From: Ectothiorhodosinus mongolicus
GTDB lineage: Bacteria > Pseudomonadota > Gammaproteobacteria > Ectothiorhodospirales > Ectothiorhodospiraceae
Assembly (NCBI RefSeq): GCF_022406875.1
Contig: NZ_CP023018.1
Span: forward strand, 345,575-409,574
Direction of reading: 5' to 3'
Length of the DNA: 64,000 nt
Position numbers and translations under genes: made by a program. This document shows positions 1 to 64,000 of the stretch, piece by piece (within the stretch, counting starts at the first letter, position 1; the number at the start of each line of letters is the position of its first letter). Below the pieces are notes generated by a model that was given only the letters and a program-made list of their open reading frames with translations, was not told the DNA's origin and searched no databases.

Positions 1-1145
1 TGCGCTAAGGCCCGATCAGGCTGATTCAGCGCAAGGGCGTTGATACCGGAGAGATGCAAAGCCTGAGCTTCGTTGGGATAAGTGCGCTTGGCCTGATCCA
101 GATAGGCTCGGGCTTCGCTGTGGCGACCCTGAGCGGATTTGGCGCGAGCCATTAACAGCAGACCTGGGTAATCATCGGGTGCCAAATCCAACGAGCGCGC
201 AAAATGCCCCTCGGCCTCGGCAAAACGCTCCCGGCGCATGGCGGCCTCACCCGCCTGCTGCTCCTTAATCGCCGGTTTAATGCGGCGCAGATTGGCGGTG
301 TTGTCCATGTAGCGCTCACGCCCCTTGTCGCGGCCACGGGCATCGGCATAGCGGGTCTGGGTTTCACGCTTTGCTGTATCGTAGCGCTCCTGACTCATGG
401 GATGGGTGGCGAACATGACTTCGATGGCATTGGGTTGACGATCGGACATACCCACCAACATATCCATGAGATCGACCATGCCTTCGGGGTTTTGGCCGGC
501 CTCAGTCGCGTATTGCAGGCCCAGATCATCGGCTTCGCGCTCATTCTCGCGGCTGTAATGCGCCAGTAAGGCCGTAGCGCCCAGCGCCGACAACCCGTAG
601 ATCAGGCCGCTATAACCCGAGAGCTGCTCGGATTGGGCCGCTGCAATCCCTACGCCGCCGAGCACCACCGCCGCCAGAATACCGCTGGTCTGACGCCGTG
701 CGGCATGTCGCGCATTGACATGCCCAAGCTCATGCCCCAACAGCGCCGCCAGCGTGGCTTCGTCTTCCATCTCGACCATGATGCCGCGGGTGCAAGCCAT
801 GGCCCCAGCCGGAAAGGTATAGGCATTGACGTAATTGGCGTTCACCACATTAAAGTCGTAGGGCATATGCGGGCGATGGCTGATGGCCGCCAGCGAGGAG
901 CCCACTTCGGTGACATAGGTATTGAGCATGCGATCTTGGGTGACACCAAAATCATTGGAGAACTGATGCGGGGCATGGCGCTGATCGATGGCCTTTTCTT
1001 CGGCCTCCGACATGAGAATCAGGCGCTGTTGGCCGGTGACCGGATCCACCGCACAGCCCGTGAGCTGTGGTAGAACCACGGCCGCTGAGGATGCGGACAT
1101 CAGCCACACGAATTGGCGGCGGGACAGATGCAGTTTCGCGTTCAT
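1..1145 (-). CDS. M48 family metallopeptidase, TPR-containing lipoprotein (C-terminus cut off by window edge)
   Basis: A zinc metalloprotease of the M48 (BepA/LoiP-like) group, expected to act on envelope proteins at the outer membrane. The frame stays open from ATG at 1145 to the window edge, about 381 codons, so the end is missing. HELGH (residues 138-142) is the zinc-binding and catalytic motif. The N-terminus has a twin arginine followed by a hydrophobic stretch (SRRQFV, residues 8-13) and a lipobox LTGC with Cys31, which suggests a Tat-exported lipoprotein. The C-terminal part has TPR-like helical repeats, as in BepA. The HEXXH motif makes the family call firm; the Tat route is inference. 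Confidence 0.9.
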   Translation of the reverse strand, partial: MNAKLHLSRRQFVWLMSASSAAVVLPQLTGCAVDPVTGQQRLILMSEAEEKAIDQRHAPHQFSNDFGVTQDRMLNTYVTEVGSSLAAISHRPHMPYDFNVVNANYVNAYTFPAGAMACTRGIMVEMEDEATLAALLGHELGHVNARHAARRQTSGILAAVVLGGVGIAAAQSEQLSGYSGLIYGLSALGATALLAHYSRENEREADDLGLQYATEAGQNPEGMVDLMDMLVGMSDRQPNAIEVMFATHPMSQERYDTAKRETQTRYADARGRDKGRERYMDNTANLRRIKPAIKEQQAGEAAMRRERFAEAEGHFARSLDLAPDDYPGLLLMARAKSAQGRHSEARAYLDQAKRTYPNEAQALHLSGINALALNQPDRALA

Positions 1146-1191
1146 ATCGCTATGACCTCGAGGGGCATGCCATTGTTCAAATTACAAATGT

Positions 1192-1389
1192 TCAAATGAC
1201 AAACAAATGCCACAACAAAAAGCCGCCGTAAACCGCCAACAGCACTAAAGCCAAAACACTGATGGCACGCAGGCCTTTTTCTTCGGGCACGGGTAGGCCT
1301 TGGGCGCGCAGCCGGCGCACCTGCCACCAGCGCGAGAGCCGCCACCAGGCAAAGACTCCGATCAGAATCAGCGTGAGAAACTTCAGCAT
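1192..1389 (-). CDS. small membrane protein, unknown function
   Basis: A 65-residue protein with two predicted membrane segments (about residues 3-16 and 42-62) separated by a basic loop. Its ATG overlaps the stop codon of the upstream photolyase gene by 7 bases (ATGCTGA), so translational coupling is likely. No family recognised. The overlap and membrane-protein composition argue for a real gene, but no function can be read from the sequence. Confidence 0.55.
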   Translation of the reverse strand: MLKFLTLILIGVFAWWRLSRWWQVRRLRAQGLPVPEEKGLRAISVLALVLLAVYGGFLLWHLFVI

Positions 1390-2909
1390 GGGCCCAGTGT
1401 AGCAAGGAAGGCAGCAGCCTGATCTTGAATGGCCTGTTTTTGCGCGGAATCCATGCGCTTTAAATTGCGATATGGCATAGCCATGCGCGGATTGCCGGCC
1501 AAGCGTTTTTCATGACGCATGATGAAATCCCAATAAAGATAATTGAGCGGGCAGGCCTGATCGCCGAGTTTTTGTTTGGGGCTGTAACGGCAGTGGCGGC
1601 AATAATCCGACATGCGGTCGATGTAGGCGCCCGAAGCAGCATAGGGCTTGGAAGCCATGATACCGCCATCGGCATGCAGCACCATGCCATGGGTGTTGGG
1701 CAGCTCCACCCACTCAAAGGCATCGGCGTAGACCGCCAGATACCAGGCTTCGACCTCGCTGGGGCAAAGGCCAGCCAGCAAAGCGAAATTGCCGGTCACC
1801 ATGAGGCGCTGGATGTGATGCGCATAGGCATGTTCGCGGGTATTGCGGATGGCCTCAGCCAAACAGTGCATGTCGGTTTCACCGCTCCAGTACCACTGTG
1901 GCAAGGGTCGCTGCGCATCGAGAAAATTGCTGTGGGCGTAGTCCGGCATGTGATGCCAGTAAATACCGCGCACGTACTCGCGCCAGCCCAGAATCTGGCG
2001 AATAAAACCCTCTATCGCCGCAAGCGGCACGCCACCCTGTGCATAGCGCTCAAGCGCTGCCTCGCAGACTTCGCGGGGATCCAGCAACCCGATATTCAAA
2101 CACGGCGAGAGCAGCGCGTGAAACACGAAATCTTCACCATGGCGCATGGCGTCTTGATAATCGCCGAACTGGGTCAGGCCCTGCTCCAAAAAGTCATTGA
2201 GCGCCGCTTTTGCCTCACTGTGGGTCACAGGCCAGGTGAACTGCTCTGCCTCACCGATATTCTTGGCAAAACGCTGTTTTACCAAGGTGATGACTTCCTG
2301 GGTGATCGCATCCGGGGCGAAGCGGCGGCGCTGGGGTAGATCTAAATCCTTGGGCAATGCCTTGCGGTTTTCGGCATCGTAATTCCATTGCCCGCCCAGA
2401 GGCTGATCGCCCTGCATCAGCCAGCCGGTGAGGCGGCGCATCTCGCGATAAAAAAACTCCATGCGCAGCTGTTTTTTGCCGACGGCCCAGCGGCTGAAAA
2501 ATCCCGGGGGCGTCAAAAAGCGCGTGTCGTCGCGAATTTCGACGGGAATATTCAGGCTTTGATGCCACGCTTTGAGCTTTTCTTGTACCCGCCATTCGCC
2601 GGCCTCGGTGACAATCAGCGCTTGGGGCTTGAGTCGTTTGATGGCGCGCATCACTTCACTATCAAAGCTGCCGGTATTCTCAGAATCATCGAGGCGCACG
2701 TAATCCACCGTAATGCCCCGGGCGCGCAGCCCCTCGGCGAAATGCCGCATGGCCGATAGGATTAAGGTGATTTTCTGCTGATGGTGCGGCACATAACTCG
2801 TCTCTTCGGCCACTTCCAGCATCAAGACCCGGTCATGCTGCGGATCGATATCGTTAAGCGTCGGCAGTGAGAAACTTAACTGGTCGCCAAGGATGAGCCT
2901 GAGTATCAT
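1383..2909 (-). CDS. iron-sulfur (6-4)-type photolyase / cryptochrome (FeS-BCP family)
   Basis: A flavoprotein of the prokaryotic FeS-BCP group, which repairs UV (6-4) photoproducts with light. The product is 508 residues, close to Agrobacterium PhrB. Four cysteines, C349 (in MHCLAEAI), C437 and C440 (CRHC) and C453 (QACPLNY), sit at positions matching the four [4Fe-4S] ligands known in PhrB, each offset by one. The start MILRLILGDQ was chosen because it matches the family N-terminus; the longer in-frame extension upstream is low-complexity and unlike the family. The small membrane protein downstream overlaps its stop. Confidence 0.93.
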   Translation of the reverse strand: MILRLILGDQLSFSLPTLNDIDPQHDRVLMLEVAEETSYVPHHQQKITLILSAMRHFAEGLRARGITVDYVRLDDSENTGSFDSEVMRAIKRLKPQALIVTEAGEWRVQEKLKAWHQSLNIPVEIRDDTRFLTPPGFFSRWAVGKKQLRMEFFYREMRRLTGWLMQGDQPLGGQWNYDAENRKALPKDLDLPQRRRFAPDAITQEVITLVKQRFAKNIGEAEQFTWPVTHSEAKAALNDFLEQGLTQFGDYQDAMRHGEDFVFHALLSPCLNIGLLDPREVCEAALERYAQGGVPLAAIEGFIRQILGWREYVRGIYWHHMPDYAHSNFLDAQRPLPQWYWSGETDMHCLAEAIRNTREHAYAHHIQRLMVTGNFALLAGLCPSEVEAWYLAVYADAFEWVELPNTHGMVLHADGGIMASKPYAASGAYIDRMSDYCRHCRYSPKQKLGDQACPLNYLYWDFIMRHEKRLAGNPRMAMPYRNLKRMDSAQKQAIQDQAAAFLATLGPC

Positions 2910-2944
2910 GCTAAGTCCCACCCGCTGGCCCCTGCGAGGCGCCC

Positions 2945-3283
2945 ATGTTCGACACCCTGATGGCCTATTTGCTGGCCCCCTGGCATTTGCGGCAAATGCC
3001 CTCGGCAACGCCCGAGGATAAGATCGCTCGCGCCGCTTGGTGTCGGGATCACTGCACCAGTTTCGCGGGTCGTTGGATGATCATCGCTGTGGTGATGCTG
3101 TTCGTGCAGCTCTCGCCCCTGGGGTTTTTGTTTGTTTGGGGCGGCTGGCCTATTCTTGCTTTGGGTTTTTTGAGTAGCTTTAGCATGGGGATCGCGCATC
3201 TGGTGGCGCAAATCATCAGTCAGAAGAAAGCCGGGCCGCCGCGCATTGATGAACCCGTGGAGTTCCCGCGCGACGAGGAGTGA
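2945..3283 (+). CDS. small two-helix membrane protein, unknown function
   Basis: A 112-residue protein with two hydrophobic segments around residues 43-62 and 66-90 and polar ends. It lies on the + strand between two minus-strand genes, starting 35 bases from the divergent photolyase start, and its 3' end stops just short of the convergent thioredoxin-like gene. No clear Shine-Dalgarno and no recognised family. It is kept because the hydropathy pattern is membrane-like, not the low-complexity pattern of a shadow frame. Confidence 0.5.
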   Translation: MFDTLMAYLLAPWHLRQMPSATPEDKIARAAWCRDHCTSFAGRWMIIAVVMLFVQLSPLGFLFVWGGWPILALGFLSSFSMGIAHLVAQIISQKKAGPPRIDEPVEFPRDEE

Positions 3284-3290
3284 TGGGTTT

Positions 3291-4304
3291 TCAGCCATCC
3301 TGCTCGGCCCGCCAGCGCTGAAAGGTCGGGTGGCTGCGGTAGCCTTCGGTGAGCAGATACTCCATCACGGCATGCAGACGATGCTGACGCACAACGCTGT
3401 CGATACGAATCACCTCTTCGCCCGACGCGTCGAAGAACACTAGGGTGGGCGCATAATACAAACCCAGCTCGGACGCCCACGCTTCAGCACTTAGCGTTCG
3501 TCCATCGGGCAGCACCACGGATTCGTCTGACCACATATCCAGCTGCACCACATCGAATTGGCTGAGCAGCTGCTGCACGGCGGGATCGTTGAGTGGCTCG
3601 GTATGCAAGATATCGCAGGCGTGACACTCGCCCTGCTCAAAAAACACAATCAGTGGGCGAATGGGGTCTGACCCCCGCTGATTTAAGCGATGCGGTCCTG
3701 ACTGGAAAAAAGCCTGATCATTGAGGCCCGCCACATCAAAGCGCGGCGGCGGGTCAGCGCGGGCGAGATAATCGCGAAAGCTCTCGTTTTCATAATGACC
3801 ATCGGCGACGAACTCCAGCGCGGCGCGAAAGCGGTAAGGCGGATGGTAACCGCGCAGCCGGAACACAGCCTCGCCTTCCCGGTCGTAAAACAGCAGCGCT
3901 GGAGTGAAATTCAGGCCTTTTTCAATCGCGTATTGCCGTTCCGTTTTGACACGACCATCCAGATCGGTGAGCTCACGGCTGCCACGAATATCCAAACCCA
4001 CGACATTAAAATGCTCGCGGGTGTAGGCGAGAATATCCGCCGCTGCAAAGTTGACGGTGAATAAGGCCTCGCAGTAGGGACAGTGATCCATGCCGACATA
4101 TATCATAAGGCCGCGTTTGTCCTGCGCGCGTACGTTCGCGAGATCTTCGCGCAGATCCAACAACGAGCGTTCAAACCAGTCGGGGTGTTGCAGGCCGATA
4201 TGCCGCGGGCTGTCATCAATGGGCGGCTGTTCGCGCGCAGCCGTTGGACCCACCAAAAATATCAGCAGGCTCAGGCAAACCAAGCTGATCAGCGACTGAC
4301 GCAT
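3291..4304 (-). CDS. exported protein with two thioredoxin-like domains
   Basis: A 337-residue protein with a signal peptide (hydrophobic residues 5-20, cleavage probably after TAA near residue 23) and two thioredoxin-fold domains. Each has its own CxxC: CPYC at 75-78 and CHAC at 227-230, plus a cis-proline-type TPA/APT motif (FTPALLFY near 133, YAPTLVFF in the second domain). It resembles SoxW/DsbE-like periplasmic thioredoxins and probably reduces or relays thiols in the periplasm; the substrate is unknown. It begins 3 bases after serS ends, so the two are probably cotranscribed. A GGGGTCAGACCCC repeat core lies in frame near residues 210-215. Confidence 0.8.
   Translation of the reverse strand: MRQSLISLVCLSLLIFLVGPTAAREQPPIDDSPRHIGLQHPDWFERSLLDLREDLANVRAQDKRGLMIYVGMDHCPYCEALFTVNFAAADILAYTREHFNVVGLDIRGSRELTDLDGRVKTERQYAIEKGLNFTPALLFYDREGEAVFRLRGYHPPYRFRAALEFVADGHYENESFRDYLARADPPPRFDVAGLNDQAFFQSGPHRLNQRGSDPIRPLIVFFEQGECHACDILHTEPLNDPAVQQLLSQFDVVQLDMWSDESVVLPDGRTLSAEAWASELGLYYAPTLVFFDASGEEVIRIDSVVRQHRLHAVMEYLLTEGYRSHPTFQRWRAEQDG
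3661..3675. repeat. single-arm copy of the GGGG-N5-CCCC repeat core, inside a coding region
   Basis: The + strand reads ATGGGGTCTGACCCC, an imperfect palindrome sharing the GGGGTCTG...CCCC core with the hairpins at 15291-15349 and 16136-16194. It is read in frame by the thioredoxin-like gene as RGSDPI, between the two domains. It could be an in-frame insertion of a repeat arm or chance. Confidence 0.35.
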
Positions 4305-4307
4305 CAG

Positions 4308-5609
<1,302 letters not shown>

Positions 5610-5725
5610 TCAAAGCCGCGAAAGCCCCCAATTCTAACACGAGCCCGAGCGGTGGTATTGACCCTGATGAGTGTGCGGTAGAAACTGCGGGGTCCAAATT
5701 AAAACGATAAGTTCAGGAGGAGAGC

Positions 5726-7627
5726 ATGGGTTACGCTGAGGTCTACCGTCAGTCTGTCGAGGATCCGCAGGGCTTTTGGGCGGAGGCTGCCAAAGCCATT
5801 GATTGGGATAAACCGTTTGACAAGGTGCTGGATGATTCTCAAGCGCCCAGCTATGCCTGGTTCCCCGGCGGCATGCTCAATACCTGTTATAACGCGGTAG
5901 ATCGCCATGTGGCTGCAGGTCGCGGTGAGCAGACTGCGATTATCTATGACAGCCCGGTCACGGATAGCAAGCGGCGCATTTCATACGCTGAACTGCAGGA
6001 TTTGACCGCGCGCTTTGCCGGTGCGCTCGCCAAACTGGGCGTGGTCAAAGGCGACCGGGTAATTATTTACATGCCGATGGTGCCTGAGGCATTGATTGCG
6101 ATGTTGGCCTGCGCTCGCCTGGGCGCCATCCACTCGGTGGTGTTTGGCGGCTTTTCCTCTAATGAGCTGGCCACGCGTATCAACGATGCTACGCCCAAAG
6201 TCATCGTCGCCGGTTCCTGCGGCATCGAACCCGGCAGGGTCGTACCCTACAAGCCGTTGTTAGACAAGGCCGTTGAGATCGCGGAACATAAACCGGATCA
6301 CTGCGTGATTCTGCAGCGGCCGCAGGCGCCGGGCGAGATGACCCCGGGGCGGGATGTGGAATGGGAGGCGGCGCAGGCTGGCATTGAACCGCATCCCTGC
6401 GTATCCGTAGCGGCCACCGATCCTTTGTATATTCTCTATACCTCTGGGACTACTGGTAAGCCTAAGGGCGTGGTGCGCCACAATGGCGGTCATGCCGTGG
6501 CCATGCAGTGGAGCATGAAGCACATCTATGGCATGGAGCCCGGCGAAGTATTTTGGGCGGCATCGGATGTTGGCTGGGTGGTAGGCCACTCTTATATCGT
6601 GTATGCGCCATTGATCTATGGCTGCACCACCGTGGTTTATGAAGGCAAACCAGTTGGCACGCCTGACCCGGGTGCTTTCTGGCGCATGATCGAGGAATAC
6701 GGTATCTCGGTGATGTTCACTGCGCCCACGGCGTTTCGCGCCATTAAAAAGGAAGACCCCAAGGCCGAGCATCTCAAGCGCTATTCGATGAAAAGCCTGC
6801 GGGCCTTATTCTTGGCCGGTGAGCGCTGTGATCCCGATACCTTGAACTGGGCGCAGGAGATTTTGCAGCGCCCGGCGATTGACCATTGGTGGCAAACTGA
6901 GACTGGCTGGGCCATTGCCGGTAACTTCTTGGGTATTGAACAGCTGCCGATTAAGGCGGGTACAGCAGGTAAGCCCGTGCCCGGTTATAACGTGCAAATT
7001 CTGGATGATCAGGGTAACTTGGCGCCCGCCGGTGAGATGGGTCGCATCATGATCAAGCTGCCCCTGCCCCCGGCCTGTTTGCCCACGCTTTGGCAAAATG
7101 AGGCGCGCTATCGTGAGTCGTATTTGAGCGCGGAGCCTGGGTATTACCTGACCGGCGACTCGGGTTACATGGACGAAGAGGGTTTTCTTTATGTCATGGG
7201 CCGCATCGACGATACCATCAACGTCGCTGGCCACCGCTTATCTACGGGTGCCATGGAAGAAGTGTTGGCTTCACATCCGGATGTGGCCGAGTGCGCGGTG
7301 ATTGGTGTGCAAGACCAGCTCAAGGGCGCCCTGCCCATGGGCTTGGTCGTTATCAAATCAGGGGTGAGCAAGGACGAAGACACCCTACGCAAAGAGCTGG
7401 TGGGTTTGGTGCGCGAGCAGATTGGGCCCGTGGCGGCTTTTAAGTTGGTGGCTGTGGTTGGCCGTCTGCCGAAGACGCGCTCAGGTAAGATTCTGCGAGC
7501 AGTGATGCGCAAAATCGCCGATAACGAGGCCTACCAGGCTCCGGCAACCATTGACGACCCCGCTATCCTCGAGGAAATCCGCGAAAACCTGTCACGCCTC
7601 GGCTATGCGGATCGGCGTTCGGGCTGA
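5726..7627 (+). CDS. prpE: propionate-CoA ligase
   Basis: Activates propionate to propionyl-CoA through an acyl-adenylate, feeding the methylcitrate cycle encoded downstream. The 633 residues show AMP-binding motif YTSGTTGKPKGVV, the adenylate-binding WWQTETGW and the C-terminal [10 protein letters not shown] lysine that is the known acetylation site in this family. The short N-terminal form (MGYAEVYRQSVEDPQGFW) and the prp context favour PrpE over acetyl-CoA synthetase; the acsA at 45865 is a separate paralogue. A strong Shine-Dalgarno (AGGAGGAG) sits 7 bases before the ATG. Confidence 0.95.
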   Translation: MGYAEVYRQSVEDPQGFWAEAAKAIDWDKPFDKVLDDSQAPSYAWFPGGMLNTCYNAVDRHVAAGRGEQTAIIYDSPVTDSKRRISYAELQDLTARFAGALAKLGVVKGDRVIIYMPMVPEALIAMLACARLGAIHSVVFGGFSSNELATRINDATPKVIVAGSCGIEPGRVVPYKPLLDKAVEIAEHKPDHCVILQRPQAPGEMTPGRDVEWEAAQAGIEPHPCVSVAATDPLYILYTSGTTGKPKGVVRHNGGHAVAMQWSMKHIYGMEPGEVFWAASDVGWVVGHSYIVYAPLIYGCTTVVYEGKPVGTPDPGAFWRMIEEYGISVMFTAPTAFRAIKKEDPKAEHLKRYSMKSLRALFLAGERCDPDTLNWAQEILQRPAIDHWWQTETGWAIAGNFLGIEQLPIKAGTAGKPVPGYNVQILDDQGNLAPAGEMGRIMIKLPLPPACLPTLWQNEARYRESYLSAEPGYYLTGDSGYMDEEGFLYVMGRIDDTINVAGHRLSTGAMEEVLASHPDVAECAVIGVQDQLKGALPMGLVVIKSGVSKDEDTLRKELVGLVREQIGPVAAFKLVAVVGRLPKTRSGKILRAVMRKIADNEAYQAPATIDDPAILEEIRENLSRLGYADRRSG

Positions 7628-7690
7628 TTCGCGTCAAGATTGGTGACAAAATTGAGGGTTTACGGCGGTATTCGACCCTGTTAGGCTTGG

Positions 7691-7702
7691 ATTGTTAACA
7701 AT
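7691..7702. promoter_or_regulatory. candidate GntR operator (ATTGTTAACAAT)
   Basis: A perfect 12-base palindrome 15 bases upstream of the GntR-family regulator start. Its core TTGTTAACAA fits the TNGTNNACNA pattern typical of FadR-subfamily GntR proteins, so it is a likely autoregulatory site that could also control prpBCDF. Palindrome is seen; function is inferred. Confidence 0.5.
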
Positions 7703-7717
7703 CTGAGTGCACACGCC

Positions 7718-8437
7718 ATGTCCATGGTCGAAATACTGGAACCCTCTGTCACCCTCTCGGATCGCGTATTCCTGCGCTTAAGACAGGCGATCGTCGAAGG
7801 CAAAATCGCTGCTGGCAGCAAAATCAGCGAACCGGAATTGGCGGCGGAGTTTGGCATCAGCCGCGGCCCTTTGCGTGATGCGATCGGGCGACTCGAGGCC
7901 TGTCATCTGGTGGAGCGCCGCGCTAACGTCGGTGCCCGTATCGTCTCTCTAAGCCAAGCCGATTTGTTGGAGCTATACACCCTGCGCGAAGCCTTGGAGG
8001 GCATGGCGGCGCGTCTTGCGGCTGAGTGCATGAGCGATGCAGAGATCTCTGAGTTGCGCCAGTTAGTCGCCGAGCATCAAGAGCGCGCCGAGGCCCATGA
8101 CGGTATTTCCTACTTCCAAAAAGAAGGTGATCTGGATTTCCACTACCGGATTATTAAGGCCAGCGGCAATGCGCGGCTGATCAAACTACTGTGCAATGAC
8201 CTCTACCATCTCATGCGCATGTATCGCTTTCAGTTTGGCATGGTCGGTGAGCGGGCTCGGCTGGCATTTCGTGAGCACGGACACATCATCGAAGCCATTG
8301 CCGATCGCGATGCCGAGATGGCAGAACTCATCATGCGTCGCCATATTCGCAGCTCCCGCGTTAATGTGGAGATGCTCTTTGAAGCCAAGTCCTCGCTGGC
8401 CCGCACGGTCAGAATTGGACTGGAACCCATGGCCTAG
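7718..8437 (+). CDS. GntR-family regulator (FadR/FCD subgroup), probable methylcitrate-operon regulator
   Basis: A 239-residue transcription factor with an N-terminal winged helix-turn-helix (residues about 12-75, with [21 protein letters not shown]) and a C-terminal all-helical FCD ligand-binding domain (about 85-220) carrying the Asp/His metal-site pattern (DFHYRI, HGHIIEA). Placed between prpE and prpB, it most likely senses a propionate-derived intermediate such as methylcitrate and represses the operon until then. A second in-frame ATG lies two codons in; neither has a good ribosome site. Confidence 0.9.
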
Positions 8438-8460
8438 GGCCTGAGATTAAGGAGTTTTTT

Positions 8461-9369
8461 ATGACCAATACCCTGCACCCCGGCACGCGGCTGCGCCGCG
8501 CTGTTGAAGAAGAACAACCGCTGCAGGTCATGGGCACCATCAACGCCTATCACGCCACCTTGGCCAGCCAAGTGGGCTATAAAGCGCTATATCTCTCCGG
8601 GGGTGGCGTAGCCGCCGGCTCTTTATCGCTGCCGGATTTGGGCATTAGCACCTTACATGACGTTTTAGAAGATGTGCGCCGCATAACCTATATCACCGAT
8701 GTGCCGTTGCTGGTGGACGCCGATACCGGCTTTGGCTCTAGCGCCTTTAACATCGCACGCACCGTCAAGGAGCTGATCCGTGCTGACGCTGCCGGCTGTC
8801 ACATCGAAGATCAAGTGCAGTCCAAGCGCTGCGGTCATCGCCCCGGCAAGGCCATTGTCGGCAAGCAAGAGATGGTGGATCGCATCAAGGCCGCGGCCGA
8901 TGCTCGCGATCGGGATTTTGTGATCATGGCGCGCACCGATGCACTTGCCGTTGAGGGTTTTGATTCGGCGATTGAGCGGGCCGTGGCTTGCGTTGAGGCG
9001 GGTGCCGACATGATTTTCCCCGAAGCCATGACCGAGTTGGGTCAATATCAGCGCTTTGTGGAGGCGGTCAAGGTGCCGGTGCTGGCAAATATCACCGAGT
9101 TTGGCAGCACCCCGCTGTTCACCACCGACGAGCTGAAGAGCGTGGGTGTAGGCTTGGTGCTGTATCCGCTGTCGGCCTTCCGCGCCATGAACCAAGCCGC
9201 TTTGACGGTGTATGAAGCCATCCGCCGCGACGGCACGCAGAAAAACGTACTGGATTTGATGCAGAGCCGCATGGATCTGTATGAGCACCTGGGCTATCAC
9301 GCCTTTGAACAAAAACTCGACGAACTCTACCGCGAACGCGGTGCATCTGGGGAGAACAGCCATGACTGA
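8461..9369 (+). CDS. prpB: 2-methylisocitrate lyase
   Basis: Splits 2-methylisocitrate into pyruvate and succinate, the last step of the methylcitrate cycle. The 302-residue protein is of the isocitrate lyase/PEP mutase family, with the active-site loop KRCGHRPGK and the metal-binding [14 protein letters not shown] precedes the ATG by 6 bases. Its end overlaps the prpC start by 8 bases, so the two are translationally coupled. Confidence 0.97.
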
Positions 9370-10513
9370 TACCGAACAAAAGCCCAAGGGCAAAAAATCT
9401 GTCGCCTTGTCAGGTACCGCCGCCGGTAATACCGCGGTCTGTACCGTGGGCCGCACGGGTAATGATCTGCACTATCGCGGCTATGACATTCTGGATTTTG
9501 CCGACATTGCTGAGTTCGAGGAAATCGCCTATTTGCTGATTCATGGCAGCCTGCCGAATGCGGCTGAGCTGGCCGGCTACAAGGCTCGTCTTCAGGCTTT
9601 GCGCGGCCTGCCGGCGGCACTACAAACCGTGTTGGAACAGATTCCGCCCTCGGCGCACCCCATGGACGTGATGCGCACCGCGGTTTCCGTTATGGGTTCG
9701 TTAGAGCCGGAAAAAGAAGACATGAATGCGGCTGGGGCGCGGCATATCGCCGATCGCTTGGTAGCCTGCTTAGGCTCTGCCCTGCTCTATTGGTATCACT
9801 TTGCCCACAATGGCCGCTGCATTGATGTCGAGACCGATGATGATTCCGTGGGGGGACATTTTCTGCATCTGTTACACCGTCGCACGCCCAGTGATGAGTG
9901 GGTGCGTGCTATGCATACCTCACTCAATCTTTATGCCGAGCATGAGTTCAATGCCTCGACATTTACAGCACGCGTGGTGGCTGGCACCAATTCAGATATG
10001 TACTCCGCGATCACCGGTGCTATCGGCGCGCTGCGCGGGCCCAAACATGGCGGTGCTAATGAAGTCGCCTGTGATATTCAGCAGCGTTATCAAACTGCTG
10101 ATGAGGCCGAGGCGGACATTCGCGAGCGCGTCGCCCGCAAGGAGATCGTCATTGGCTTTGGCCATCCGGTGTACACCATTTCCGATCCGCGCAATAAGGT
10201 GATCAAGGCCGTGGCGCATCGCTTATCGGAGTCGGCCGGCTCCATGCGCATGTACTCGGTGGCGGATCGTTTAGAAACCGTGATGTGGGACCTGAAAAAG
10301 ATGTTCCCCAACCTCGATTGGTTTTCGGCCGTGTCCTACAACATGATGGGCATCCCTACCGCGCTGTTCACGCCGATTTTTGTGATTGCGCGTGTGACTG
10401 GCTGGGCGGCGCATGTGATTGAACAGCGTGAGGACGGCAAGATTATTCGTCCCAGCGCCAATTATGTCGGCCCGGAAAATCAATCTTGGGTTCCCCTGAA
10501 CAAGCGCGGCTAA
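9362..10513 (+). CDS. prpC: 2-methylcitrate synthase
   Basis: Condenses propionyl-CoA with oxaloacetate to 2-methylcitrate. The 383-residue citrate-synthase-family protein starts [12 protein letters not shown] with GGGGAGA upstream; a longer in-frame start inside prpB was rejected because it lacks family similarity. Catalytic regions GPKHGGANE (active-site His) and [13 protein letters not shown] are present. The short form and the [18 protein letters not shown]-terminus favour methylcitrate synthase over GltA. Confidence 0.96.
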
Positions 10514-10534
10514 AGGCCGCAAGGCAGAAATGGC

Positions 10535-13129
10535 ATGAATACCCGTTACCGTAAATCCCTGCCCGGCACCCAGCTGGATTATTTTGATGCCCGCGAGGCG
10601 GTCAATGAAATTCAGCCGGGCGCTTGGGATGGACTGCCCTATACCAGCCGCGTACATGCTGAGAATCTGGTGCGCCGCTGTGATCCGGAGATGCTCACCG
10701 AGAGCCTTAAGCAGCTCATCGAGCGACGCCGCGATCAGGACTTTCCTTGGTTTCCGGCGCGGGTGGTCTGTCATGACATTTTGGGCCAAACGGCATTGGT
10801 GGACTTGGCGGGCCTGCGCGATGCGATCGCGGAAAAAGGCGGCGATCCGGCCAAGGTGAATCCCGTCGTGCCCACCCAGCTAATTGTCGATCACTCGTTA
10901 GCGGTGGAACATGCTGGCTTTGAAAAAGATGCCTTTGCGGCGAATCGGGCGGTGGAAGAGCGGCGCAATGAAGATCGCTTTCATTTCATCAACTGGACCA
11001 AGAAGGCGTTCCACAACGTGGATGTGATTCCGCCGGGTAATGGCATCATGCACCAGATCAATCTGGAGCGGATGTCACCGGTGGTGCATGCCCGCGACGG
11101 GGTGGCTTTTCCCGACACTTTGGTGGGCACCGACAGCCATACCCCGCATGTGGATGCTTTGGGTGTGATTGCCATTGGCGTGGGCGGCCTGGAAGCCGAA
11201 TCGGTGATGTTGGGCCGTGCCTCATGGATGCGCCTGCCGGATATTATCGGTGTGGAGCTCACCGGCAAGCCCCAGCCAGGCATTACCGCCACCGATATCG
11301 TGCTGGCGCTGACTGAATTTTTACGGCAGCAGAAAGTCGTCTCCGCGTATCTGGAGTTTTATGGCGAAGGCGCTGCCGCATTGACCGTGGGCGATCGGGC
11401 GACGATCTCGAACATGACCCCCGAATATGGCGCTTCAGCGGCGATGTTTTATATCGACCAGCAGACGCTGGATTACCTTAAGCTCACCGGCCGTGAGGAT
11501 GAGCAAATCCGCTTGGTCGAGACTTATGCCAAGACCGCAGGCTTTTGGGCCGATGATTTGCGCAGCGCCGAGTATGAGCGGGTGCTGCGCTTTGATTTAT
11601 CCAGCGTGGTACGCAACATCGCTGGCCCCTCGAATCCGCATAAGCGTGTGGCCACCGCCGATCTGGGCGCGGCCGGCATCAGCGGCAAGGTGGAAAACGA
11701 GCCGGGCTTGATGTCCGACGGCGCCTGCATCATCGCCGCCATCACCAGCTGTACCAATACCAGCAACCCGCGCAATGTGATTGCCGCCGGTCTCGTGGCG
11801 CGCAATGCCAATGCCCGCGGTCTGACGCGCAAACCTTGGGTAAAAACCTCGCTAGCGCCTGGCTCGAAAGCCGTGCAGCTGTACCTTGAAGAATCGGGGC
11901 TGCTGAGCGAACTGGAGAAGCTGGGTTTTGGCATTGTCGGCTTTGCCTGCACGACCTGTAATGGCATGAGCGGGGCTTTGGATCCGAAAATCCAGCAAGA
12001 AGTCATCGATCGCGACCTCTATGCCACGGCCGTGCTCTCGGGTAACCGCAATTTCGACGGGCGCATCCACCCCTACGCCAAGCAGGCCTTTTTGGCCTCG
12101 CCGCCCCTGGTGGTCGCCTATGCCATCGCCGGCACCGTGCGCTTTGATATCGAAAAAGACCCATTGGGGTACGACCCCAATGGCGAGCCGGTGACTTTGA
12201 AGGATCTTTGGCCCAGCGATGAAGAAATTGATGCCATCGTCCGCGATAGCGTCAAGCCGGAGTTTTTCCGCCAGGTTTATGAGCCGATGTTTGCTATTCA
12301 AAGCGATAACGGCGAGCGCGTCAGTCCCTTGTATGACTGGCGGCCAATGAGCACCTATATCCGTCGCCCGCCCTATTGGGAAGGGGCTTTGGCGGGTGAG
12401 CGTTCGCTGTCGGGCATGCGCGCCTTGGCGGTGTTGGGCGATAACATCACCACCGATCATCTGTCGCCGTCGAATGCGATTTTGGCCAGCAGTGCCGCCG
12501 GCGAGTATTTGGCGAAAATGGGCCTGCCTGAGGAAGACTTCAACTCCTATGCCACGCACCGCGGTGATCATCTCACGGCGCAGCGCGCGACTTTTGCCAA
12601 TCCCAAGCTCATCAATGAGATGGCCGTGGTTGATGGTGCGGTCAAACAAGGCTCGCTGACCCGGCTTGAGCCGGAAGGTCAGGTCATGCGCATGTGGGAG
12701 GCGATTGAAACCTATATGCAGCGTAAGCAACCGCTGATCATCATCGCCGGTGCCGATTACGGTCAGGGTTCATCGCGCGATTGGGCTGCCAAAGGTGTGC
12801 GCTTGGCTGGTGTTGAGGCCATTGTCGCTGAAGGCTTTGAGCGCATTCACCGCACGAATCTGATTGGTATGGGCGTGCTGCCTTTGGAGTTTGAGCCGGG
12901 TACCACGCGCAAAACCCTGGGCATCGATGGCACGGAGACCTTTGATGTGCGCGGTGAGCGTAGCCCTCGGGGTCGCTTAACCCTGGTGATTCAGCGCCGC
13001 GATGACGAAACGCTGGAAGTGCCGGTCGTGTGCCGTTTGGATACCGCCGAAGAGGTCTCGATTTATGAGGCTGGCGGTGTGCTGCAGCGCTTTGCCCAAG
13101 ACTTTTTGGCCTCGGAAAACGCCGCATGA
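10535..13129 (+). CDS. acnD: 2-methylcitrate dehydratase, Fe-S aconitase type
   Basis: An aconitase-family enzyme that dehydrates 2-methylcitrate to a methylaconitate in organisms lacking PrpD. It has 864 residues, with [4Fe-4S] ligands in SCTNTSNP and CTTCNGMSG and the C-terminal swivel domain motif YGQGSSRDWAAKG. The N-terminus (YRKSLPGTQLDYFDAREAV) and direct pairing with prpF distinguish it from AcnA. No prpD is present in the window. Its stop overlaps the prpF start (ATGA). Confidence 0.96.
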   Translation: MNTRYRKSLPGTQLDYFDAREAVNEIQPGAWDGLPYTSRVHAENLVRRCDPEMLTESLKQLIERRRDQDFPWFPARVVCHDILGQTALVDLAGLRDAIAEKGGDPAKVNPVVPTQLIVDHSLAVEHAGFEKDAFAANRAVEERRNEDRFHFINWTKKAFHNVDVIPPGNGIMHQINLERMSPVVHARDGVAFPDTLVGTDSHTPHVDALGVIAIGVGGLEAESVMLGRASWMRLPDIIGVELTGKPQPGITATDIVLALTEFLRQQKVVSAYLEFYGEGAAALTVGDRATISNMTPEYGASAAMFYIDQQTLDYLKLTGREDEQIRLVETYAKTAGFWADDLRSAEYERVLRFDLSSVVRNIAGPSNPHKRVATADLGAAGISGKVENEPGLMSDGACIIAAITSCTNTSNPRNVIAAGLVARNANARGLTRKPWVKTSLAPGSKAVQLYLEESGLLSELEKLGFGIVGFACTTCNGMSGALDPKIQQEVIDRDLYATAVLSGNRNFDGRIHPYAKQAFLASPPLVVAYAIAGTVRFDIEKDPLGYDPNGEPVTLKDLWPSDEEIDAIVRDSVKPEFFRQVYEPMFAIQSDNGERVSPLYDWRPMSTYIRRPPYWEGALAGERSLSGMRALAVLGDNITTDHLSPSNAILASSAAGEYLAKMGLPEEDFNSYATHRGDHLTAQRATFANPKLINEMAVVDGAVKQGSLTRLEPEGQVMRMWEAIETYMQRKQPLIIIAGADYGQGSSRDWAAKGVRLAGVEAIVAEGFERIHRTNLIGMGVLPLEFEPGTTRKTLGIDGTETFDVRGERSPRGRLTLVIQRRDDETLEVPVVCRLDTAEEVSIYEAGGVLQRFAQDFLASENAA

Positions 13130-14322
13130 GTGCCCTGCCGCAAATGCGTGTGCCAGCCGTGTATATGCGCGGCGGCACCAGCAAAGGCGTGTTTTTCGCC
13201 TTGGAGGATCTGCCGCCGGCAGCGCAGGTGCCTGGACCGGCCCGCGATCGTTTCTTGATGCGCGTGATTGGTAGTCCGGATCCGTATGGCAAGCACACTG
13301 ATGGCATGGGCGGCGCCACCTCCAGTACCAGCAAGACGGTGATCTTGTCCAAGAGCCAGCAGCCCGATCATGATGTGGATTATCTGTTTGGTCAGGTATC
13401 GATTGATCAGGCGTTTGTCGACTGGAGCGGCAACTGCGGCAACTTATCCGCCGCCGTGGGGCCTTTTGCGATTCGCCGTGGGCTAATCGATCCGGCTCGC
13501 CTTCCCCAAGATGGGCTGGCGACGGTGCGTATTTGGCAGGCCAATATCGGCAAAACCATTATCGCCCAGGTGCCCATGGTCGATGGGCAGGTGCAGGAAA
13601 TCGGTGATTTTGAGCTCGATGGCGTGACCTTCCCGGCCGCTGAGATTGAAGTGGCGTTTGTCGATCCGGCCGATGATGATGAGGGCGGTGCGATGTTCCC
13701 CACCGGCAATCTCGTCGATGAACTCGAGGTGCCGGGTTTTGGGCGCTTGCAGGCGACCTTAATTAATGCCGGGATTCCGACGATTTTTGTTAATGCGGCA
13801 GACATTGGGCGCAGTGGTACTGAGCTGCAAGAGGCCATTAATGGCGATCCGGCTGCTTTAGCGCAGTTTGAAACTTTACGCGCTCATGGCGCGCTGAAAA
13901 TGGGGCTGATTCAGTCACTCGATGAGGCGGCGGCGCGGCAACACACGCCCAAAGTGGCCTTTGTGGCGCCCCCAGCGGCCTATACCGCTTCCAGCGGTAA
14001 GGCCATTGGCGTAGCCGATATCGATTTGTTGGTGCGGGCTTTGTCTATGGGCAAGCTGCACCATGCGATGATGGGTACAGCGGCGGTGGCGATTGCGGCG
14101 GCGGCAGTGGTGCCCGGAACCCTGGTGAACTTGGCGGCCGGCGGCGGTGAGCGGCAGAGCGTGCGCTTTGGCCATCCCTCGGGTACGCTCAGGGTGGGCG
14201 CTGAAGCGCTGCAAGTGGATGGCCAGTGGCGGGTCACTAAGGCGATCATGAGCCGCAGCGCCCGCGTGCTGATGGCCGGCGAGGTTTATGTGCCGGCGGA
14301 CTGCATGGGCGACGGCTACTAA
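13126..14322 (+). CDS. prpF: methylaconitate isomerase PrpF
   Basis: PrpF works with AcnD, isomerising the trans-methylaconitate that AcnD produces so that aconitase can rehydrate it. The 398-residue protein has the two-domain DAP epimerase-like fold of the family, with the characteristic N-terminal VPAVYMRGGTSKGVFF and the conserved WSGNCGNLSAAVGPFA around an active-site cysteine. Its 4-base overlap with acnD supports coupled translation. Confidence 0.96.
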   Translation: MSALPQMRVPAVYMRGGTSKGVFFALEDLPPAAQVPGPARDRFLMRVIGSPDPYGKHTDGMGGATSSTSKTVILSKSQQPDHDVDYLFGQVSIDQAFVDWSGNCGNLSAAVGPFAIRRGLIDPARLPQDGLATVRIWQANIGKTIIAQVPMVDGQVQEIGDFELDGVTFPAAEIEVAFVDPADDDEGGAMFPTGNLVDELEVPGFGRLQATLINAGIPTIFVNAADIGRSGTELQEAINGDPAALAQFETLRAHGALKMGLIQSLDEAAARQHTPKVAFVAPPAAYTASSGKAIGVADIDLLVRALSMGKLHHAMMGTAAVAIAAAAVVPGTLVNLAAGGGERQSVRFGHPSGTLRVGAEALQVDGQWRVTKAIMSRSARVLMAGEVYVPADCMGDGY

Positions 14323-14352
14323 GCGGACACCATCAATAGGAAGGAGATTGGC

Positions 14353-15288
14353 ATGATGCAAGTGCCCACTCAGGCGCTAGGACATGGTATTACCCTGATC
14401 GATGTGCAGATCGGGCGACCGAATGTGGTGGCGGCGTATTTGCTGCAACAAGGGGATCGCGCGGTGTTTATTGATACCGGGGCGACGCGCTCGGTGCCGG
14501 CGCTGCTGCAGGTCTTGGAAAACCAGGGTGTGGATCGCGGCTGCGTGGATTATGTGATTCCGACGCATGTGCATTTAGATCATGGCGGTGGTGCTGGTGC
14601 GCTGCTTGAATACTTACCGGAGGCGCAGCTCATTATTCATCCGCTGGGCGCGCGGCACATGATCGATCCGACCAAGCTCAATGCCGGGGCTACCGCGGTT
14701 TATGGCGAAGAAGTAATGCAGCGAGTCTTTGGTGACCTAGTGCCGGTGCCTGAAGAGCGCATGATCATTGCCGAGGATGGGTTCGAAGTCGACTGGAATG
14801 GGCGCCTTTTAAAGTTTTTGGATACGCCGGGCCATGCCCGTCACCATTTTAGTGTGGTTGATGCCGCCAGTGACGGCGTCTTCACCGGCGATGCGTTTGG
14901 GCTGTCGTATCGGGAGTTTGACACCGATGAGACTGGGAATTTTGGTTTACCTACCAGCTCGCCCGTGCAGTTCGATCCTGAGGCCATGCACGCTTCGGTC
15001 GATAAGATCGTTCATGCCGGGCAGCGCTATTGTTACGTCACCCACTTTGGCCGAGTGCATGACGTCAAGCGCATACAAGGCAATTTGCATGAGCTTATCG
15101 ATATCTATGTAGAAACCGCTGCGGCTTATGCCGAGCAGTCGGCCGAGGGTCATCAGGCCCTGAGCGCTGCGCTGATGGACATCATCCTTGATCGCGCCGT
15201 GCAGCATGGCTGTGACATGCCACGCGACATCATGGCCGACCTCCTGCAGATGGACATGGACCTCAACGCCATGGGCCTCATTAAATAA
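14353..15288 (+). CDS. MBL-fold metallohydrolase linked to the methylcitrate operon
   Basis: A 311-residue metallo-beta-lactamase-fold hydrolase with the binuclear metal motif THVHLDHGG (H72, H74, D76, H77), a later metal ligand in TPGHARHHF, and FTGDAFG. AAGGAG lies 6 bases upstream of the first of two adjacent ATGs. It follows prpF by 30 bases and ends at a strong hairpin, so it is the last gene of the prp operon. The closest known types are glyoxalase II-like thioesterases; the substrate is unknown, and a CoA-thioester or reactive by-product is a guess. Confidence 0.85.
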   Translation: MMQVPTQALGHGITLIDVQIGRPNVVAAYLLQQGDRAVFIDTGATRSVPALLQVLENQGVDRGCVDYVIPTHVHLDHGGGAGALLEYLPEAQLIIHPLGARHMIDPTKLNAGATAVYGEEVMQRVFGDLVPVPEERMIIAEDGFEVDWNGRLLKFLDTPGHARHHFSVVDAASDGVFTGDAFGLSYREFDTDETGNFGLPTSSPVQFDPEAMHASVDKIVHAGQRYCYVTHFGRVHDVKRIQGNLHELIDIYVETAAAYAEQSAEGHQALSAALMDIILDRAVQHGCDMPRDIMADLLQMDMDLNAMGLIK

Positions 15289-15290
15289 GC

Positions 15291-15349
15291 AAAAAATGGG
15301 GACAGACCCCTTTTTTCATTTTGAAAAAAGGGGTCTGTCCCCATTTTTT
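15291..15349. repeat. 59-base perfect inverted repeat, left copy
   Basis: Two 28-base arms separated by TTT. Each arm carries the core GGGGACAGACCCC (or its complement) flanked by A6 and T6 runs. It starts two bases after the MBL hydrolase stop, so on the + strand its GC stem followed by T6 also works as an intrinsic terminator for the prp operon. Identical to the copy at 16136-16194. Confidence 0.9.
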
Positions 15350-15353
15350 GATT

Positions 15354-15382
15354 TTGCATCTTTTCACCACCATGACCATAAT
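15354..15382 (+). promoter_or_regulatory. sigma-70-type promoter of the toxin-antitoxin operon
   Basis: TTGCAT (15354-15359), a 17-base spacer, and CATAAT (15377-15382). It lies between the left hairpin and the antitoxin start, and its -10 element is embedded in the palindromic operator, which fits autorepression. Confidence 0.6.
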
Positions 15383-15388
15383 GGTCAT
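15372..15388. promoter_or_regulatory. palindromic operator of the toxin-antitoxin operon
   Basis: ATGACCATAATGGTCAT is a perfect palindrome around a central A and covers the -10 box. Phd/YefM antitoxins bind such palindromes to repress their own operon; binding here is inferred from position and symmetry. Confidence 0.6.
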
Positions 15389-15412
15389 AACAATCGAGTG
15401 GGAGGTGAGGTC

Positions 15413-15706
15413 ATGATTTCTGAGACGAGCGCAGTGAATTTCCGCCATAAGCTTGGCGAAATGCTCAATCAAGTGCAGTACCGCCACGATAGCGTTGTCA
15501 TCAATAAGGACGGAAAGCCCGTAGCCGTCTTGATTGATGCCCAACTATTTGAGCGCATCAGACGCATGCAAAATCGCTTCGACAGTCTGTGTCAGCGGCT
15601 GGAATCCGGGTTCGCTCATATCCCAGAGAATGAAGGACTGGCTGCGATTGACGCCGCCATTGCTGATGATCGCCGTGAGCGGGGTGAACCCTCGGGTCGT
15701 GACTAA
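15413..15706 (+). CDS. Phd/YefM-family antitoxin
   Basis: A 97-residue protein with the Phd/YefM N-terminal DNA-binding fold (SAVNFRHKLGEMLNQVQ, then VVINKDGKPVAVLI) and a charged C-terminal tail of the kind that wraps the toxin. The ATG follows GGAGGTGAGG; an in-frame extension reaching back through the left hairpin was rejected. It neutralises the PIN toxin downstream and probably represses the operon at 15372-15388. Its stop shares one base with the toxin start (TAATG). Confidence 0.88.
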   Translation: MISETSAVNFRHKLGEMLNQVQYRHDSVVINKDGKPVAVLIDAQLFERIRRMQNRFDSLCQRLESGFAHIPENEGLAAIDAAIADDRRERGEPSGRD

Positions 15707-16134
15707 TGAGCGCCGCACTGCGTGTGGTGTTGGACACCAACATTCTGCTCTCTGGCGTGGCTTATCCGCATAGCCTACCCGGCAAAATCGTCTCTGCCTG
15801 GCGTCATGGCTCACTTGAAGTGATTCTATCGACATTCATTCTTGATGAACTGAGGCGTGTGTTACCACGATTGCATGCCCAACATGGTCTCTCAGCCGCC
15901 GAAATCGATGATCTGGTGGACATCCTCTCGATTCAAGCTGAGGTTTTGCAGCCATTGCCTGTCGATGACCCAAACCTACGTGACAAAAATGACGGCCCCA
16001 TCTTGGGAACCCTTCTAGCGGCGGTGGAGCAGCAGAGCATCGATTACTTGATCACCGGCGACAAAGATTTACTGGTCTTATCCGACCAATATCCAGTGAT
16101 CACCCCAGCCGCTTTCTGGGAACGGCATGGTTAG
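15706..16134 (+). CDS. PIN-domain toxin (putative ribonuclease)
   Basis: A 142-residue protein of the PIN family (COG1569-like). The acidic residues expected for metal-dependent RNA cleavage are visible: D10 in VLDTN, E48 in LDELRR, D93/D96 in LRDKNDGPIL and D119/D121 in ITGDKDLL. The RNA target is unknown. It is translationally coupled to the antitoxin, and its stop lies one base before the right-hand hairpin. Confidence 0.9.
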   Translation: MSAALRVVLDTNILLSGVAYPHSLPGKIVSAWRHGSLEVILSTFILDELRRVLPRLHAQHGLSAAEIDDLVDILSIQAEVLQPLPVDDPNLRDKNDGPILGTLLAAVEQQSIDYLITGDKDLLVLSDQYPVITPAAFWERHG

Positions 16135-16135
16135 C

Positions 16136-16194
16136 AAAAAATGGGGACAGACCCCTTTTTTCATTTTGAAAAAAGGGGTCTGTCCCCATTTTTT
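16136..16194. repeat. 59-base perfect inverted repeat, right copy
   Basis: Base-for-base the same hairpin as 15291-15349. It separates the PIN toxin (+) from the convergent glcB (-), ending 12 bases from the glcB stop. With T6 on both sides it can act as a bidirectional terminator. Confidence 0.9.
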
Positions 16195-16206
16195 ATACCC
16201 CGTTTT

Positions 16207-18372
16207 TTAGGCTTTGTACTCGAGGCGGCGGCGGTGCAGGACCGGCTCGGTGTAGCCGTTGGGCTGCACCCGGCCCTCGAAGACGAGCTCGCATGAGGCG
16301 GCGAAAGCCACAGAGGCGTCGAAGTTATCAGCCATGGGCTTGTAAGCCGGGTCGCCAGCGTTTTGGCCATCCACCACTTTGGCCATGCGCTTCATGGTCT
16401 CCATGACCTGCTCGCGGGTGCAAATCCCATGATGCAGCCAGTTGGCAATATGCTGACTGGAGATACGCAACGTGGCGCGGTCTTCCATCAAACCGACATT
16501 ATTGATGTCCGGCACCTTGGAGCAACCGATACCCTGGTCCACCCAGCGCACCACATAGCCCAGAATGCCCTGAGCATTATTATCGAGCTCCTGCTGAATC
16601 TCCTCCGCACTCCAAGCGGCATCGGGATCCACGGGAATGGCCAAAAGGTCATCGAGCTTGGCGCGGCGCTTACCGGCCAAACCGGCCTGAACCTCTGCCA
16701 CGCTGACTTTGTGGTAGTGCATGGCATGCAAAGTCGCTGCTGTCGGCGACGGCACCCAGGCGGTGTTCGCGCCAGCCTTGGGATGGGCGATTTTCTGCTC
16801 CAGCATACCGGCCATCAGATCCGGCATGGCCCACATGCCCTTACCAATCTGCGCATGGCCTTTGAGGCCGCAAGCCAGACCGACATCCACGTTCCAGTCT
16901 TCATAGGCAGTCAGCCAGCGAGATGTCTTCATCGCCGCTTTGCGCATCATCGGACCCGCTTCCATGGAGGTGTGCATCTCATCACCGGTACGATCTAAGA
17001 AGCCGGTATTGATGAAGACAATGCGTTCCTTGACGGCGCGAATACAGGACTTGAGGTTGACGGTGGTGCGACGCTCTTCGTCCATCACACCCACTTTCAG
17101 TGTGTGGCGCTGCATGCCCAACACATCCTCGATGCGACCGAACAAGGTATTGGTGAAGGCGACTTCCTCGGGACCATGCATCTTCGGTTTAACGATATAC
17201 ATGGAGCCGGTGCGCGAGTTCTTCTTCGCGTTGTTGCCCTTGAGATCATGCAAGGCGATCAACGCGGTGCACAGACCATCGAGAATGCCCTCAGGGATTT
17301 CATTGCCCTGATCATTGAGCACGGCATTGATGGTCATCAGATGCCCCACATTACGAATAAACATCAGTGAGCGACCGGGGATGGTCAGGCTGCCGCCATT
17401 GGGCGCTTGATATTCTCGGTCTTCGTGCATGGCACGATCTAGGGTCTGACCCCCTTTCTGGAAACGCGCGGTGAGCGTGCCTTTCATCAGGCCCAACCAG
17501 TTGCGGTACACCAGTACTTTGTCGTCGGCGTCAACTGCAGCGACCGAGTCTTCGCAGTCCATAATGGTGGTCAAAGCCGCTTCCATGAGAACGTCTTTGA
17601 TGCCAGCGCTGTCGGTTTTGCCGATGGCTGAAGTCGAGTCGAACTGCAGCTCCAAGCGCATACCGTTTTTCTCCAGCAGCACAGCGCTGGGATTTTGTGC
17701 ATCGCCTTGATAGCCGAGGAACTGCGCGGGATTCGCCAAAGCCACGGCTTGACCATCGGCTGTGGTCACGTGCAAAGCGCCATTGACTACTGCGTAGCTA
17801 GTACTGCCCACATGGCTACCGGTGGCCAGCGGCGCAGACTCATCGAGGAACTGACGCGCATATTCCACCACCTTGGCGGCGCGCTTGGCATTGAAGCCGC
17901 TGCCACGCTCGCAACCATCGCTATCGGCAATCGCATCCGTGCCATACAAAGCATCATAAAGGCTGCCCCAACGTGCATTGACGGCGTTCAGCGCGTAACG
18001 CGCATTCATCACCGGCACCACCAACTGCGGACCGGCCTGCACGGCGATTTCGTCATCGACATTGGCGGTGCTCACAGAAAAATCATCGCCTTCAGGCTGC
18101 AGATAGCCGATGTCCTGCAAAAATGCTTTATAAGGCTCTAACTCGGTGACCGGACCGGGATTCTGGCGGTGCCAGTCATCAATTTTGGCTTGCAGGGCGT
18201 CACGCTTTTCCAGCAGCGCGCGGTTCACCGGCGCCAACTCCAGGACAATGCTTTCCATGCCCGCCCAGAAATCTTGCGGGCTAACCCCGGTGCCGGGAAT
18301 GGCTTCTTCATTAATAAAGCGATACAACGCCTCGGCCACCTTCAAGCGGCCCTGCTCAACATATTGGGTCAT
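16207..18372 (-). CDS. glcB: malate synthase G
   Basis: Condenses glyoxylate and acetyl-CoA to malate, the anaplerotic step needed for growth on acetate or glycolate. At 721 residues it is the long G isoform with the inserted alpha/beta domain. Family stretches include [34 protein letters not shown] and [23 protein letters not shown] precedes the ATG. It is the last gene of the long minus-strand run, 21 bases after the L,D-transpeptidase. No isocitrate lyase is in the window. Confidence 0.97.
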
Positions 18373-18393
18373 TAATCCGTCCTTTTTGCCGTT

Positions 18394-18897
18394 TCATTCA
18401 ATCAGAATGACGGCATTCTCGGGCAGCGCAGCATAGAGTTCAATCACTGCCGTGTTCGCAATGCGAATGCAGCCAATGGAGGCCGGTTGGCCCAATAGGT
18501 CCTCGCGGTGGGTGCCGTGAATGTAGATATATCGCTCGCGGGAGTCGATTCCCGGACCCCGATTCACGCCCTCTTCTAAGCCCTCAAGCCAAAGAATGCG
18601 CGTGGTGATGTAGTCGGCATCACCCCCCTCCTGTTCTAAGACCCGCGTCACTGGCTCAACACACTCATCGGTGGGCTTGCGAGCGCGAAACACTCGACCG
18701 ATGGGTTCGCCATCGCCAAATCGAGCACATATTCGGTGCAGCCCCAATGGGGTCTGTTGGCTGCCATCTCGGTTACCGGTGCCATAGCGGGAGGTGGATA
18801 CCGGAAAGCTTCGCTGCACACTGCCGTCAGCCGCAAGCAGATCCAGGCGTTGTTCAGCAATGTTAATACGCGCCGCTAGATCCGGCTGTTCAGGCAT
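18394..18897 (-). CDS. L,D-transpeptidase (YkuD domain) without a visible signal peptide
   Basis: A 167-residue protein that is essentially one YkuD domain. The catalytic signature is [21 protein letters not shown], with His127 and nucleophile Cys143. L,D-transpeptidases crosslink peptidoglycan or attach proteins to it in the periplasm, yet this N-terminus ([16 protein letters not shown]) has no hydrophobic export signal. Its ATG overlaps the purF stop by 8 bases (ATGCCTGA), which fixes the start and leaves no room for a signal sequence. Either export is by another route or the activity is different. Confidence 0.85.
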
Positions 18898-20398
18898 TAT
18901 TGAACAAGTCGAGGTTGGCGTAGGCGCGTTCCGGCCGGTTCTTGGCCAAGTCGTTACGCCGTTGTTCCAGATGCGAGAGATAATCCGGAGTTACCTGTGA
19001 GATGTACTCGCCAGTGAACACCGAACAATCAAATTGCTCCAAGCGCGGGTTACCTTTGCGCACGGCGCCGACCAAATCCTCCAAGTCCTGATAAATCAGC
19101 CGGTCAGCGGCGATGGCCTGACAGACTTCTTCAGCGCTGCGACCATGCGCGATGAGCTCACTGGCAGCCGGCATATCGATGCCGTAGACATTGGGATAGC
19201 GCACCGGCGGCGCAGCGGAAGCAAAATACACCTTCTTCGCGCCGGACTCGCGCGCCATCATGACGATCTCACGTGAGGTAGTGCCGCGAACAATGGAATC
19301 GTCCACCAGCATGACATTCTTGCCTTTGAATTCCAGACCGATGGCATTGAGTTTCTGACGCACGGAGCGCCGCCGCTGCGTCTGGCCAGGCATAATAAAG
19401 GTGCGGCCAATGTAGCGGTTTTTAATAAAACCTTCGCGGTACTTAAGGTTCATCTCATGGGCCATCTCAATGGCCACGGTCCGACCGGTATCCGGGATGG
19501 GAATAATGACGTCGATGTCATGGTCGGGCCATTCGCGCAAAATCTTTTTCCCCAGACGCGTTCCCATGCGCATGCGGGCCCGATGCACGAATACATCATC
19601 AATTACTGAGTCGGGACGGGAGAAATAGACGTATTCAAAGATACAGGGCGAGAGCACGGGATTTTCAGCACACTGGCGGGTGTGCACGCGCCCGCTGGCC
19701 TCGATATAAATGGCTTCTCCTGGCGCCAGATCGCGCACCAACTCAAAGCCCAAGGTATCCAAAGCCACACTCTCCGAGGCCACCATAGTTTCCGTGCCTT
19801 CCGGGGTTTCGCGCTGACCGAAAATTACCGGACGAATCCCCAGCGGATCGCGGAAACCCAAAACGCCATGGCCGGTGATCATGGCGACCACGGCATACGC
19901 GCCCTGACAGCGGTGATGCACGCCACTCACCGCATTAAACACGTCCTCAGGCGTCAGATACAGACCATCTTGCGGCGACATTTCCTGCGCCAGGATGTTG
20001 AGCAGGATTTCAGAATCGGATTCGGTATTAATATGGCGGCGATCTTGTAAGAACAACTCGCGCTTGAGATCCGTAGCGTTGGTTAAATTGCCGTTGTGGC
20101 CCAGAGTGATGCCATAAGGGGAGTTGACATAAAACGGCTGGGCTTCGGCTGAGGATGAACTGCCGGCAGTCGGATAGCGCACATGGCCAATGCCCATGTG
20201 CCCGGTGAGATTACGCATGTGCTGTTCATGGAACACATCGCGCACCAGACCATTGTCTTTGCGCAAATGCAGATGGCCATCCATATCACAGGTAACAATA
20301 CCTGCGGCGTCCTGACCACGATGTTGAAGCATCAACAGTGCATCATAAAGCGCCTGATTGACGGGGGTGCAACCTACAATGCCTACAATGCCACACAT
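18890..20398 (-). CDS. purF: amidophosphoribosyltransferase
   Basis: First committed enzyme of purine synthesis: transfers ammonia from glutamine to PRPP. The N-terminal nucleophile is Cys2 (MCGIVGIVG), followed by the class II glutaminase domain, and the PRPP loop reads [14 protein letters not shown] near residue 365. The 502-residue length is normal. It lies 9 bases after cvpA, the usual gammaproteobacterial cvpA-purF pair. Confidence 0.98.
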
Positions 20399-20407
20399 AG
20401 GGGCCTA

Positions 20408-20932
20408 TTACTCCTCCGGTTGAATCACGGGTGACCCAGTGTCCCCGAATTGCACATTGGCTGCCAGTTCTTCGGGGAGGAATTCCTTGATCCAAAGCGC
20501 GGCAACGACAAAATGTGGCAATAAACGACTTTCTTGCCATGCCGATTGTTGGGGCAGTACCGTGACTCCGGCCAAAAGCACCAGCAAAGCGACCAGTACG
20601 TAGCCGCGCACCAATCCAAATACCACGCCAATGGAGCGATCGGTTCCAGAGATTCCTGTGCGTTTGATGAGCATGCCGAGAAGCATATTGATCAGCATGC
20701 CAGCAATGAGCACACCAACAAAAGTAGCCACATACGCGATCCCTAGTCCAATCTCCGGGTTCCCGACATCCCAAGGGATAAAGGTACTAACCAGTTCGCC
20801 GTAGCGAAAAGCCACCACGAAGGCGATGACCCACGTCGCCAAGGAGACCGCTTCTTTGACGAATCCGCGGAACAGGCTGATGAGTGCCGAGAGGGCAATC
20901 ACCACGAGGATGACTATGTCAATCCAAAGCAT
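20408..20932 (-). CDS. cvpA: CvpA family membrane protein
   Basis: A 174-residue inner-membrane protein with four hydrophobic segments, starting MLWIDIVILVVIALSALISL. Homologues are linked to colicin V production and stress tolerance; biochemical function is unsettled. The family glycine-rich signature FRGFVKEAVSLATWV is present. It sits between the SPOR-domain gene and purF, as in most gammaproteobacteria. Confidence 0.95.
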   Translation of the reverse strand: MLWIDIVILVVIALSALISLFRGFVKEAVSLATWVIAFVVAFRYGELVSTFIPWDVGNPEIGLGIAYVATFVGVLIAGMLINMLLGMLIKRTGISGTDRSIGVVFGLVRGYVLVALLVLLAGVTVLPQQSAWQESRLLPHFVVAALWIKEFLPEELAANVQFGDTGSPVIQPEE

Positions 20933-20974
20933 GTCTGTGCCATCAAAAAAAGTGGGGGTTTAGTTTAACAAATC

Positions 20975-21577
20975 TCAGGGGTGAGCGACGATAATCCCGG
21001 ATACACCGGCTCGTGACTGCAGCCGGGCCTGCACCCGCTCGGCGCCGCGGCGCTCGGCCTCGGGACCGACCTTGACCCGATAAACTGCATTACCATCGGC
21101 TTGGCTGCGCTCCACAAAGGCATTAAAACCGGCTTGTATTAGGCGCTCCGCCTCACTGCGGGCATTGTCCTCACGTGAAAAACTGCCGACTTGAACCACA
21201 AAGCCCTCCCCTACAGGCGCATCCAGAGGCACGGCGCGCAATTCCGCCCGCGGCGCTGGGCGAGCGGCCTCAACTGACGCGGTGGCGGCTGATTCGCTAG
21301 TGGCCGTGGAGCTGGATGCTGCGCTATCAGTTGGGGCGGGTGTTGCGGGAGTGCTCGCCGTGGCTGGCGGGTTGCTGGGCCGCACTTCTGGTCGCTCAAA
21401 CACCGGTTCGGCGGGCAACATGCGCTGCATGTCTAAATGCGCCTCGCGGCCGGCGCCATCCAAAAGCACAGGCAGAAAAATCACCGCCAGCGCCACCAAA
21501 ACGGCCGCTCCCAATAATCGCTGTTTTAAGGATTCATCCACGACGAAATGATCCGCTAGTTTTCGCTTGGGGTGCAA
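20975..21577 (-). CDS. dedD: SPOR-domain protein, DedD-like
   Basis: A 200-residue bitopic protein: a short cytoplasmic N-terminus, one membrane helix (about residues 22-40, LLGAAVLVALAVIFLPVLL), a Pro/Ala/Ser/Thr-rich linker, and a C-terminal SPOR domain (about 122-198, FVVQVGSFSREDNA) that binds denuded glycan strands at the division septum. Its start overlaps the folC end by 22 bases. Confidence 0.92.
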   Translation of the reverse strand: MHPKRKLADHFVVDESLKQRLLGAAVLVALAVIFLPVLLDGAGREAHLDMQRMLPAEPVFERPEVRPSNPPATASTPATPAPTDSAASSSTATSESAATASVEAARPAPRAELRAVPLDAPVGEGFVVQVGSFSREDNARSEAERLIQAGFNAFVERSQADGNAVYRVKVGPEAERRGAERVQARLQSRAGVSGIIVAHP

Positions 21578-22935
21578 GCCCCAAGGTCACTAAAACGTTC
21601 CTGAGAGAGAATATCGGCAACGGTATGAAAGGATCCAAAAGCAACAATCAGATCCTCGGGCCTAGCCACAACACAGGCCTGGTCCATGGCCTGTGCTAAC
21701 GAAGCGGCGGCATGCACCTGCTTCGCGCCCGATTGCTTGAGTTGCTCGGCCAAACTTTGGGCATCTAGAGCACGCGGCAAATCTGACTGACTGACAAACC
21801 ACTGATCCATGCAAGGAAGCAGCGGCGTGACGATACCGGCTAAATCCTTATCGGCCATCACACCGAAAACCCCTAAACACCGCCCTTGAGGCGGATGCGA
21901 CTGCACATAGCCCGCCAGTGCTCGGGCGGCATGGGGGTTATGGCCAACGTCGAGCAGAATCGGACACGGGCCACCAGACAACACCTGCATACGGCCCGAA
22001 ACCCGAGCGCTGATCAACCCCTTTGCAAAATGCTCAGCCGTCACCGGGCGCGGCAAACGAGCCTTGAGCAGGGCCGTAATGGCCAAGCTGGCATTGTCTT
22101 TTTGGTAGGCGCCCAACAGCGCGGGAGGCGGTAGGTTCGGGATAGTCAGACCCTCACACCCGAGGTAATCCCAAGCCTCGGTGCCACTTTGGGCATCATC
22201 AGGGGTATTGGCTTGAGGATGAACCGAGGCATTGGCTGCGACATTGGACGCGGACGATCGCCAGTCAAAGTCTTGACCCAGACAAAGCCACTGACTGCCG
22301 ATGGCTTGGGCATGATCTTGCAAACGCTTTGGCGGCTGGCGATCGCCACAAAGAGCCGGACGATCGGAGCGATAGATGCCGGCTTTTTCATGGGCAATGC
22401 TCTCGCGATCAGGACCCAGCCATTCCTGATGATCCAAATCCACTGAGACGACTACGGACACATTCGCATCCAGGATATTCACGGCATCCAAGCGCCCGCC
22501 CAAGCCCACTTCCAGTAAGATTAAATCCACCTCCTCACGGCGAAACAACCACAAAGCCGCCAGCGTAGCGAATTCAAAATAGCTCAGACTGGTCTCAGCA
22601 CGCGCCTCATCAATCGCTGCGAAGGCAGCGATGATTGCAGCGTCGTCTATGGACTCGCCTTGGATGCGGATGCGCTCATTAAAGTGCAGCAAATGCGGCG
22701 AGGTATAGGCGCCCATACGATAGCCCGCGGCAATCGCCATGGCCTCTAGAAATGCCACCGTAGAGCCTTTGCCGTTGGTGCCACCCACGGTGATGACCGG
22801 CGCGACGGCAGGAATCAAGGACAAACGCTGCGCGACCACGGCGACGCGCTCCAGGCCCAGATCAATAGGTTTGCGGTGCGCCTGCTCTAGCCACTCCAGC
22901 CATTGTTGCAGCGTCTTGGCACGTCCTTGAGACAT
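21556..22935 (-). CDS. folC: bifunctional folylpolyglutamate synthase / dihydrofolate synthase
   Basis: Adds glutamate to dihydropteroate and to folates. The 459-residue Mur-ligase-type enzyme has the ATP-binding VGGTNGKGSTVAFLEAM, the folate-region motif YFEFATLAALWLF, and DVGHNPHAARALAGY in the C-terminal domain. Start MSQGRAKTLQQWLEWLE is 11 bases after accD ends. Confidence 0.97.
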   Translation of the reverse strand: MSQGRAKTLQQWLEWLEQAHRKPIDLGLERVAVVAQRLSLIPAVAPVITVGGTNGKGSTVAFLEAMAIAAGYRMGAYTSPHLLHFNERIRIQGESIDDAAIIAAFAAIDEARAETSLSYFEFATLAALWLFRREEVDLILLEVGLGGRLDAVNILDANVSVVVSVDLDHQEWLGPDRESIAHEKAGIYRSDRPALCGDRQPPKRLQDHAQAIGSQWLCLGQDFDWRSSASNVAANASVHPQANTPDDAQSGTEAWDYLGCEGLTIPNLPPPALLGAYQKDNASLAITALLKARLPRPVTAEHFAKGLISARVSGRMQVLSGGPCPILLDVGHNPHAARALAGYVQSHPPQGRCLGVFGVMADKDLAGIVTPLLPCMDQWFVSQSDLPRALDAQSLAEQLKQSGAKQVHAAASLAQAMDQACVVARPEDLIVAFGSFHTVADILSQERFSDLGACTPSEN

Positions 22936-22946
22936 GGCAGAAAGCT

Positions 22947-23933
22947 CTATTGGCGAGTGCCTTGCTCATTCGTATCATGGGCATCGGGCGGTAGAACTTC
23001 GACCTCCAAGGTCTCAGGTTCCCTGTCCTGATCGTCATCCATCTCGGCCGGCGACATCGAATACGACGGGAGCACTGAAGCCTCTCGCCGCATCAATAGC
23101 GATAACAAACCGGCGATGCGATCGCGCAGTTCTTGACGAGGAATAATCATGTCAATCGCGCCGTGCTCCAGCAAAAACTCAGCGCGCTGAAAGCCCTCGG
23201 GCAAGGTCTCACGCACGGTTTGCTGAATCACCCGCGGACCGGCAAAACCAATCAGCGCGCCAGGCTCGGCAATATTCACATCCCCGAGCATGGCCAAACT
23301 GGCCGATACGCCCCCCATGGTCGGGTCAGTCAGCACCGAGATAAAGGGCAACCGCGCTTCGCGCAAACGCCCAAGAGCAGCACCGGTTTTGGCCATTTGC
23401 ATGAGTGAGAACAAGGCCTCTTGCATGCGCGCACCACCAGAGGCAGAAAAACATACCAGCGCGCGGCGCTCAGCAATGGCTGCTTCGACGGCCAGCACAA
23501 AACGTTGGCCGACCACTGACCCCATGGAACCGCCCATGAAGTTGAAATTAAACGCACACACCACCACCGGGATATCATGCAATGTGCCGCGCATGGCGAC
23601 TAAGGCATCTTTCTCACCGGTGGTTTTTTGCGCCGCGCTAAGGCGGTCTTTGTAACGCTTACTATCGCGGAATTTGAGAATGTCGACCGGCTCGACCTGA
23701 GCGCCGATTTCCTCACGCCCCGCCTCGTCTAAAAAGGTTTCTAAACGACGGCGCGCAGATAAGCGGGTATGAAATCCACATTTCGGACAAACATCCAAGC
23801 TGCGCTCCATCTCCGGCCGATACAGGGTGGCCGAGCAGCTGTCACAACGCATCCAGAGACCCTCGGGGACCGCTCTTTTGCGGGCGGCGTCTGTGCGAAT
23901 GCGAGAGGGAACCAGTTTTTCAAACCAACTCAT
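22947..23933 (-). CDS. accD: acetyl-CoA carboxylase carboxyltransferase subunit beta
   Basis: The beta subunit of the carboxyltransferase that makes malonyl-CoA for fatty-acid synthesis. The 328 residues begin MSWFEKLVP and carry the four-cysteine zinc ribbon (CDSC...CPKC, about residues 29-51), then the crotonase-like core with [14 protein letters not shown] and [10 protein letters not shown]. An acidic C-terminal tail of some 45 residues ([11 protein letters not shown]) is longer than the E. coli tail. Confidence 0.97.
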
Positions 23934-23975
23934 GGGCGATCATCCACAGCCATTATCCAATCCAGCAGTACCGAC

Positions 23976-24791
23976 TCAGGCGGCTTGCAAAGCATCCATG
24001 GCACTGCGCATCTCGCGCAGGATACCACTAACGGCAGCTCTACCCTGCTCCGGGTTTTCGCTGTGCGCCGCGATTTGTTTGACCAGCGCACTTCCGACCA
24101 CCACGGCATCCGCCACCGCGGCCACCGCAGCTGCGGCATCGGCATCGCCGATACCAAAGCCCACACCTAAGGGCAGGCTGGTGTGTTGGCGAATCTGTTG
24201 GAGTTTTGTGGCCACCGACTCCACGTCCAAGCTAGCAGCCCCGGTCACGCCCTTAAGCGAGACGTAATAGATAAATCCAGAAGCACGTGCCGAGATGCGC
24301 TGCATACGACCAGCATCACTTGTCGGCGCCAACAAGAAGATCATATCGATACCCTGAGGCTTGAGCAGCTCACTGAGCTCATCGCTCTCCTCTGGGGGCA
24401 GATCCACGGTCAGCAGACCATCGACACCCGCCGCACTGGCTTTTTTGGCGAATTCACCATAGCCCATGATCTCGACAGGATTGAGGTAACCCATGAGGAC
24501 CACCGGCGTATGCTGATTGCTTTGGCGAAACTCTGCCACCATGTCGATCACCTGACGCAGGCTGACGTGGTGCTTCAAAGCACGTTCACAGGCTTGTTGA
24601 ATCACCGGACCATCAGCCATGGGATCAGAAAATGGTATCCCCAGTTCAATGATGTCAGCGCCAGCCTCCACCATCGCATGCATCAAAGGCACGGTGTTTT
24701 CCGGCATAGGATCGCCGGCAGTAACATAAGGAATCAGAGCCTTGCGGCCTTCTTGTTTTAGGCGGGTAAAACATTGAGCAATGCGACTCAC
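23976..24791 (-). CDS. trpA: tryptophan synthase alpha subunit
   Basis: Cleaves indole-3-glycerol phosphate to indole, which is channelled to TrpB. The 271-residue TIM barrel shows [17 protein letters not shown] with the catalytic Glu/Asp pair and the phosphate-binding [10 protein letters not shown]. Its ATG overlaps the trpB stop (ATGA). Confidence 0.98.
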
Positions 24792-26017
24792 AGCGTAATC
24801 CCCTCGATACGGGCCACGGTATTGATGTCTTTGTCACCGCGTCCGGAGAGATTGATGATGATGCCCTGATCCGGGCGCATCTCGGCGGCCAGCTTCATGG
24901 CATAGGCCACGGCATGACTGGTTTCTAGGGCAGGAATAATGCCTTCGGTACGGGTCAGGTGATGGAAAGCCTTCATAGCCTCGTCATCCGTCACCGAGAC
25001 ATAGTGGGCTCGCCCCATATCTTTCAGCCAAGCATGCTCTGGACCGACCCCCGGGTAGTCTAAACCGGCGGACACCGAGTGGGTCTCGATGATCTGGCCA
25101 TCAGCATCTTCCATTAAATACGTACGGTTGCCATGCAACACCCCGGGCTTGCCCGCGTTCAGTGGCGCGGAATGGCGGCCGGTATCGATGCCGTCGCCTG
25201 CGGCCTCGACGCCATACAAAGCCACGCTCTCATCATCGAGGAAGGGGTGAAACAGACCGATAGCATTGGAGCCACCGCCCACGCAGGCAACCAGAGCATC
25301 GGGGAGACAACCGTGGTCATCCAAATACTGCTGGCGCGCTTCACGTCCGATCACGGCCTGAAAATCGCGCACCATGGCGGGGTATGGATGGGGACCAGCC
25401 ACCGTACCGATAATATAGAAGGTATTATCCACAAAGCTCACCCAGTCACGCATGGCCTCATTCAGCGCATCCTTCAGCGTTTGCGAGCCGGATTTCACGG
25501 CAACCACTTCCGCGCCCAGCAAGCGCATGCGAAACACATTCGGCGCTTGACGCTGAATATCCTCAGCGCCCATGAATACGACGCATTCCAAGCCTAAGCG
25601 CGCCGCCACCGTGGCTGTGGCCACGCCATGTTGACCGGCACCGGTTTCGGCGATGATGCGCGTCTTGCCCATGCGTTTGGCGAGCAGCGCCTGGCCAATG
25701 GTGTTGTTCACCTTGTGGGCGCCGGTGTGGTTTAGGTCTTCGCGCTTGAGATAAATCTGCGCACCGCCGATCTCGCGACTCATGCGCTCGGCATGATAAA
25801 GCGGGCTGGGACGTCCGACGTAACGGGCCAGATCCAGATCCAGTTCGCGCAGGAACTCGGGATCCTTCATGTATTTATGATAGGCCTCTTCCAGTTCGAC
25901 CAAAGGCTCCATCAGCGTTTCCGAGACGAAACGCCCGCCATAGGGTCCGAAGTGCCCCCGAGTATCGGGGAAAGCACTCCAGTCGGTGACCTGTTCAGAC
26001 TTAATGACTGTCGACAC
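24788..26017 (-). CDS. trpB: tryptophan synthase beta subunit
   Basis: PLP enzyme that joins indole and serine. The family begins near [23 protein letters not shown] lysine is in [15 protein letters not shown]. The GTG at 26017 was chosen as start: GAGG lies about 8 bases upstream, it gives a normal 409-residue protein, and it overlaps the end of trpF by 17 bases. A longer in-frame ATG start inside trpF would add 26 residues with no family match. Confidence 0.96.
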
Positions 26018-26627
26018 GGCTGACCTCGTTGAGAAATTCCTGAATACGTTTGGGATCCTTAATACCCGGCGAAGTTTCAACGCCACTACTGACATCTACC
26101 GCATAGGGCCGGGTTTGCTTGATTGCTTGTGCCACATTCGTAGCGTCAAGTCCACCCGCCAGCAGCAAAGTGCGGTCTTTAAGACCGGGCCAGCGCGACC
26201 AGTCAAAGGTCTTGCCGCTGCCGCCGGCGGCGCCGCTGGCATGGCTGTCCAATAAAAAGCCCTTGGCTTTGCCGTGCTTTTGCATTTGCTGCTCGGGACT
26301 TTGGGCATCACCCATGGCAATCGCCTTGATGTAGTCATGCTGAAAGCGGGCACAAAACTCAGCCGACTCGCGGCCATGAAACTGTAATAAGTCGATGGGC
26401 AATGCCGCCAATGCCGCCTCTACCTCAGCTTCGCTGGGATCCACGAATAACGCAACCCGCGTCACCATGGGCGGCAAGGCAGCGATAATGGCCTCAGCTT
26501 GTTGTAGGCTAACACAGCGCTGACTGCCGCCCCAGAACACTAGGCCGATGGCATCGCAGCCCGCCTCAGCAGCCACCACCCCATCGTTCGGTCGAGTGAT
26601 ACCACAGATTTTGACTCGGGTTCGCAT
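26001..26627 (-). CDS. trpF: phosphoribosylanthranilate isomerase
   Basis: Amadori rearrangement in tryptophan synthesis. The 208-residue TIM barrel has the catalytic cysteine in KICGITRP, an aspartate in [14 protein letters not shown], and the phosphate-binding [14 protein letters not shown]. It heads the trpFBA run; truA, often found upstream in relatives, is replaced here by tRNA-Ser and a palindrome. Confidence 0.97.
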
Positions 26628-26641
26628 ATCACCAACACACC

Positions 26642-26683
26642 AATGGGGTCGTACCCCATCCAGAGATGGGGTACGACCCCATT
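26642..26683. repeat. 42-base perfect inverted repeat between tRNA-Ser and trpF
   Basis: Two 18-base arms (core GGGGTCGTACCCC and its complement) with loop CCAGAG. The arms are built like the 59-base hairpins: an imperfect GGGG-N5-CCCC palindrome nested in a larger perfect one. It starts 6 bases after the tRNA 3' end and 14 bases before the trpF ATG, on the minus-strand transcript. It may terminate the tRNA transcript or shape the trpF leader, though no T-run follows. Confidence 0.85.
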
Positions 26684-26689
26684 TGTATT

Positions 26690-26779
26690 TGGCGGAGAGG
26701 GAGGGATTCGAACCCTCGAAGGAGTTGCCCCCTTAACGGTTTTCGAGACCGTCCCGTTCAACCGCTCCGGCACCTCTCC
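26690..26779 (-). tRNA. tRNA-Ser (anticodon CGA)
   Basis: A 90-base class II tRNA read on the minus strand, 5' GGAGAGG acceptor pairing with CCTCTCC, discriminator G and encoded CCA. The anticodon stem ACGGT/ACCGT encloses loop CTCGAAA, anticodon CGA (codon UCG). The long variable arm (GGGGGCAACTCC region) and GGTTCGAATCC T-arm are intact. Confidence 0.97.
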
Positions 26780-26804
26780 AGTTTTTTCTTGCAAGCGGTC
26801 GGGT

Positions 26805-26834
26805 AGTATAGACGAGTGTTCTTTCTGGTGACAG
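26805..26834 (-). promoter_or_regulatory. candidate promoter of tRNA-Ser
   Basis: On the minus strand CTGTCA, an 18-base spacer, then TATACT, ending 25 bases upstream of the mature tRNA 5' end. It overlaps the 5' end of the divergent mltF region. Confidence 0.5.
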
Positions 26835-26838
26835 CGCT

Positions 26839-28284
26839 ATGCGGATACCACATCCCCACTTGACGCGATTACAAAGAGCCGAGGTAATTGCCTTGGTGTT
26901 GTTGGTGGTGGTCACCCTGCTGTTTGTCACCGCCAATCCGGGCAATACCCTGCAGCAGGCTCAAAACCGCGGTGAATTAGTCGTGGCCATGCGAATCGGC
27001 AACACGACCTATTTGCCGTCGCCGGAAGGGGCCACTGGGTTTGAATATGAGATGGCCAAGGCCTTTGCTGACTGGTTGGATGTCGATCTTAAAATCGTGG
27101 TGCCAGGTCGCTTTGATGCCATCTTGAACCGCACGGCGCGCGGCAAGGTTCACCTCGCCGCTGCCGGCATCACCATCACGCCCGAGCGTGAAGCGTATCT
27201 GCGTTTTGGCCCCAGCTATCTGCAAATCACCGAACAGTTAATCCATCGCCCCAGCGAAACCGGGCGCATTAGGACCATTGAGGATCTCGCCGATCGACAG
27301 ATTGTGGTGGTCTCCGGTACAGCCCATATTGAAACCTTACGCTTGCTTCAAGAGATGCATCCCTTTATCACCTGGGAAGAGATTCCTCGCGCTGATCCGG
27401 AAGAGCTTTTGCGCCGCGTCTGGGAAGGCAATATCGAAGCCACGATTGTTGATTCGATTGAACTGAGTGCGACGCAGCGCTTTTACCCCGGCCTGCGCGC
27501 AGCTTTGGATCTCACTGAGCCGAAATCATTGGCTTGGGCATTCCCCAAAACCACCGATTTGAGCCTGTTCAACGAAGCTGAGGCCTTTTTTGTGTACTTA
27601 AAATCCACCGGCTTATTGGAGCAGATGTTAGAACGCTATTTCGGTCATTTAGATGTGATCGATCAGGCGGGTATGATCCGATTTTTACGGGAGGCACGTG
27701 AGAGTTTGCCCACGTTTGAGCCTTTGTTTCGCGAAGCGGCCCGTCAATATGACTTGGATTGGCGCCTACTGGCTGCCATCAGCTATCAAGAATCTCATTG
27801 GAACCCCAATGCTGTCTCGCGCACCGGCGTTCGAGGCTTGATGATGCTGACTCTGGCAACCGCCGGTGAATTGGGGGTTGAGGATCGCCTCGATCCACGC
27901 GCCTCGGTGTTTGGTGGCACCCAATATCTCATCAACTTGCGAGACCGCCTCCCCGAGCGCATTCAGGAACCAGATCGCACTTGGATGGCTTTGGCCGCTT
28001 ACAACATCGGCATGGGTCACCTGCACGATGCTCGAGCCATTACCCAAAGGCAGGGAAAAGATCCGGATCGTTGGCTGGACGTTATGGAATATCTGCCCCT
28101 TTTGTCTCGGCCGGAGTGGCACAGTCAAACCCGCTTTGGCTACGCGCGCGGCTGGGAGCCTGTGCAATATGTGCAGAACATCCGCGCTTTCTATGATGTG
28201 CTGAATTGGCTGGCAGCTGGTGGCGAGCTGGGACGAATGCCCTCCAGTCTGCAAATCATGGACATCTTCCCTCGTGGCCTATAA
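26839..28284 (+). CDS. mltF: membrane-bound lytic transglycosylase F
   Basis: Cleaves peptidoglycan between MurNAc and GlcNAc with 1,6-anhydro bond formation. The 481-residue protein has an N-terminal hydrophobic export/anchor segment (about 15-32), an SBP_bac_3-like regulatory domain (about 45-265), and a C-terminal SLT domain whose catalytic Glu lies in ISYQESHWNPNAVS, followed by GVRGLMML and AAYNIGMGHLHDA. Start ATG is at the first codon able to precede the hydrophobic segment. Confidence 0.94.
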   Translation: MRIPHPHLTRLQRAEVIALVLLVVVTLLFVTANPGNTLQQAQNRGELVVAMRIGNTTYLPSPEGATGFEYEMAKAFADWLDVDLKIVVPGRFDAILNRTARGKVHLAAAGITITPEREAYLRFGPSYLQITEQLIHRPSETGRIRTIEDLADRQIVVVSGTAHIETLRLLQEMHPFITWEEIPRADPEELLRRVWEGNIEATIVDSIELSATQRFYPGLRAALDLTEPKSLAWAFPKTTDLSLFNEAEAFFVYLKSTGLLEQMLERYFGHLDVIDQAGMIRFLREARESLPTFEPLFREAARQYDLDWRLLAAISYQESHWNPNAVSRTGVRGLMMLTLATAGELGVEDRLDPRASVFGGTQYLINLRDRLPERIQEPDRTWMALAAYNIGMGHLHDARAITQRQGKDPDRWLDVMEYLPLLSRPEWHSQTRFGYARGWEPVQYVQNIRAFYDVLNWLAAGGELGRMPSSLQIMDIFPRGL

Positions 28285-28321
28285 GAGTTTATAAAGTATC
28301 CGACAAAACAAGGGAAAACTC

Positions 28322-28825
28322 GTGAAAAATAAATTTCTAAGGATAGCCCTAAGCGGTCTTCTGTTCTCTTTCGTCATTTTTCCAGCCACATCATTTGCGG
28401 ACATTTCTCGACTGAGTTTCGGCGTCGGCCAATATGACGTGATCAATACAGTGGATAGCGCGGCTGATTTTCGTGTGGAGTATAGACTCAGCGAGCCTAT
28501 GCTATTTGACCTACTGACCCCCTGGGTGGGTCTGGAAGTGACCAGCGACGAGACGGTCTGGGGCGGTGGTGGATTATTGTTCGATTACCCCATCGGTAAT
28601 CGTTGGTATTTAGTACCCAGCCTCGGAGTCGGCCTTTATGATCGGGGCCGCAGTGCACTTCGTCTCGGGCATGTTATCGAGTTTCGCTCGCAGCTTGAGC
28701 TGGCTTATCAATTTGATAACCTCAGCCGCGTGGCTTTTGCCATCAGCCACCTATCCAATGCCAGCCTGAGCAGCGACAACCCCGGCGTCGAAGTGCTCAC
28801 TTTGTATTGGCAGATACCCTACTGA
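28322..28825 (+). CDS. PagL-like lipid A 3-O-deacylase (acyloxyacyl hydrolase)
   Basis: An outer-membrane beta-barrel enzyme that removes an acyl chain from lipid A. The 167-residue precursor has a signal peptide (about 1-26, ending SFA). The active-site block reads SHLSNASLSSDNPGVEVLTL: His143, Ser145 and Glu157 keep the same 2- and 14-residue spacing as the catalytic triad of Pseudomonas PagL (H126, S128, E140). It follows mltF by 37 bases. The first 60 bases are AT-rich compared with neighbours. Confidence 0.85.
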   Translation: MKNKFLRIALSGLLFSFVIFPATSFADISRLSFGVGQYDVINTVDSAADFRVEYRLSEPMLFDLLTPWVGLEVTSDETVWGGGGLLFDYPIGNRWYLVPSLGVGLYDRGRSALRLGHVIEFRSQLELAYQFDNLSRVAFAISHLSNASLSSDNPGVEVLTLYWQIPY

Positions 28826-28831
28826 GGTTGC

Positions 28832-29284
28832 TCAGCGACGTTCGCGAAAAAAGCGGCGCAACATCTCACTGCAGTCATCGGCCACAATGCCGGATGTCAC
28901 GGCTATTTTGTGGTTGTAGACCGAAAGATTCAGTAGGTCCGCCGCACCGCCTACAGCCCCTGTTTTTGGGTCGCTTGCGCCAAAAACCAAACGCGCAATC
29001 CGCGCATGCACCATGGCTGCAATACACATGGGGCATGGCTCTAGGGTGACATATAGGGCGCAGTCATTGAGGCGATAATTGCCCAGCACCTGACCAGCCG
29101 CCCGCATGGCCACGATCTCGGCATGGGCACTGGGGTCATGACAACCAATCGGCTGATTATACCCCTGAGCGATCAACTCGCCATCCCGCACGATCACCGC
29201 ACCCACCGGTACTTCACCGGCCTTGGCAGCCAAATCTGCCTGCGCCAGTGCCAAGCGCATCCAATCCGTATCTCGCTCAGTCAT
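28832..29284 (-). CDS. tadA: tRNA(Arg) adenosine-34 deaminase
   Basis: Converts A34 to inosine in tRNA-Arg(ACG). The 150-residue cytidine-deaminase-fold protein has the zinc motif HAEIVAMRAA with catalytic Glu and PCPMCIAAMVHARI. It is upstream of neither gua gene in reading order but lies after guaA on the same strand, 48 bases beyond it. Convergent with the PagL-like gene, 6 bases apart. Confidence 0.95.
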   Translation of the reverse strand: MTERDTDWMRLALAQADLAAKAGEVPVGAVIVRDGELIAQGYNQPIGCHDPSAHAEIVAMRAAGQVLGNYRLNDCALYVTLEPCPMCIAAMVHARIARLVFGASDPKTGAVGGAADLLNLSVYNHKIAVTSGIVADDCSEMLRRFFRERR

Positions 29285-29332
29285 ACCGCCTCATCCAAGG
29301 GCTATACCCCACCCTATCCACCACGATTAGGG

Positions 29333-30910
29333 TTACTCCCACTCAATAGTGGCGGGGGGTTTTCCGGAGATGTCGTAGGTGACGCGGGAGATGCCGCGCA
29401 CTTCGTTGATGATGCGCCGTGATACGTGGTCGAGAAAATCATAAGGCAGATGCGCCCAGCGCGCGGTCATAAAGTCGATGGTTTCCACCGCCCGTAAGGC
29501 CACCACATAGTCATAGCGACGACCATCGCCCATCACGCCCACTGACTTGACCGGCAAGAACACCGCAAAGGCCTGACTGGTCTTATCATAGAGATCATGC
29601 TTTCTGAGCTCTTCGATGAAGATGTGGTCAGCTTTACGCAATAAATCGGCGTACTCTTTTTTCACCTCACCGAGAATGCGCACCCCCAGACCGGGGCCCG
29701 GGAAGGGATGGCGATAAACCATTTCTCGCGGCAGACCTAGCTCAACGCCAATACGCCGAACTTCATCTTTGAACAATTCGCGCAGCGGCTCGACCAGGCC
29801 GAGCTTCATGGTTTCGGGCAGGCCGCCGACATTATGGTGCGATTTAATCACATGCGCCTTGCCGGTCTTTGAGCCGGCAGACTCAATCACGTCGGGATAA
29901 ATCGTCCCTTGGGCCAACCAACGTGCGTTACTGAGTTTGCTGGCCTCCTCATCGAACACATCGATGAACAAACCGCCGATGATTTTGCGTTTTTGTTCGG
30001 GGTCATCGATCCCTTTTAGCGCCTCGAGAAAGCGCTGCTCGGCATCAATACGAATCACTCTAACGCCCATATGGCGAGCAAAAGTCGCCATCACCTGATC
30101 GCCTTCTTGATGCCGCAGCAATCCGGTATCCACAAACACACAGGTCAGTTGATCGCCAATCGCACGGTGCAGCAATGCCCCAACAACCGAGGAGTCCACA
30201 CCACCTGAGAGTCCCAAAACCACATGGTCCGAGCCCACCTGCCGGCGCACGCTATCGATGAGTTCATCGATGATGTTGCCCGGCGTCCAGAGGTCGCCGC
30301 AGCCACAAATGCCATGCACAAAGCGCTCAAGAACACGCTGGCCTTGAACGGTGTGGGTCACTTCGGGATGAAACTGAACCCCATAAAAACGTCGATCCTC
30401 ATCGGCCATACCGGCAATCGGCGCTGATTCGGTGGAAGCCATGAGCTTAAACCCTGATGGGAGTTCGCTGACGCGGTCCCCATGCGACATCCAAACATCC
30501 AACATGCCGTAACCCTCTGGCGTGGTGCGATCTTCGATGTCTTTGAGCAGTTGGGTATGACCGCGGGCGCGTACCTCGGCATAGCCGAATTCCTGATGGT
30601 CCGAGGTTTCGACCTGACCACCGAGCTGCGCCGCCATGGTCTGCATGCCATAACAAATCCCCAGAACCGGAACGCCCAATTGAAACACCCGATCATCGAT
30701 ACGCGGCGGTGTTCCGGTGGTGACGGATTCAGGACCGCCGGAGAGGATCACTCCAGACGGAGCAAACGCCTGCATGTCTGCGCCACTGATGTCCCAGGGA
30801 TGGATTTCGCAAAAAACGCCGGCTTCACGCACGCGGCGGGCTATCAGCTGGGTGTATTGCGACCCAAAATCAATAATCAGGATGCGGTCAGCATGAATAT
30901 CAGCAGACAT
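29333..30910 (-). CDS. guaA: GMP synthase (glutamine-hydrolysing)
   Basis: Aminates XMP to GMP. The 525-residue enzyme has the class I glutaminase domain (Cys in [15 protein letters not shown], His/Glu in FHPEVTHT), the ATP pyrophosphatase P-loop LSGGVDSSV, and the C-terminal dimerisation domain ending [10 protein letters not shown]. The start [20 protein letters not shown] was preferred to a longer frame reaching into guaB. It begins 4 bases after guaB ends. Confidence 0.98.
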
Positions 30911-30914
30911 AGGC

Positions 30915-32411
<1,497 letters not shown>

Positions 32412-32414
32412 TCA

Positions 32415-32449
32415 ATTATACGGGTTCGAGGGGATAGCGGTAAACCGCT
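32415..32449 (-). promoter_or_regulatory. candidate guaB promoter with overlapping palindrome
   Basis: On the minus strand TTTACC (32444-32439), an 18-base spacer and a perfect TATAAT (32420-32415), 34 bases before guaB. A palindrome AGCGGT-AA-ACCGCT (32436-32449) covers the -35 box and could be an operator; it does not match the PurR consensus. Confidence 0.55.
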
Positions 32450-32485
32450 TGTCAGTTCCGGGTGAATGCGGGAGACTGCGAACCC

Positions 32486-33679
32486 ATGCCCAAACCCGAA
32501 GAAGTATTCAGCGTCTCCGGACTGAACCAAAGCGTGCAGCGCATGATCGAGGGCGCTTTTCCGCGCATTTGGGTCGAAGGCGAGATATCCAATCTGGCGC
32601 GCCCGGCCTCGGGCCACCTGTATTTCTCATTAAAAGACGCTCAGGCGCAGGTTCGCTGTGCGTTATTTCGCAGCGCAGCGCAGCGCTTGGGTTTTCGTCC
32701 TCAAGATGGCATGCAAGTTCTGGCCCGCGCCAAGGTCAGCCTGTATTCCGCGCGCGGCGACTACCAACTCATCGTCGACCATGTGGAAGAAGCGGGCGAT
32801 GGCGCATTGCGCCGGGCTTTTGATGCTCTGCGCAAACGCTTGGAGGGTGAGGGGCTTTTTGACCCAGCGCTTAAACGCCCCATCCCCCGCCTGCCGCGAC
32901 GCATTGGTGTCATCACTTCACCCTCCGGGGCAGTGATTCGCGATATTGTTTCGGTGCTCAAGCGCCGCTTTCCTGCGCTGCCCATTTTGCTGTTCCCGGT
33001 GCCGGTTCAAGGCGCCGAGGCGGCACCGGCCATTGTCCGGGCGCTGGATCAGGCAGGTCGTCAAGGTGGCTGTGATGTGGTGATCGTCGCCCGCGGTGGC
33101 GGATCCTTAGAGGATTTGTGGGCTTTTAACGAAGAAAGCGTGGCCCGAGCGATTCGCGCCTGCGCGCTACCGGTCATCAGCGCTGTGGGTCATGAGACCG
33201 ACGTGACCATCGCGGATTTTGCGGCAGATCTGCGCGCCCCGACCCCTTCGGCAGCCGCTGAGTTGGTCAGTCCGGATGCGGTCTCTCTTCAGGTCGTGCT
33301 AACACGTCAGAAAGGCTTGCTGTTGGAGCGCATGCGCACCCAACTCAATCAACGTCAGCAAATGCTGGATTCCCTGAACCGCCAGCTGCGCCAACAGCAC
33401 CCGCAGCGGCAATTGGCTGAGCGCAGTCAGCGCTTGGATGACTGGGATCAGCGCTTGCAGCTGGCATGGCAGCGGCGTTTTGAAAAGAATCAGGATCGGG
33501 TTGCTCACCTCGCGCAGCAGCTGCAGATGGTCAGCCCACTGGCCACTCTAAGTCGTGGTTATAGCATCGTGCAAAATGCTCAAGGCGAGGCCATTCGCAG
33601 CCCATCGCAAGTGCAAACGGGTGAGATGCTCACCGCGCGCTTGGCTGAGGGCGAGATTCGCTGTGAGGTGAAATCCTAG
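32486..33679 (+). CDS. xseA: exodeoxyribonuclease VII large subunit
   Basis: Single-strand DNA exonuclease subunit used in repair. The 397-residue protein starts MPKPEEVFSVSGLNQSVQRM, with an OB fold (about 5-100), a catalytic domain with GVITSPSGAVIRDI, VARGGGSLEDLW and SAVGHETDVTIADF, and a long coiled-coil C-terminus (about 270-360). An in-frame GTG 24 bases upstream is less typical. The small subunit xseB is not nearby. The last 4 bases overlap the convergent HAD gene. Confidence 0.96.
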   Translation: MPKPEEVFSVSGLNQSVQRMIEGAFPRIWVEGEISNLARPASGHLYFSLKDAQAQVRCALFRSAAQRLGFRPQDGMQVLARAKVSLYSARGDYQLIVDHVEEAGDGALRRAFDALRKRLEGEGLFDPALKRPIPRLPRRIGVITSPSGAVIRDIVSVLKRRFPALPILLFPVPVQGAEAAPAIVRALDQAGRQGGCDVVIVARGGGSLEDLWAFNEESVARAIRACALPVISAVGHETDVTIADFAADLRAPTPSAAAELVSPDAVSLQVVLTRQKGLLLERMRTQLNQRQQMLDSLNRQLRQQHPQRQLAERSQRLDDWDQRLQLAWQRRFEKNQDRVAHLAQQLQMVSPLATLSRGYSIVQNAQGEAIRSPSQVQTGEMLTARLAEGEIRCEVKS

Positions 33680-34464
33680 GCTTGGGCCGATTTGGCCGAT
33701 CCGATGAGACTGTGCAACCAGGCCAAATCCACACAGCCGTCGGCTGGCGCGGCGACTGGAACTTGGCTTTGCAAAATACGACACGGCGCCGCTGTCTCGC
33801 CAAACTGATCCAAAACCACCAGAGCATCGGCAAAGTCATCCCCCCGAGTGTATTGGCTCACGGTCACAACTGTCGGCAGATTCGCCCCGCGCGCCGCGCG
33901 CACACCCTGAGCCGAGTCTTCCAGGGCCAAGCATGAAGAGGCGGGCAACGCCAATTGCGCCAGAGCATAGTGATAGATATCGGGCGCCGGCTTTTTAGCA
34001 GGCACGATATCACCCGCCGCAATCACCTCGAACCAAGCCAAAGACTCAGCGCCCAAAGTCGCCTTAAGCAGCGCCTCGACATTGGCAGGCGTTGTGGTGG
34101 TGGCAATGGCTAGGCGCACGCCTTCCTGCCTTGCCTGAGCCAAAATGCGCTCTACTCCGGGGCGCAAGCCAATCTCGCCATCTTCTAAGCGGCGTACGAA
34201 ATGCTCGGTTTTACGGGCATGCAGGCGCGGGATGAGTTCATTAAGCTCGGCATCGGGCTTGTTGATTGCGTGCTGGCCCACATAATGGCGCATGCGCTCT
34301 TTGCCACCGGTTACTGCCAGCAATTCGCCATACAGTTCTACCGACCAATGCCAATCCAAGCCAAACTCTTCAAAGGCGGCATTAAACGCCACGCGATGGC
34401 CATCGCGCTCGGTGTCCGCAAGCGTTCCATCGACATCCCAAATCAAGGCTTTTAACGCCGTCAT
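33676..34464 (-). CDS. HAD-superfamily phosphatase, CbbY/beta-phosphoglucomutase-like
   Basis: A 262-residue haloacid dehalogenase-type hydrolase. Motif I is WDVDGTLADTERDGH, motif II is IATTTTPANVEALL, Lys and motif III/IV are KKPAPDIYHYALAQL and ALEDSAQGVRAA. The cap insertion after motif I is of the helical CbbY type. Probably dephosphorylates a sugar phosphate; substrate unknown. A GTG three codons upstream (34473) is an alternative start. Divergent from dksA. Confidence 0.88.
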   Translation of the reverse strand: MTALKALIWDVDGTLADTERDGHRVAFNAAFEEFGLDWHWSVELYGELLAVTGGKERMRHYVGQHAINKPDAELNELIPRLHARKTEHFVRRLEDGEIGLRPGVERILAQARQEGVRLAIATTTTPANVEALLKATLGAESLAWFEVIAAGDIVPAKKPAPDIYHYALAQLALPASSCLALEDSAQGVRAARGANLPTVVTVSQYTRGDDFADALVVLDQFGETAAPCRILQSQVPVAAPADGCVDLAWLHSLIGSAKSAQA

Positions 34465-34522
34465 CACGCGCACTCATCGAGAAAATAGGCGCATTTGACG
34501 TGAGTGCTGCAGCTGCGTCAAC

Positions 34523-34551
34523 TTGCACCACCACCGATTCTCTGGTATCAA
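34523..34551 (+). promoter_or_regulatory. candidate dksA promoter
   Basis: TTGCAC, a 17-base spacer and TATCAA, with a TGG just before the -10 that fits an extended -10 element. It ends 32 bases before the dksA start. Confidence 0.5.
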
Positions 34552-34583
34552 ACGCAGCTTGTTTCATCAGGGAGTGCTCAGCA

Positions 34584-35039
34584 ATGGCTGCAGCCAAAAA
34601 AACGTCAGGAAAATCCACTCAGTCAGTCGATGCCAAGGGAGGCATTGCGCCCTATGAGGCGGCCGCTGGCGAGGAATACATGAACAACGACCAGAAAGCC
34701 CATTTTCGCGCTATCTTGCAGGCCTGGAAACAAGAGCTGATGGAAGAAGTGGATCGCACGGTCGGTCACATGAAAGAAGATGCGGCGAATTTCGCTGACC
34801 CCGCCGATCGCGCCACTCAGGAAGAAGAGTTCAGCCTAGAGCTTCGCACTCGGGACCGCGAACGTAAGTTGATCCGCAAGATTGATGAGGCACTCTCCGA
34901 TATCGACAATGGCGACTATGGCTATTGTGAAGCTTGCGGCGTGGAAATCGGCATTCGTCGCTTGGAAGCACGGCCCACAGCAACCTTGTGCATCGATTGC
35001 AAAACACTGCAGGAAATCAAAGAAAAACAGATGGCCTAG
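34584..35039 (+). CDS. dksA: RNA polymerase-binding transcription factor DksA
   Basis: Enters the RNA polymerase secondary channel and acts with ppGpp in the stringent response. The 151-residue protein has a poorly conserved N-terminal tail, a coiled coil with acidic tip (DRTVGHMKEDAANFADPADRATQ) and the zinc finger CEAC...CIDC. Start MAAAKKTSGK was chosen because GGGAG lies about 10 bases upstream; the longer frame is unlike the family. Paired with gluQ as usual. Confidence 0.97.
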   Translation: MAAAKKTSGKSTQSVDAKGGIAPYEAAAGEEYMNNDQKAHFRAILQAWKQELMEEVDRTVGHMKEDAANFADPADRATQEEEFSLELRTRDRERKLIRKIDEALSDIDNGDYGYCEACGVEIGIRRLEARPTATLCIDCKTLQEIKEKQMA

Positions 35040-35050
35040 GCCAGGCCACT

Positions 35051-35938
35051 GTGCTTAAGCAGGGGCGTTATCGAGGTCGATTCGCCCCCTCCCCGACTGG
35101 GCCCCTGCACTTGGGTTCGCTGATCTCAGCGCTAGCCTCTTTTTTAGATGCCCGCGCCCACAAGGGCGCTTGGCTGGTACGCATCGAAGACCTCGATCCG
35201 CCGCGCGAACAAGCCGGAGCTGTTGAGGCTATTTTAGATTCACTGCACGCGCATGGTTTGCAGTGGGATGAAGGGCCACTTTATCAAAGCAGCCGCCAAG
35301 TGGCCTACCAAGAGGCCTTGCAGCAGCTGAAACAGCAAAATACTCTCTTTGCCTGCGGCTGTAGCCGCGCCGACATCGCCTCTGCCGCCAGCCGCCATGG
35401 GCCTGAAGGGCCCATCTACCCGGGCACCTGCCGCCAAGGACTAAACGGCGATGACGGGGGTCGTACCCTTCGTCTCAAGGTGGGCGATGCCTGCATCAGC
35501 TTTATCGATCGTCAGCAGGGCTTGTGTCAGCAGTCTCTGGCCGATGAGGTGGGCGATTTTGTGCTGCGCCGCGCCGATGGATTAATGGCCTACCAACTCG
35601 CGGTGGTGGTGGATGATGCTTGGCAGGGCATTACCCATGTAGTTCGCGGGCATGATCTGTTGTTGTCGACACCGCGGCAGATTTATCTGCAGCAATGCCT
35701 GGGTCTACCGACACCGCATTATCTGCACCACGCTTTGATCCGTGGGGCCGATGGCGACAAACTGTCCAAACAAACCGGGGCATCTGCCTTAGACAACAAG
35801 CAAGCCATGGACAATTTGCGCTTGGCAATGGCGTTTCTGGGCTTGAAAGAAAGCGCCGACGGTATCACACCCAACCTGACGCAAAGCTTGGAATGGGCGA
35901 CTGATGAGTGGCGCCGAGTCACTCTACAGCCGTGCTAA
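35051..35938 (+). CDS. gluQ: glutamyl-Q tRNA(Asp) synthetase
   Basis: Attaches glutamate to queuosine in the anticodon of tRNA-Asp; it is a GluRS lacking the anticodon domain. The 295-residue protein has RGRFAPSPTGPLHLGSL (HIGH-type), the zinc site CGC...YPGTC, and DKLSKQTGA (KMSKS-type). The start is taken as the GTG at 35051, just before the family N-terminus; upstream frame overlaps dksA and matches nothing. Ribosome site is weak, consistent with coupling to dksA. Confidence 0.94.
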   Translation: MLKQGRYRGRFAPSPTGPLHLGSLISALASFLDARAHKGAWLVRIEDLDPPREQAGAVEAILDSLHAHGLQWDEGPLYQSSRQVAYQEALQQLKQQNTLFACGCSRADIASAASRHGPEGPIYPGTCRQGLNGDDGGRTLRLKVGDACISFIDRQQGLCQQSLADEVGDFVLRRADGLMAYQLAVVVDDAWQGITHVVRGHDLLLSTPRQIYLQQCLGLPTPHYLHHALIRGADGDKLSKQTGASALDNKQAMDNLRLAMAFLGLKESADGITPNLTQSLEWATDEWRRVTLQPC

Positions 35939-35969
35939 AGTGCGCTCAACGCAAATGAAAGGCACCTAG

Positions 35970-36149
35970 ATGTCGGGGATGGATAAAACCTTATTGGTTT
36001 TTGTGCTGGGGATAGTGCTGTTTGTCTCACCCTTGGTGAGCTGGTGGCCCGAACTCCCCTTCCCCTGGTATGCCCCCTATGTGATGTGGGCGATGATTAT
36101 CGCTTTGGCCTTTTTGACGCAGCGGTCGCGGCGCCATCATGAACGCTGA
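35970..36149 (+). CDS. small membrane protein overlapping the transporter-fused histidine kinase (CbrX-like position)
   Basis: A 59-residue reading frame starting MSGMDKTLLVFVLGIVLF with two membrane helices (about 6-22 and 36-51) and a basic end RSRRHHER. It overlaps the kinase gene by 11 bases, so the kinase is probably translated through coupling. A small membrane ORF in this position, called cbrX, has been described upstream of Pseudomonas cbrA; I recall the arrangement but cannot align the proteins here. Sequence features are seen, equivalence is inferred. Confidence 0.7.
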   Translation: MSGMDKTLLVFVLGIVLFVSPLVSWWPELPFPWYAPYVMWAMIIALAFLTQRSRRHHER

Positions 36150-39093
36150 AATTGGCGTTCTTTACGCTGCTGGCGTGGCCTATCTGGGCCTGCTGTTTTT
36201 TATTGCCCATGCCTCAGAGCGCGGCTGGCTGCCGGAGCGTTGGGTACGCCATCCAATGGTGTATGTGCTGTCTCTGGGTGTGTATGCCACCACCTGGACC
36301 TACTACGGCAGTGTCGGCTTTGCTGCGGAACAGGGGTATCACTTTCTCACGATTTATCTGGGCGTGACTTTGGCGTTTGTGCTCACGCCAGTGCTACTCA
36401 TGCCCACACTGCGTCTGGTGCGCGAGCAGCAAATGACCTCACTGGCAGATTTATTTGCTTGGCGCTACCGCAGTCCATGGACCGGACTAATTGTCACGCT
36501 GTTCATGCTGGTGGGTGTCTTGCCCTACATCGCCTTGCAGATTCGCGCCGTCACCGAATCGGTGGCTGTGCTCACCGATCAAACCACGCCGCATTTCTTG
36601 GCATTAGGCTTTTGCGTCACCTTAGCCTTGTTCGCGGTGCTGTTTGGCGCCCGCCACATCACGCCACGCGAAAAACATGATGGCCTGGTGGTGGCCATTG
36701 CCTTTGAGTCGCTGGTCAAGCTATTGGCGCTTTTGTTGGTCGGCGCGGTCGCTTTATTCAGTGTTTTTTCCGGCCCCGCGGGACTTAGCCAGTGGTTGAG
36801 TGATCACCCAGAAGCTTTGGATGCTTTATATGCGCCGGTGACCCAAAGTTCTTGGTATAGCTTGATGCTGCTGGCTTTTGCCGCTGCTTTTTTGTTGCCA
36901 CGACAGTTTCATATGCTGTTTGTTGAGAACATGGATCCCAAGGCCCTGCAAACCGCCAGCTGGGCATTCCCCTTATTTTTATTATTGCTGAACCTGCCCA
37001 TCCCCCTGATTCTGTGGGGCGGCCAAGCCAGCGGCTTGACCATGGCCACCGATTATTTTTCCTTGGGGCTGGCGGCGCAACACAGCAGCAGCCTGGCCTT
37101 GCTCACCTTTATCGGCGGCGTTTCAGCCGCCAGCGCCATGATGATTGTGACTACTTTGGCGCTGGCTTCTATGTGCTTGAATCACCTCATCCTGCCGGCG
37201 CGCATCCGCAATCAAACCTTGGCACAGGGCAATCTCTATCGCTGGCTCTTATGGGGGCGGCGACTGCTTATTTTGTCGGTCATCGCTTTGGGTTATGGCT
37301 TTTATTGGTTGCTGGAATTTCGCGAGGGTTTGGTGCAGCTTGGGTTGATTTCATTTGTTGCCGTGGCACAGTTTTTGCCCGGTTATCTGGCCCTACTATT
37401 CTGGCCGCGTGCCACTCGGGCGGGATTTATTAGTGGGCTTTTGGGCGGTATTGGCATTTGGGTGATCACCTTGATCATGCCCTTACTCCAAGAATCGGGG
37501 CTGGCCATTCCGGCGATTGATTTGCCCTTATTGCTGGGCTGGGCAGGCACTGATCGCTGGACTTTTTCTACCTTCTGGACGCTGTTTGTCAACGTCAGTC
37601 TCTTTGTCACAGTCTCGCTGCTGACCCGCCCAGACTCTGAGGCCTTAGCGCGGCGGCGCGGTGGCGCTGATGAGACGCTTTATGCCTTGCAGAGCTTTAG
37701 CGATATTCGTGATTTGGATGATTTACAACGCCGCTTAGCCGAGGTTTTGGGTCCGGAAACTGCCGCCCAAGAACTCAAGCAGGCCCTGAGTGACCTGAAC
37801 ATGCGCGCCGATGCTCTAAAGCCCGGGGACGCACAAAAGTTGCGTGGGCGACTACAGCGCAATTTAACGGGGCTACTAGGGCCTATGCTGGCCAACATCA
37901 TCATCGAAAGTCAGCTCAAACTCACACCCCAAACCCGCGTGGCCTTGGCTCACAGCCTGCGCTTTGTCGAAGAGCGATTAGAACATTCCGATGTGCGCTT
38001 GCGTGGTTTGGCAGCAGAGCTCGACACCCTGCGTCGCTATCATCGCCAAGTCCTGCATGAACTGCCTTTGGGGGTGGTGTCGCTCTCCCCTGAAGAAGAC
38101 ATTTTGATTTGGAACTACGCCATGGGCACGATTTCCGGGATCAATGGCCGAGACATGGTGGGCCAGTCCTTAAAAACGCTAAAGGGTCCTTGGGTGGGCG
38201 TATTGCGTGCTTTTTTACGCAGCGAGGACCGACATCTGTATAAAACCCAAATGAACATCGCTGGCCGTCAACGCTGGTTTAACTTACACAAATCCGCAGT
38301 CGATACGCCGGCCGCGGGCATTCAAAATGCCAATGAACTGCGAGGTACGGTGATCCTCATCGAAGATTTGACCGAACTGCATGACTTGGAAAATGAGGTC
38401 ACGCATCGTGATCGCTTAGCCTCTATCGGTCGCCTCGCTGCGGGCGTGGCTCACGAAATTGGCAATCCGCTGACCGGCATCGCCTCGCTGGCACAAAATC
38501 TTAAAGACGAGCATCGGCCCGAGGAAATTGACAAATCCATTACCCAAATCCTGCAACAAACCCGCCGTATCAATAACATTGTTCAATCCCTGATCACCTT
38601 CAGCCATGCTGGCGAAGCGCCGCCAACCGCCCCCACAGCCGTGAATGTTCATAACTGTGTCGCCGAGGCCATACAGCTTTTGCAGCTTGGCCAATCCAGC
38701 AAGGGCTTACAGTGCCAGAACCGCAGCAGCCCTGAGTTACATGTGTTGTGCGATGCACAGCAGTTGCTACAAGTGTTTATTAATCTCATTAATAATGCCT
38801 TACAAGCTTCCACATCCGGGGATCGCGTACTGATCAATGCCGCAGTGATGGGCGATAAGATCGAAGTACGGATCGAAGATGAGGGCCCGGGTATTGCGGA
38901 AGAATTACTGGATCGAATTTTTGATCCGTTCTTCACCACCAAAGCGGCGGGAAGCGGCACAGGGCTCGGCTTGTCCGTGGTCTACAGCATCCTGCAGGAC
39001 CACGGTGGTACCATCCATGCGGAAAACCGTCCGCAAGGCGGAGCCTGTTTCACGGTTCGCCTGCCGGCTGCACAGGAGCTTAACCCGGCGTGA
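36139..39093 (+). CDS. sodium:solute symporter-fused sensor histidine kinase (CbrA/CrbS type)
   Basis: A 984-residue inner-membrane sensor. Residues about 1-500 form an SSS-type transporter domain of around 13 helices; a coiled linker and a PAS-like segment (about 630-760) follow, then the H-box with phospho-acceptor His772 (GVAHEIGNPLTGI), N-box NALQAS and G-boxes EDEGPGIAEE and GTGLGLSVVY. It may sense a substrate while or instead of transporting it. Its stop overlaps the regulator start (GTGA). The acetate genes downstream point to short-chain acids as the signal, but that is inference. Confidence 0.93.
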   Translation: MNAEIGVLYAAGVAYLGLLFFIAHASERGWLPERWVRHPMVYVLSLGVYATTWTYYGSVGFAAEQGYHFLTIYLGVTLAFVLTPVLLMPTLRLVREQQMTSLADLFAWRYRSPWTGLIVTLFMLVGVLPYIALQIRAVTESVAVLTDQTTPHFLALGFCVTLALFAVLFGARHITPREKHDGLVVAIAFESLVKLLALLLVGAVALFSVFSGPAGLSQWLSDHPEALDALYAPVTQSSWYSLMLLAFAAAFLLPRQFHMLFVENMDPKALQTASWAFPLFLLLLNLPIPLILWGGQASGLTMATDYFSLGLAAQHSSSLALLTFIGGVSAASAMMIVTTLALASMCLNHLILPARIRNQTLAQGNLYRWLLWGRRLLILSVIALGYGFYWLLEFREGLVQLGLISFVAVAQFLPGYLALLFWPRATRAGFISGLLGGIGIWVITLIMPLLQESGLAIPAIDLPLLLGWAGTDRWTFSTFWTLFVNVSLFVTVSLLTRPDSEALARRRGGADETLYALQSFSDIRDLDDLQRRLAEVLGPETAAQELKQALSDLNMRADALKPGDAQKLRGRLQRNLTGLLGPMLANIIIESQLKLTPQTRVALAHSLRFVEERLEHSDVRLRGLAAELDTLRRYHRQVLHELPLGVVSLSPEEDILIWNYAMGTISGINGRDMVGQSLKTLKGPWVGVLRAFLRSEDRHLYKTQMNIAGRQRWFNLHKSAVDTPAAGIQNANELRGTVILIEDLTELHDLENEVTHRDRLASIGRLAAGVAHEIGNPLTGIASLAQNLKDEHRPEEIDKSITQILQQTRRINNIVQSLITFSHAGEAPPTAPTAVNVHNCVAEAIQLLQLGQSSKGLQCQNRSSPELHVLCDAQQLLQVFINLINNALQASTSGDRVLINAAVMGDKIEVRIEDEGPGIAEELLDRIFDPFFTTKAAGSGTGLGLSVVYSILQDHGGTIHAENRPQGGACFTVRLPAAQELNPA

Positions 39094-40412
39094 CTCATAT
39101 CCTGCTTGTTGAAGATGAAGACGTCATCCGCGAAGCGCTGACTAAGTTATTAAGCAAAGCCAGCTATCAGGTCAGCAGCGCCGCCGATTTGGCTAGCGCA
39201 CAGGGCCTTTTGGGGCTAGAGATGTTCGATTTGGTGATTAGCGACCTGCGCCTTCCCGATGGTGAGGGTATTGAGCTCATCAAGGTTCTCAGCGACACGC
39301 CCTTGTTAATCATGACCAGCTTCGCCAGCGTGCGCTCAGCGGTGAATGCGATGAAACAAGGCGCCGCTGACTATATCGCCAAACCCTTTGATCATGACGA
39401 GATGCTGTTGTGCGTAGCGCGTCTGCTGCGTCAGCGTCAACTCGAGCGCGAAAATCAACAACTGCATCAGGAACTGGATCAGCGCTATCCGATCGAGGGC
39501 ATGGTCGGTGAATCGCCGCTCATGCATCAGATCTGCCGTACCGTTGAACGGGTAGCGGCCACCGACACCATCGTGTTAATTCGCGGCGAATCAGGCACCG
39601 GCAAGGAATTGGTGGCACGTGCCATTCACAAAAAAAGCGGCCGCGCACAAGCTCCTTTGGTCGTGGTGAACTGCGCCGCCATTCCCGAAGGTCTCTTGGA
39701 GAGTGAGTTATTCGGCCATGAAAAAGGCGCTTTCACCGGCGCGCTAACACGGCGTCAAGGCTTGGTCGAAGCCGCTCATGGTGGCACCCTGTTTTTGGAT
39801 GAAATTGGTGAATTAACCCCAGCCGCGCAATCGCGGCTATTGCGCGTCTTACAGGATGGTGAAATCCGCCGGGTCGGCGCCAACGAATCTCAGCGTATCG
39901 ATGTCCGTCTCTTGGCCGCGACCCATCGTGACCTCGAGGCGATGGTGGCTCAGGGTGAGTTTCGCGAGGACTTGTATTACCGGTTGCGGGTGGTGGAGAT
40001 CGCCATGCCGGCGCTGCGCCAGCGCCGTGAGGATATTACGCCGCTGGCTGAATTTCTTTTGGACAAAGCCAGCCGCCGCCTGAAATCTCCCGCCCGACGG
40101 CTAGATGAGAGCGCGGTCAAGGCCTTATTGGCGCATCACTGGCCCGGGAATGTACGCGAATTGGAAAATGCGCTAGAGCGCTCTGTAATTCTCGCTGATG
40201 GTGAGGTTATCCTGCCTGAGCACCTCGCGCTGCCCAGCAGCGAGGCGCCGGATACGGCACAGAAAACCGAAAGTCTGGATGATTATTTCCGCCGCTTTGT
40301 GCAGGAAAATCAGCTCAGCATGACCGAAACTGAATTAGCGCAGCGCCTTGGCATTAGCCGCAAAGCTCTATGGGAGCGCCGCCAGCGCATGGGGATGCCA
40401 CGCCCCGGATAA
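39090..40412 (+). CDS. NtrC-family sigma-54-dependent response regulator
   Basis: A 440-residue activator: receiver domain (about 3-115, phospho-acceptor Asp52 in ISDLRLPDG), AAA+ domain (Walker A GESGTGKE, sigma-54 contact loop GAFTGA, Walker B FLDEIGEL) and a C-terminal Fis-type helix-turn-helix (ETELAQRLGISRKALWERR). The start is GTG, sharing 4 bases with the kinase end. A sigma-54 promoter and two palindromes immediately downstream are its obvious targets. CrbS-type kinases usually pair with LuxR-type regulators, whereas this kinase pairs with an NtrC type, as in CbrA/CbrB. Confidence 0.95.
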   Translation: MTHILLVEDEDVIREALTKLLSKASYQVSSAADLASAQGLLGLEMFDLVISDLRLPDGEGIELIKVLSDTPLLIMTSFASVRSAVNAMKQGAADYIAKPFDHDEMLLCVARLLRQRQLERENQQLHQELDQRYPIEGMVGESPLMHQICRTVERVAATDTIVLIRGESGTGKELVARAIHKKSGRAQAPLVVVNCAAIPEGLLESELFGHEKGAFTGALTRRQGLVEAAHGGTLFLDEIGELTPAAQSRLLRVLQDGEIRRVGANESQRIDVRLLAATHRDLEAMVAQGEFREDLYYRLRVVEIAMPALRQRREDITPLAEFLLDKASRRLKSPARRLDESAVKALLAHHWPGNVRELENALERSVILADGEVILPEHLALPSSEAPDTAQKTESLDDYFRRFVQENQLSMTETELAQRLGISRKALWERRQRMGMPRPG

Positions 40413-40414
40413 GT

Positions 40415-40429
40415 GTTACCAATGGTAAC
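40415..40429. promoter_or_regulatory. palindromic enhancer candidate 1 (GTTACCAATGGTAAC)
   Basis: A perfect palindrome around a central A, centred about 107 bases upstream of the predicted sigma-54 start. Together with the second site 19 bases away it forms a typical tandem activator-binding array for an NtrC-type regulator. Confidence 0.6.
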
Positions 40430-40433
40430 GATC

Positions 40434-40448
40434 GTTACCTTTAGTAAC
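40434..40448. promoter_or_regulatory. palindromic enhancer candidate 2 (GTTACCTTTAGTAAC)
   Basis: Same GTTAC...GTAAC arms as site 1, with two mismatched inner pairs, centred about 88 bases upstream of the predicted start. The centre-to-centre spacing of 19 bases places the sites nearly two helical turns apart, on about the same face. Confidence 0.6.
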
Positions 40449-40502
40449 ACCCATGGAACCACAAGGTTTCGTTAAGTGCTTGTTTTCACATAATCATAAG
40501 TT

Positions 40503-40518
40503 GGGCACGAAACTTGCT
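40503..40518 (+). promoter_or_regulatory. sigma-54 (-24/-12) promoter
   Basis: GGGCACGAAACTTGCT matches the TGGCACG-N4-TTGC consensus at all positions but the first. The GG (40504-40505) and GC (40516-40517) doublets have the required 10-base separation. The predicted start is near 40529, one base before the annotated ATG. Confidence 0.75.
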
Positions 40519-40529
40519 AACTAATAAGC

Positions 40530-42458
40530 ATGTCTGTCAGCCCAGAGCTAAAATCCGTGCCTTCCTCACGTGGCGTGCTCGCCCCGGTGCTGGATTTTCT
40601 ATCTCGTCATGAGCCTTTTAAGCGCATGGCAGGTGCCCATTTGGAATTTGCCGCGAAACGCATGAGCCTGATTTTTTATGCGGCGGAAGAAACTCTGTTA
40701 GAACCCTCCATGGGTCCGGTCCAAGCCCTCTACCTGGTTAAGCAAGGCCGCATCGCGCAGGAGCCCTTGGATCGTCAGGGACACGTCATGGGTGCAGCGC
40801 GCGAGCTTGATGCAGGCGCTCTTTTCTCGATAGGTGCGCTGGCATCACGTCGATCCGTTCGCTCGCGCTACCGAGCCACCGAAGACTCTTTCTGCTTGGT
40901 GTTGGGCGCACAAGATTTCAACGAACTGTCCAATCTCTCGGGCGTATTTCGTGATTTTTGTTCCCGCCGCCTCGCGGGGTTGGTGGATCAACTACTGACC
41001 GAAGCGCAGTCACGTGCTGCCATAGGGATGCCCGCAGAAACCACGCTTGGGTTGACCATCGCTGAGCGCATGCGCGAACAACCGCTTACCTGCCAGCCCG
41101 AAGCGGCTTTGCATGCCGTCCTTAGCGACATGTACGAACACAAATCCGATGCGGTGGTAGTCATTGACGGCGAGCAGCGTCCTGTGGGGATTTTCACCCT
41201 GCATGACCTCCTGTCTCGCGTCACCTTGGTGGGCAAATCCTTGCAAGAGCCGATTCGTAGCGTGATGACCACCGAGCCACTGAGTCTGCCCAGCGGCGCT
41301 TTGGCCTTGGAAGCAGCGACACTGATGGCTCGCCATGGCATGCATCATATCTGTGTTATCGAACGCGGGCGCTTGAAAGGCTTGCTGGCTGAGCAAGATC
41401 TCTTTTCTTCCAAACAATTAGATCTAGTCAAGCTGTCTTTGGCGATCGAGCAATGCCGCAGCATCGACGATCTGGCCGAGTTATCACGCTCCGTACAGCA
41501 GCTCATGGGGCAACTGCTCCTGCAGAGTTTGCGCACGGACCAAGTCATGCCCATGCTCAGCACTCTCAATGATCATATCAGCCGCCGCGCTATTGGCCTT
41601 CTGACTGAGATCCATGATGGCGATTTGCCGCAGTTCGATTGGCTGTCTTTCGGCAGCGAAGGTCGGCGTGAACAAACTCTGCTGACCGATCAGGACAATG
41701 GCATTATCTTCACCCCAGGACGCGGCAGCCTCGAGACCAGTCGACAAAGACTGGTGCGGCTGGCAACGCGTATCAATGAGGCGCTGCGGCGCTGCGGTTT
41801 TGCTTTGTGTCGCGGCCAAGTGATGGCCAGCAACCCCGAATACTGCTTGACGGCCGAGGAGTGGCGACAGAAGTTTGCGCGCTACATGGATGGCGGCAGC
41901 CCCGCGCATCTGCTTAAAGCCAACACCTTTTTTGATCTGCGTGTCCTGCATGGTCGCGAGGGTGCTACCGAGGATTTGCGTCAGTGGTTTTTGCAGAAAA
42001 CCTCGATGAACAGCCGTTTTCGTCGGCAAATGGCAGAAAACGCCTTACGCCTTCGCCCGCCGCTGAACTGGCTGGGTGATTTTAAACTGGCGCAGCGCGA
42101 CAGCGAACACGGCGGTGTTCTGGATTTGAAAGTCAATGGCGTCACGCCGGTGACCGATGCGGCACGCATTTATGCTTTGGCGATTAAATGTCCAGCCACG
42201 CATACCGAAGCACGACTCGAAGCTTGTGTCGCCGAGGGCATCATGAATGAGCAAGAAGTCTTGGCCTGGACTAAGGCTTATCGTTACATGCAAAGATTGC
42301 GTCTGCACCGCCAACTGCGGCGGCAGCAAGCCGGTCAACCCATGGACAATTACGTCGACCCGGCGGAGCTGGACCAGCTGCAAAAACACACGTTAAAAGA
42401 GGCCTTTCGCCAGGTGCGGCGACTGCAGTCGCGGGTGGCCTTGGATTATCAGTTGTAA
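40530..42458 (+). CDS. cNMP-binding / CBS / DUF294 nucleotidyltransferase signalling protein
   Basis: A 642-residue cytoplasmic protein. Order: cyclic-nucleotide-binding fold (about 15-140), a CBS pair (about 170-285), a GlnD-like nucleotidyltransferase domain (GSEGRREQTLLTDQDN from residue 375), and a DUF294 C-terminal helical domain. Relatives sit beside acetate symporters and are thought to control them or their regulators. ATG 40530 lies almost on the predicted sigma-54 start, so the mRNA would be leaderless, or translation begins later, for example at the GTG at codon 16 (40575). Confidence 0.85.
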   Translation: MSVSPELKSVPSSRGVLAPVLDFLSRHEPFKRMAGAHLEFAAKRMSLIFYAAEETLLEPSMGPVQALYLVKQGRIAQEPLDRQGHVMGAARELDAGALFSIGALASRRSVRSRYRATEDSFCLVLGAQDFNELSNLSGVFRDFCSRRLAGLVDQLLTEAQSRAAIGMPAETTLGLTIAERMREQPLTCQPEAALHAVLSDMYEHKSDAVVVIDGEQRPVGIFTLHDLLSRVTLVGKSLQEPIRSVMTTEPLSLPSGALALEAATLMARHGMHHICVIERGRLKGLLAEQDLFSSKQLDLVKLSLAIEQCRSIDDLAELSRSVQQLMGQLLLQSLRTDQVMPMLSTLNDHISRRAIGLLTEIHDGDLPQFDWLSFGSEGRREQTLLTDQDNGIIFTPGRGSLETSRQRLVRLATRINEALRRCGFALCRGQVMASNPEYCLTAEEWRQKFARYMDGGSPAHLLKANTFFDLRVLHGREGATEDLRQWFLQKTSMNSRFRRQMAENALRLRPPLNWLGDFKLAQRDSEHGGVLDLKVNGVTPVTDAARIYALAIKCPATHTEARLEACVAEGIMNEQEVLAWTKAYRYMQRLRLHRQLRRQQAGQPMDNYVDPAELDQLQKHTLKEAFRQVRRLQSRVALDYQL

Positions 42459-42554
42459 GCGTTGTTTCTTGTGTTTCACATGGAGAAAGGAGGAGTTGTA
42501 AAACATGCATTACCCCATCACTAACAACAAAGATGTACTTTGGAGGAGTCTGTC

Positions 42555-42821
42555 ATGAGTGCCAATCTACAGGAACAGAGAACAGCCTATTGGAATGCCA
42601 ACTTGCGCATTCTTGGGGTCTGTCTCGCGATCTGGTTTATCGCAGGATTTCTCCTGCCGATCTTCCTGGTCGATGCATTGAACACCATATCCCTGGGCGG
42701 TTATCCCTTGGGATTCTGGGTGGCCCAGCAAGGTTCGATTTATACGTTCTTGGCGTTGATCTTTTTCTACGCCTGGCGCATGAACAAGCTGGATCGCGAA
42801 TTTGACGTCGACGAAGACTAA
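42555..42821 (+). CDS. DUF4212 small subunit of a sodium:solute symporter
   Basis: An 88-residue membrane protein with two helices (about 22-45 and 56-76) and the family beginning, YWNANLRILGVCLAIWF. DUF4212 proteins accompany symporters of the type encoded next. GGAGGAG, 9 bases before the ATG, selects this start over a TTG 15 bases upstream. 15 bases separate it from the symporter. Confidence 0.93.
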   Translation: MSANLQEQRTAYWNANLRILGVCLAIWFIAGFLLPIFLVDALNTISLGGYPLGFWVAQQGSIYTFLALIFFYAWRMNKLDREFDVDED

Positions 42822-42836
42822 CAGGGGATCAAAATA

Positions 42837-44606
42837 ATGGAACTTAAGACCATGATTTACCTGGTGGTCGGTGCCTCGTTCTTGCTTTATATCGGCATCG
42901 CCATCTGGGCCCGGGCTAGTACCACCGGGGAATTTTACGTTGCAGGCAAAGGGGTTAACCCGATCGCCAATGGTATGGCGACGGCGGCTGACTGGATGTC
43001 TGCAGCATCCTTCATCTCCATGGCAGGTCTGATCGCCTTCTTGGGTTACAGCGGTTCGGTGTACCTGATGGGTTGGACCGGTGGCTACGTGCTGATGGCT
43101 TTGTTGCTTGCCCCTTACTTGCGTAAGTTCGGTAAGTTCACTGTGCCTGAGTTCGTCGGTGACCGCTTCTATTCCACTGGAGCTCGCGTGGTGGCCGTTA
43201 TCTGCTTGCTCATCATCTCCATCACTTACGTGGTGGGCCAGATGCGTGGTGTGGGTATCGTGTTCTCCCGCTTCCTCGAAGTGGACATTCTCATCGGCCT
43301 GATCGCCGGCATGAGTATCGTGTTCATCTACGCGGTGCTGGGCGGCATGAAAGGCATTACCTACACGCAGATTGCGCAGTATGTGGTGCTGATCTTCGCT
43401 TACACTGTGCCTGCAGTGTTCATCTCCATCCAGCTTACTGGCTGGTTCCTGCCCCAGTTCGGGTTGGGCGGCACGCTCAGCGGCAGCGACGGAGTTTACC
43501 TGCTCAATGCACTGGACAGCATGATGGTCGATCTCGGCTTCAACGAGTATTCCACCAATAGTAGCTTCAGTACGCTGAACATGTTCCTGTTGACCATGTC
43601 ACTGATGATCGGTACTGCCGGTCTGCCGCACGTAATCATCCGTTTCTTCACGGTGCCGCGTGTGCGTGATGCTCGTAAGTCTGCAGGTTGGGCTTTGGTG
43701 TTCATCGCCCTGCTGTACACCACTGCTCCGGCTGTGGGTGCCATGGCTATGTACAACCTGGTCAACACCCTCTACCCCGGCGGTGTGGGTAATGTCAGTG
43801 AAGCAATGGTTTACGACGAGCGTCCAAGTTGGATGCGGACTTGGGAAAGAACCGGTCTGCTGAACTTTGACGATAAGAATGACGATGGTCGTATTCAGTA
43901 CTACAACCAAAACAATCCGCCTGCTTGGGTGGCCGAAAACAATTTGCAAGGTAACGAGCTGGCACGTTTGGACCGTGACATCATGGTGCTCGCCAACCCG
44001 GAAATTGCGGCACTACCCAATTGGGTGATTGCTTTGGTGGCAGCCGGTGGTATCGCTGCTGCGTTGTCTACTGCGGCCGGTCTGCTGTTGGCGATTTCTT
44101 CCGCCATCTCGCATGACTTGCTCAAGGGGGTATGGATGCCCAACATCTCAGAGAAAAACGAGCTATTAGCGGGCCGTCTATCGATGGTCGCGGCGATTTT
44201 GCTCGCTGGTTATCTGGGACTGAATCCGCCGGGCTTTGCGGCGGAAGTGGTGGCCTTGGCCTTTGGTCTGGCAGCTGCTTCGCTGTTCCCCGTGCTGATG
44301 ATGGGTATTTTCTATAAGCGGATGAACAAGGAAGGTGCGATCGCCGGTATGTTGGCCGGTCTGCTGAGCACCATGCTTTATATCTTCTTGTTCAAGGGCT
44401 GGTTCTTCTTCCCGGGTACCAATTTGCTGGTCGATAATGCCGACAATTGGATCTTCGGGATCTCGCCGCAGAGCTTTGGTACGGTCGGCGCGGTCATTAA
44501 CGTGATCGTCGCAGTGACAGTAGCCAAACTCACGGCACCCCCGCCGCAGGAGATTCAGGACTTGGTGGAAAGCGTGCGCGTGCCGCGTGCTGACGCCACT
44601 TCCTAA
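42837..44606 (+). CDS. sodium:solute symporter, acetate-type (VC_2705 subfamily)
   Basis: A 589-residue inner-membrane permease of the SSS family, probably importing acetate or other short monocarboxylates with sodium. The N-terminal half shows FYVAGKGVNPIANGMATAADWMSAASFI and GYVLMALLLAPYLRKFG, typical of ActP-like members. An unusual hydrophilic loop of about 60 residues (ERPSWMRTWERTGLLNFDDK to LDRDIMVLAN) separates two helices and includes the acidic stretch NFDDKNDDGR, which resembles a calcium-binding loop; such inserts occur in this subfamily. A strong terminator follows. Confidence 0.93.
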   Translation: MELKTMIYLVVGASFLLYIGIAIWARASTTGEFYVAGKGVNPIANGMATAADWMSAASFISMAGLIAFLGYSGSVYLMGWTGGYVLMALLLAPYLRKFGKFTVPEFVGDRFYSTGARVVAVICLLIISITYVVGQMRGVGIVFSRFLEVDILIGLIAGMSIVFIYAVLGGMKGITYTQIAQYVVLIFAYTVPAVFISIQLTGWFLPQFGLGGTLSGSDGVYLLNALDSMMVDLGFNEYSTNSSFSTLNMFLLTMSLMIGTAGLPHVIIRFFTVPRVRDARKSAGWALVFIALLYTTAPAVGAMAMYNLVNTLYPGGVGNVSEAMVYDERPSWMRTWERTGLLNFDDKNDDGRIQYYNQNNPPAWVAENNLQGNELARLDRDIMVLANPEIAALPNWVIALVAAGGIAAALSTAAGLLLAISSAISHDLLKGVWMPNISEKNELLAGRLSMVAAILLAGYLGLNPPGFAAEVVALAFGLAAASLFPVLMMGIFYKRMNKEGAIAGMLAGLLSTMLYIFLFKGWFFFPGTNLLVDNADNWIFGISPQSFGTVGAVINVIVAVTVAKLTAPPPQEIQDLVESVRVPRADATS

Positions 44607-44630
44607 TCCCCTTTTTGTAAGGAAGTAAGA

Positions 44631-44662
44631 GAAGGGCCCGCACTGCGGGCCCTTCTTTTTTT
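44631..44662 (+). terminator. intrinsic terminator after the symporter
   Basis: GAAGGGCCCGCA and TGCGGGCCCTTC form a 12-base stem, followed by T7. Confidence 0.9.
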
Positions 44663-44728
44663 GGACATCTAAGCTGCGATGGGATATCCATGGCATGATG
44701 TCTTCTCTGCCCCACTGGATCATGACTC

Positions 44729-45760
44729 ATGGCTGCTAATGCCGCTTTGCAACGGATTCGGCAAAGTAGGAACCGAGAGACTTTATTCACGTTTGCCTCG
44801 CGACTGCCTGGCTTGCAGTCAGAGTGGTGGCAAAGCGGCCTGAACGCCTATGAGCTGGGCGTGCAATTCACCCGCATCAGTGATGCCATCACCCAACGAT
44901 TGATTCAGCTGGCCATCGAAGATCTGGGGACGCCTCCTATCGCCTTTGCCTGGCTAGCCTGTGGCTCTCAAGGCAGATGTGAGCAACTGGCTCACACCGA
45001 TCAAGACAATGCCTTAATCCTCAGCCAACCGCCCAACAGCATGCAAGGCGATTATTTTCAGACCCTGGCCGCTCGCGTCACCGAGGATTTACATACCTGC
45101 GGATTTACCCTGTGCCAGGGTGGCATCATGGCCAGCAATGCAGAATGGTGCCAGCCTGTCGAGGTTTGGCGGAATTACTTCAATCAGTGGATTGCCCACC
45201 CCGACAAACGCGCCCTGATGTTGGCCAATAATTTCTGTGATCTGCGCACCATTACAGGTTCAACCGGCTTATTGCAGAGCGTATTAAAACCTAGCTTCGC
45301 TAGCGCTCAAGCGCATCGACGCTTTATCACTGCCTTGGCCGCTGAAGCCCTGCGCTCTCGCCCCCCTCATCGCTTGCCATTTTGGTTAACCCTGCGTCGC
45401 GGACGACGCATCGATCTCAAACAGTCCGGATTGATGCCCATCATCGCTCTGGCGCGTGTCTTGGCCTTGGAGTGTGGGTGCCGACACACGCATACACGAC
45501 ATCGACTGCAAGCAGTCATCGGTGCGGGCCTCTTGAGTCGCTCGAACGGCACGGAGTTAATCCATGCCTGGGATACCCTCGCGCGCTTAAGATTGGCGCA
45601 CTTTGACCAGCAGTACCAAAGACTGGGGAGGTTTAGCAACCAAGTGCGAGTGGCCCAACTGCCGCGTCAAGATCAAAAAGCATTACAAACGGCCTTTGCC
45701 AGTATTCGCCTAATGCAGCAATGGCTTGCGCATCGTTTTTCGGCGGAAATAGTGCAATGA
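44729..45760 (+). CDS. DUF294-type nucleotidyltransferase without sensor domains (paralogue of the 40530 protein)
   Basis: A 343-residue protein aligning with only the C-terminal half of the cNMP/CBS/DUF294 protein: GSQGRCEQLAHTDQDN from residue 79 retains the GS and DxD nucleotidyltransferase residues, and CGFTLCQGGIMASNAEWC corresponds to CGFALCRGQVMASNPEYC in the larger protein. It has no cNMP or CBS domain. It lies between the symporter terminator and acsA, so probably has its own promoter. Its substrate protein or nucleotide is unknown. Confidence 0.85.
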   Translation: MAANAALQRIRQSRNRETLFTFASRLPGLQSEWWQSGLNAYELGVQFTRISDAITQRLIQLAIEDLGTPPIAFAWLACGSQGRCEQLAHTDQDNALILSQPPNSMQGDYFQTLAARVTEDLHTCGFTLCQGGIMASNAEWCQPVEVWRNYFNQWIAHPDKRALMLANNFCDLRTITGSTGLLQSVLKPSFASAQAHRRFITALAAEALRSRPPHRLPFWLTLRRGRRIDLKQSGLMPIIALARVLALECGCRHTHTRHRLQAVIGAGLLSRSNGTELIHAWDTLARLRLAHFDQQYQRLGRFSNQVRVAQLPRQDQKALQTAFASIRLMQQWLAHRFSAEIVQ

Positions 45761-45864
45761 TTGACCGAGTTCGGCACACTAGGGATTGGCAAATGAGAAA
45801 ATAAAACGCCATACCGAAAATAACGGTTCAGGACTCACAAAAAAGACTCAGGAGGGAAACACCG

Positions 45865-47808
45865 ATGTCGGAGGTTAAGCTTCACGCAGTACCCCAAGAT
45901 TTCGCGGCCAAAGCGCATGTCAATGCAGCCGACTATGAAGCCATGTATCAGCGGTCCATTAAAGACCCCGATGGCTTTTGGGCAGAGCAGGCAGAGGCCT
46001 ATCTCAGCTGGTTTAAAAAATGGGACAGTGTCCGCAGTGGTGATTTCACCGGCGAAGCCAAAATCACCTGGTTTCAGGGCGGAAAAATTAACGTCGCGCA
46101 CAATTGCTTGGATCGCCACTTAGAGACGCGCGGCGATCAAGTCGCCCTGATCTGGGAAGGCGACGATCCCAGCGAAGACCGTAAAATCACCTACCGTCAG
46201 CTGCATACCGAAGTATGCCAATTTTCCAATGTCCTCAAAGAACAAGGCGTGGGCAAAGGCGATCGGGTTTCCATTTATCTGCCGATGATTCCTGAGGCGG
46301 CGGTGGCCATGTTGGCCTGCGCTCGCATCGGCGCGGTGCACTCCATCGTCTTCGGCGGCTTTTCGCCAGACGCCTTGCGCGACCGCATTCAAGATGCTGA
46401 GGCCAAGGTCTTGATCACTTCCGATCAAAGCCTGCGCGGCGGTCGTAAGGTGCCACTGAAAACCAATGCCGATAAAGCCGTGGCACAGTGCCCCAGCATC
46501 AAAGCCTGTTTCATCGTCAAGCGCGGCGGCGAGCCCGTCGAGTGGGACGATAAACGCGATATCTGGTACCACGAAGCCATCGCTAAGGCCAGCACCGACT
46601 GCCCGGCAGAACCCATGGATGCGGAAGACCCACTGTTCATTCTCTACACCTCTGGTTCCACCGGGAAGCCCAAAGGCGTGATGCACACCACCGGCGGCTA
46701 TTTGCTGCAGACAGCAATGACCCACAAGTTAGTATTCGATTATAAGGAAGGCGAAGTTTATTGGTGTACCGCAGATGTGGGCTGGGTCACGGGCCACAGC
46801 TACATCATCTATGGCCCGCTGGCCAATGGGGCCATCTCACTGATGTTTGAGGGCGTTCCCAATTATCCCGACAATGGCCGCTTCTGGCAGGTCTGTGACA
46901 AACATAACGTCTCGACCTTCTACACCGCACCCACCGCGATTCGCATGTTGATGGGCGCCGGGGATGAGTTTGTAACCAAACACAAGCGCTCCAGCCTGCG
47001 CCTTTTAGGTACGGTGGGTGAGCCCATCAATCCTGAAGCCTGGGAGTGGTATCACCGCGTCGTGGGGGATGGTCGCTGCCCCATCGTCGACACATGGTGG
47101 CAAACGGAGACCGGTGCGCACATGATCGTGAACCTGCCGGGCGCCGTCGATATGAAGCCCGGATCCGCCACCAAGCCCTTCTTCGGTGTCGAGCCTATAC
47201 TGGTCAATGATAAGGGCGAAGAGCTCACCGAGACTGAAGCCGAAGGTAATTTGTGTATCCGCAACCCCTGGCCCAGCATCATGCGCAGCCTCTGGGGTGA
47301 CCATAAACGCTTTGTCGAGACCTATTTCTCGATGTACCCCGGCCTGTACTTCACGGGTGATGGCGCACGTCGTGACAAAGATGGCTACTACTGGATTACC
47401 GGTCGCGTCGATGATGTGTTGAACGTCTCGGGTCATCGTTTGGGGACAGCGGAAATCGAATCCGCTCTCGTTTTGCATCCCAAAGTGGCTGAGGCCGCCG
47501 TTGTGGGTTACCCACACGACCTTACCGGCCAGGGCATTTATGCCTATGTCACTTTAATGGCCGGTGAAAAAGGCGATGATGAACTGGCTAAGGAATTGGT
47601 CACATTGGTGCGCAAAGAGATCGGGCCGATTGCGAAGATCAATCTACTGCAGTTTGCACCGAACCTGCCTAAGACCCGCTCAGGCAAGATCATGCGTCGT
47701 ATTTTGCGCAAGATTGCTGCTAATGAGCTGGACAGCCTCGGCGACACTTCAACCTTGGCTGATCCCGAGGTGGTTAATGTACTGATTGACCATCGCTTAA
47801 ATAAGTAA
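45865..47808 (+). CDS. acsA: acetate-CoA ligase (acetyl-CoA synthetase)
   Basis: Activates acetate via acetyl-AMP. The 647 residues are the normal length; [26 protein letters not shown] and [17 protein letters not shown] are the nucleotide-binding motifs, and [11 protein letters not shown] contains the lysine acetylated in known enzymes. CAGGAGGG lies 10 bases before the ATG. It ends at a strong terminator. Confidence 0.97.
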
Positions 47809-47830
47809 CATCAGCTTGGCCTAGAGTGAG

Positions 47831-47866
47831 ACGGCCGCCACCCCAAAAAGGTGGCGGCCGTTTTTT
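47831..47866 (+). terminator. intrinsic terminator after acsA
   Basis: ACGGCCGCCACC and GGTGGCGGCCGT form a 12-base stem with loop CCAAAAA, followed by T6. It may serve only the + strand gene; nudF converges 10 bases away. Confidence 0.9.
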
Positions 47867-47875
47867 ATGGGGCGC

Positions 47876-48466
47876 TCAGGTCCACTGAGCTTGGATTTGT
47901 TCTCTGTGCAGCATCAACCACTGTAAGGCAATGACGCCCATGGCATTGTCGATGCGCTGCTGTCTAAGCAATTCAAAGGCCTCTTCGGCATCCAGCACAT
48001 GCGTGCGGATATCTTCACCTTCATATTCCAGCCCATGGATGCCGCCAGCATTGGTAAGATCGGCATTGGCGACATAAATCGTAATGCGCTCCGAGGTGCC
48101 GCCGGGTGATGAGTAATAATCATGCACATGAACGAGTTCTTGTAGCGGGCAGTTGGCTTCCTCCAAGGCTTCGCGGCGCACGACCTCCTGAGGGTTTTCG
48201 CCCGGGCCAATCATGCCGGCGATAATTTCTATCAGCCAAGGGCTATGCGGCGATTCCAGTGCGCCTACGCGGAACTGTTCAATCAGCAAGACTCGGTCCG
48301 CTATTGGATCATAGGGCAGAACGCCAGCAGCATGACCACGATCGAGTAGTTCTCGCTGCACCTCAATCGGCTCACCACCGGCAAAGCGGCTATGGCTAAG
48401 CTGCAAGCGTCGCAGCTTGAAGAATCCATCGTAGAGCATTTCTTGATTGAGCAACTTCCAGTTCAT
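47876..48466 (-). CDS. nudF: ADP-ribose pyrophosphatase (Nudix)
   Basis: Hydrolyses ADP-ribose to AMP and ribose 5-phosphate. The 196-residue protein carries the Nudix box GMIGPGENPQEVVRREALEE; the usual glycine after EEx is asparagine here (EEANC). The N-terminal LLDRGHAAGVLPYDP and the LIEQFRVG segment match the NudF group. Single-gene unit converging with acsA. Confidence 0.93.
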   Translation of the reverse strand: MNWKLLNQEMLYDGFFKLRRLQLSHSRFAGGEPIEVQRELLDRGHAAGVLPYDPIADRVLLIEQFRVGALESPHSPWLIEIIAGMIGPGENPQEVVRREALEEANCPLQELVHVHDYYSSPGGTSERITIYVANADLTNAGGIHGLEYEGEDIRTHVLDAEEAFELLRQQRIDNAMGVIALQWLMLHREQIQAQWT

Positions 48467-48507
48467 TGTGATGCCTCTATCCGCCTGAGCAGGCTATAAT
48501 TGCGACC

Positions 48508-48825
48508 ATGCAACCGCTACACGCTCTATTAGGCCAATTGATGGGTCGTCATGCGACGATTGACGGTATTCATTGCGAAGTCATCGATATCCTCAAAACC
48601 GATACGGTGGCTAGGGTGGTTTTGGCAGAAGTGCATGGCCAACCGATGATTCAACCCGACCAACACGGCGAACCGCATCGCCGCGTAGGACGAACTTTTA
48701 CCCTGTCGGTCTTGAATGAAGAGGGTCGAGACCTGCATCCAGTCATTAGCCACATCGCTGGCGATGCTCTGGCTGGGGATCTATTCAGGACGCTTTTTTC
48801 CAACGAGCCAACTCTTCATCGCTGA
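48508..48825 (+). CDS. hypothetical protein, unknown family
   Basis: A 105-residue mixed alpha/beta-looking protein ([20 protein letters not shown]) with no signal or membrane segment. A TATAAT lies 7 bases before the ATG, implying a very short or absent leader. The last 41 bases overlap the 3' end of the convergent ycaR, unusual for two real genes. The amphipathic residue pattern looks protein-like; no family recognised. Confidence 0.5.
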
Positions 48826-48982
48826 GACTGCGCGCCTCATCTTCTAACATCACCGGAATATCCTCCTTGATGGGGTAGGCCAGACCTGCGCTGCAGGAAA
48901 TGAGTTCCTGATTTTCTTTATCCCAAATCAGCGGCCCCTTGGTCACCGGGCAAACCAGAATTTCCAGCAGATGCTTATCCAT
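48785..48982 (-). CDS. ycaR: Trm112-family zinc-ribbon-like protein
   Basis: A 65-residue protein starting [18 protein letters not shown]. Family members fold as small zinc-ribbon-like domains; here the positions corresponding to the second metal pair hold non-cysteine residues, which is common in YcaR. The start overlaps the lpxK stop by 8 bases (ATGGATAA). kdsB, the usual next gene, is absent from this site. Confidence 0.9.
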
Positions 48983-49967
48983 GTTTCTTCTCCTCGACCG
49001 CAGCAATCCGCTGCGCCAGTTCAGTGAAAAATGTTGGGTCACACTCCGCCGTCACCGGCACAACCCAATGATGGGCTTGCGCCCATGTCCGACATTTTAC
49101 GGCATCTTTCTCAGTCATCAGAATGGGCCACTCAGGACTGAGCGCCAAATCACCCTCGGTGTAGGCGTGATGGTCCGCAAAAGCATGTTCACGCACCTCA
49201 AGCCCGGCCTTGCGAAGCAGCGCAAAAAATCGCGGCGGATGACCGATCCCTGCCACCGCATGCACCGCCTGCCCAGAAAACTCATTAAGGGGACGGATTT
49301 GTTTTTTATCCCCCAGCGCGTACACAGGCCCGGCGGATAAAGACATCGCATAGGTCTGAGGTTCGGACATCGGCTCACCCCCATGCACCACGCGCATATC
49401 CACGGTCTTCCAGCGGGATACGGGCTCGCGCAATGGGCCCGCAGGCAAACAAAAACCATTACCCCAACGGCGATCACCATCCATGAGAGCAATCTCGATA
49501 TCTCGAGATAGTGCATGATGCTGCAGTCCGTCATCGCTGACGATGATGTCGCAGTCGCTTTGTTCCAATAAACGCTGTGCGGCGCGATAACGATCAGCAT
49601 CGATCATCACTGGGCATTGCGTTGCAGCAGCGATCAATACCGGCTCATCACCGCCCAATTGCGGCGACAACTCTGGGGTCACCAGCAATGGGCGCTGCCC
49701 GAGCTTAGCGCCATAACCGCGACTGATCACTCCGGGACGAAAACCTTGGGTTTTAAGCCATTGGCAAACAGCGATCACCAAAGGGGTCTTGCCGGTGCCA
49801 CCGACCGTCAGATTACCCACCACGATCACAGCGCGCACTGCTAGGCGCGGCCTCGAGGCAGCCAATGCTTGCGCGCGTTGGCGCCGCCATGCGGCCAAGA
49901 GCCGGTAAAGCAGGGAGAGCGGCCATAACACCAGCGCCACGGGCCCACGTTGTTGCCAGAACCTCAC
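48975..49967 (-). CDS. lpxK: tetraacyldisaccharide 4'-kinase
   Basis: Phosphorylates the lipid A disaccharide at the inner membrane. The 330-residue protein has a membrane-associated N-terminus, P-loop [20 protein letters not shown] and [16 protein letters not shown]. Its start overlaps the preceding gene by 4 bases (ATGA), placing it in the comEC-exbBD-msbA run. Confidence 0.96.
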
Positions 49968-51067
49968 CAGTCAAATACCTGTTGCAGCACGACATCAACC
50001 ACTTCGCGAGCATGGCGGCGCTCCTCCCAGAAGCGGCGTCGGTTGGCATCGGCTCTTTGCTGACGTTGCATCGGCGCCTGCACGCTTTCCTGCCAGTCGG
50101 CAAGTACGGCCTCTGGTGTAGATTCATCACTCAATGCCAAAGAACCCGCCAAGGCCTGCCACATCAGCGCCTGACCAGGGTGTATCAGATGCGCAGCCCA
50201 GGCAGCACTGACGACCGCTGGCAACCAGCGAGCATGATCCATATGAATGATTTGCCCTTTGGCAAAGCTGTGCCGGTCCCAGCGCTGCAAACCATGCTCA
50301 AAGCTCTGCGCCACGGTTTCATCCAATGCCCACTCTCCCCTGCCCGATAAGGACACAAACAGTACGCTGTCATCCGAAAGGGAGGATGCTTGCCACGAAC
50401 GATGAAACATCGGCCAATGCGATTGTGGCCCGTGCCACCAGAACACCGCGGTATGCGCCGGCAACATCGAGCGCAGGGTCGCTTGGGTGTGTGACTCTAC
50501 CCACAGCGTCGTGGGGTCAGCTGCTGATAACAGCTGTTGGGCTTGGCCAGATTCTTGCCAGCTTGCATGTTGTGCTGCATCGCGCGGGCAAGCTGTTGTC
50601 ACCTCGAAGCCCAAAGGCGGCGTATTGTAGGCAATCACGGGGATGCCGCCTAAAGCGGATTGGCGCAGCAGCTCAGGACCCTGCACAGTGTCGACCAAAA
50701 TCACACCCAAGGGCTTAAGTCGATCCAAGACCCGCTGCACCACAGCCGGCTGATCGCAGGGGCCATAACCCAAGCCAAACCGCCGCAGGCCCTGAACTCG
50801 AGGCGCGATCTCCCTAGCGTACTCCTGCTCAAAGGTCATCACCAATTGAATATCCAAGCGTTTCTCACGCAAGGCGCCGGTGAGTTCCGCTGCCAGCCGC
50901 ACCGAGGTCGGTGTCGCCCCGGCCTTCAGCCAGACAACACGACCTTTTTGCCCCGGTGCAGATATCCGTCCCATACGCGCTCGGGCGCGATGCGATTGCC
51001 CCTGAAGCCGATCCAAGAGGTTGGCTTTTAGCACCGGCCAGACTGCCTGGCCGTAAGCATCAGGCAT
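49964..51067 (-). CDS. degenerate WaaA (Kdo transferase N-domain)-like protein, unknown function
   Basis: A 367-residue protein between msbA and lpxK, coupled to both by overlaps (8 bases upstream, 4 downstream); the ATGCCTGA overlap with msbA fixes the start. Its residues 44-150 follow the WaaA layout: VVWLKAGATPTSVRLAAELTGAL for the hASVGEv block, YGPCDQPAVVQRVLDRLKP for the yaPyDlp...lrP block, VDTVQGPELL for the ETElWPnl block, IPVIAYNTP for the ipvvlvNaR block. The catalytic Glu of SVGE and the acidic ETE are both missing. It may be an inactive or repurposed glycosyltransferase in LPS assembly. Assignment is from motif order only. Confidence 0.6.
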   Translation of the reverse strand: MPDAYGQAVWPVLKANLLDRLQGQSHRARARMGRISAPGQKGRVVWLKAGATPTSVRLAAELTGALREKRLDIQLVMTFEQEYAREIAPRVQGLRRFGLGYGPCDQPAVVQRVLDRLKPLGVILVDTVQGPELLRQSALGGIPVIAYNTPPLGFEVTTACPRDAAQHASWQESGQAQQLLSAADPTTLWVESHTQATLRSMLPAHTAVFWWHGPQSHWPMFHRSWQASSLSDDSVLFVSLSGRGEWALDETVAQSFEHGLQRWDRHSFAKGQIIHMDHARWLPAVVSAAWAAHLIHPGQALMWQALAGSLALSDESTPEAVLADWQESVQAPMQRQQRADANRRRFWEERRHAREVVDVVLQQVFDW

Positions 51068-52829
51068 TTTCTGACTCACCAAACTGAAGTTGATGGAGGT
51101 GGGCATAGATGCCGTTATGCGCCAAAAGCTCCTGATGTCGCCCAGCCTCAGCAATCACGCCGTTTTGCATGACGACGATGCGATCCGCACCCTCAACGGT
51201 GGAGAGCCGGTGCGCAATTACCAGGGTGGTGCGATCACGCATCAGATTATTCAATGCCTTCTGAATATAGCGCTCAGATTCCGTATCCAATGCCGAAGTC
51301 GCCTCATCCAAGATCAATATGGGCGCATCCTTGAGTAAAGCGCGTGCAATCGCCAAGCGCTGACGCTGACCACCTGACAACAACACGCCGTTATCGCCCA
51401 CCTCGGTTTGCAGACCGTCTGGCAACTCGCGGATAAAGTCCATGGCATAGGCTGCCTCGGCGGCGGCGATGACATCCTGTTCCTGCACCACATCTGAATC
51501 TGCGCCATAAGCGATATTGTTGTAGATCGTGTCATTAAATAGCGTCACATGCTGGCTGACATAAGCGATCTGCCGCCGCAAATCTGCCAATCGATAATCA
51601 AGGATGTTTTCGCCATCCAAGAAAATCTCGCCATGACTGGGATCGTAGAAGCGCGGCAAAAGACTGGCCAGGGTAGTTTTACCGCTGCCAGAACGTCCTA
51701 CTAGTGCCACGCTCTCGCCCGGCTGAATGTCGAGATCGATGTTACTCAGCACTGGCTTACCGCTCGTTTCATACGCAAAACCAATACCCACAAAGCGTAA
51801 AGCGCCTTTGGCTCGGTCTAAGTGACGCTGGCCGGTATCCATTTCTGGCTGCTCATCCAAAAGCGCAAAAATGTTCTGACCTGCGGCAATGCCACGCTGC
51901 AGCGTCGCATTCACATCCACCAATCTTTTTACCGGTGTAAGCAGAAGCAGCATGGCGGTAAAAAAAGACACGAATGTCCCGACTGAAATTTCTTCAACCA
52001 CACCGGGATTAGAGGCCATCCAGACAATAACCGCCAGCGCGATTGCGACAAAGAACTGAATAATCGGCGTGTTAATCGCTTGAGTAGCAATCAGCTTCAT
52101 ATGCAAACGCCGATTGTTCTCGTTGATCGCCTCGAAACGCTCCCGCTCGCGCTGCTCCCCCCCGAAAATCTTCACTTCACGATGGCCATCCATGACCTCA
52201 CCCGTCACATGCGTGACATCCCCCATCGAGCCCTGTAGGCGACGACTGATTTTGCGAAAACGCCGGGTGATGCGATCCACCAAAAAACCAATGACGGGGG
52301 CGACAATAAATACGGTCAGGGTCAATTTCCAATTCAGGTAAAACATCCACGCCAATAGACCAATTACCGTCAAGGTGTCGCGTACCAAGATGGTAATACT
52401 ATCGGTGGCCGCTCCAGCGACCTGTTCAACATTGTAGGTAAAACGCGAAATGAGCTGTCCCGCTGAATTGCGATCATGGAAGCTGACGGGCATTTGCAAC
52501 AGATGACGAAACATAGTGCCGCGCATTTCACTGATGACTTTGCGGCCCACCCAGCTCAGGGTGTAACGCGATCCGAATTCAGCAATACCACGCACTAGAA
52601 ATAAGCCCAGTATGGCCAGGGGCATCCAGCGAATCACGTCGGGATCTCGCTCAACAAAACTGCCATCCATCAACGGCCGCATCAGCGCTGCAAACCCCAC
52701 CTCGGTCAAAGCCACCAAAAGCATCGCCAGCACGGCCAGCACCAGCAAAGGCCAATAATTCAGCGAGTGGCTCAATAGCCGCCGGTAAACCACCCAGCCG
52801 GATAGCTCAGGAGTAACCTGGTGGTTCAT
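51060..52829 (-). CDS. msbA: lipid A export ABC transporter MsbA
   Basis: Flips core-lipid A across the inner membrane. The 589-residue half-transporter has an N-terminal six-helix domain (about 20-320) and a C-terminal ATPase with Walker A GRSGSGKTT, signature LSGGQRQR and Walker B LILDEATSALD. Context with lpxK supports MsbA over a drug exporter. Start overlaps the exbD stop by 4 bases. Confidence 0.95.
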   Translation of the reverse strand: MNHQVTPELSGWVVYRRLLSHSLNYWPLLVLAVLAMLLVALTEVGFAALMRPLMDGSFVERDPDVIRWMPLAILGLFLVRGIAEFGSRYTLSWVGRKVISEMRGTMFRHLLQMPVSFHDRNSAGQLISRFTYNVEQVAGAATDSITILVRDTLTVIGLLAWMFYLNWKLTLTVFIVAPVIGFLVDRITRRFRKISRRLQGSMGDVTHVTGEVMDGHREVKIFGGEQRERERFEAINENNRRLHMKLIATQAINTPIIQFFVAIALAVIVWMASNPGVVEEISVGTFVSFFTAMLLLLTPVKRLVDVNATLQRGIAAGQNIFALLDEQPEMDTGQRHLDRAKGALRFVGIGFAYETSGKPVLSNIDLDIQPGESVALVGRSGSGKTTLASLLPRFYDPSHGEIFLDGENILDYRLADLRRQIAYVSQHVTLFNDTIYNNIAYGADSDVVQEQDVIAAAEAAYAMDFIRELPDGLQTEVGDNGVLLSGGQRQRLAIARALLKDAPILILDEATSALDTESERYIQKALNNLMRDRTTLVIAHRLSTVEGADRIVVMQNGVIAEAGRHQELLAHNGIYAHLHQLQFGESENA

Positions 52830-53245
52830 GACCCCGCTCCGGGAAGCGTCGCAATGGTGACGCGCTCTAAACCTAGCTGCGCGGCGATATCCATGACAGT
52901 GACCACAGCTTGATGCGCTGTGCGGGCATCGGCGCGGATGATCACGGGCATGCTCGCTTGCCCGGTTAATGCTTCGGTCATCGCCGTTTTCAGTGCCTCA
53001 GGAGTTTGTTGTTGTAACAACAATCCTTGCACCTGATAGCTGCCATCAGCACTCACAATCACCTCTATGCGTTCTGGAAGCGCATCTTCCAGGGGGGAGT
53101 CGGCCTTGGGCAGTTCCAATTGTAGCAATCGATCTTGATCAAAAGTCGTAGAGACCATGAAGAAAATCAGCAACAAAAACACCACATCAATGAGCGGCGT
53201 GAGATTGACACCGGGGTCTTCAGCTTGCTCAGAACGAAACCTCAT
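52826..53245 (-). CDS. exbD: ExbD/TolR-type biopolymer transport protein
   Basis: A 139-residue protein with a short cytoplasmic N-terminus, one membrane helix (about 16-36, LTPLIDVVFLLLIFFMVSTTF) that contains the essential membrane aspartate (D20), and a periplasmic domain. Works with ExbB as a proton-driven motor. Overlaps exbB and msbA by 4 bases each. Confidence 0.95.
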   Translation of the reverse strand: MRFRSEQAEDPGVNLTPLIDVVFLLLIFFMVSTTFDQDRLLQLELPKADSPLEDALPERIEVIVSADGSYQVQGLLLQQQTPEALKTAMTEALTGQASMPVIIRADARTAHQAVVTVMDIAAQLGLERVTIATLPGAGS

Positions 53246-53877
53246 GAGTCGCCCGACACCTCTGGATCTTCGAGGCGCTCGCCCTTAATGACTTCGATGA
53301 GCATAATCGCCTGCTGTTCCATTTCCAGAACCAGTTCATCCACCCGGCCGCGGAAGTAGCGATGAAAGATCAACGTCGGAATCGCTACGGACAAGCCGGC
53401 AGCCGTGGTAATCAGTGCGACAGAAATACCGCCAGCTAACTCTCCCGGGCTACCCACACCCACACTGGTGATGACGGCAAACACCTCGATCATGCCAACC
53501 ACCGTTCCCAAGAGGCCAAGCAAAGGGGTGATCGCCGCGATCGTGCCCAATGTATTGAGAAAGCGTTCCAAGCGATGCGCCACTTGACGCCCCACTTCTT
53601 CGATGGACTCTTTCATCACCTCACGGGAACTGCGCCGGTTAACCAGACCTGCAGCGAGAATACGCCCCAAAGGCGAGCCCTGACGTAGGGAGCTCAAATA
53701 CTGCTCATCAAGACGATCCTGCTGGACCCGCTCCAGACTCGCAGCGACCAGCCCTGGGGGGACGACTTCGGTGCGCCGCAAAGTCCAAAATCGTTCGATG
53801 ACAATGGCCAAGGCAATCACAGAACAGGCCATAATGGGCAGCATCAAAATGCCACCTGCTTGCATCAATTCAAACAC
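53242..53877 (-). CDS. exbB: ExbB/TolQ/MotA-type proton channel protein
   Basis: A 211-residue inner-membrane protein with three helices (about 10-30, 113-138, 152-176) and the family block GSPGELAGGISVALITTAAGLSVAIPTL. It pairs with ExbD to energise an outer-membrane process. TonB is not in the window, and the pair is fixed in an LPS-export operon, so its partner is uncertain. Confidence 0.95.
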   Translation of the reverse strand: MFELMQAGGILMLPIMACSVIALAIVIERFWTLRRTEVVPPGLVAASLERVQQDRLDEQYLSSLRQGSPLGRILAAGLVNRRSSREVMKESIEEVGRQVAHRLERFLNTLGTIAAITPLLGLLGTVVGMIEVFAVITSVGVGSPGELAGGISVALITTAAGLSVAIPTLIFHRYFRGRVDELVLEMEQQAIMLIEVIKGERLEDPEVSGDS

Positions 53878-53929
53878 GCGCTACCTACTTGGCTGCTGAT
53901 ATTTAAGGCTTTCGCATCATACTCCAGGC

Positions 53930-56221
53930 TCAGGGTGCCCGCCAATCAATGGGACTGGTGCGCGTCCATTGACGTCGCGATTGATGTCTAAAGCCTCCTT
54001 GGATAAGCACGCCCTGCTCGGCATCAAATTCAATTTCGATCGCCCCCATCGCTGCGGTATCCAACAGGGGGATGTGTGCGCTACGCAAGCGCTGGCGAAT
54101 CTCAGGATGGGGATGCCGATGGCTGTTTTCAAATCCTCGGCTGACCAACGCCACCTGCGGCGATACTGCCTCTAGAAACGACGGGCGCAAAGTGCCTCGG
54201 GCACCATGGTGTGGCAAAAGCAGCACATCAGCGGATAATTGATCGCGAGCGTGGCGCAGCAATACCACTTCGCCCAAATCTTCGACATCACCGGCCAGTA
54301 ACAAACTACCGCCCTGCCCCTGAACATGCAGCACACAAGAAGAACGATTGTCATCTCCCCAAAAAGGCGGCGGATGCAACACCTGAAAATGCACGCCATC
54401 CCAAAACCATTGCTGACCTTTCTCGCACCAGTCTTTAGCGCTGAGCGTAAAACGCTCGGGATTTCGCGATAACACTGTGTGTATCGGCCACTGACGGATG
54501 ATGGCGGCAGCACCACCGATATGATCATTATCACCGTGACTGATCATTAAGACATCAATACTGGGTGCGCGGCTTTGACGAAGATAGGGCAGTACCGCCG
54601 CATCCCCCATATTAAAGCGTGGGCTGAGTTGCGCTCCGGTGTCATACACCAGTAGATGATGGCGCGTGCGCACCACCGCGGCCAATCCTTGGCCGACATC
54701 CAGCAGGCGCAAATGAAATGATCCCTCTTCTAAACGAGATTGCCCAGCGGTAAACAAGGGTATTAACAGTATCAAGCCCAGCCAGCGTCCCGGTAGGCCA
54801 GCGGGCGCCATCCACCAGATCAAACCCAACAAAGCGGGCCACAGAGTCCACAGGGGCGGACCCATCTGCCAGTAGGCACCCGGCAAGTCAGCAAACCATT
54901 GCAGCACCGGCCATAGAATGGCGGTTAGCCCATGAGCCAGCCACCACAAAAATCCCGCTATATCAGGAGCAATAGGCAGGAGAGCCGCCCCCATCAGAGT
55001 CAGCGGCACCACCAAGAAACTCACCCAGGGCACGGCGATGAGGTTGGCCAATGGCGAGATGATCGATCCATGTTGAAACATCACCCAGGTAATGGGCAGC
55101 AGGCCGACGCCAGCCACCCATTGCACGCGCCAGATCGAGACCCATTTGGGCGGCAGACTCAAACGCCCCGCCAAACTATAAATAATGACGATAACCGCGG
55201 CGAAGGACAGCCAAAAACCGGCGTCCAATGGTGCGCGAGGATCGATCAGCAAGACCAAAAATAGGGCCAGACCAATGGTGCGTGTAGGCCTGACCGCACG
55301 TTGTAGCCAAAGCGCGCCTAAAGCCACACTGAGCATGGCCAAAGCCCGTTGCGTGGGAATGGAAAATCCCGCTAAGGCGGCATAAGCGCAGGCCGCACAC
55401 CAAGCGCCCATCACCGCTGCGCGCTGTGCCGGCAACCGCAAAACCAATGGCGGAATCCACTGCCAGATGTAACGAATCAAGGCAAAAACCAAGCCCGCCA
55501 CCAGCCCGACATGCAAACCCGAGATCGCCATCAAATGGTTGGTTCCGGTGTGCAGTAACGCATCCCATTGCGTGCGCGTGATACCGCCCCTATCGCCAAT
55601 GGCTAAAGCTCTTAGAACCCCGGTATGAGCGCCTTCGGGTAGTCTTTGTTCTATGGCTTTGGAGATTTTTGCGCGCTGGCGATCCAATGCCCGCAGCGGC
55701 TGAGTGCTCTGCCCCAAGTAACGCGCTGTTTGTGGATCTCGAACACTGGCCGTCGCCGCATAACCCCGCAAAAACAGCCAACGCTCATAGTCAAACCCCC
55801 CGGGATTACGCAGGCCATTGGGCGACCGCAAACGCAAGTTTAACTCCCAGCGATCACCCGGCATCAAATCCACCGACGGTTGATGCCAGGAAACGCGCAC
55901 CCGTTTTACGGGACCGTCATCCAAGGCAAAAGAAAAACGCAGGCTTTGGCCAGCGCGCTCCGGAAGATTGTCGATGGTGCCGCTTAGCCGCAGTTCTGTG
56001 CCCGATTGCTCTGGGGGCAAAACCGCTCCCGAGACGAGATAGGCATGGAATAGCGCCCACAGGAAACCAGCGATGATAATGGCGGTCAAACGCGCCAAAG
56101 TGGAACCCGTCAGTAAGCTGGGCAGTAAAAAAGCCGCAGCTAGAAAAAAAACAGAGGGACGATCACCGAGACTTTGGAAAATCAAAATGCCAAAAAGAAA
56201 GCACAGCGCCACCCAATGCAT
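53930..56221 (-). CDS. comEC: DNA internalization / competence protein ComEC (Rec2)
   Basis: Predicted inner-membrane channel for uptake of single-stranded DNA. The 763-residue protein has an N-terminal DUF4131 region, a competence membrane domain with GGITRTQWDALLHTGTNHLM, AISGLHVGLVAGL, and a C-terminal MBL-fold domain with ISHGDNDHIGGA and LLPHHGARGTL. It is the first gene of the minus-strand envelope operon, 52 bases ahead of exbB. Confidence 0.96.
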   Translation of the reverse strand: MHWVALCFLFGILIFQSLGDRPSVFFLAAAFLLPSLLTGSTLARLTAIIIAGFLWALFHAYLVSGAVLPPEQSGTELRLSGTIDNLPERAGQSLRFSFALDDGPVKRVRVSWHQPSVDLMPGDRWELNLRLRSPNGLRNPGGFDYERWLFLRGYAATASVRDPQTARYLGQSTQPLRALDRQRAKISKAIEQRLPEGAHTGVLRALAIGDRGGITRTQWDALLHTGTNHLMAISGLHVGLVAGLVFALIRYIWQWIPPLVLRLPAQRAAVMGAWCAACAYAALAGFSIPTQRALAMLSVALGALWLQRAVRPTRTIGLALFLVLLIDPRAPLDAGFWLSFAAVIVIIYSLAGRLSLPPKWVSIWRVQWVAGVGLLPITWVMFQHGSIISPLANLIAVPWVSFLVVPLTLMGAALLPIAPDIAGFLWWLAHGLTAILWPVLQWFADLPGAYWQMGPPLWTLWPALLGLIWWMAPAGLPGRWLGLILLIPLFTAGQSRLEEGSFHLRLLDVGQGLAAVVRTRHHLLVYDTGAQLSPRFNMGDAAVLPYLRQSRAPSIDVLMISHGDNDHIGGAAAIIRQWPIHTVLSRNPERFTLSAKDWCEKGQQWFWDGVHFQVLHPPPFWGDDNRSSCVLHVQGQGGSLLLAGDVEDLGEVVLLRHARDQLSADVLLLPHHGARGTLRPSFLEAVSPQVALVSRGFENSHRHPHPEIRQRLRSAHIPLLDTAAMGAIEIEFDAEQGVLIQGGFRHQSRRQWTRTSPIDWRAP

Positions 56222-56297
56222 CTTCCACTCCCTGTAGAAGCGTTCATAATGAGCGCTTCATGATTCACTGGTGCGTTCCCGCCTACTTTAATTGCCC

Positions 56298-56837
56298 ATG
56301 GCACGCAGGCTGATCAAACGTTTGTTTCCCAACTATCACGCGGTGCGTGACTATGAATCTTTGCGCCTATTTGGCGCGGTTCTCCATGACCCCAATCTGT
56401 GGCATTTAAACCGCCGCTCGGTGGCGGGCGCTTTCGCGGTGGGTTTGTTCATCGCATTTTTACCCATCCCGGCACAAATGATCGCCGCCGCCGCCATCGC
56501 TATTATGGTGCGCGTCAATCTTCCCATTTCAGCCTTACTAGTTTGGGTCACCAACCCCCTGACCATGGCGCCTATTTATCTGACGGCCTATACCGTTGGT
56601 CGGATCATTTTGGATGAACCCAAACGCGGGTTTTCTTTTGAGCTGAGCATTGCTTGGTTTACTGGCGAGTTATTGACCATTTGGAAGCCGCTACTGTTGG
56701 GCAGTTTGATCCTGTCCTTGGTGGCCAGTCTCTTCGGGTACCTGCTGATTCGTCTGTTATGGCGACTACATATCCTGCGCCGCATTCAGGAAAAGCGTCA
56801 GCGTTTTAAGGAAAAACGGCTTAGCCGTCGAGGCTGA
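56298..56837 (+). CDS. DUF2062 membrane protein
   Basis: A 179-residue protein with three to four hydrophobic segments and the conserved block PIPAQMIAAAAIAIMVRVNLP...LVWVTNPLTM. Function unknown; it is usually found between comEC and the lol genes, as here. ATG at 56298 is preferred over a TTG 6 bases upstream. The C-terminus is strongly basic (KRQRFKEKRLSRRG). Confidence 0.92.
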   Translation: MARRLIKRLFPNYHAVRDYESLRLFGAVLHDPNLWHLNRRSVAGAFAVGLFIAFLPIPAQMIAAAAIAIMVRVNLPISALLVWVTNPLTMAPIYLTAYTVGRIILDEPKRGFSFELSIAWFTGELLTIWKPLLLGSLILSLVASLFGYLLIRLLWRLHILRRIQEKRQRFKEKRLSRRG

Positions 56838-56856
56838 GCTGTGATTTAATCAGCTT

Positions 56857-58104
56857 ATGTTTCGCCCTACGGCCCTTTTCATCGGCTTGCGCTATACCCG
56901 CGCCAAACGCCGCAATCATTTCATCTCCTTCATCTCCCTGATTTCTATGTTGGGGATTGCTTTGGGCGTGACCGCTCTCATTACCGTGTTATCGGTGATG
57001 AATGGTTTTGAGCGCGAATTACGTGAACGGATTTTGGGCATGACCTCACATGCCACCATCAGCGCCTTCGGCGGTGGCTTGGAGAATTGGCCTGCGGTGC
57101 GTGATCAGGCTAAAGACGCGCCACGCGTGCTGGCCATCGCTCCATTCGTCGAAGGCGAGGGCATGTTTATTCAAGGCCGCCAGGTCAGTGGTGCTCTGGT
57201 GCGCGGCGTTGATCCTGATCTTGAGCAGCAGGTTGCTCAGGTTCACGAACATATGCTGTTTGGCAGTCTAGATGCCCTACAGCCGCGCAGTTTTGGCGTG
57301 GTCTTAGGTCGTGAACTGGCGGTGGCCCTAGGGGTAACCATGGGCGATACCGTCAATTTCATTACGCCTCAAGCTACGGTCACGCCCATTGGCGTCATGC
57401 CGCGCATGCGGCGCCTCACCGTGGTCGGCATTTTTGAGGTCGGCATGTTTGAATATGACCGCAGCACAGCCTTTGTGAATCTGCAGGATGCGCAGCTGCT
57501 TTACCAACTCGAGGACCGGGTCACCGGCCTGCGCTTAAAACTGGATGACATGATGCAGGCGCCGTTGATCGCCCGCCAGATTGCGGCGCAGCTGGATGGA
57601 CGCTTTTGGGTCAACGACTGGACCCGCCAGCATGCCAACTTCTTCCGTGCGGTGCAGATGGAAAAAACCGTGATGTTTATTATTTTGTCCCTGATTGTTG
57701 CCGTGGCGGCTTTTAATATCGTCTCGACGCTGGTGATGGTGGTGATTGATAAGCAAGCTGATATCGCTATTTTACGCACCTTAGGCTTACCCCCCTTGGC
57801 GGTCATGGCTGTGTTTATGGTTCAAGGAACACTCATCGGCTTGGTGGGTACCTTTTTGGGCGTTATCGGCGGTGTGAGTTTGGCATTGAATGTCGAGACC
57901 ATCGTGCCGGCGATTGAATCTTTGCTGGGGCTACAATTTTTGGCGGCGGATGTTTACTACATCTCAGATCTGCCCTCGGACCTCAAAACCAGTGATGTCG
58001 TACGTGTTGGCTCGCTGGCGTTCTTGTTAACGGTGGTGGCCACCCTCTACCCCGCTTGGCGTGCCAGCCGCACCCAGCCGGCCGAGGCCTTGCGTTATGA
58101 ATAA
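56857..58104 (+). CDS. lolC: lipoprotein-releasing ABC transporter permease (LolC/LolE family)
   Basis: Extracts outer-membrane lipoproteins from the inner membrane for LolA. The 415-residue protein has a first helix near residue 25-50 ([21 protein letters not shown]), a large periplasmic domain (about 50-270) and three C-terminal helices within an FtsX-type block. Only one such permease is present before lolD, where Pseudomonas has two flanking lolD; it could form a homodimer, as LolF does, unless a second copy lies elsewhere. Confidence 0.94.
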
Positions 58105-58804
58105 GTCCAGCGGCACTGACATGATTATTCAATGTCGTGATCTTGAGCGGCAGTTCGACGAGGGGCGACTCAAAGTCAGCGTTCTCAGTGGGGTGAACCT
58201 TAGCGTGCACGCCGGAGAAACTTTGGCCATTGTGGGCACTTCTGGCAGCGGCAAAAGCACTTTACTGCAATTACTGGGAGGCCTGGATATCCCCACTCGC
58301 GGCGAGGTCTGGGTGTGCGGGCAATCGATGGCCAAGCTCTCGGATGCTGCACGTGGCCGGCTGCGCAATCAGCATTTGGGCTTTGTTTATCAGTTCCATC
58401 ATTTACTGCCCGAGTTCACCGCTTTGGAAAATGTCGCCATGCCGCTTTTGATCCGTGGCACCTCGCCACAACAAGCCAGCACCGCTGCCACCGAGCTACT
58501 GAGCGCCGTGGGTTTGGGCGAACGCTTGGACCATAAACCCGGTGAATTATCCGGTGGTGAGCGTCAAAGAGCCGCGATTGCACGAGCGCTGATCACACGC
58601 CCTAGCGCGGTATTGGCCGATGAACCCACAGGCAATCTCGATCAAACCCGCGCTCAAGAGGTGTTGAATCTCATGTTGGATCTCAATCAACAACGCGGCA
58701 CGGCACTGATTATCGTCACACACGATCTGCGCCTGGCAGCGCGTATGGATCGGATACTGACCCTCGAGCAAGGGATCTTGCAGGAAAAGGCTTTGGCCTC
58801 ATGA
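58097..58804 (+). CDS. lolD: lipoprotein-releasing ABC transporter ATP-binding protein
   Basis: The ATPase of the Lol exporter. The 235-residue protein has Walker [20 protein letters not shown], signature [15 protein letters not shown] and Walker [15 protein letters not shown] 58097 overlaps the permease stop by 8 bases; a second ATG 24 bases later is possible. The next gene overlaps its stop (ATGA). Confidence 0.95.
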
Positions 58805-59826
58805 ACACCCGTTTTTTCCCTGCAGAATGGGCGCCGCAAGAGGCGGTCATGCTAACTTGGCCGCACAGCGGCAACGACTGGTCAGCGCAGCTGGGTGAAG
58901 TCGAGCCCGTGTTTGTGGCGATCGCCACGGAAGTGTTGAAGCGTCAAGGGTTGCTGGTGACCTGCCGGGATGCAACACATGCCCAGCACATCCGCGCTCT
59001 GCTGCAGACTGTTGGTGCCAACGTAAGCCAACTGCGCCTGGGTCTAGCCGATTCCAATGATGTCTGGGCCAGAGACCATGGTCCGATTAGTGTGGTCGGC
59101 AACGGCCAGCCGACTTTGTTGGATTTTCAATTCAATGGCTGGGGCAATAAATATCGTCATGATCGAGATAATCGGATCACTGAGCAGCTGCATGCTCAGG
59201 GATTGCTTGCTCCCCGTGAGCGCATTTCCGTGCCGCTGGTGCTGGAGGGCGGCGGTATTGAAACCGACGGGCAAGGCACATTATTAACCACGCGCTCGTG
59301 TCTATTAGCCCGTAGCCGCAATCCCGATCTGAGTCAGGCGCAACTCGAAGCGCAGCTGGCTGAAACCTTGGGAATCGATCGCCTGTTGTGGTTAAGCCAT
59401 GGGCATTTGGCAGGGGATGACACCGATGGCCACATCGACACACTGGCGCGTTTTTGCGATCCACAAACGATTGCCTACGTGCACTGTGATGATCCCAGCG
59501 ATGCCCATTATCCCGAGCTGTTGGCGATGCAGGCCGAACTAGGGAGCTTTTGTCAAAAAAACGGCCAGCCCTATCATTTAATCCCACTGCCGTTGCCTCA
59601 GCCCCAACATGACGCCAGCGGCAAACGCTTGCCGGCAACCCATGCCAATTTTTTGATTATCAATGACGCGGTGTTAGTCCCAACCTATGCCGATGCGGCC
59701 GATGCCATTGCCCTAGATCGCTTGGCAGAAGCATTCCCAAACCGTGAAATTGTGGGCATCGACTGCCGTGCTTTGATTCAGCAATATGGCAGCCTGCATT
59801 GCGTTACCATGCAAATACCCCTTTAA
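58801..59826 (+). CDS. agmatine deiminase family protein
   Basis: A 341-residue guanidine-modifying enzyme, probably converting agmatine to N-carbamoylputrescine. Family motifs: [52 protein letters not shown] and the C-terminal nucleophile Cys334 in LHCVTMQ. No N-carbamoylputrescine amidohydrolase (aguB) is adjacent, so the pathway is incomplete here. The 4-base overlap with lolD is unexpected for such an enzyme. Confidence 0.9.
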
Positions 59827-59840
59827 GCTCAGAGATTATC

Positions 59841-61403
59841 GTGCACGCTCATCAAACCCTGATTACCGCTTTACATAACCCCGATTGTTATCCGCATCCC
59901 GTCGCATCGGTGGAAAAAGTTGAGACCCATATCTCCACCGTACTTTTGGCGGGTGATTTCGCCTACAAAATCAAAAAACCTTTGAATCTGGGATTTTTGG
60001 ACTTCACCACTTTAGAACAGCGCAAAACCTGTTGTGACGAAGAGCTGCGCTTAAATAGCCGACTGGCACCAGATATCTATTTAGACGTCATCGCCATCAC
60101 CGGCAGTCCCAATGCACCACAATTTAATGGTTCGGGCGAGGCCTTTGAATATGCCGTGCGCATGCGCCGCTTTGATACCCAACAGACCTTGGATCGATTG
60201 CAGGCGGCGAGCGGCATAGATTTAGCTCTGATGGATGCCATTGCCGATGGCATGGCAGCGTTTCATGAGACCGCCGCCAAAAGCCACCCTGAGCTACCCC
60301 ATGGCCACCCGACACAAGTGATGCAGCCGATGCGGGATAACTTCACGCAAACTGCGCCTCTACTCAGAGATCCGCAACGTCTCGAGCAGCTAGAGCGTCT
60401 GCGTGTTTGGACTGAAGCCACGTACGCTGAACTTGAACCCGTGCTGGCAGCGCGGCAGGCGGCGGGTTTTGTGCGGGAATGTCATGGGGATTTGCATTTA
60501 GGCAATATCGCCCTAATTGCTGGCCAGCCCGTGCCTTTTGACGGTATCGAGTTCAATGCCGATATGCGCTGGATTGATGTCATCAGCGAGATGGGCTTTT
60601 TGACCATGGATTTGCAGGCACGCGGCATGCCACAGCATGCCTGGCGTGTATTAAATGCTTGGTTGAGTCGCAGCGGCGACTATCAAGGCTTAGTCTTGTT
60701 GAATTTTTATCAAGTCTACCGTGCCATGGTGCGAGCCAAGGTCACCGGCATCCGCCTGTCTCAAGATGATCTTGACCCGCAAACCCGTGCGACCTTAGAA
60801 GGCCAGGTGTACGCCTATCTGGATCTAGCCGAGCGGTTTACTGAGCCCCGCCAGCCCGCCCTGCTGATCATGCACGGCCTCTCTGGCAGCGGCAAAACCC
60901 ACATCAGCCAACAATTACTGCAAGAGCTGGGGCTGATTCGCCTGCGTTCCGATACAGAACGCAAACGCCTAGCAGGGGTCCCAGCGGAACAATCCGCCGC
61001 CAGCGAACCGGGCACTGGGCTTTATTCAGAGTCGCAAAATGCGCGCACCTACGCTCAGCTAGAGCAGCTCACTGACTCGGTGCTGGATGCTGGCTTTGAT
61101 GTGATTGTGGATGCCACCTTCTCGCGCTTTGCCGATCGGCAGCGCTTTTTTCAGCTGGCCCAAGGCAAAGCCTATGGCTTTGGGATCTTGGAGTGTCAGG
61201 CCAGTGTCGAGACTTTGCGCGCGCGCATTGAGAAGCGCCAGGCTGAGGGTCATGATGCCTCTGATGCCGATCTTCGCGTGCTGGAAAAACAGCTACAAAA
61301 CGCTACGCCGTTTCAGGCCGATGAACCCATTTTAATAATCGATTCGCAGCAGCCTTTGGACCTAGAGGCGATTACGCAACTGATGGGAGGAAAGCAGCGA
61401 TGA
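59841..61403 (+). CDS. aminoglycoside phosphotransferase-like / P-loop ATPase fusion protein
   Basis: A 520-residue two-domain protein. The N-terminal half is a kinase-like (APH) fold with ECHGDLHLGNIALI as catalytic loop and FDGIEFNADMRWIDV carrying the metal-binding Asp; the C-terminal half is an AAA/zeta-toxin-type P-loop kinase with MHGLSGSGKTHISQQLL and FDVIVDATF. This fusion family is widespread and uncharacterised. GTG 59841 is chosen as start because it follows the deiminase stop and precedes the family N-terminus; a TTG 42 bases earlier is in frame. Confidence 0.88.
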   Translation: MHAHQTLITALHNPDCYPHPVASVEKVETHISTVLLAGDFAYKIKKPLNLGFLDFTTLEQRKTCCDEELRLNSRLAPDIYLDVIAITGSPNAPQFNGSGEAFEYAVRMRRFDTQQTLDRLQAASGIDLALMDAIADGMAAFHETAAKSHPELPHGHPTQVMQPMRDNFTQTAPLLRDPQRLEQLERLRVWTEATYAELEPVLAARQAAGFVRECHGDLHLGNIALIAGQPVPFDGIEFNADMRWIDVISEMGFLTMDLQARGMPQHAWRVLNAWLSRSGDYQGLVLLNFYQVYRAMVRAKVTGIRLSQDDLDPQTRATLEGQVYAYLDLAERFTEPRQPALLIMHGLSGSGKTHISQQLLQELGLIRLRSDTERKRLAGVPAEQSAASEPGTGLYSESQNARTYAQLEQLTDSVLDAGFDVIVDATFSRFADRQRFFQLAQGKAYGFGILECQASVETLRARIEKRQAEGHDASDADLRVLEKQLQNATPFQADEPILIIDSQQPLDLEAITQLMGGKQR

Positions 61404-61888
61404 AATGCCTAGGATACGCCTTACTGGCCTTGCTGATGGCTTTCACCATGCCCTTAGCGGGTGCCGTTTCGCCGCATACCGACAATGAACACATGCGGGT
61501 TTATAGCGTTGAGGGAGATTTTGCGCTCTACCGCGAAACCTTGGAGATGGCGATTATTGATCGCGGCATCGTCATTAATAACGTCGCCTATATCGCGCCT
61601 ATGCTGGAGCGGACGGCAGCAGATGTTGGGGGTGAGCCGCTTTATCTGCATGGGGAAGCCTTGGAGTTTTGTAGTGCGCAATTATCTCGGGACATGATGC
61701 AAGCAGCGATACACCACATCGTCTTTTGTCCCTATGTGGTGGCCGTGTATGAAACGCATGCCGAGCCGGGCGTGATTCACATCGGCTATCGTCGCCCGCC
61801 GCTGCTGGGTAGCACGGAGGCGCAACAAGCCTTGGCCGCGGTGGATGCCTTGCTGGATGAGATAGTACGCGAGGCCCTGAGTTTCTAG
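61400..61888 (+). CDS. exported DUF302-like protein
   Basis: A 162-residue protein with a signal peptide (about 1-22, ending AGA) and a mature domain that looks like DUF302 (TT1751-like): VYSVEGDFALYRETLEMAIIDRGIVINNVAYI, CPYVVAVYETHAEPGVIHIGYRRPP. Two mature cysteines (in EFCSAQL and VFCPYV) could pair. Start overlaps the upstream stop by 4 bases, so translation is coupled. Function unknown. Confidence 0.75.
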   Translation: MKCLGYALLALLMAFTMPLAGAVSPHTDNEHMRVYSVEGDFALYRETLEMAIIDRGIVINNVAYIAPMLERTAADVGGEPLYLHGEALEFCSAQLSRDMMQAAIHHIVFCPYVVAVYETHAEPGVIHIGYRRPPLLGSTEAQQALAAVDALLDEIVREALSF

Positions 61889-61891
61889 AGA

Positions 61892-62335
61892 CTAAGCGGC
61901 GCTGATGCGCGCTCGAATGCGCGCCAATAGCCAACTGATCACCGGCAGGCGTGCATACAAATGCTCAGCCGCATCCCAATAATCGATGTGCTCTGTGACC
62001 TTGCCCTTGGCATCAAATAGAACGCGGCTCACCCCATCGACATTAAGGCCAAGACCCCCGCGATCACCGGGCCCTCGATCCACAAATTGCCAATGAAAAT
62101 AGGCCGTGCGCCCCTGAACGATGATCTCATGCACCGTGAAGCGCGGCGCCGGACAATGCGCGAACATGTGCTCAAAGACTTGGCGAACAGCGGTGATGCC
62201 GCGAACGTCATTAAACGGATCTTTAAAACGCGCATCCTCGGCAAAAAAATCCGCTAACTGATGCAAATCTTCAGGCTTTAGACCTGCGAAAAAAACGCCG
62301 TAGCGCTCGGCTGCGTTGACAACATCTTTGGTCAT
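61892..62335 (-). CDS. SnoaL-like / NTF2-fold protein
   Basis: A 147-residue protein with the cone-shaped NTF2/SnoaL layout: LHQLADFFAEDARFKDPFNDVRG, YFHWQF and a C-terminal YWDAAEHLYARLP block. The ATG overlaps the SDR stop (ATGA); a longer frame into the SDR gene was rejected. SDR-SnoaL pairs next to a photolyase occur in light-stress clusters of Proteobacteria; its own activity is unknown. Confidence 0.85.
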   Translation of the reverse strand: MTKDVVNAAERYGVFFAGLKPEDLHQLADFFAEDARFKDPFNDVRGITAVRQVFEHMFAHCPAPRFTVHEIIVQGRTAYFHWQFVDRGPGDRGGLGLNVDGVSRVLFDAKGKVTEHIDYWDAAEHLYARLPVISWLLARIRARISAA

Positions 62336-63099
62336 CGACCCAGCATCCGAGCCGTAAGGCGAAAAAATAGCCAGTCGGGCAGCACGCGCAAGGTTTTCAT
62401 TATCCAAGCAAACGATTTGGGAAAAGCGATTTCAAAATGGCTGCCATCCAGCTCTTTCATAATGGCTTTTACCGCTGCATCCGTCTCAATCAAAAAAGGC
62501 ATTTCGAAGGTGTTTTTGGCGGTCATGGGGGTTTTAACAAAGCCGGGATTGATCACTCTTAAAGCAATACCTTCAGCCTGCAACTCAGGGCGCAATGACT
62601 CCAGCATATTAATCACGGCCGCCTTGGAGGCGCCGTAAGGCGCGGCATTGGGCAAGCCGCGGTATCCCGCCAAGCTGGCCGTGACGAAAATCCGCCCGCG
62701 CCGACGTTCACGCATGCGCGGCAGCACCGCCGCCAAACCATGAACCACGCCCATGTAATTGATCTCCATAATGCGCCGAAACAAAGCCACATCGAAGGCA
62801 TCCACACCCATCGGCTCGTAATCGCCTTGATTGAAAATTGCCATCTCGATAGGCCCTAGGCCTGTCTCAATTTGTTCGGCTAAGGCTTGCATACCCTGGA
62901 CGTCAGTGACATCACCCGGGAAAGCATGGATACCCGACTGCTCAGCGACCAGCTCCTGCAGCGTCTCAGCACGCCGGGAGCTCACCGCCACTTGCCAGCC
63001 TTGACGCGCCAGCTCAATCGCCAATGCGCGGCCAATGCCGGTACTGGCACCGACCAGCCAAACCAGCCCTGGGGTCTTGCCTGCATGTGCCTGCATCAC
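62332..63099 (-). CDS. short-chain dehydrogenase/reductase
   Basis: A 255-residue Rossmann oxidoreductase: cofactor motif VGASTGIGRALAIEL near residue 17, NQG in place of the usual NNAG, catalytic YGASKAAVINML with Tyr and Lys, and NPGFVKTPMT. SRR after the second strand suggests NADP(H). Substrate unknown. Two adjacent ATGs are possible starts. Divergent from the photolyase, 70 bases apart. Confidence 0.92.
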   Translation of the reverse strand: MMQAHAGKTPGLVWLVGASTGIGRALAIELARQGWQVAVSSRRAETLQELVAEQSGIHAFPGDVTDVQGMQALAEQIETGLGPIEMAIFNQGDYEPMGVDAFDVALFRRIMEINYMGVVHGLAAVLPRMRERRRGRIFVTASLAGYRGLPNAAPYGASKAAVINMLESLRPELQAEGIALRVINPGFVKTPMTAKNTFEMPFLIETDAAVKAIMKELDGSHFEIAFPKSFAWIMKTLRVLPDWLFFRLTARMLGR

Positions 63100-63169
63100 A
63101 AAATGAACCTCTGCCTAGGTCAATGAGTCGGACTATACAGAAAACTCAGCCAATCGATACAATCGCTCC

Positions 63170-64000
63170 ATGTCCTCTTCCTCGACTGCCCTTGTTTGGC
63201 TGCGCCGCGATTTGCGCTTGGCCGATAACCCCGCTTTGCAGCATGCTTTAAGCGTCGCTGAAACGGTTATTCCGGTGTACATCCATGCCCCACATGAAGA
63301 AGCACCCTGGGAACCCGGGGCGGCCAGCTTATGGTGGCTACATCATAGTTTAGGCGCTCTATCAAACGATCTACAGCGCTTAGGCAGCCGCCTTATCATC
63401 CGTTCGGGCAGCACCCCAGAATGCCTAGAAAGCTTGTTGGCTGAAACCGGGGCAACTCAGCTGTATTGGAATCGGCTATATGAACCCGCAGTCATCAAGC
63501 GGGACCAACAGATCAAGCAGCAGCTGCGGGATCAAAGCATAGAGGTACAAAGTTTTAATAGCGCCCTACTGTTTGAACCCTGGGAGATTACCAATAAAGC
63601 CGGACAGCCCTGCAAAGTATTCACACCGTTTTGGAAAACCTGCTGCGCTCAGGGTGTGCACCGCTTACCCCTGCCTACACCAGAGACACTACCCGCGGTA
63701 GATCCTGAGCTGACCAGCATACCGCTAGCGGCTTTGGGGCTGCTGCCCACGCTTGACTGGGACACCGGTTTGGCGAGTTCTTGGCAGGTTGGTGAACAGG
63801 GCGCGCATGAGGCTTTGGAAAGCTTCATCGACGGCGCCATGCATGCCTATAAGGAAGATCGCAATCGCCCTGATTTGGCTGGCACCTCCAAGCTATCGCC
63901 GCATCTGCATTTTGGGGAGATCAGCCCCCTGCAGGTCCATAGCGCCTGTATGCGCGCGGTCGCGGAGGGACGCTATCCGGGTGAAGATAGGCATTTGCTG
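63170..64000 (+). CDS. phrB: deoxyribodipyrimidine photolyase, class I CPD type (C-terminus cut off by window edge)
   Basis: Repairs cyclobutane pyrimidine dimers with light. 277 codons are present, open to the edge. N-terminal antenna domain starts ALVWLRRDLRLADNPAL; the FAD domain begins with YKEDRNRPDLAGTSKLSPHLHFGEISP. This is the second photolyase-type gene in the window, of a different class from the Fe-S one at 1383-2909. Confidence 0.96.
   Translation, partial: MSSSSTALVWLRRDLRLADNPALQHALSVAETVIPVYIHAPHEEAPWEPGAASLWWLHHSLGALSNDLQRLGSRLIIRSGSTPECLESLLAETGATQLYWNRLYEPAVIKRDQQIKQQLRDQSIEVQSFNSALLFEPWEITNKAGQPCKVFTPFWKTCCAQGVHRLPLPTPETLPAVDPELTSIPLAALGLLPTLDWDTGLASSWQVGEQGAHEALESFIDGAMHAYKEDRNRPDLAGTSKLSPHLHFGEISPLQVHSACMRAVAEGRYPGEDRHLL

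Follow-up and report, generated by a model that had tools for sequence, protein, structure and literature searches.

A dispersed GGGG-N5-CCCC palindromic repeat at the tRNA-Ser/trpF junction of Ectothiorhodosinus mongolicus

Why does a perfect palindrome occupy the short gap between a tRNA gene and trpF, and is it a signal of these two genes or one copy of something wider? In the window that we analyzed, a stretch of 64,000 nucleotides of the Ectothiorhodosinus mongolicus chromosome, the palindrome spans 26642-26683 and reads AATGGGGTCGTACCCCATC-CAGA-GATGGGGTACGACCCCATT. Repeat search and folding give a perfect inverted repeat with arms of 19 nt and a loop of 4 nt, and the arms reach 22 nt if one mismatch is allowed (26639-26686); the preliminary description was thus right about the perfect symmetry and one base short on the arms, which it put at 18. 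It is the third listed of 11 inverted repeats in the window with arms of at least 14 nt that are at most 60 nt apart, preceded by the hairpins at 15.3 and 16.2 kb. The genome pattern search places one unit, GGGGTCGTACCCC of the TCGTA subtype, at 26645-26657 on the plus strand and a second at 26668-26680 on the minus strand, which reads GGGGTACGACCCC on the plus strand. As each arm is a GGGG-N5-CCCC stem-loop of its own, the nested design that had been proposed is indeed present. The palindrome starts 6 nt past the encoded CCA of tRNA-Ser(CGA) (26690-26779, minus strand), and the ATG of trpF (26001-26627, minus strand) lies 14 nt beyond its other end; the trpF start called here fits most of the relatives' matches, in which residue 1 or 2 is the first to align. 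On the trpF strand, the 81-nt RNA around the palindrome folds at -49.8 kcal/mol as against -23.4 (sd 3.0) in 200 shuffles, that is, 8.9 sd below them.

Our searches of the complete genome (1,995,095 bases, one contig) revealed that the palindrome is far from solitary. The general pattern GGGGWCNKWCCCC was matched 182 times in forward and 194 times in reverse orientation, with some sites matching on both strands, while the backward control gave 0 and 1; the exact TCGTA-subtype unit GGGGTCGTACCCC occurs 143 times (66 + 77) as compared with 0 for its control. Because exact patterns were used to find the family, degenerate copies are under-counted in these figures. A chance palindrome, to which we give a negligible probability, is ruled out by this copy number, and the fold far below the shuffles speaks against it as well. 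What repeats is a stem-loop of 13 nt (GGGG-N5-CCCC), flanked in most cases by A/T, and a larger hairpin results where two units are inverted. Even sampling of the genome with 18 stretches, each of 20 kb, gave 48 GGGG-N5-CCCC sites, of which 27 were of the TCGTA type and 10 of the TCAGA type. The TCGTA, TCAGA, and ACAGA subtypes co-occur, even inside one cluster, and since they mix in this way, the earlier suggestion of one repeat family with constant GGGG/CCCC shoulders and variable middles holds. The three window copies (15.3, 16.2, and 26.6 kb) were aligned. The related hairpins, at 15287-15353 and 16136-16194, are of the ACAGA subtype; they lie upstream and downstream, respectively, of one toxin-antitoxin pair (15413-16134), which consists of a Phd-type antitoxin gene and a PIN-family toxin gene. 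The pair is bracketed in the manner of a repeat-bounded cassette (15287-16194).

Units are paired in a non-random manner. Adjacent units belong to the same subtype class in 60 of 95 pairs (39.7 expected) and are exactly complementary in 41 of 95 (25.8 expected, sd 3.4; maximum of 40 in 5000 re-pairings), so the covariation of arms that had been put forward as a check is seen beyond chance. The commonest dimer of the TCGTA subtype is TACGA>TCGTA, with 29 in the genome at spacers of 2-20, and among the 31 TCGTA dimers whose order was recorded, 28 are TACGA>TCGTA and 3 are TCGTA>TACGA. The copy at 26642-26683 is one of these three; apart from this rarer orientation and its lack of a T-run, it is an ordinary member of the family. 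High copy number, dispersal, inverted dimers, and species specificity, by which REP-like repeats are recognized, are all found here. Among the stretches read, L038 (7582-10599, about 1.4036-1.4066 Mb of the genome) holds three similar tandem genes of 316-324 codons on the minus strand with repeat units between them, and these genes share 232-270 identical positions without gaps. In another stretch, L041 (250001-270000 of the genome), one minus-strand ORF, a giant gene, fills all 20 kb. The DnaA-box-like TTATCCACA directly adjoins the GGGG of a unit at three places (L054 7668; L055 8881 and 11979), while the 9-mer occurs 7 times in all in the 464 kb searched, where 2.4 would be expected; three of seven are too few to build on, and we set this link aside.

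We then looked at the distribution of the repeat beyond this genome. The TACGA>TCGTA dimer was absent from 368 other genomes drawn evenly across the class, one of them a further member of the genus; in a collection of 84,980 species it appeared as three isolated stretches, and in the viral contigs it was not seen. The plasmid collection gave no match to the 26642-26683 copy. In the genus relative G007, of which 1.12 Mb was read, there are 62 GGGG-N5-CCCC sites with no dominant centre and no TCGTA unit, and no TCGTA was found among the matches listed for six genus relatives. Among 58 genomes that include the present one, G029 (47/48), G009 (39/39), and G041 (16/16) are likewise rich in the general unit. 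As no paper in the literature searched carries the unit sequences, they are not in print as such within that literature. The TCGTA subtype is therefore nearly restricted, as far as searched, to the genome of E. mongolicus.

Where copies are intergenic, they sit just behind the 3' ends of genes. This was examined on 21 stretches (464 kb in total; L037 and L038 among them were picked for their content), which hold 42 clusters, with genes called by a custom script. Of these clusters 29 were intergenic, and for 16 of the 29 the distance to a gene 3' end was 15 nt or less, with an overlap in two cases; 2000 random placements averaged 2.8 such clusters and never exceeded 13. Where a stop codon precedes an element by 4-5 nt, it is TAA in 17 of 21 cases, compared with 147 of 369 sampled genes. 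The tRNA genes follow the same pattern. A family unit starts 10-19 nt behind 6 of the 42 tRNAs and the related GGGAC[AG]GATTTAT repeat is found behind two more (8/42 in total), while neither occurs within 60 nt upstream of any of the 42; one tRNA has three units 63-98 nt upstream, and one further upstream match (GGGGCCATGCCCC) falls outside the family and was left out of the count. The preliminary description took the tRNA 3' end to be a common landing site; such ends are favoured, though as part of a wider gene-3'-end rule and not as a special target.

A hairpin immediately behind a tRNA raises the question of whether the palindrome is simply the intrinsic terminator of tRNA-Ser. In 6 of the 8 element-bearing tRNAs the element does form a terminator-like hairpin, as against any terminator-like hairpin within 100 nt in 8 of the 34 tRNAs that lack an element. 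The 26642-26683 copy, however, is one of the two tRNA-adjacent elements without such a form: the scan found no T-run on the trpF strand and a terminator-like site solely on the opposite strand, which rules out a canonical intrinsic terminator on the strand of these genes. The only promoter-like match precedes the tRNA, a sigma-70-like sequence at 26805-26834 on the minus strand (9/12 by consensus match alone), and no second match was seen in 26400-27000, including the space between the palindrome and the trpF start. Since the 14-nt gap holds no promoter match, full termination would silence trpF, and we consider the terminator reading improbable. Next to coding genes, T-runs behind elements are on the gene strand in 20 of 38 cases and on the other strand in 18 of 38, so a terminator role is not generally seen. 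The position of the promoter match suggests instead a joint tRNA-Ser/trpF transcript with the hairpin in between; as there is no T-run on the trpF strand, the predicted hairpin would probably be non-terminating and may protect or delimit the processed ends.

The proximity of the palindrome to trpF, at 14 nt, could alternatively indicate a leader or attenuator of the trp genes. From 34 relatives with a trpF match we fetched 29 trpF loci and scanned them for palindromes with arms of at least 11 nt and loops of 3-8 (L119 and L124 contain runs of N). In all 29, this palindrome is absent from trpF and no tRNA is present in the fetched locus, and 22 of them have truA no more than 1.5 kb upstream of trpF, much as the preliminary description had stated; in E. 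mongolicus itself truA is at 1.56 Mb, apart from trpF. The tRNA/trpF junction is rearranged in this genome. Unrelated palindromes were seen in loci L123, L124, L125, L128, and L134. In the three relatives of genus g4 (L123, L124, and L125), a GTTACTTT-type palindrome lies upstream of trpF in each, with a 60-nt one also in L123. That these three genomes carry other, unrelated palindromes upstream of trpF could be taken in favour of a leader. Nevertheless, the absence from all 29 fetched loci rules out a conserved trp leader, which had been named, along with a lack of further copies in the genome, as a finding that would overturn the repeat reading, and neither of the two holds; moreover, the TCGTA unit is dispersed genome-wide and the Rfam scan of 24000-29000 brought no family but tRNA to the cut-off. 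A trp leader is thus a very improbable explanation.

Our preferred reading, held with modest confidence, is that 26642-26683 is a dimeric copy of a REP-like, GTAG-less palindromic family that has multiplied in this lineage. Intergenic dimers and clusters would have been inserted as hairpins of single-stranded DNA, a substrate of the type on which RAYT (Y1) transposases act, and insertions would have been kept where a hairpin behind a gene is harmless or serves as a 3' boundary. The present copy may mark the place where trpF, parted from truA, came behind tRNA-Ser. The link to a transposase is uneven. The 3.3-kb locus of a RAYT in relative G029 (L075) contains 13 TCAGA-type units, and this RAYT is 41% identical over 211 aa to the protein of the one Y1 transposase gene found in E. 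mongolicus. Against NF047646, the model for REP-associated tyrosine transposases, the G029 protein scores 83.7 bits and that of E. mongolicus 67.6 bits (cut-off 80). No TCGTA unit occurs within 10 kb of the E. mongolicus Y1 gene, which is flanked by the related repeat GGGAC[AG]GATTTATTT (15 copies in its 20-kb stretch), and this related repeat is just as dense in the sampled stretch L044 (17 copies) as beside the Y1 gene. Also missing are the tags typical of REPs: of 121 clusters, 2 have GTAG/CTAC and 1 has CGTC/GACG at a distance of up to 8 nt. The family is therefore RAYT-linked in one relative, where the TCAGA subtype flanks the transposase gene, and the TCGTA subtype is an orphan in its own genome, as none lies near the Y1 gene; we infer RAYT-type spread for the family, weakly so for the TCGTA subtype. 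The Y1 gene itself ends in its own repeat, with the C-terminus MGTDLFKKGTDLLKN encoded by GGGGAC[AG]GATTTATT copies (L036 1144-1195).

The units inside genes place a further constraint on insertion. Of the 121 clusters in the stretches read, 40 fall within called genes, and 27 of the 40 are single units. A spanning ortholog, drawn from a third of relative G007 and from other relatives' loci, was found for 18 of the 40. Of the single units with any spanning ortholog, 12 of 13 show no indel within 9 aa, while all five multi-unit copies change the length (Fisher p 0.0007 against singles). As four of the 13 are aligned at only 36-39% identity, one with a gap nearby, we used the stricter set at 50% identity or more, in which 9 of 9 are gapless; gaps occur in 71 of 1335 background windows across in-gene alignments of that identity. 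The aligned core differs from the relative at 6.2 of 13 positions, compared with 4.5 in flanking 13-mers, a difference that fits gradual change as well as block replacement. For instance, a single TACGA unit in acnD (12166-12178, plus strand) leaves the length as in the relatives, with LGYDPNGE in place of LGVDADGN or LGHDADGN, and at the in-gene unit of truA the GYDP motif is native in two relatives. The coding-DNA listing also gives a single TCTGA/TCAGA unit at 3663-3675 (minus strand) in the ORF at 3291-4304. In PheT, a two-unit copy adds 7 aa relative to all nine genus relatives. Insertion as the origin of all in-gene units is hence ruled out for the singles because they are length-neutral, and is kept for PheT.

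Neither are the in-gene units a product of chance, which is ruled out by synonymous-codon shuffles: the sampled coding DNA contains 11 exact TCGTA-type units, five of them single, while the average over 60 shuffles was 0.07 and no shuffle had more than 1. Among 28 controls with shuffled centres, 27 had no exact hit and one had 6; in the same comparison TCAGA, a family subtype and a permutation of TACGA, also scores 6. One-mismatch TCGTA sites number 2 as against the 11 exact, and an uptake-like build-up of near matches was not clearly seen for TCGTA in the coding DNA sampled. The subtype is also unevenly spread along the chromosome. We read 134 of the 143 TCGTA sites in sequence context, and 98 of them fall in the half around dif (p 8e-8), as do 62 of 86 TCGTA clusters (p 5e-5); sites are rare near dnaA, which lies with gyrB at 1.014-1.019 Mb, and the even sample of all units agrees with this gradient (Spearman -0.65, p 0.004). 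The dif-like site ATTGCGCATAATATATATTATGTTAAAT is at 96,972-96,999, and a TACGA/TCGTA element starts 3 nt beyond it (L222 6173-6249, that is, 96,972-97,048).

These observations bring in another explanation, namely that the 13-mer is a putative double-stranded recognition site under genome-wide selection or drive, like the DNA uptake sequences (DUS) of Neisseria and Pasteurellaceae or like chromosome-domain sites of the matS type, with inverted pairs behind genes as a by-product and in-gene singles arising via substitution. In-gene copies far above chance and without insertion, as an uptake-type word would have, and concentration around the terminus, as for matS, are both found, and inverted DUS pairs have been described as terminators in PMC2397512. 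On the other hand, one-mismatch coding sites are in no clear excess, several subtypes coexist, 143 sites in 2 Mb are sparse for uptake, multi-unit in-gene copies alter length, and the TCGTA subtype was not found in the relatives' DNA searched or read. We also know of no protein that binds the 13-mer. Such a site is possible, if unlikely. The same data weigh on REP-like insertion, which cannot produce length-neutral singles and gives no account of a subtype gathered around dif. Given the in-gene copies of substitution type and the gradient toward the terminus, there is still a place for a recognition word under selection or drive. A combined version, tentative and in our judgement doubtful, takes GGGGTNNGACCCC, usually with T/A flanks, to be a word recognized throughout the genome and maintained by selection or drive, chiefly in the terminus half, which enters genes by length-neutral substitution and builds hairpins behind them, an uptake-like or terminus-domain site grown from a REP-type repeat. 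Here a subtype of a REP-like family is limited to one species, as far as the searches reach, and no transposase was found next to it. If these observations hold, transposition is not the only way in which short palindromic words can spread, and the boundaries between REPs, uptake sequences, and chromosome-domain sites may be gradual.

Among known systems, REPs are usually explained as inserted hairpins moved by RAYTs. They are short, species-specific palindromes in inverted dimers and mosaics behind gene 3' ends, some of them in-frame in genes (PMC3733652; PMC2817692). The present repeat resembles the REP/REPIN/BIME elements with RAYT (TnpA-REP) in its short palindromes, inverted dimers, species specificity, and gene-3'-end position, and in the TCAGA subtype that flanks the RAYT of G029; it differs in having no GTAG/CGTC tag, no TCGTA unit near the Y1 gene found, length-neutral in-gene singles, and a distribution centred on the terminus. 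GTAG REPs supply TAG stop codons (PMC3733652), to which the TAA stops that prevail before the elements here are a parallel. Atypical REPs of TnpA-REP subclass 2.6/RAYT group 5 lack GT[AG]G (PMC6006769), a likeness to our family, although the TCGTA subtype is not beside the Y1 gene. With DUS/USS the repeat shares inverted pairs that form hairpins behind genes and in-gene singles without insertion, and it differs in its several subtypes and its terminus-centred distribution. DUS copy numbers are far above those of the present repeat. The matS sites of the Ter macrodomain are likewise a 13-bp word concentrated in the terminus region, with a consensus sequence that differs from the present 13-mer. 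They number 23 in 800 kb (PMC3330122), and the present repeat has more copies and forms inverted dimers behind genes. The last comparison is with the Rickettsia palindromic elements, to which the additional 7 aa of PheT bear a likeness and whose unit is much longer than 13 nt. Those elements are in-frame palindromes in genes (PMC3733652), and the copy at 26642-26683 differs from them in being intergenic.
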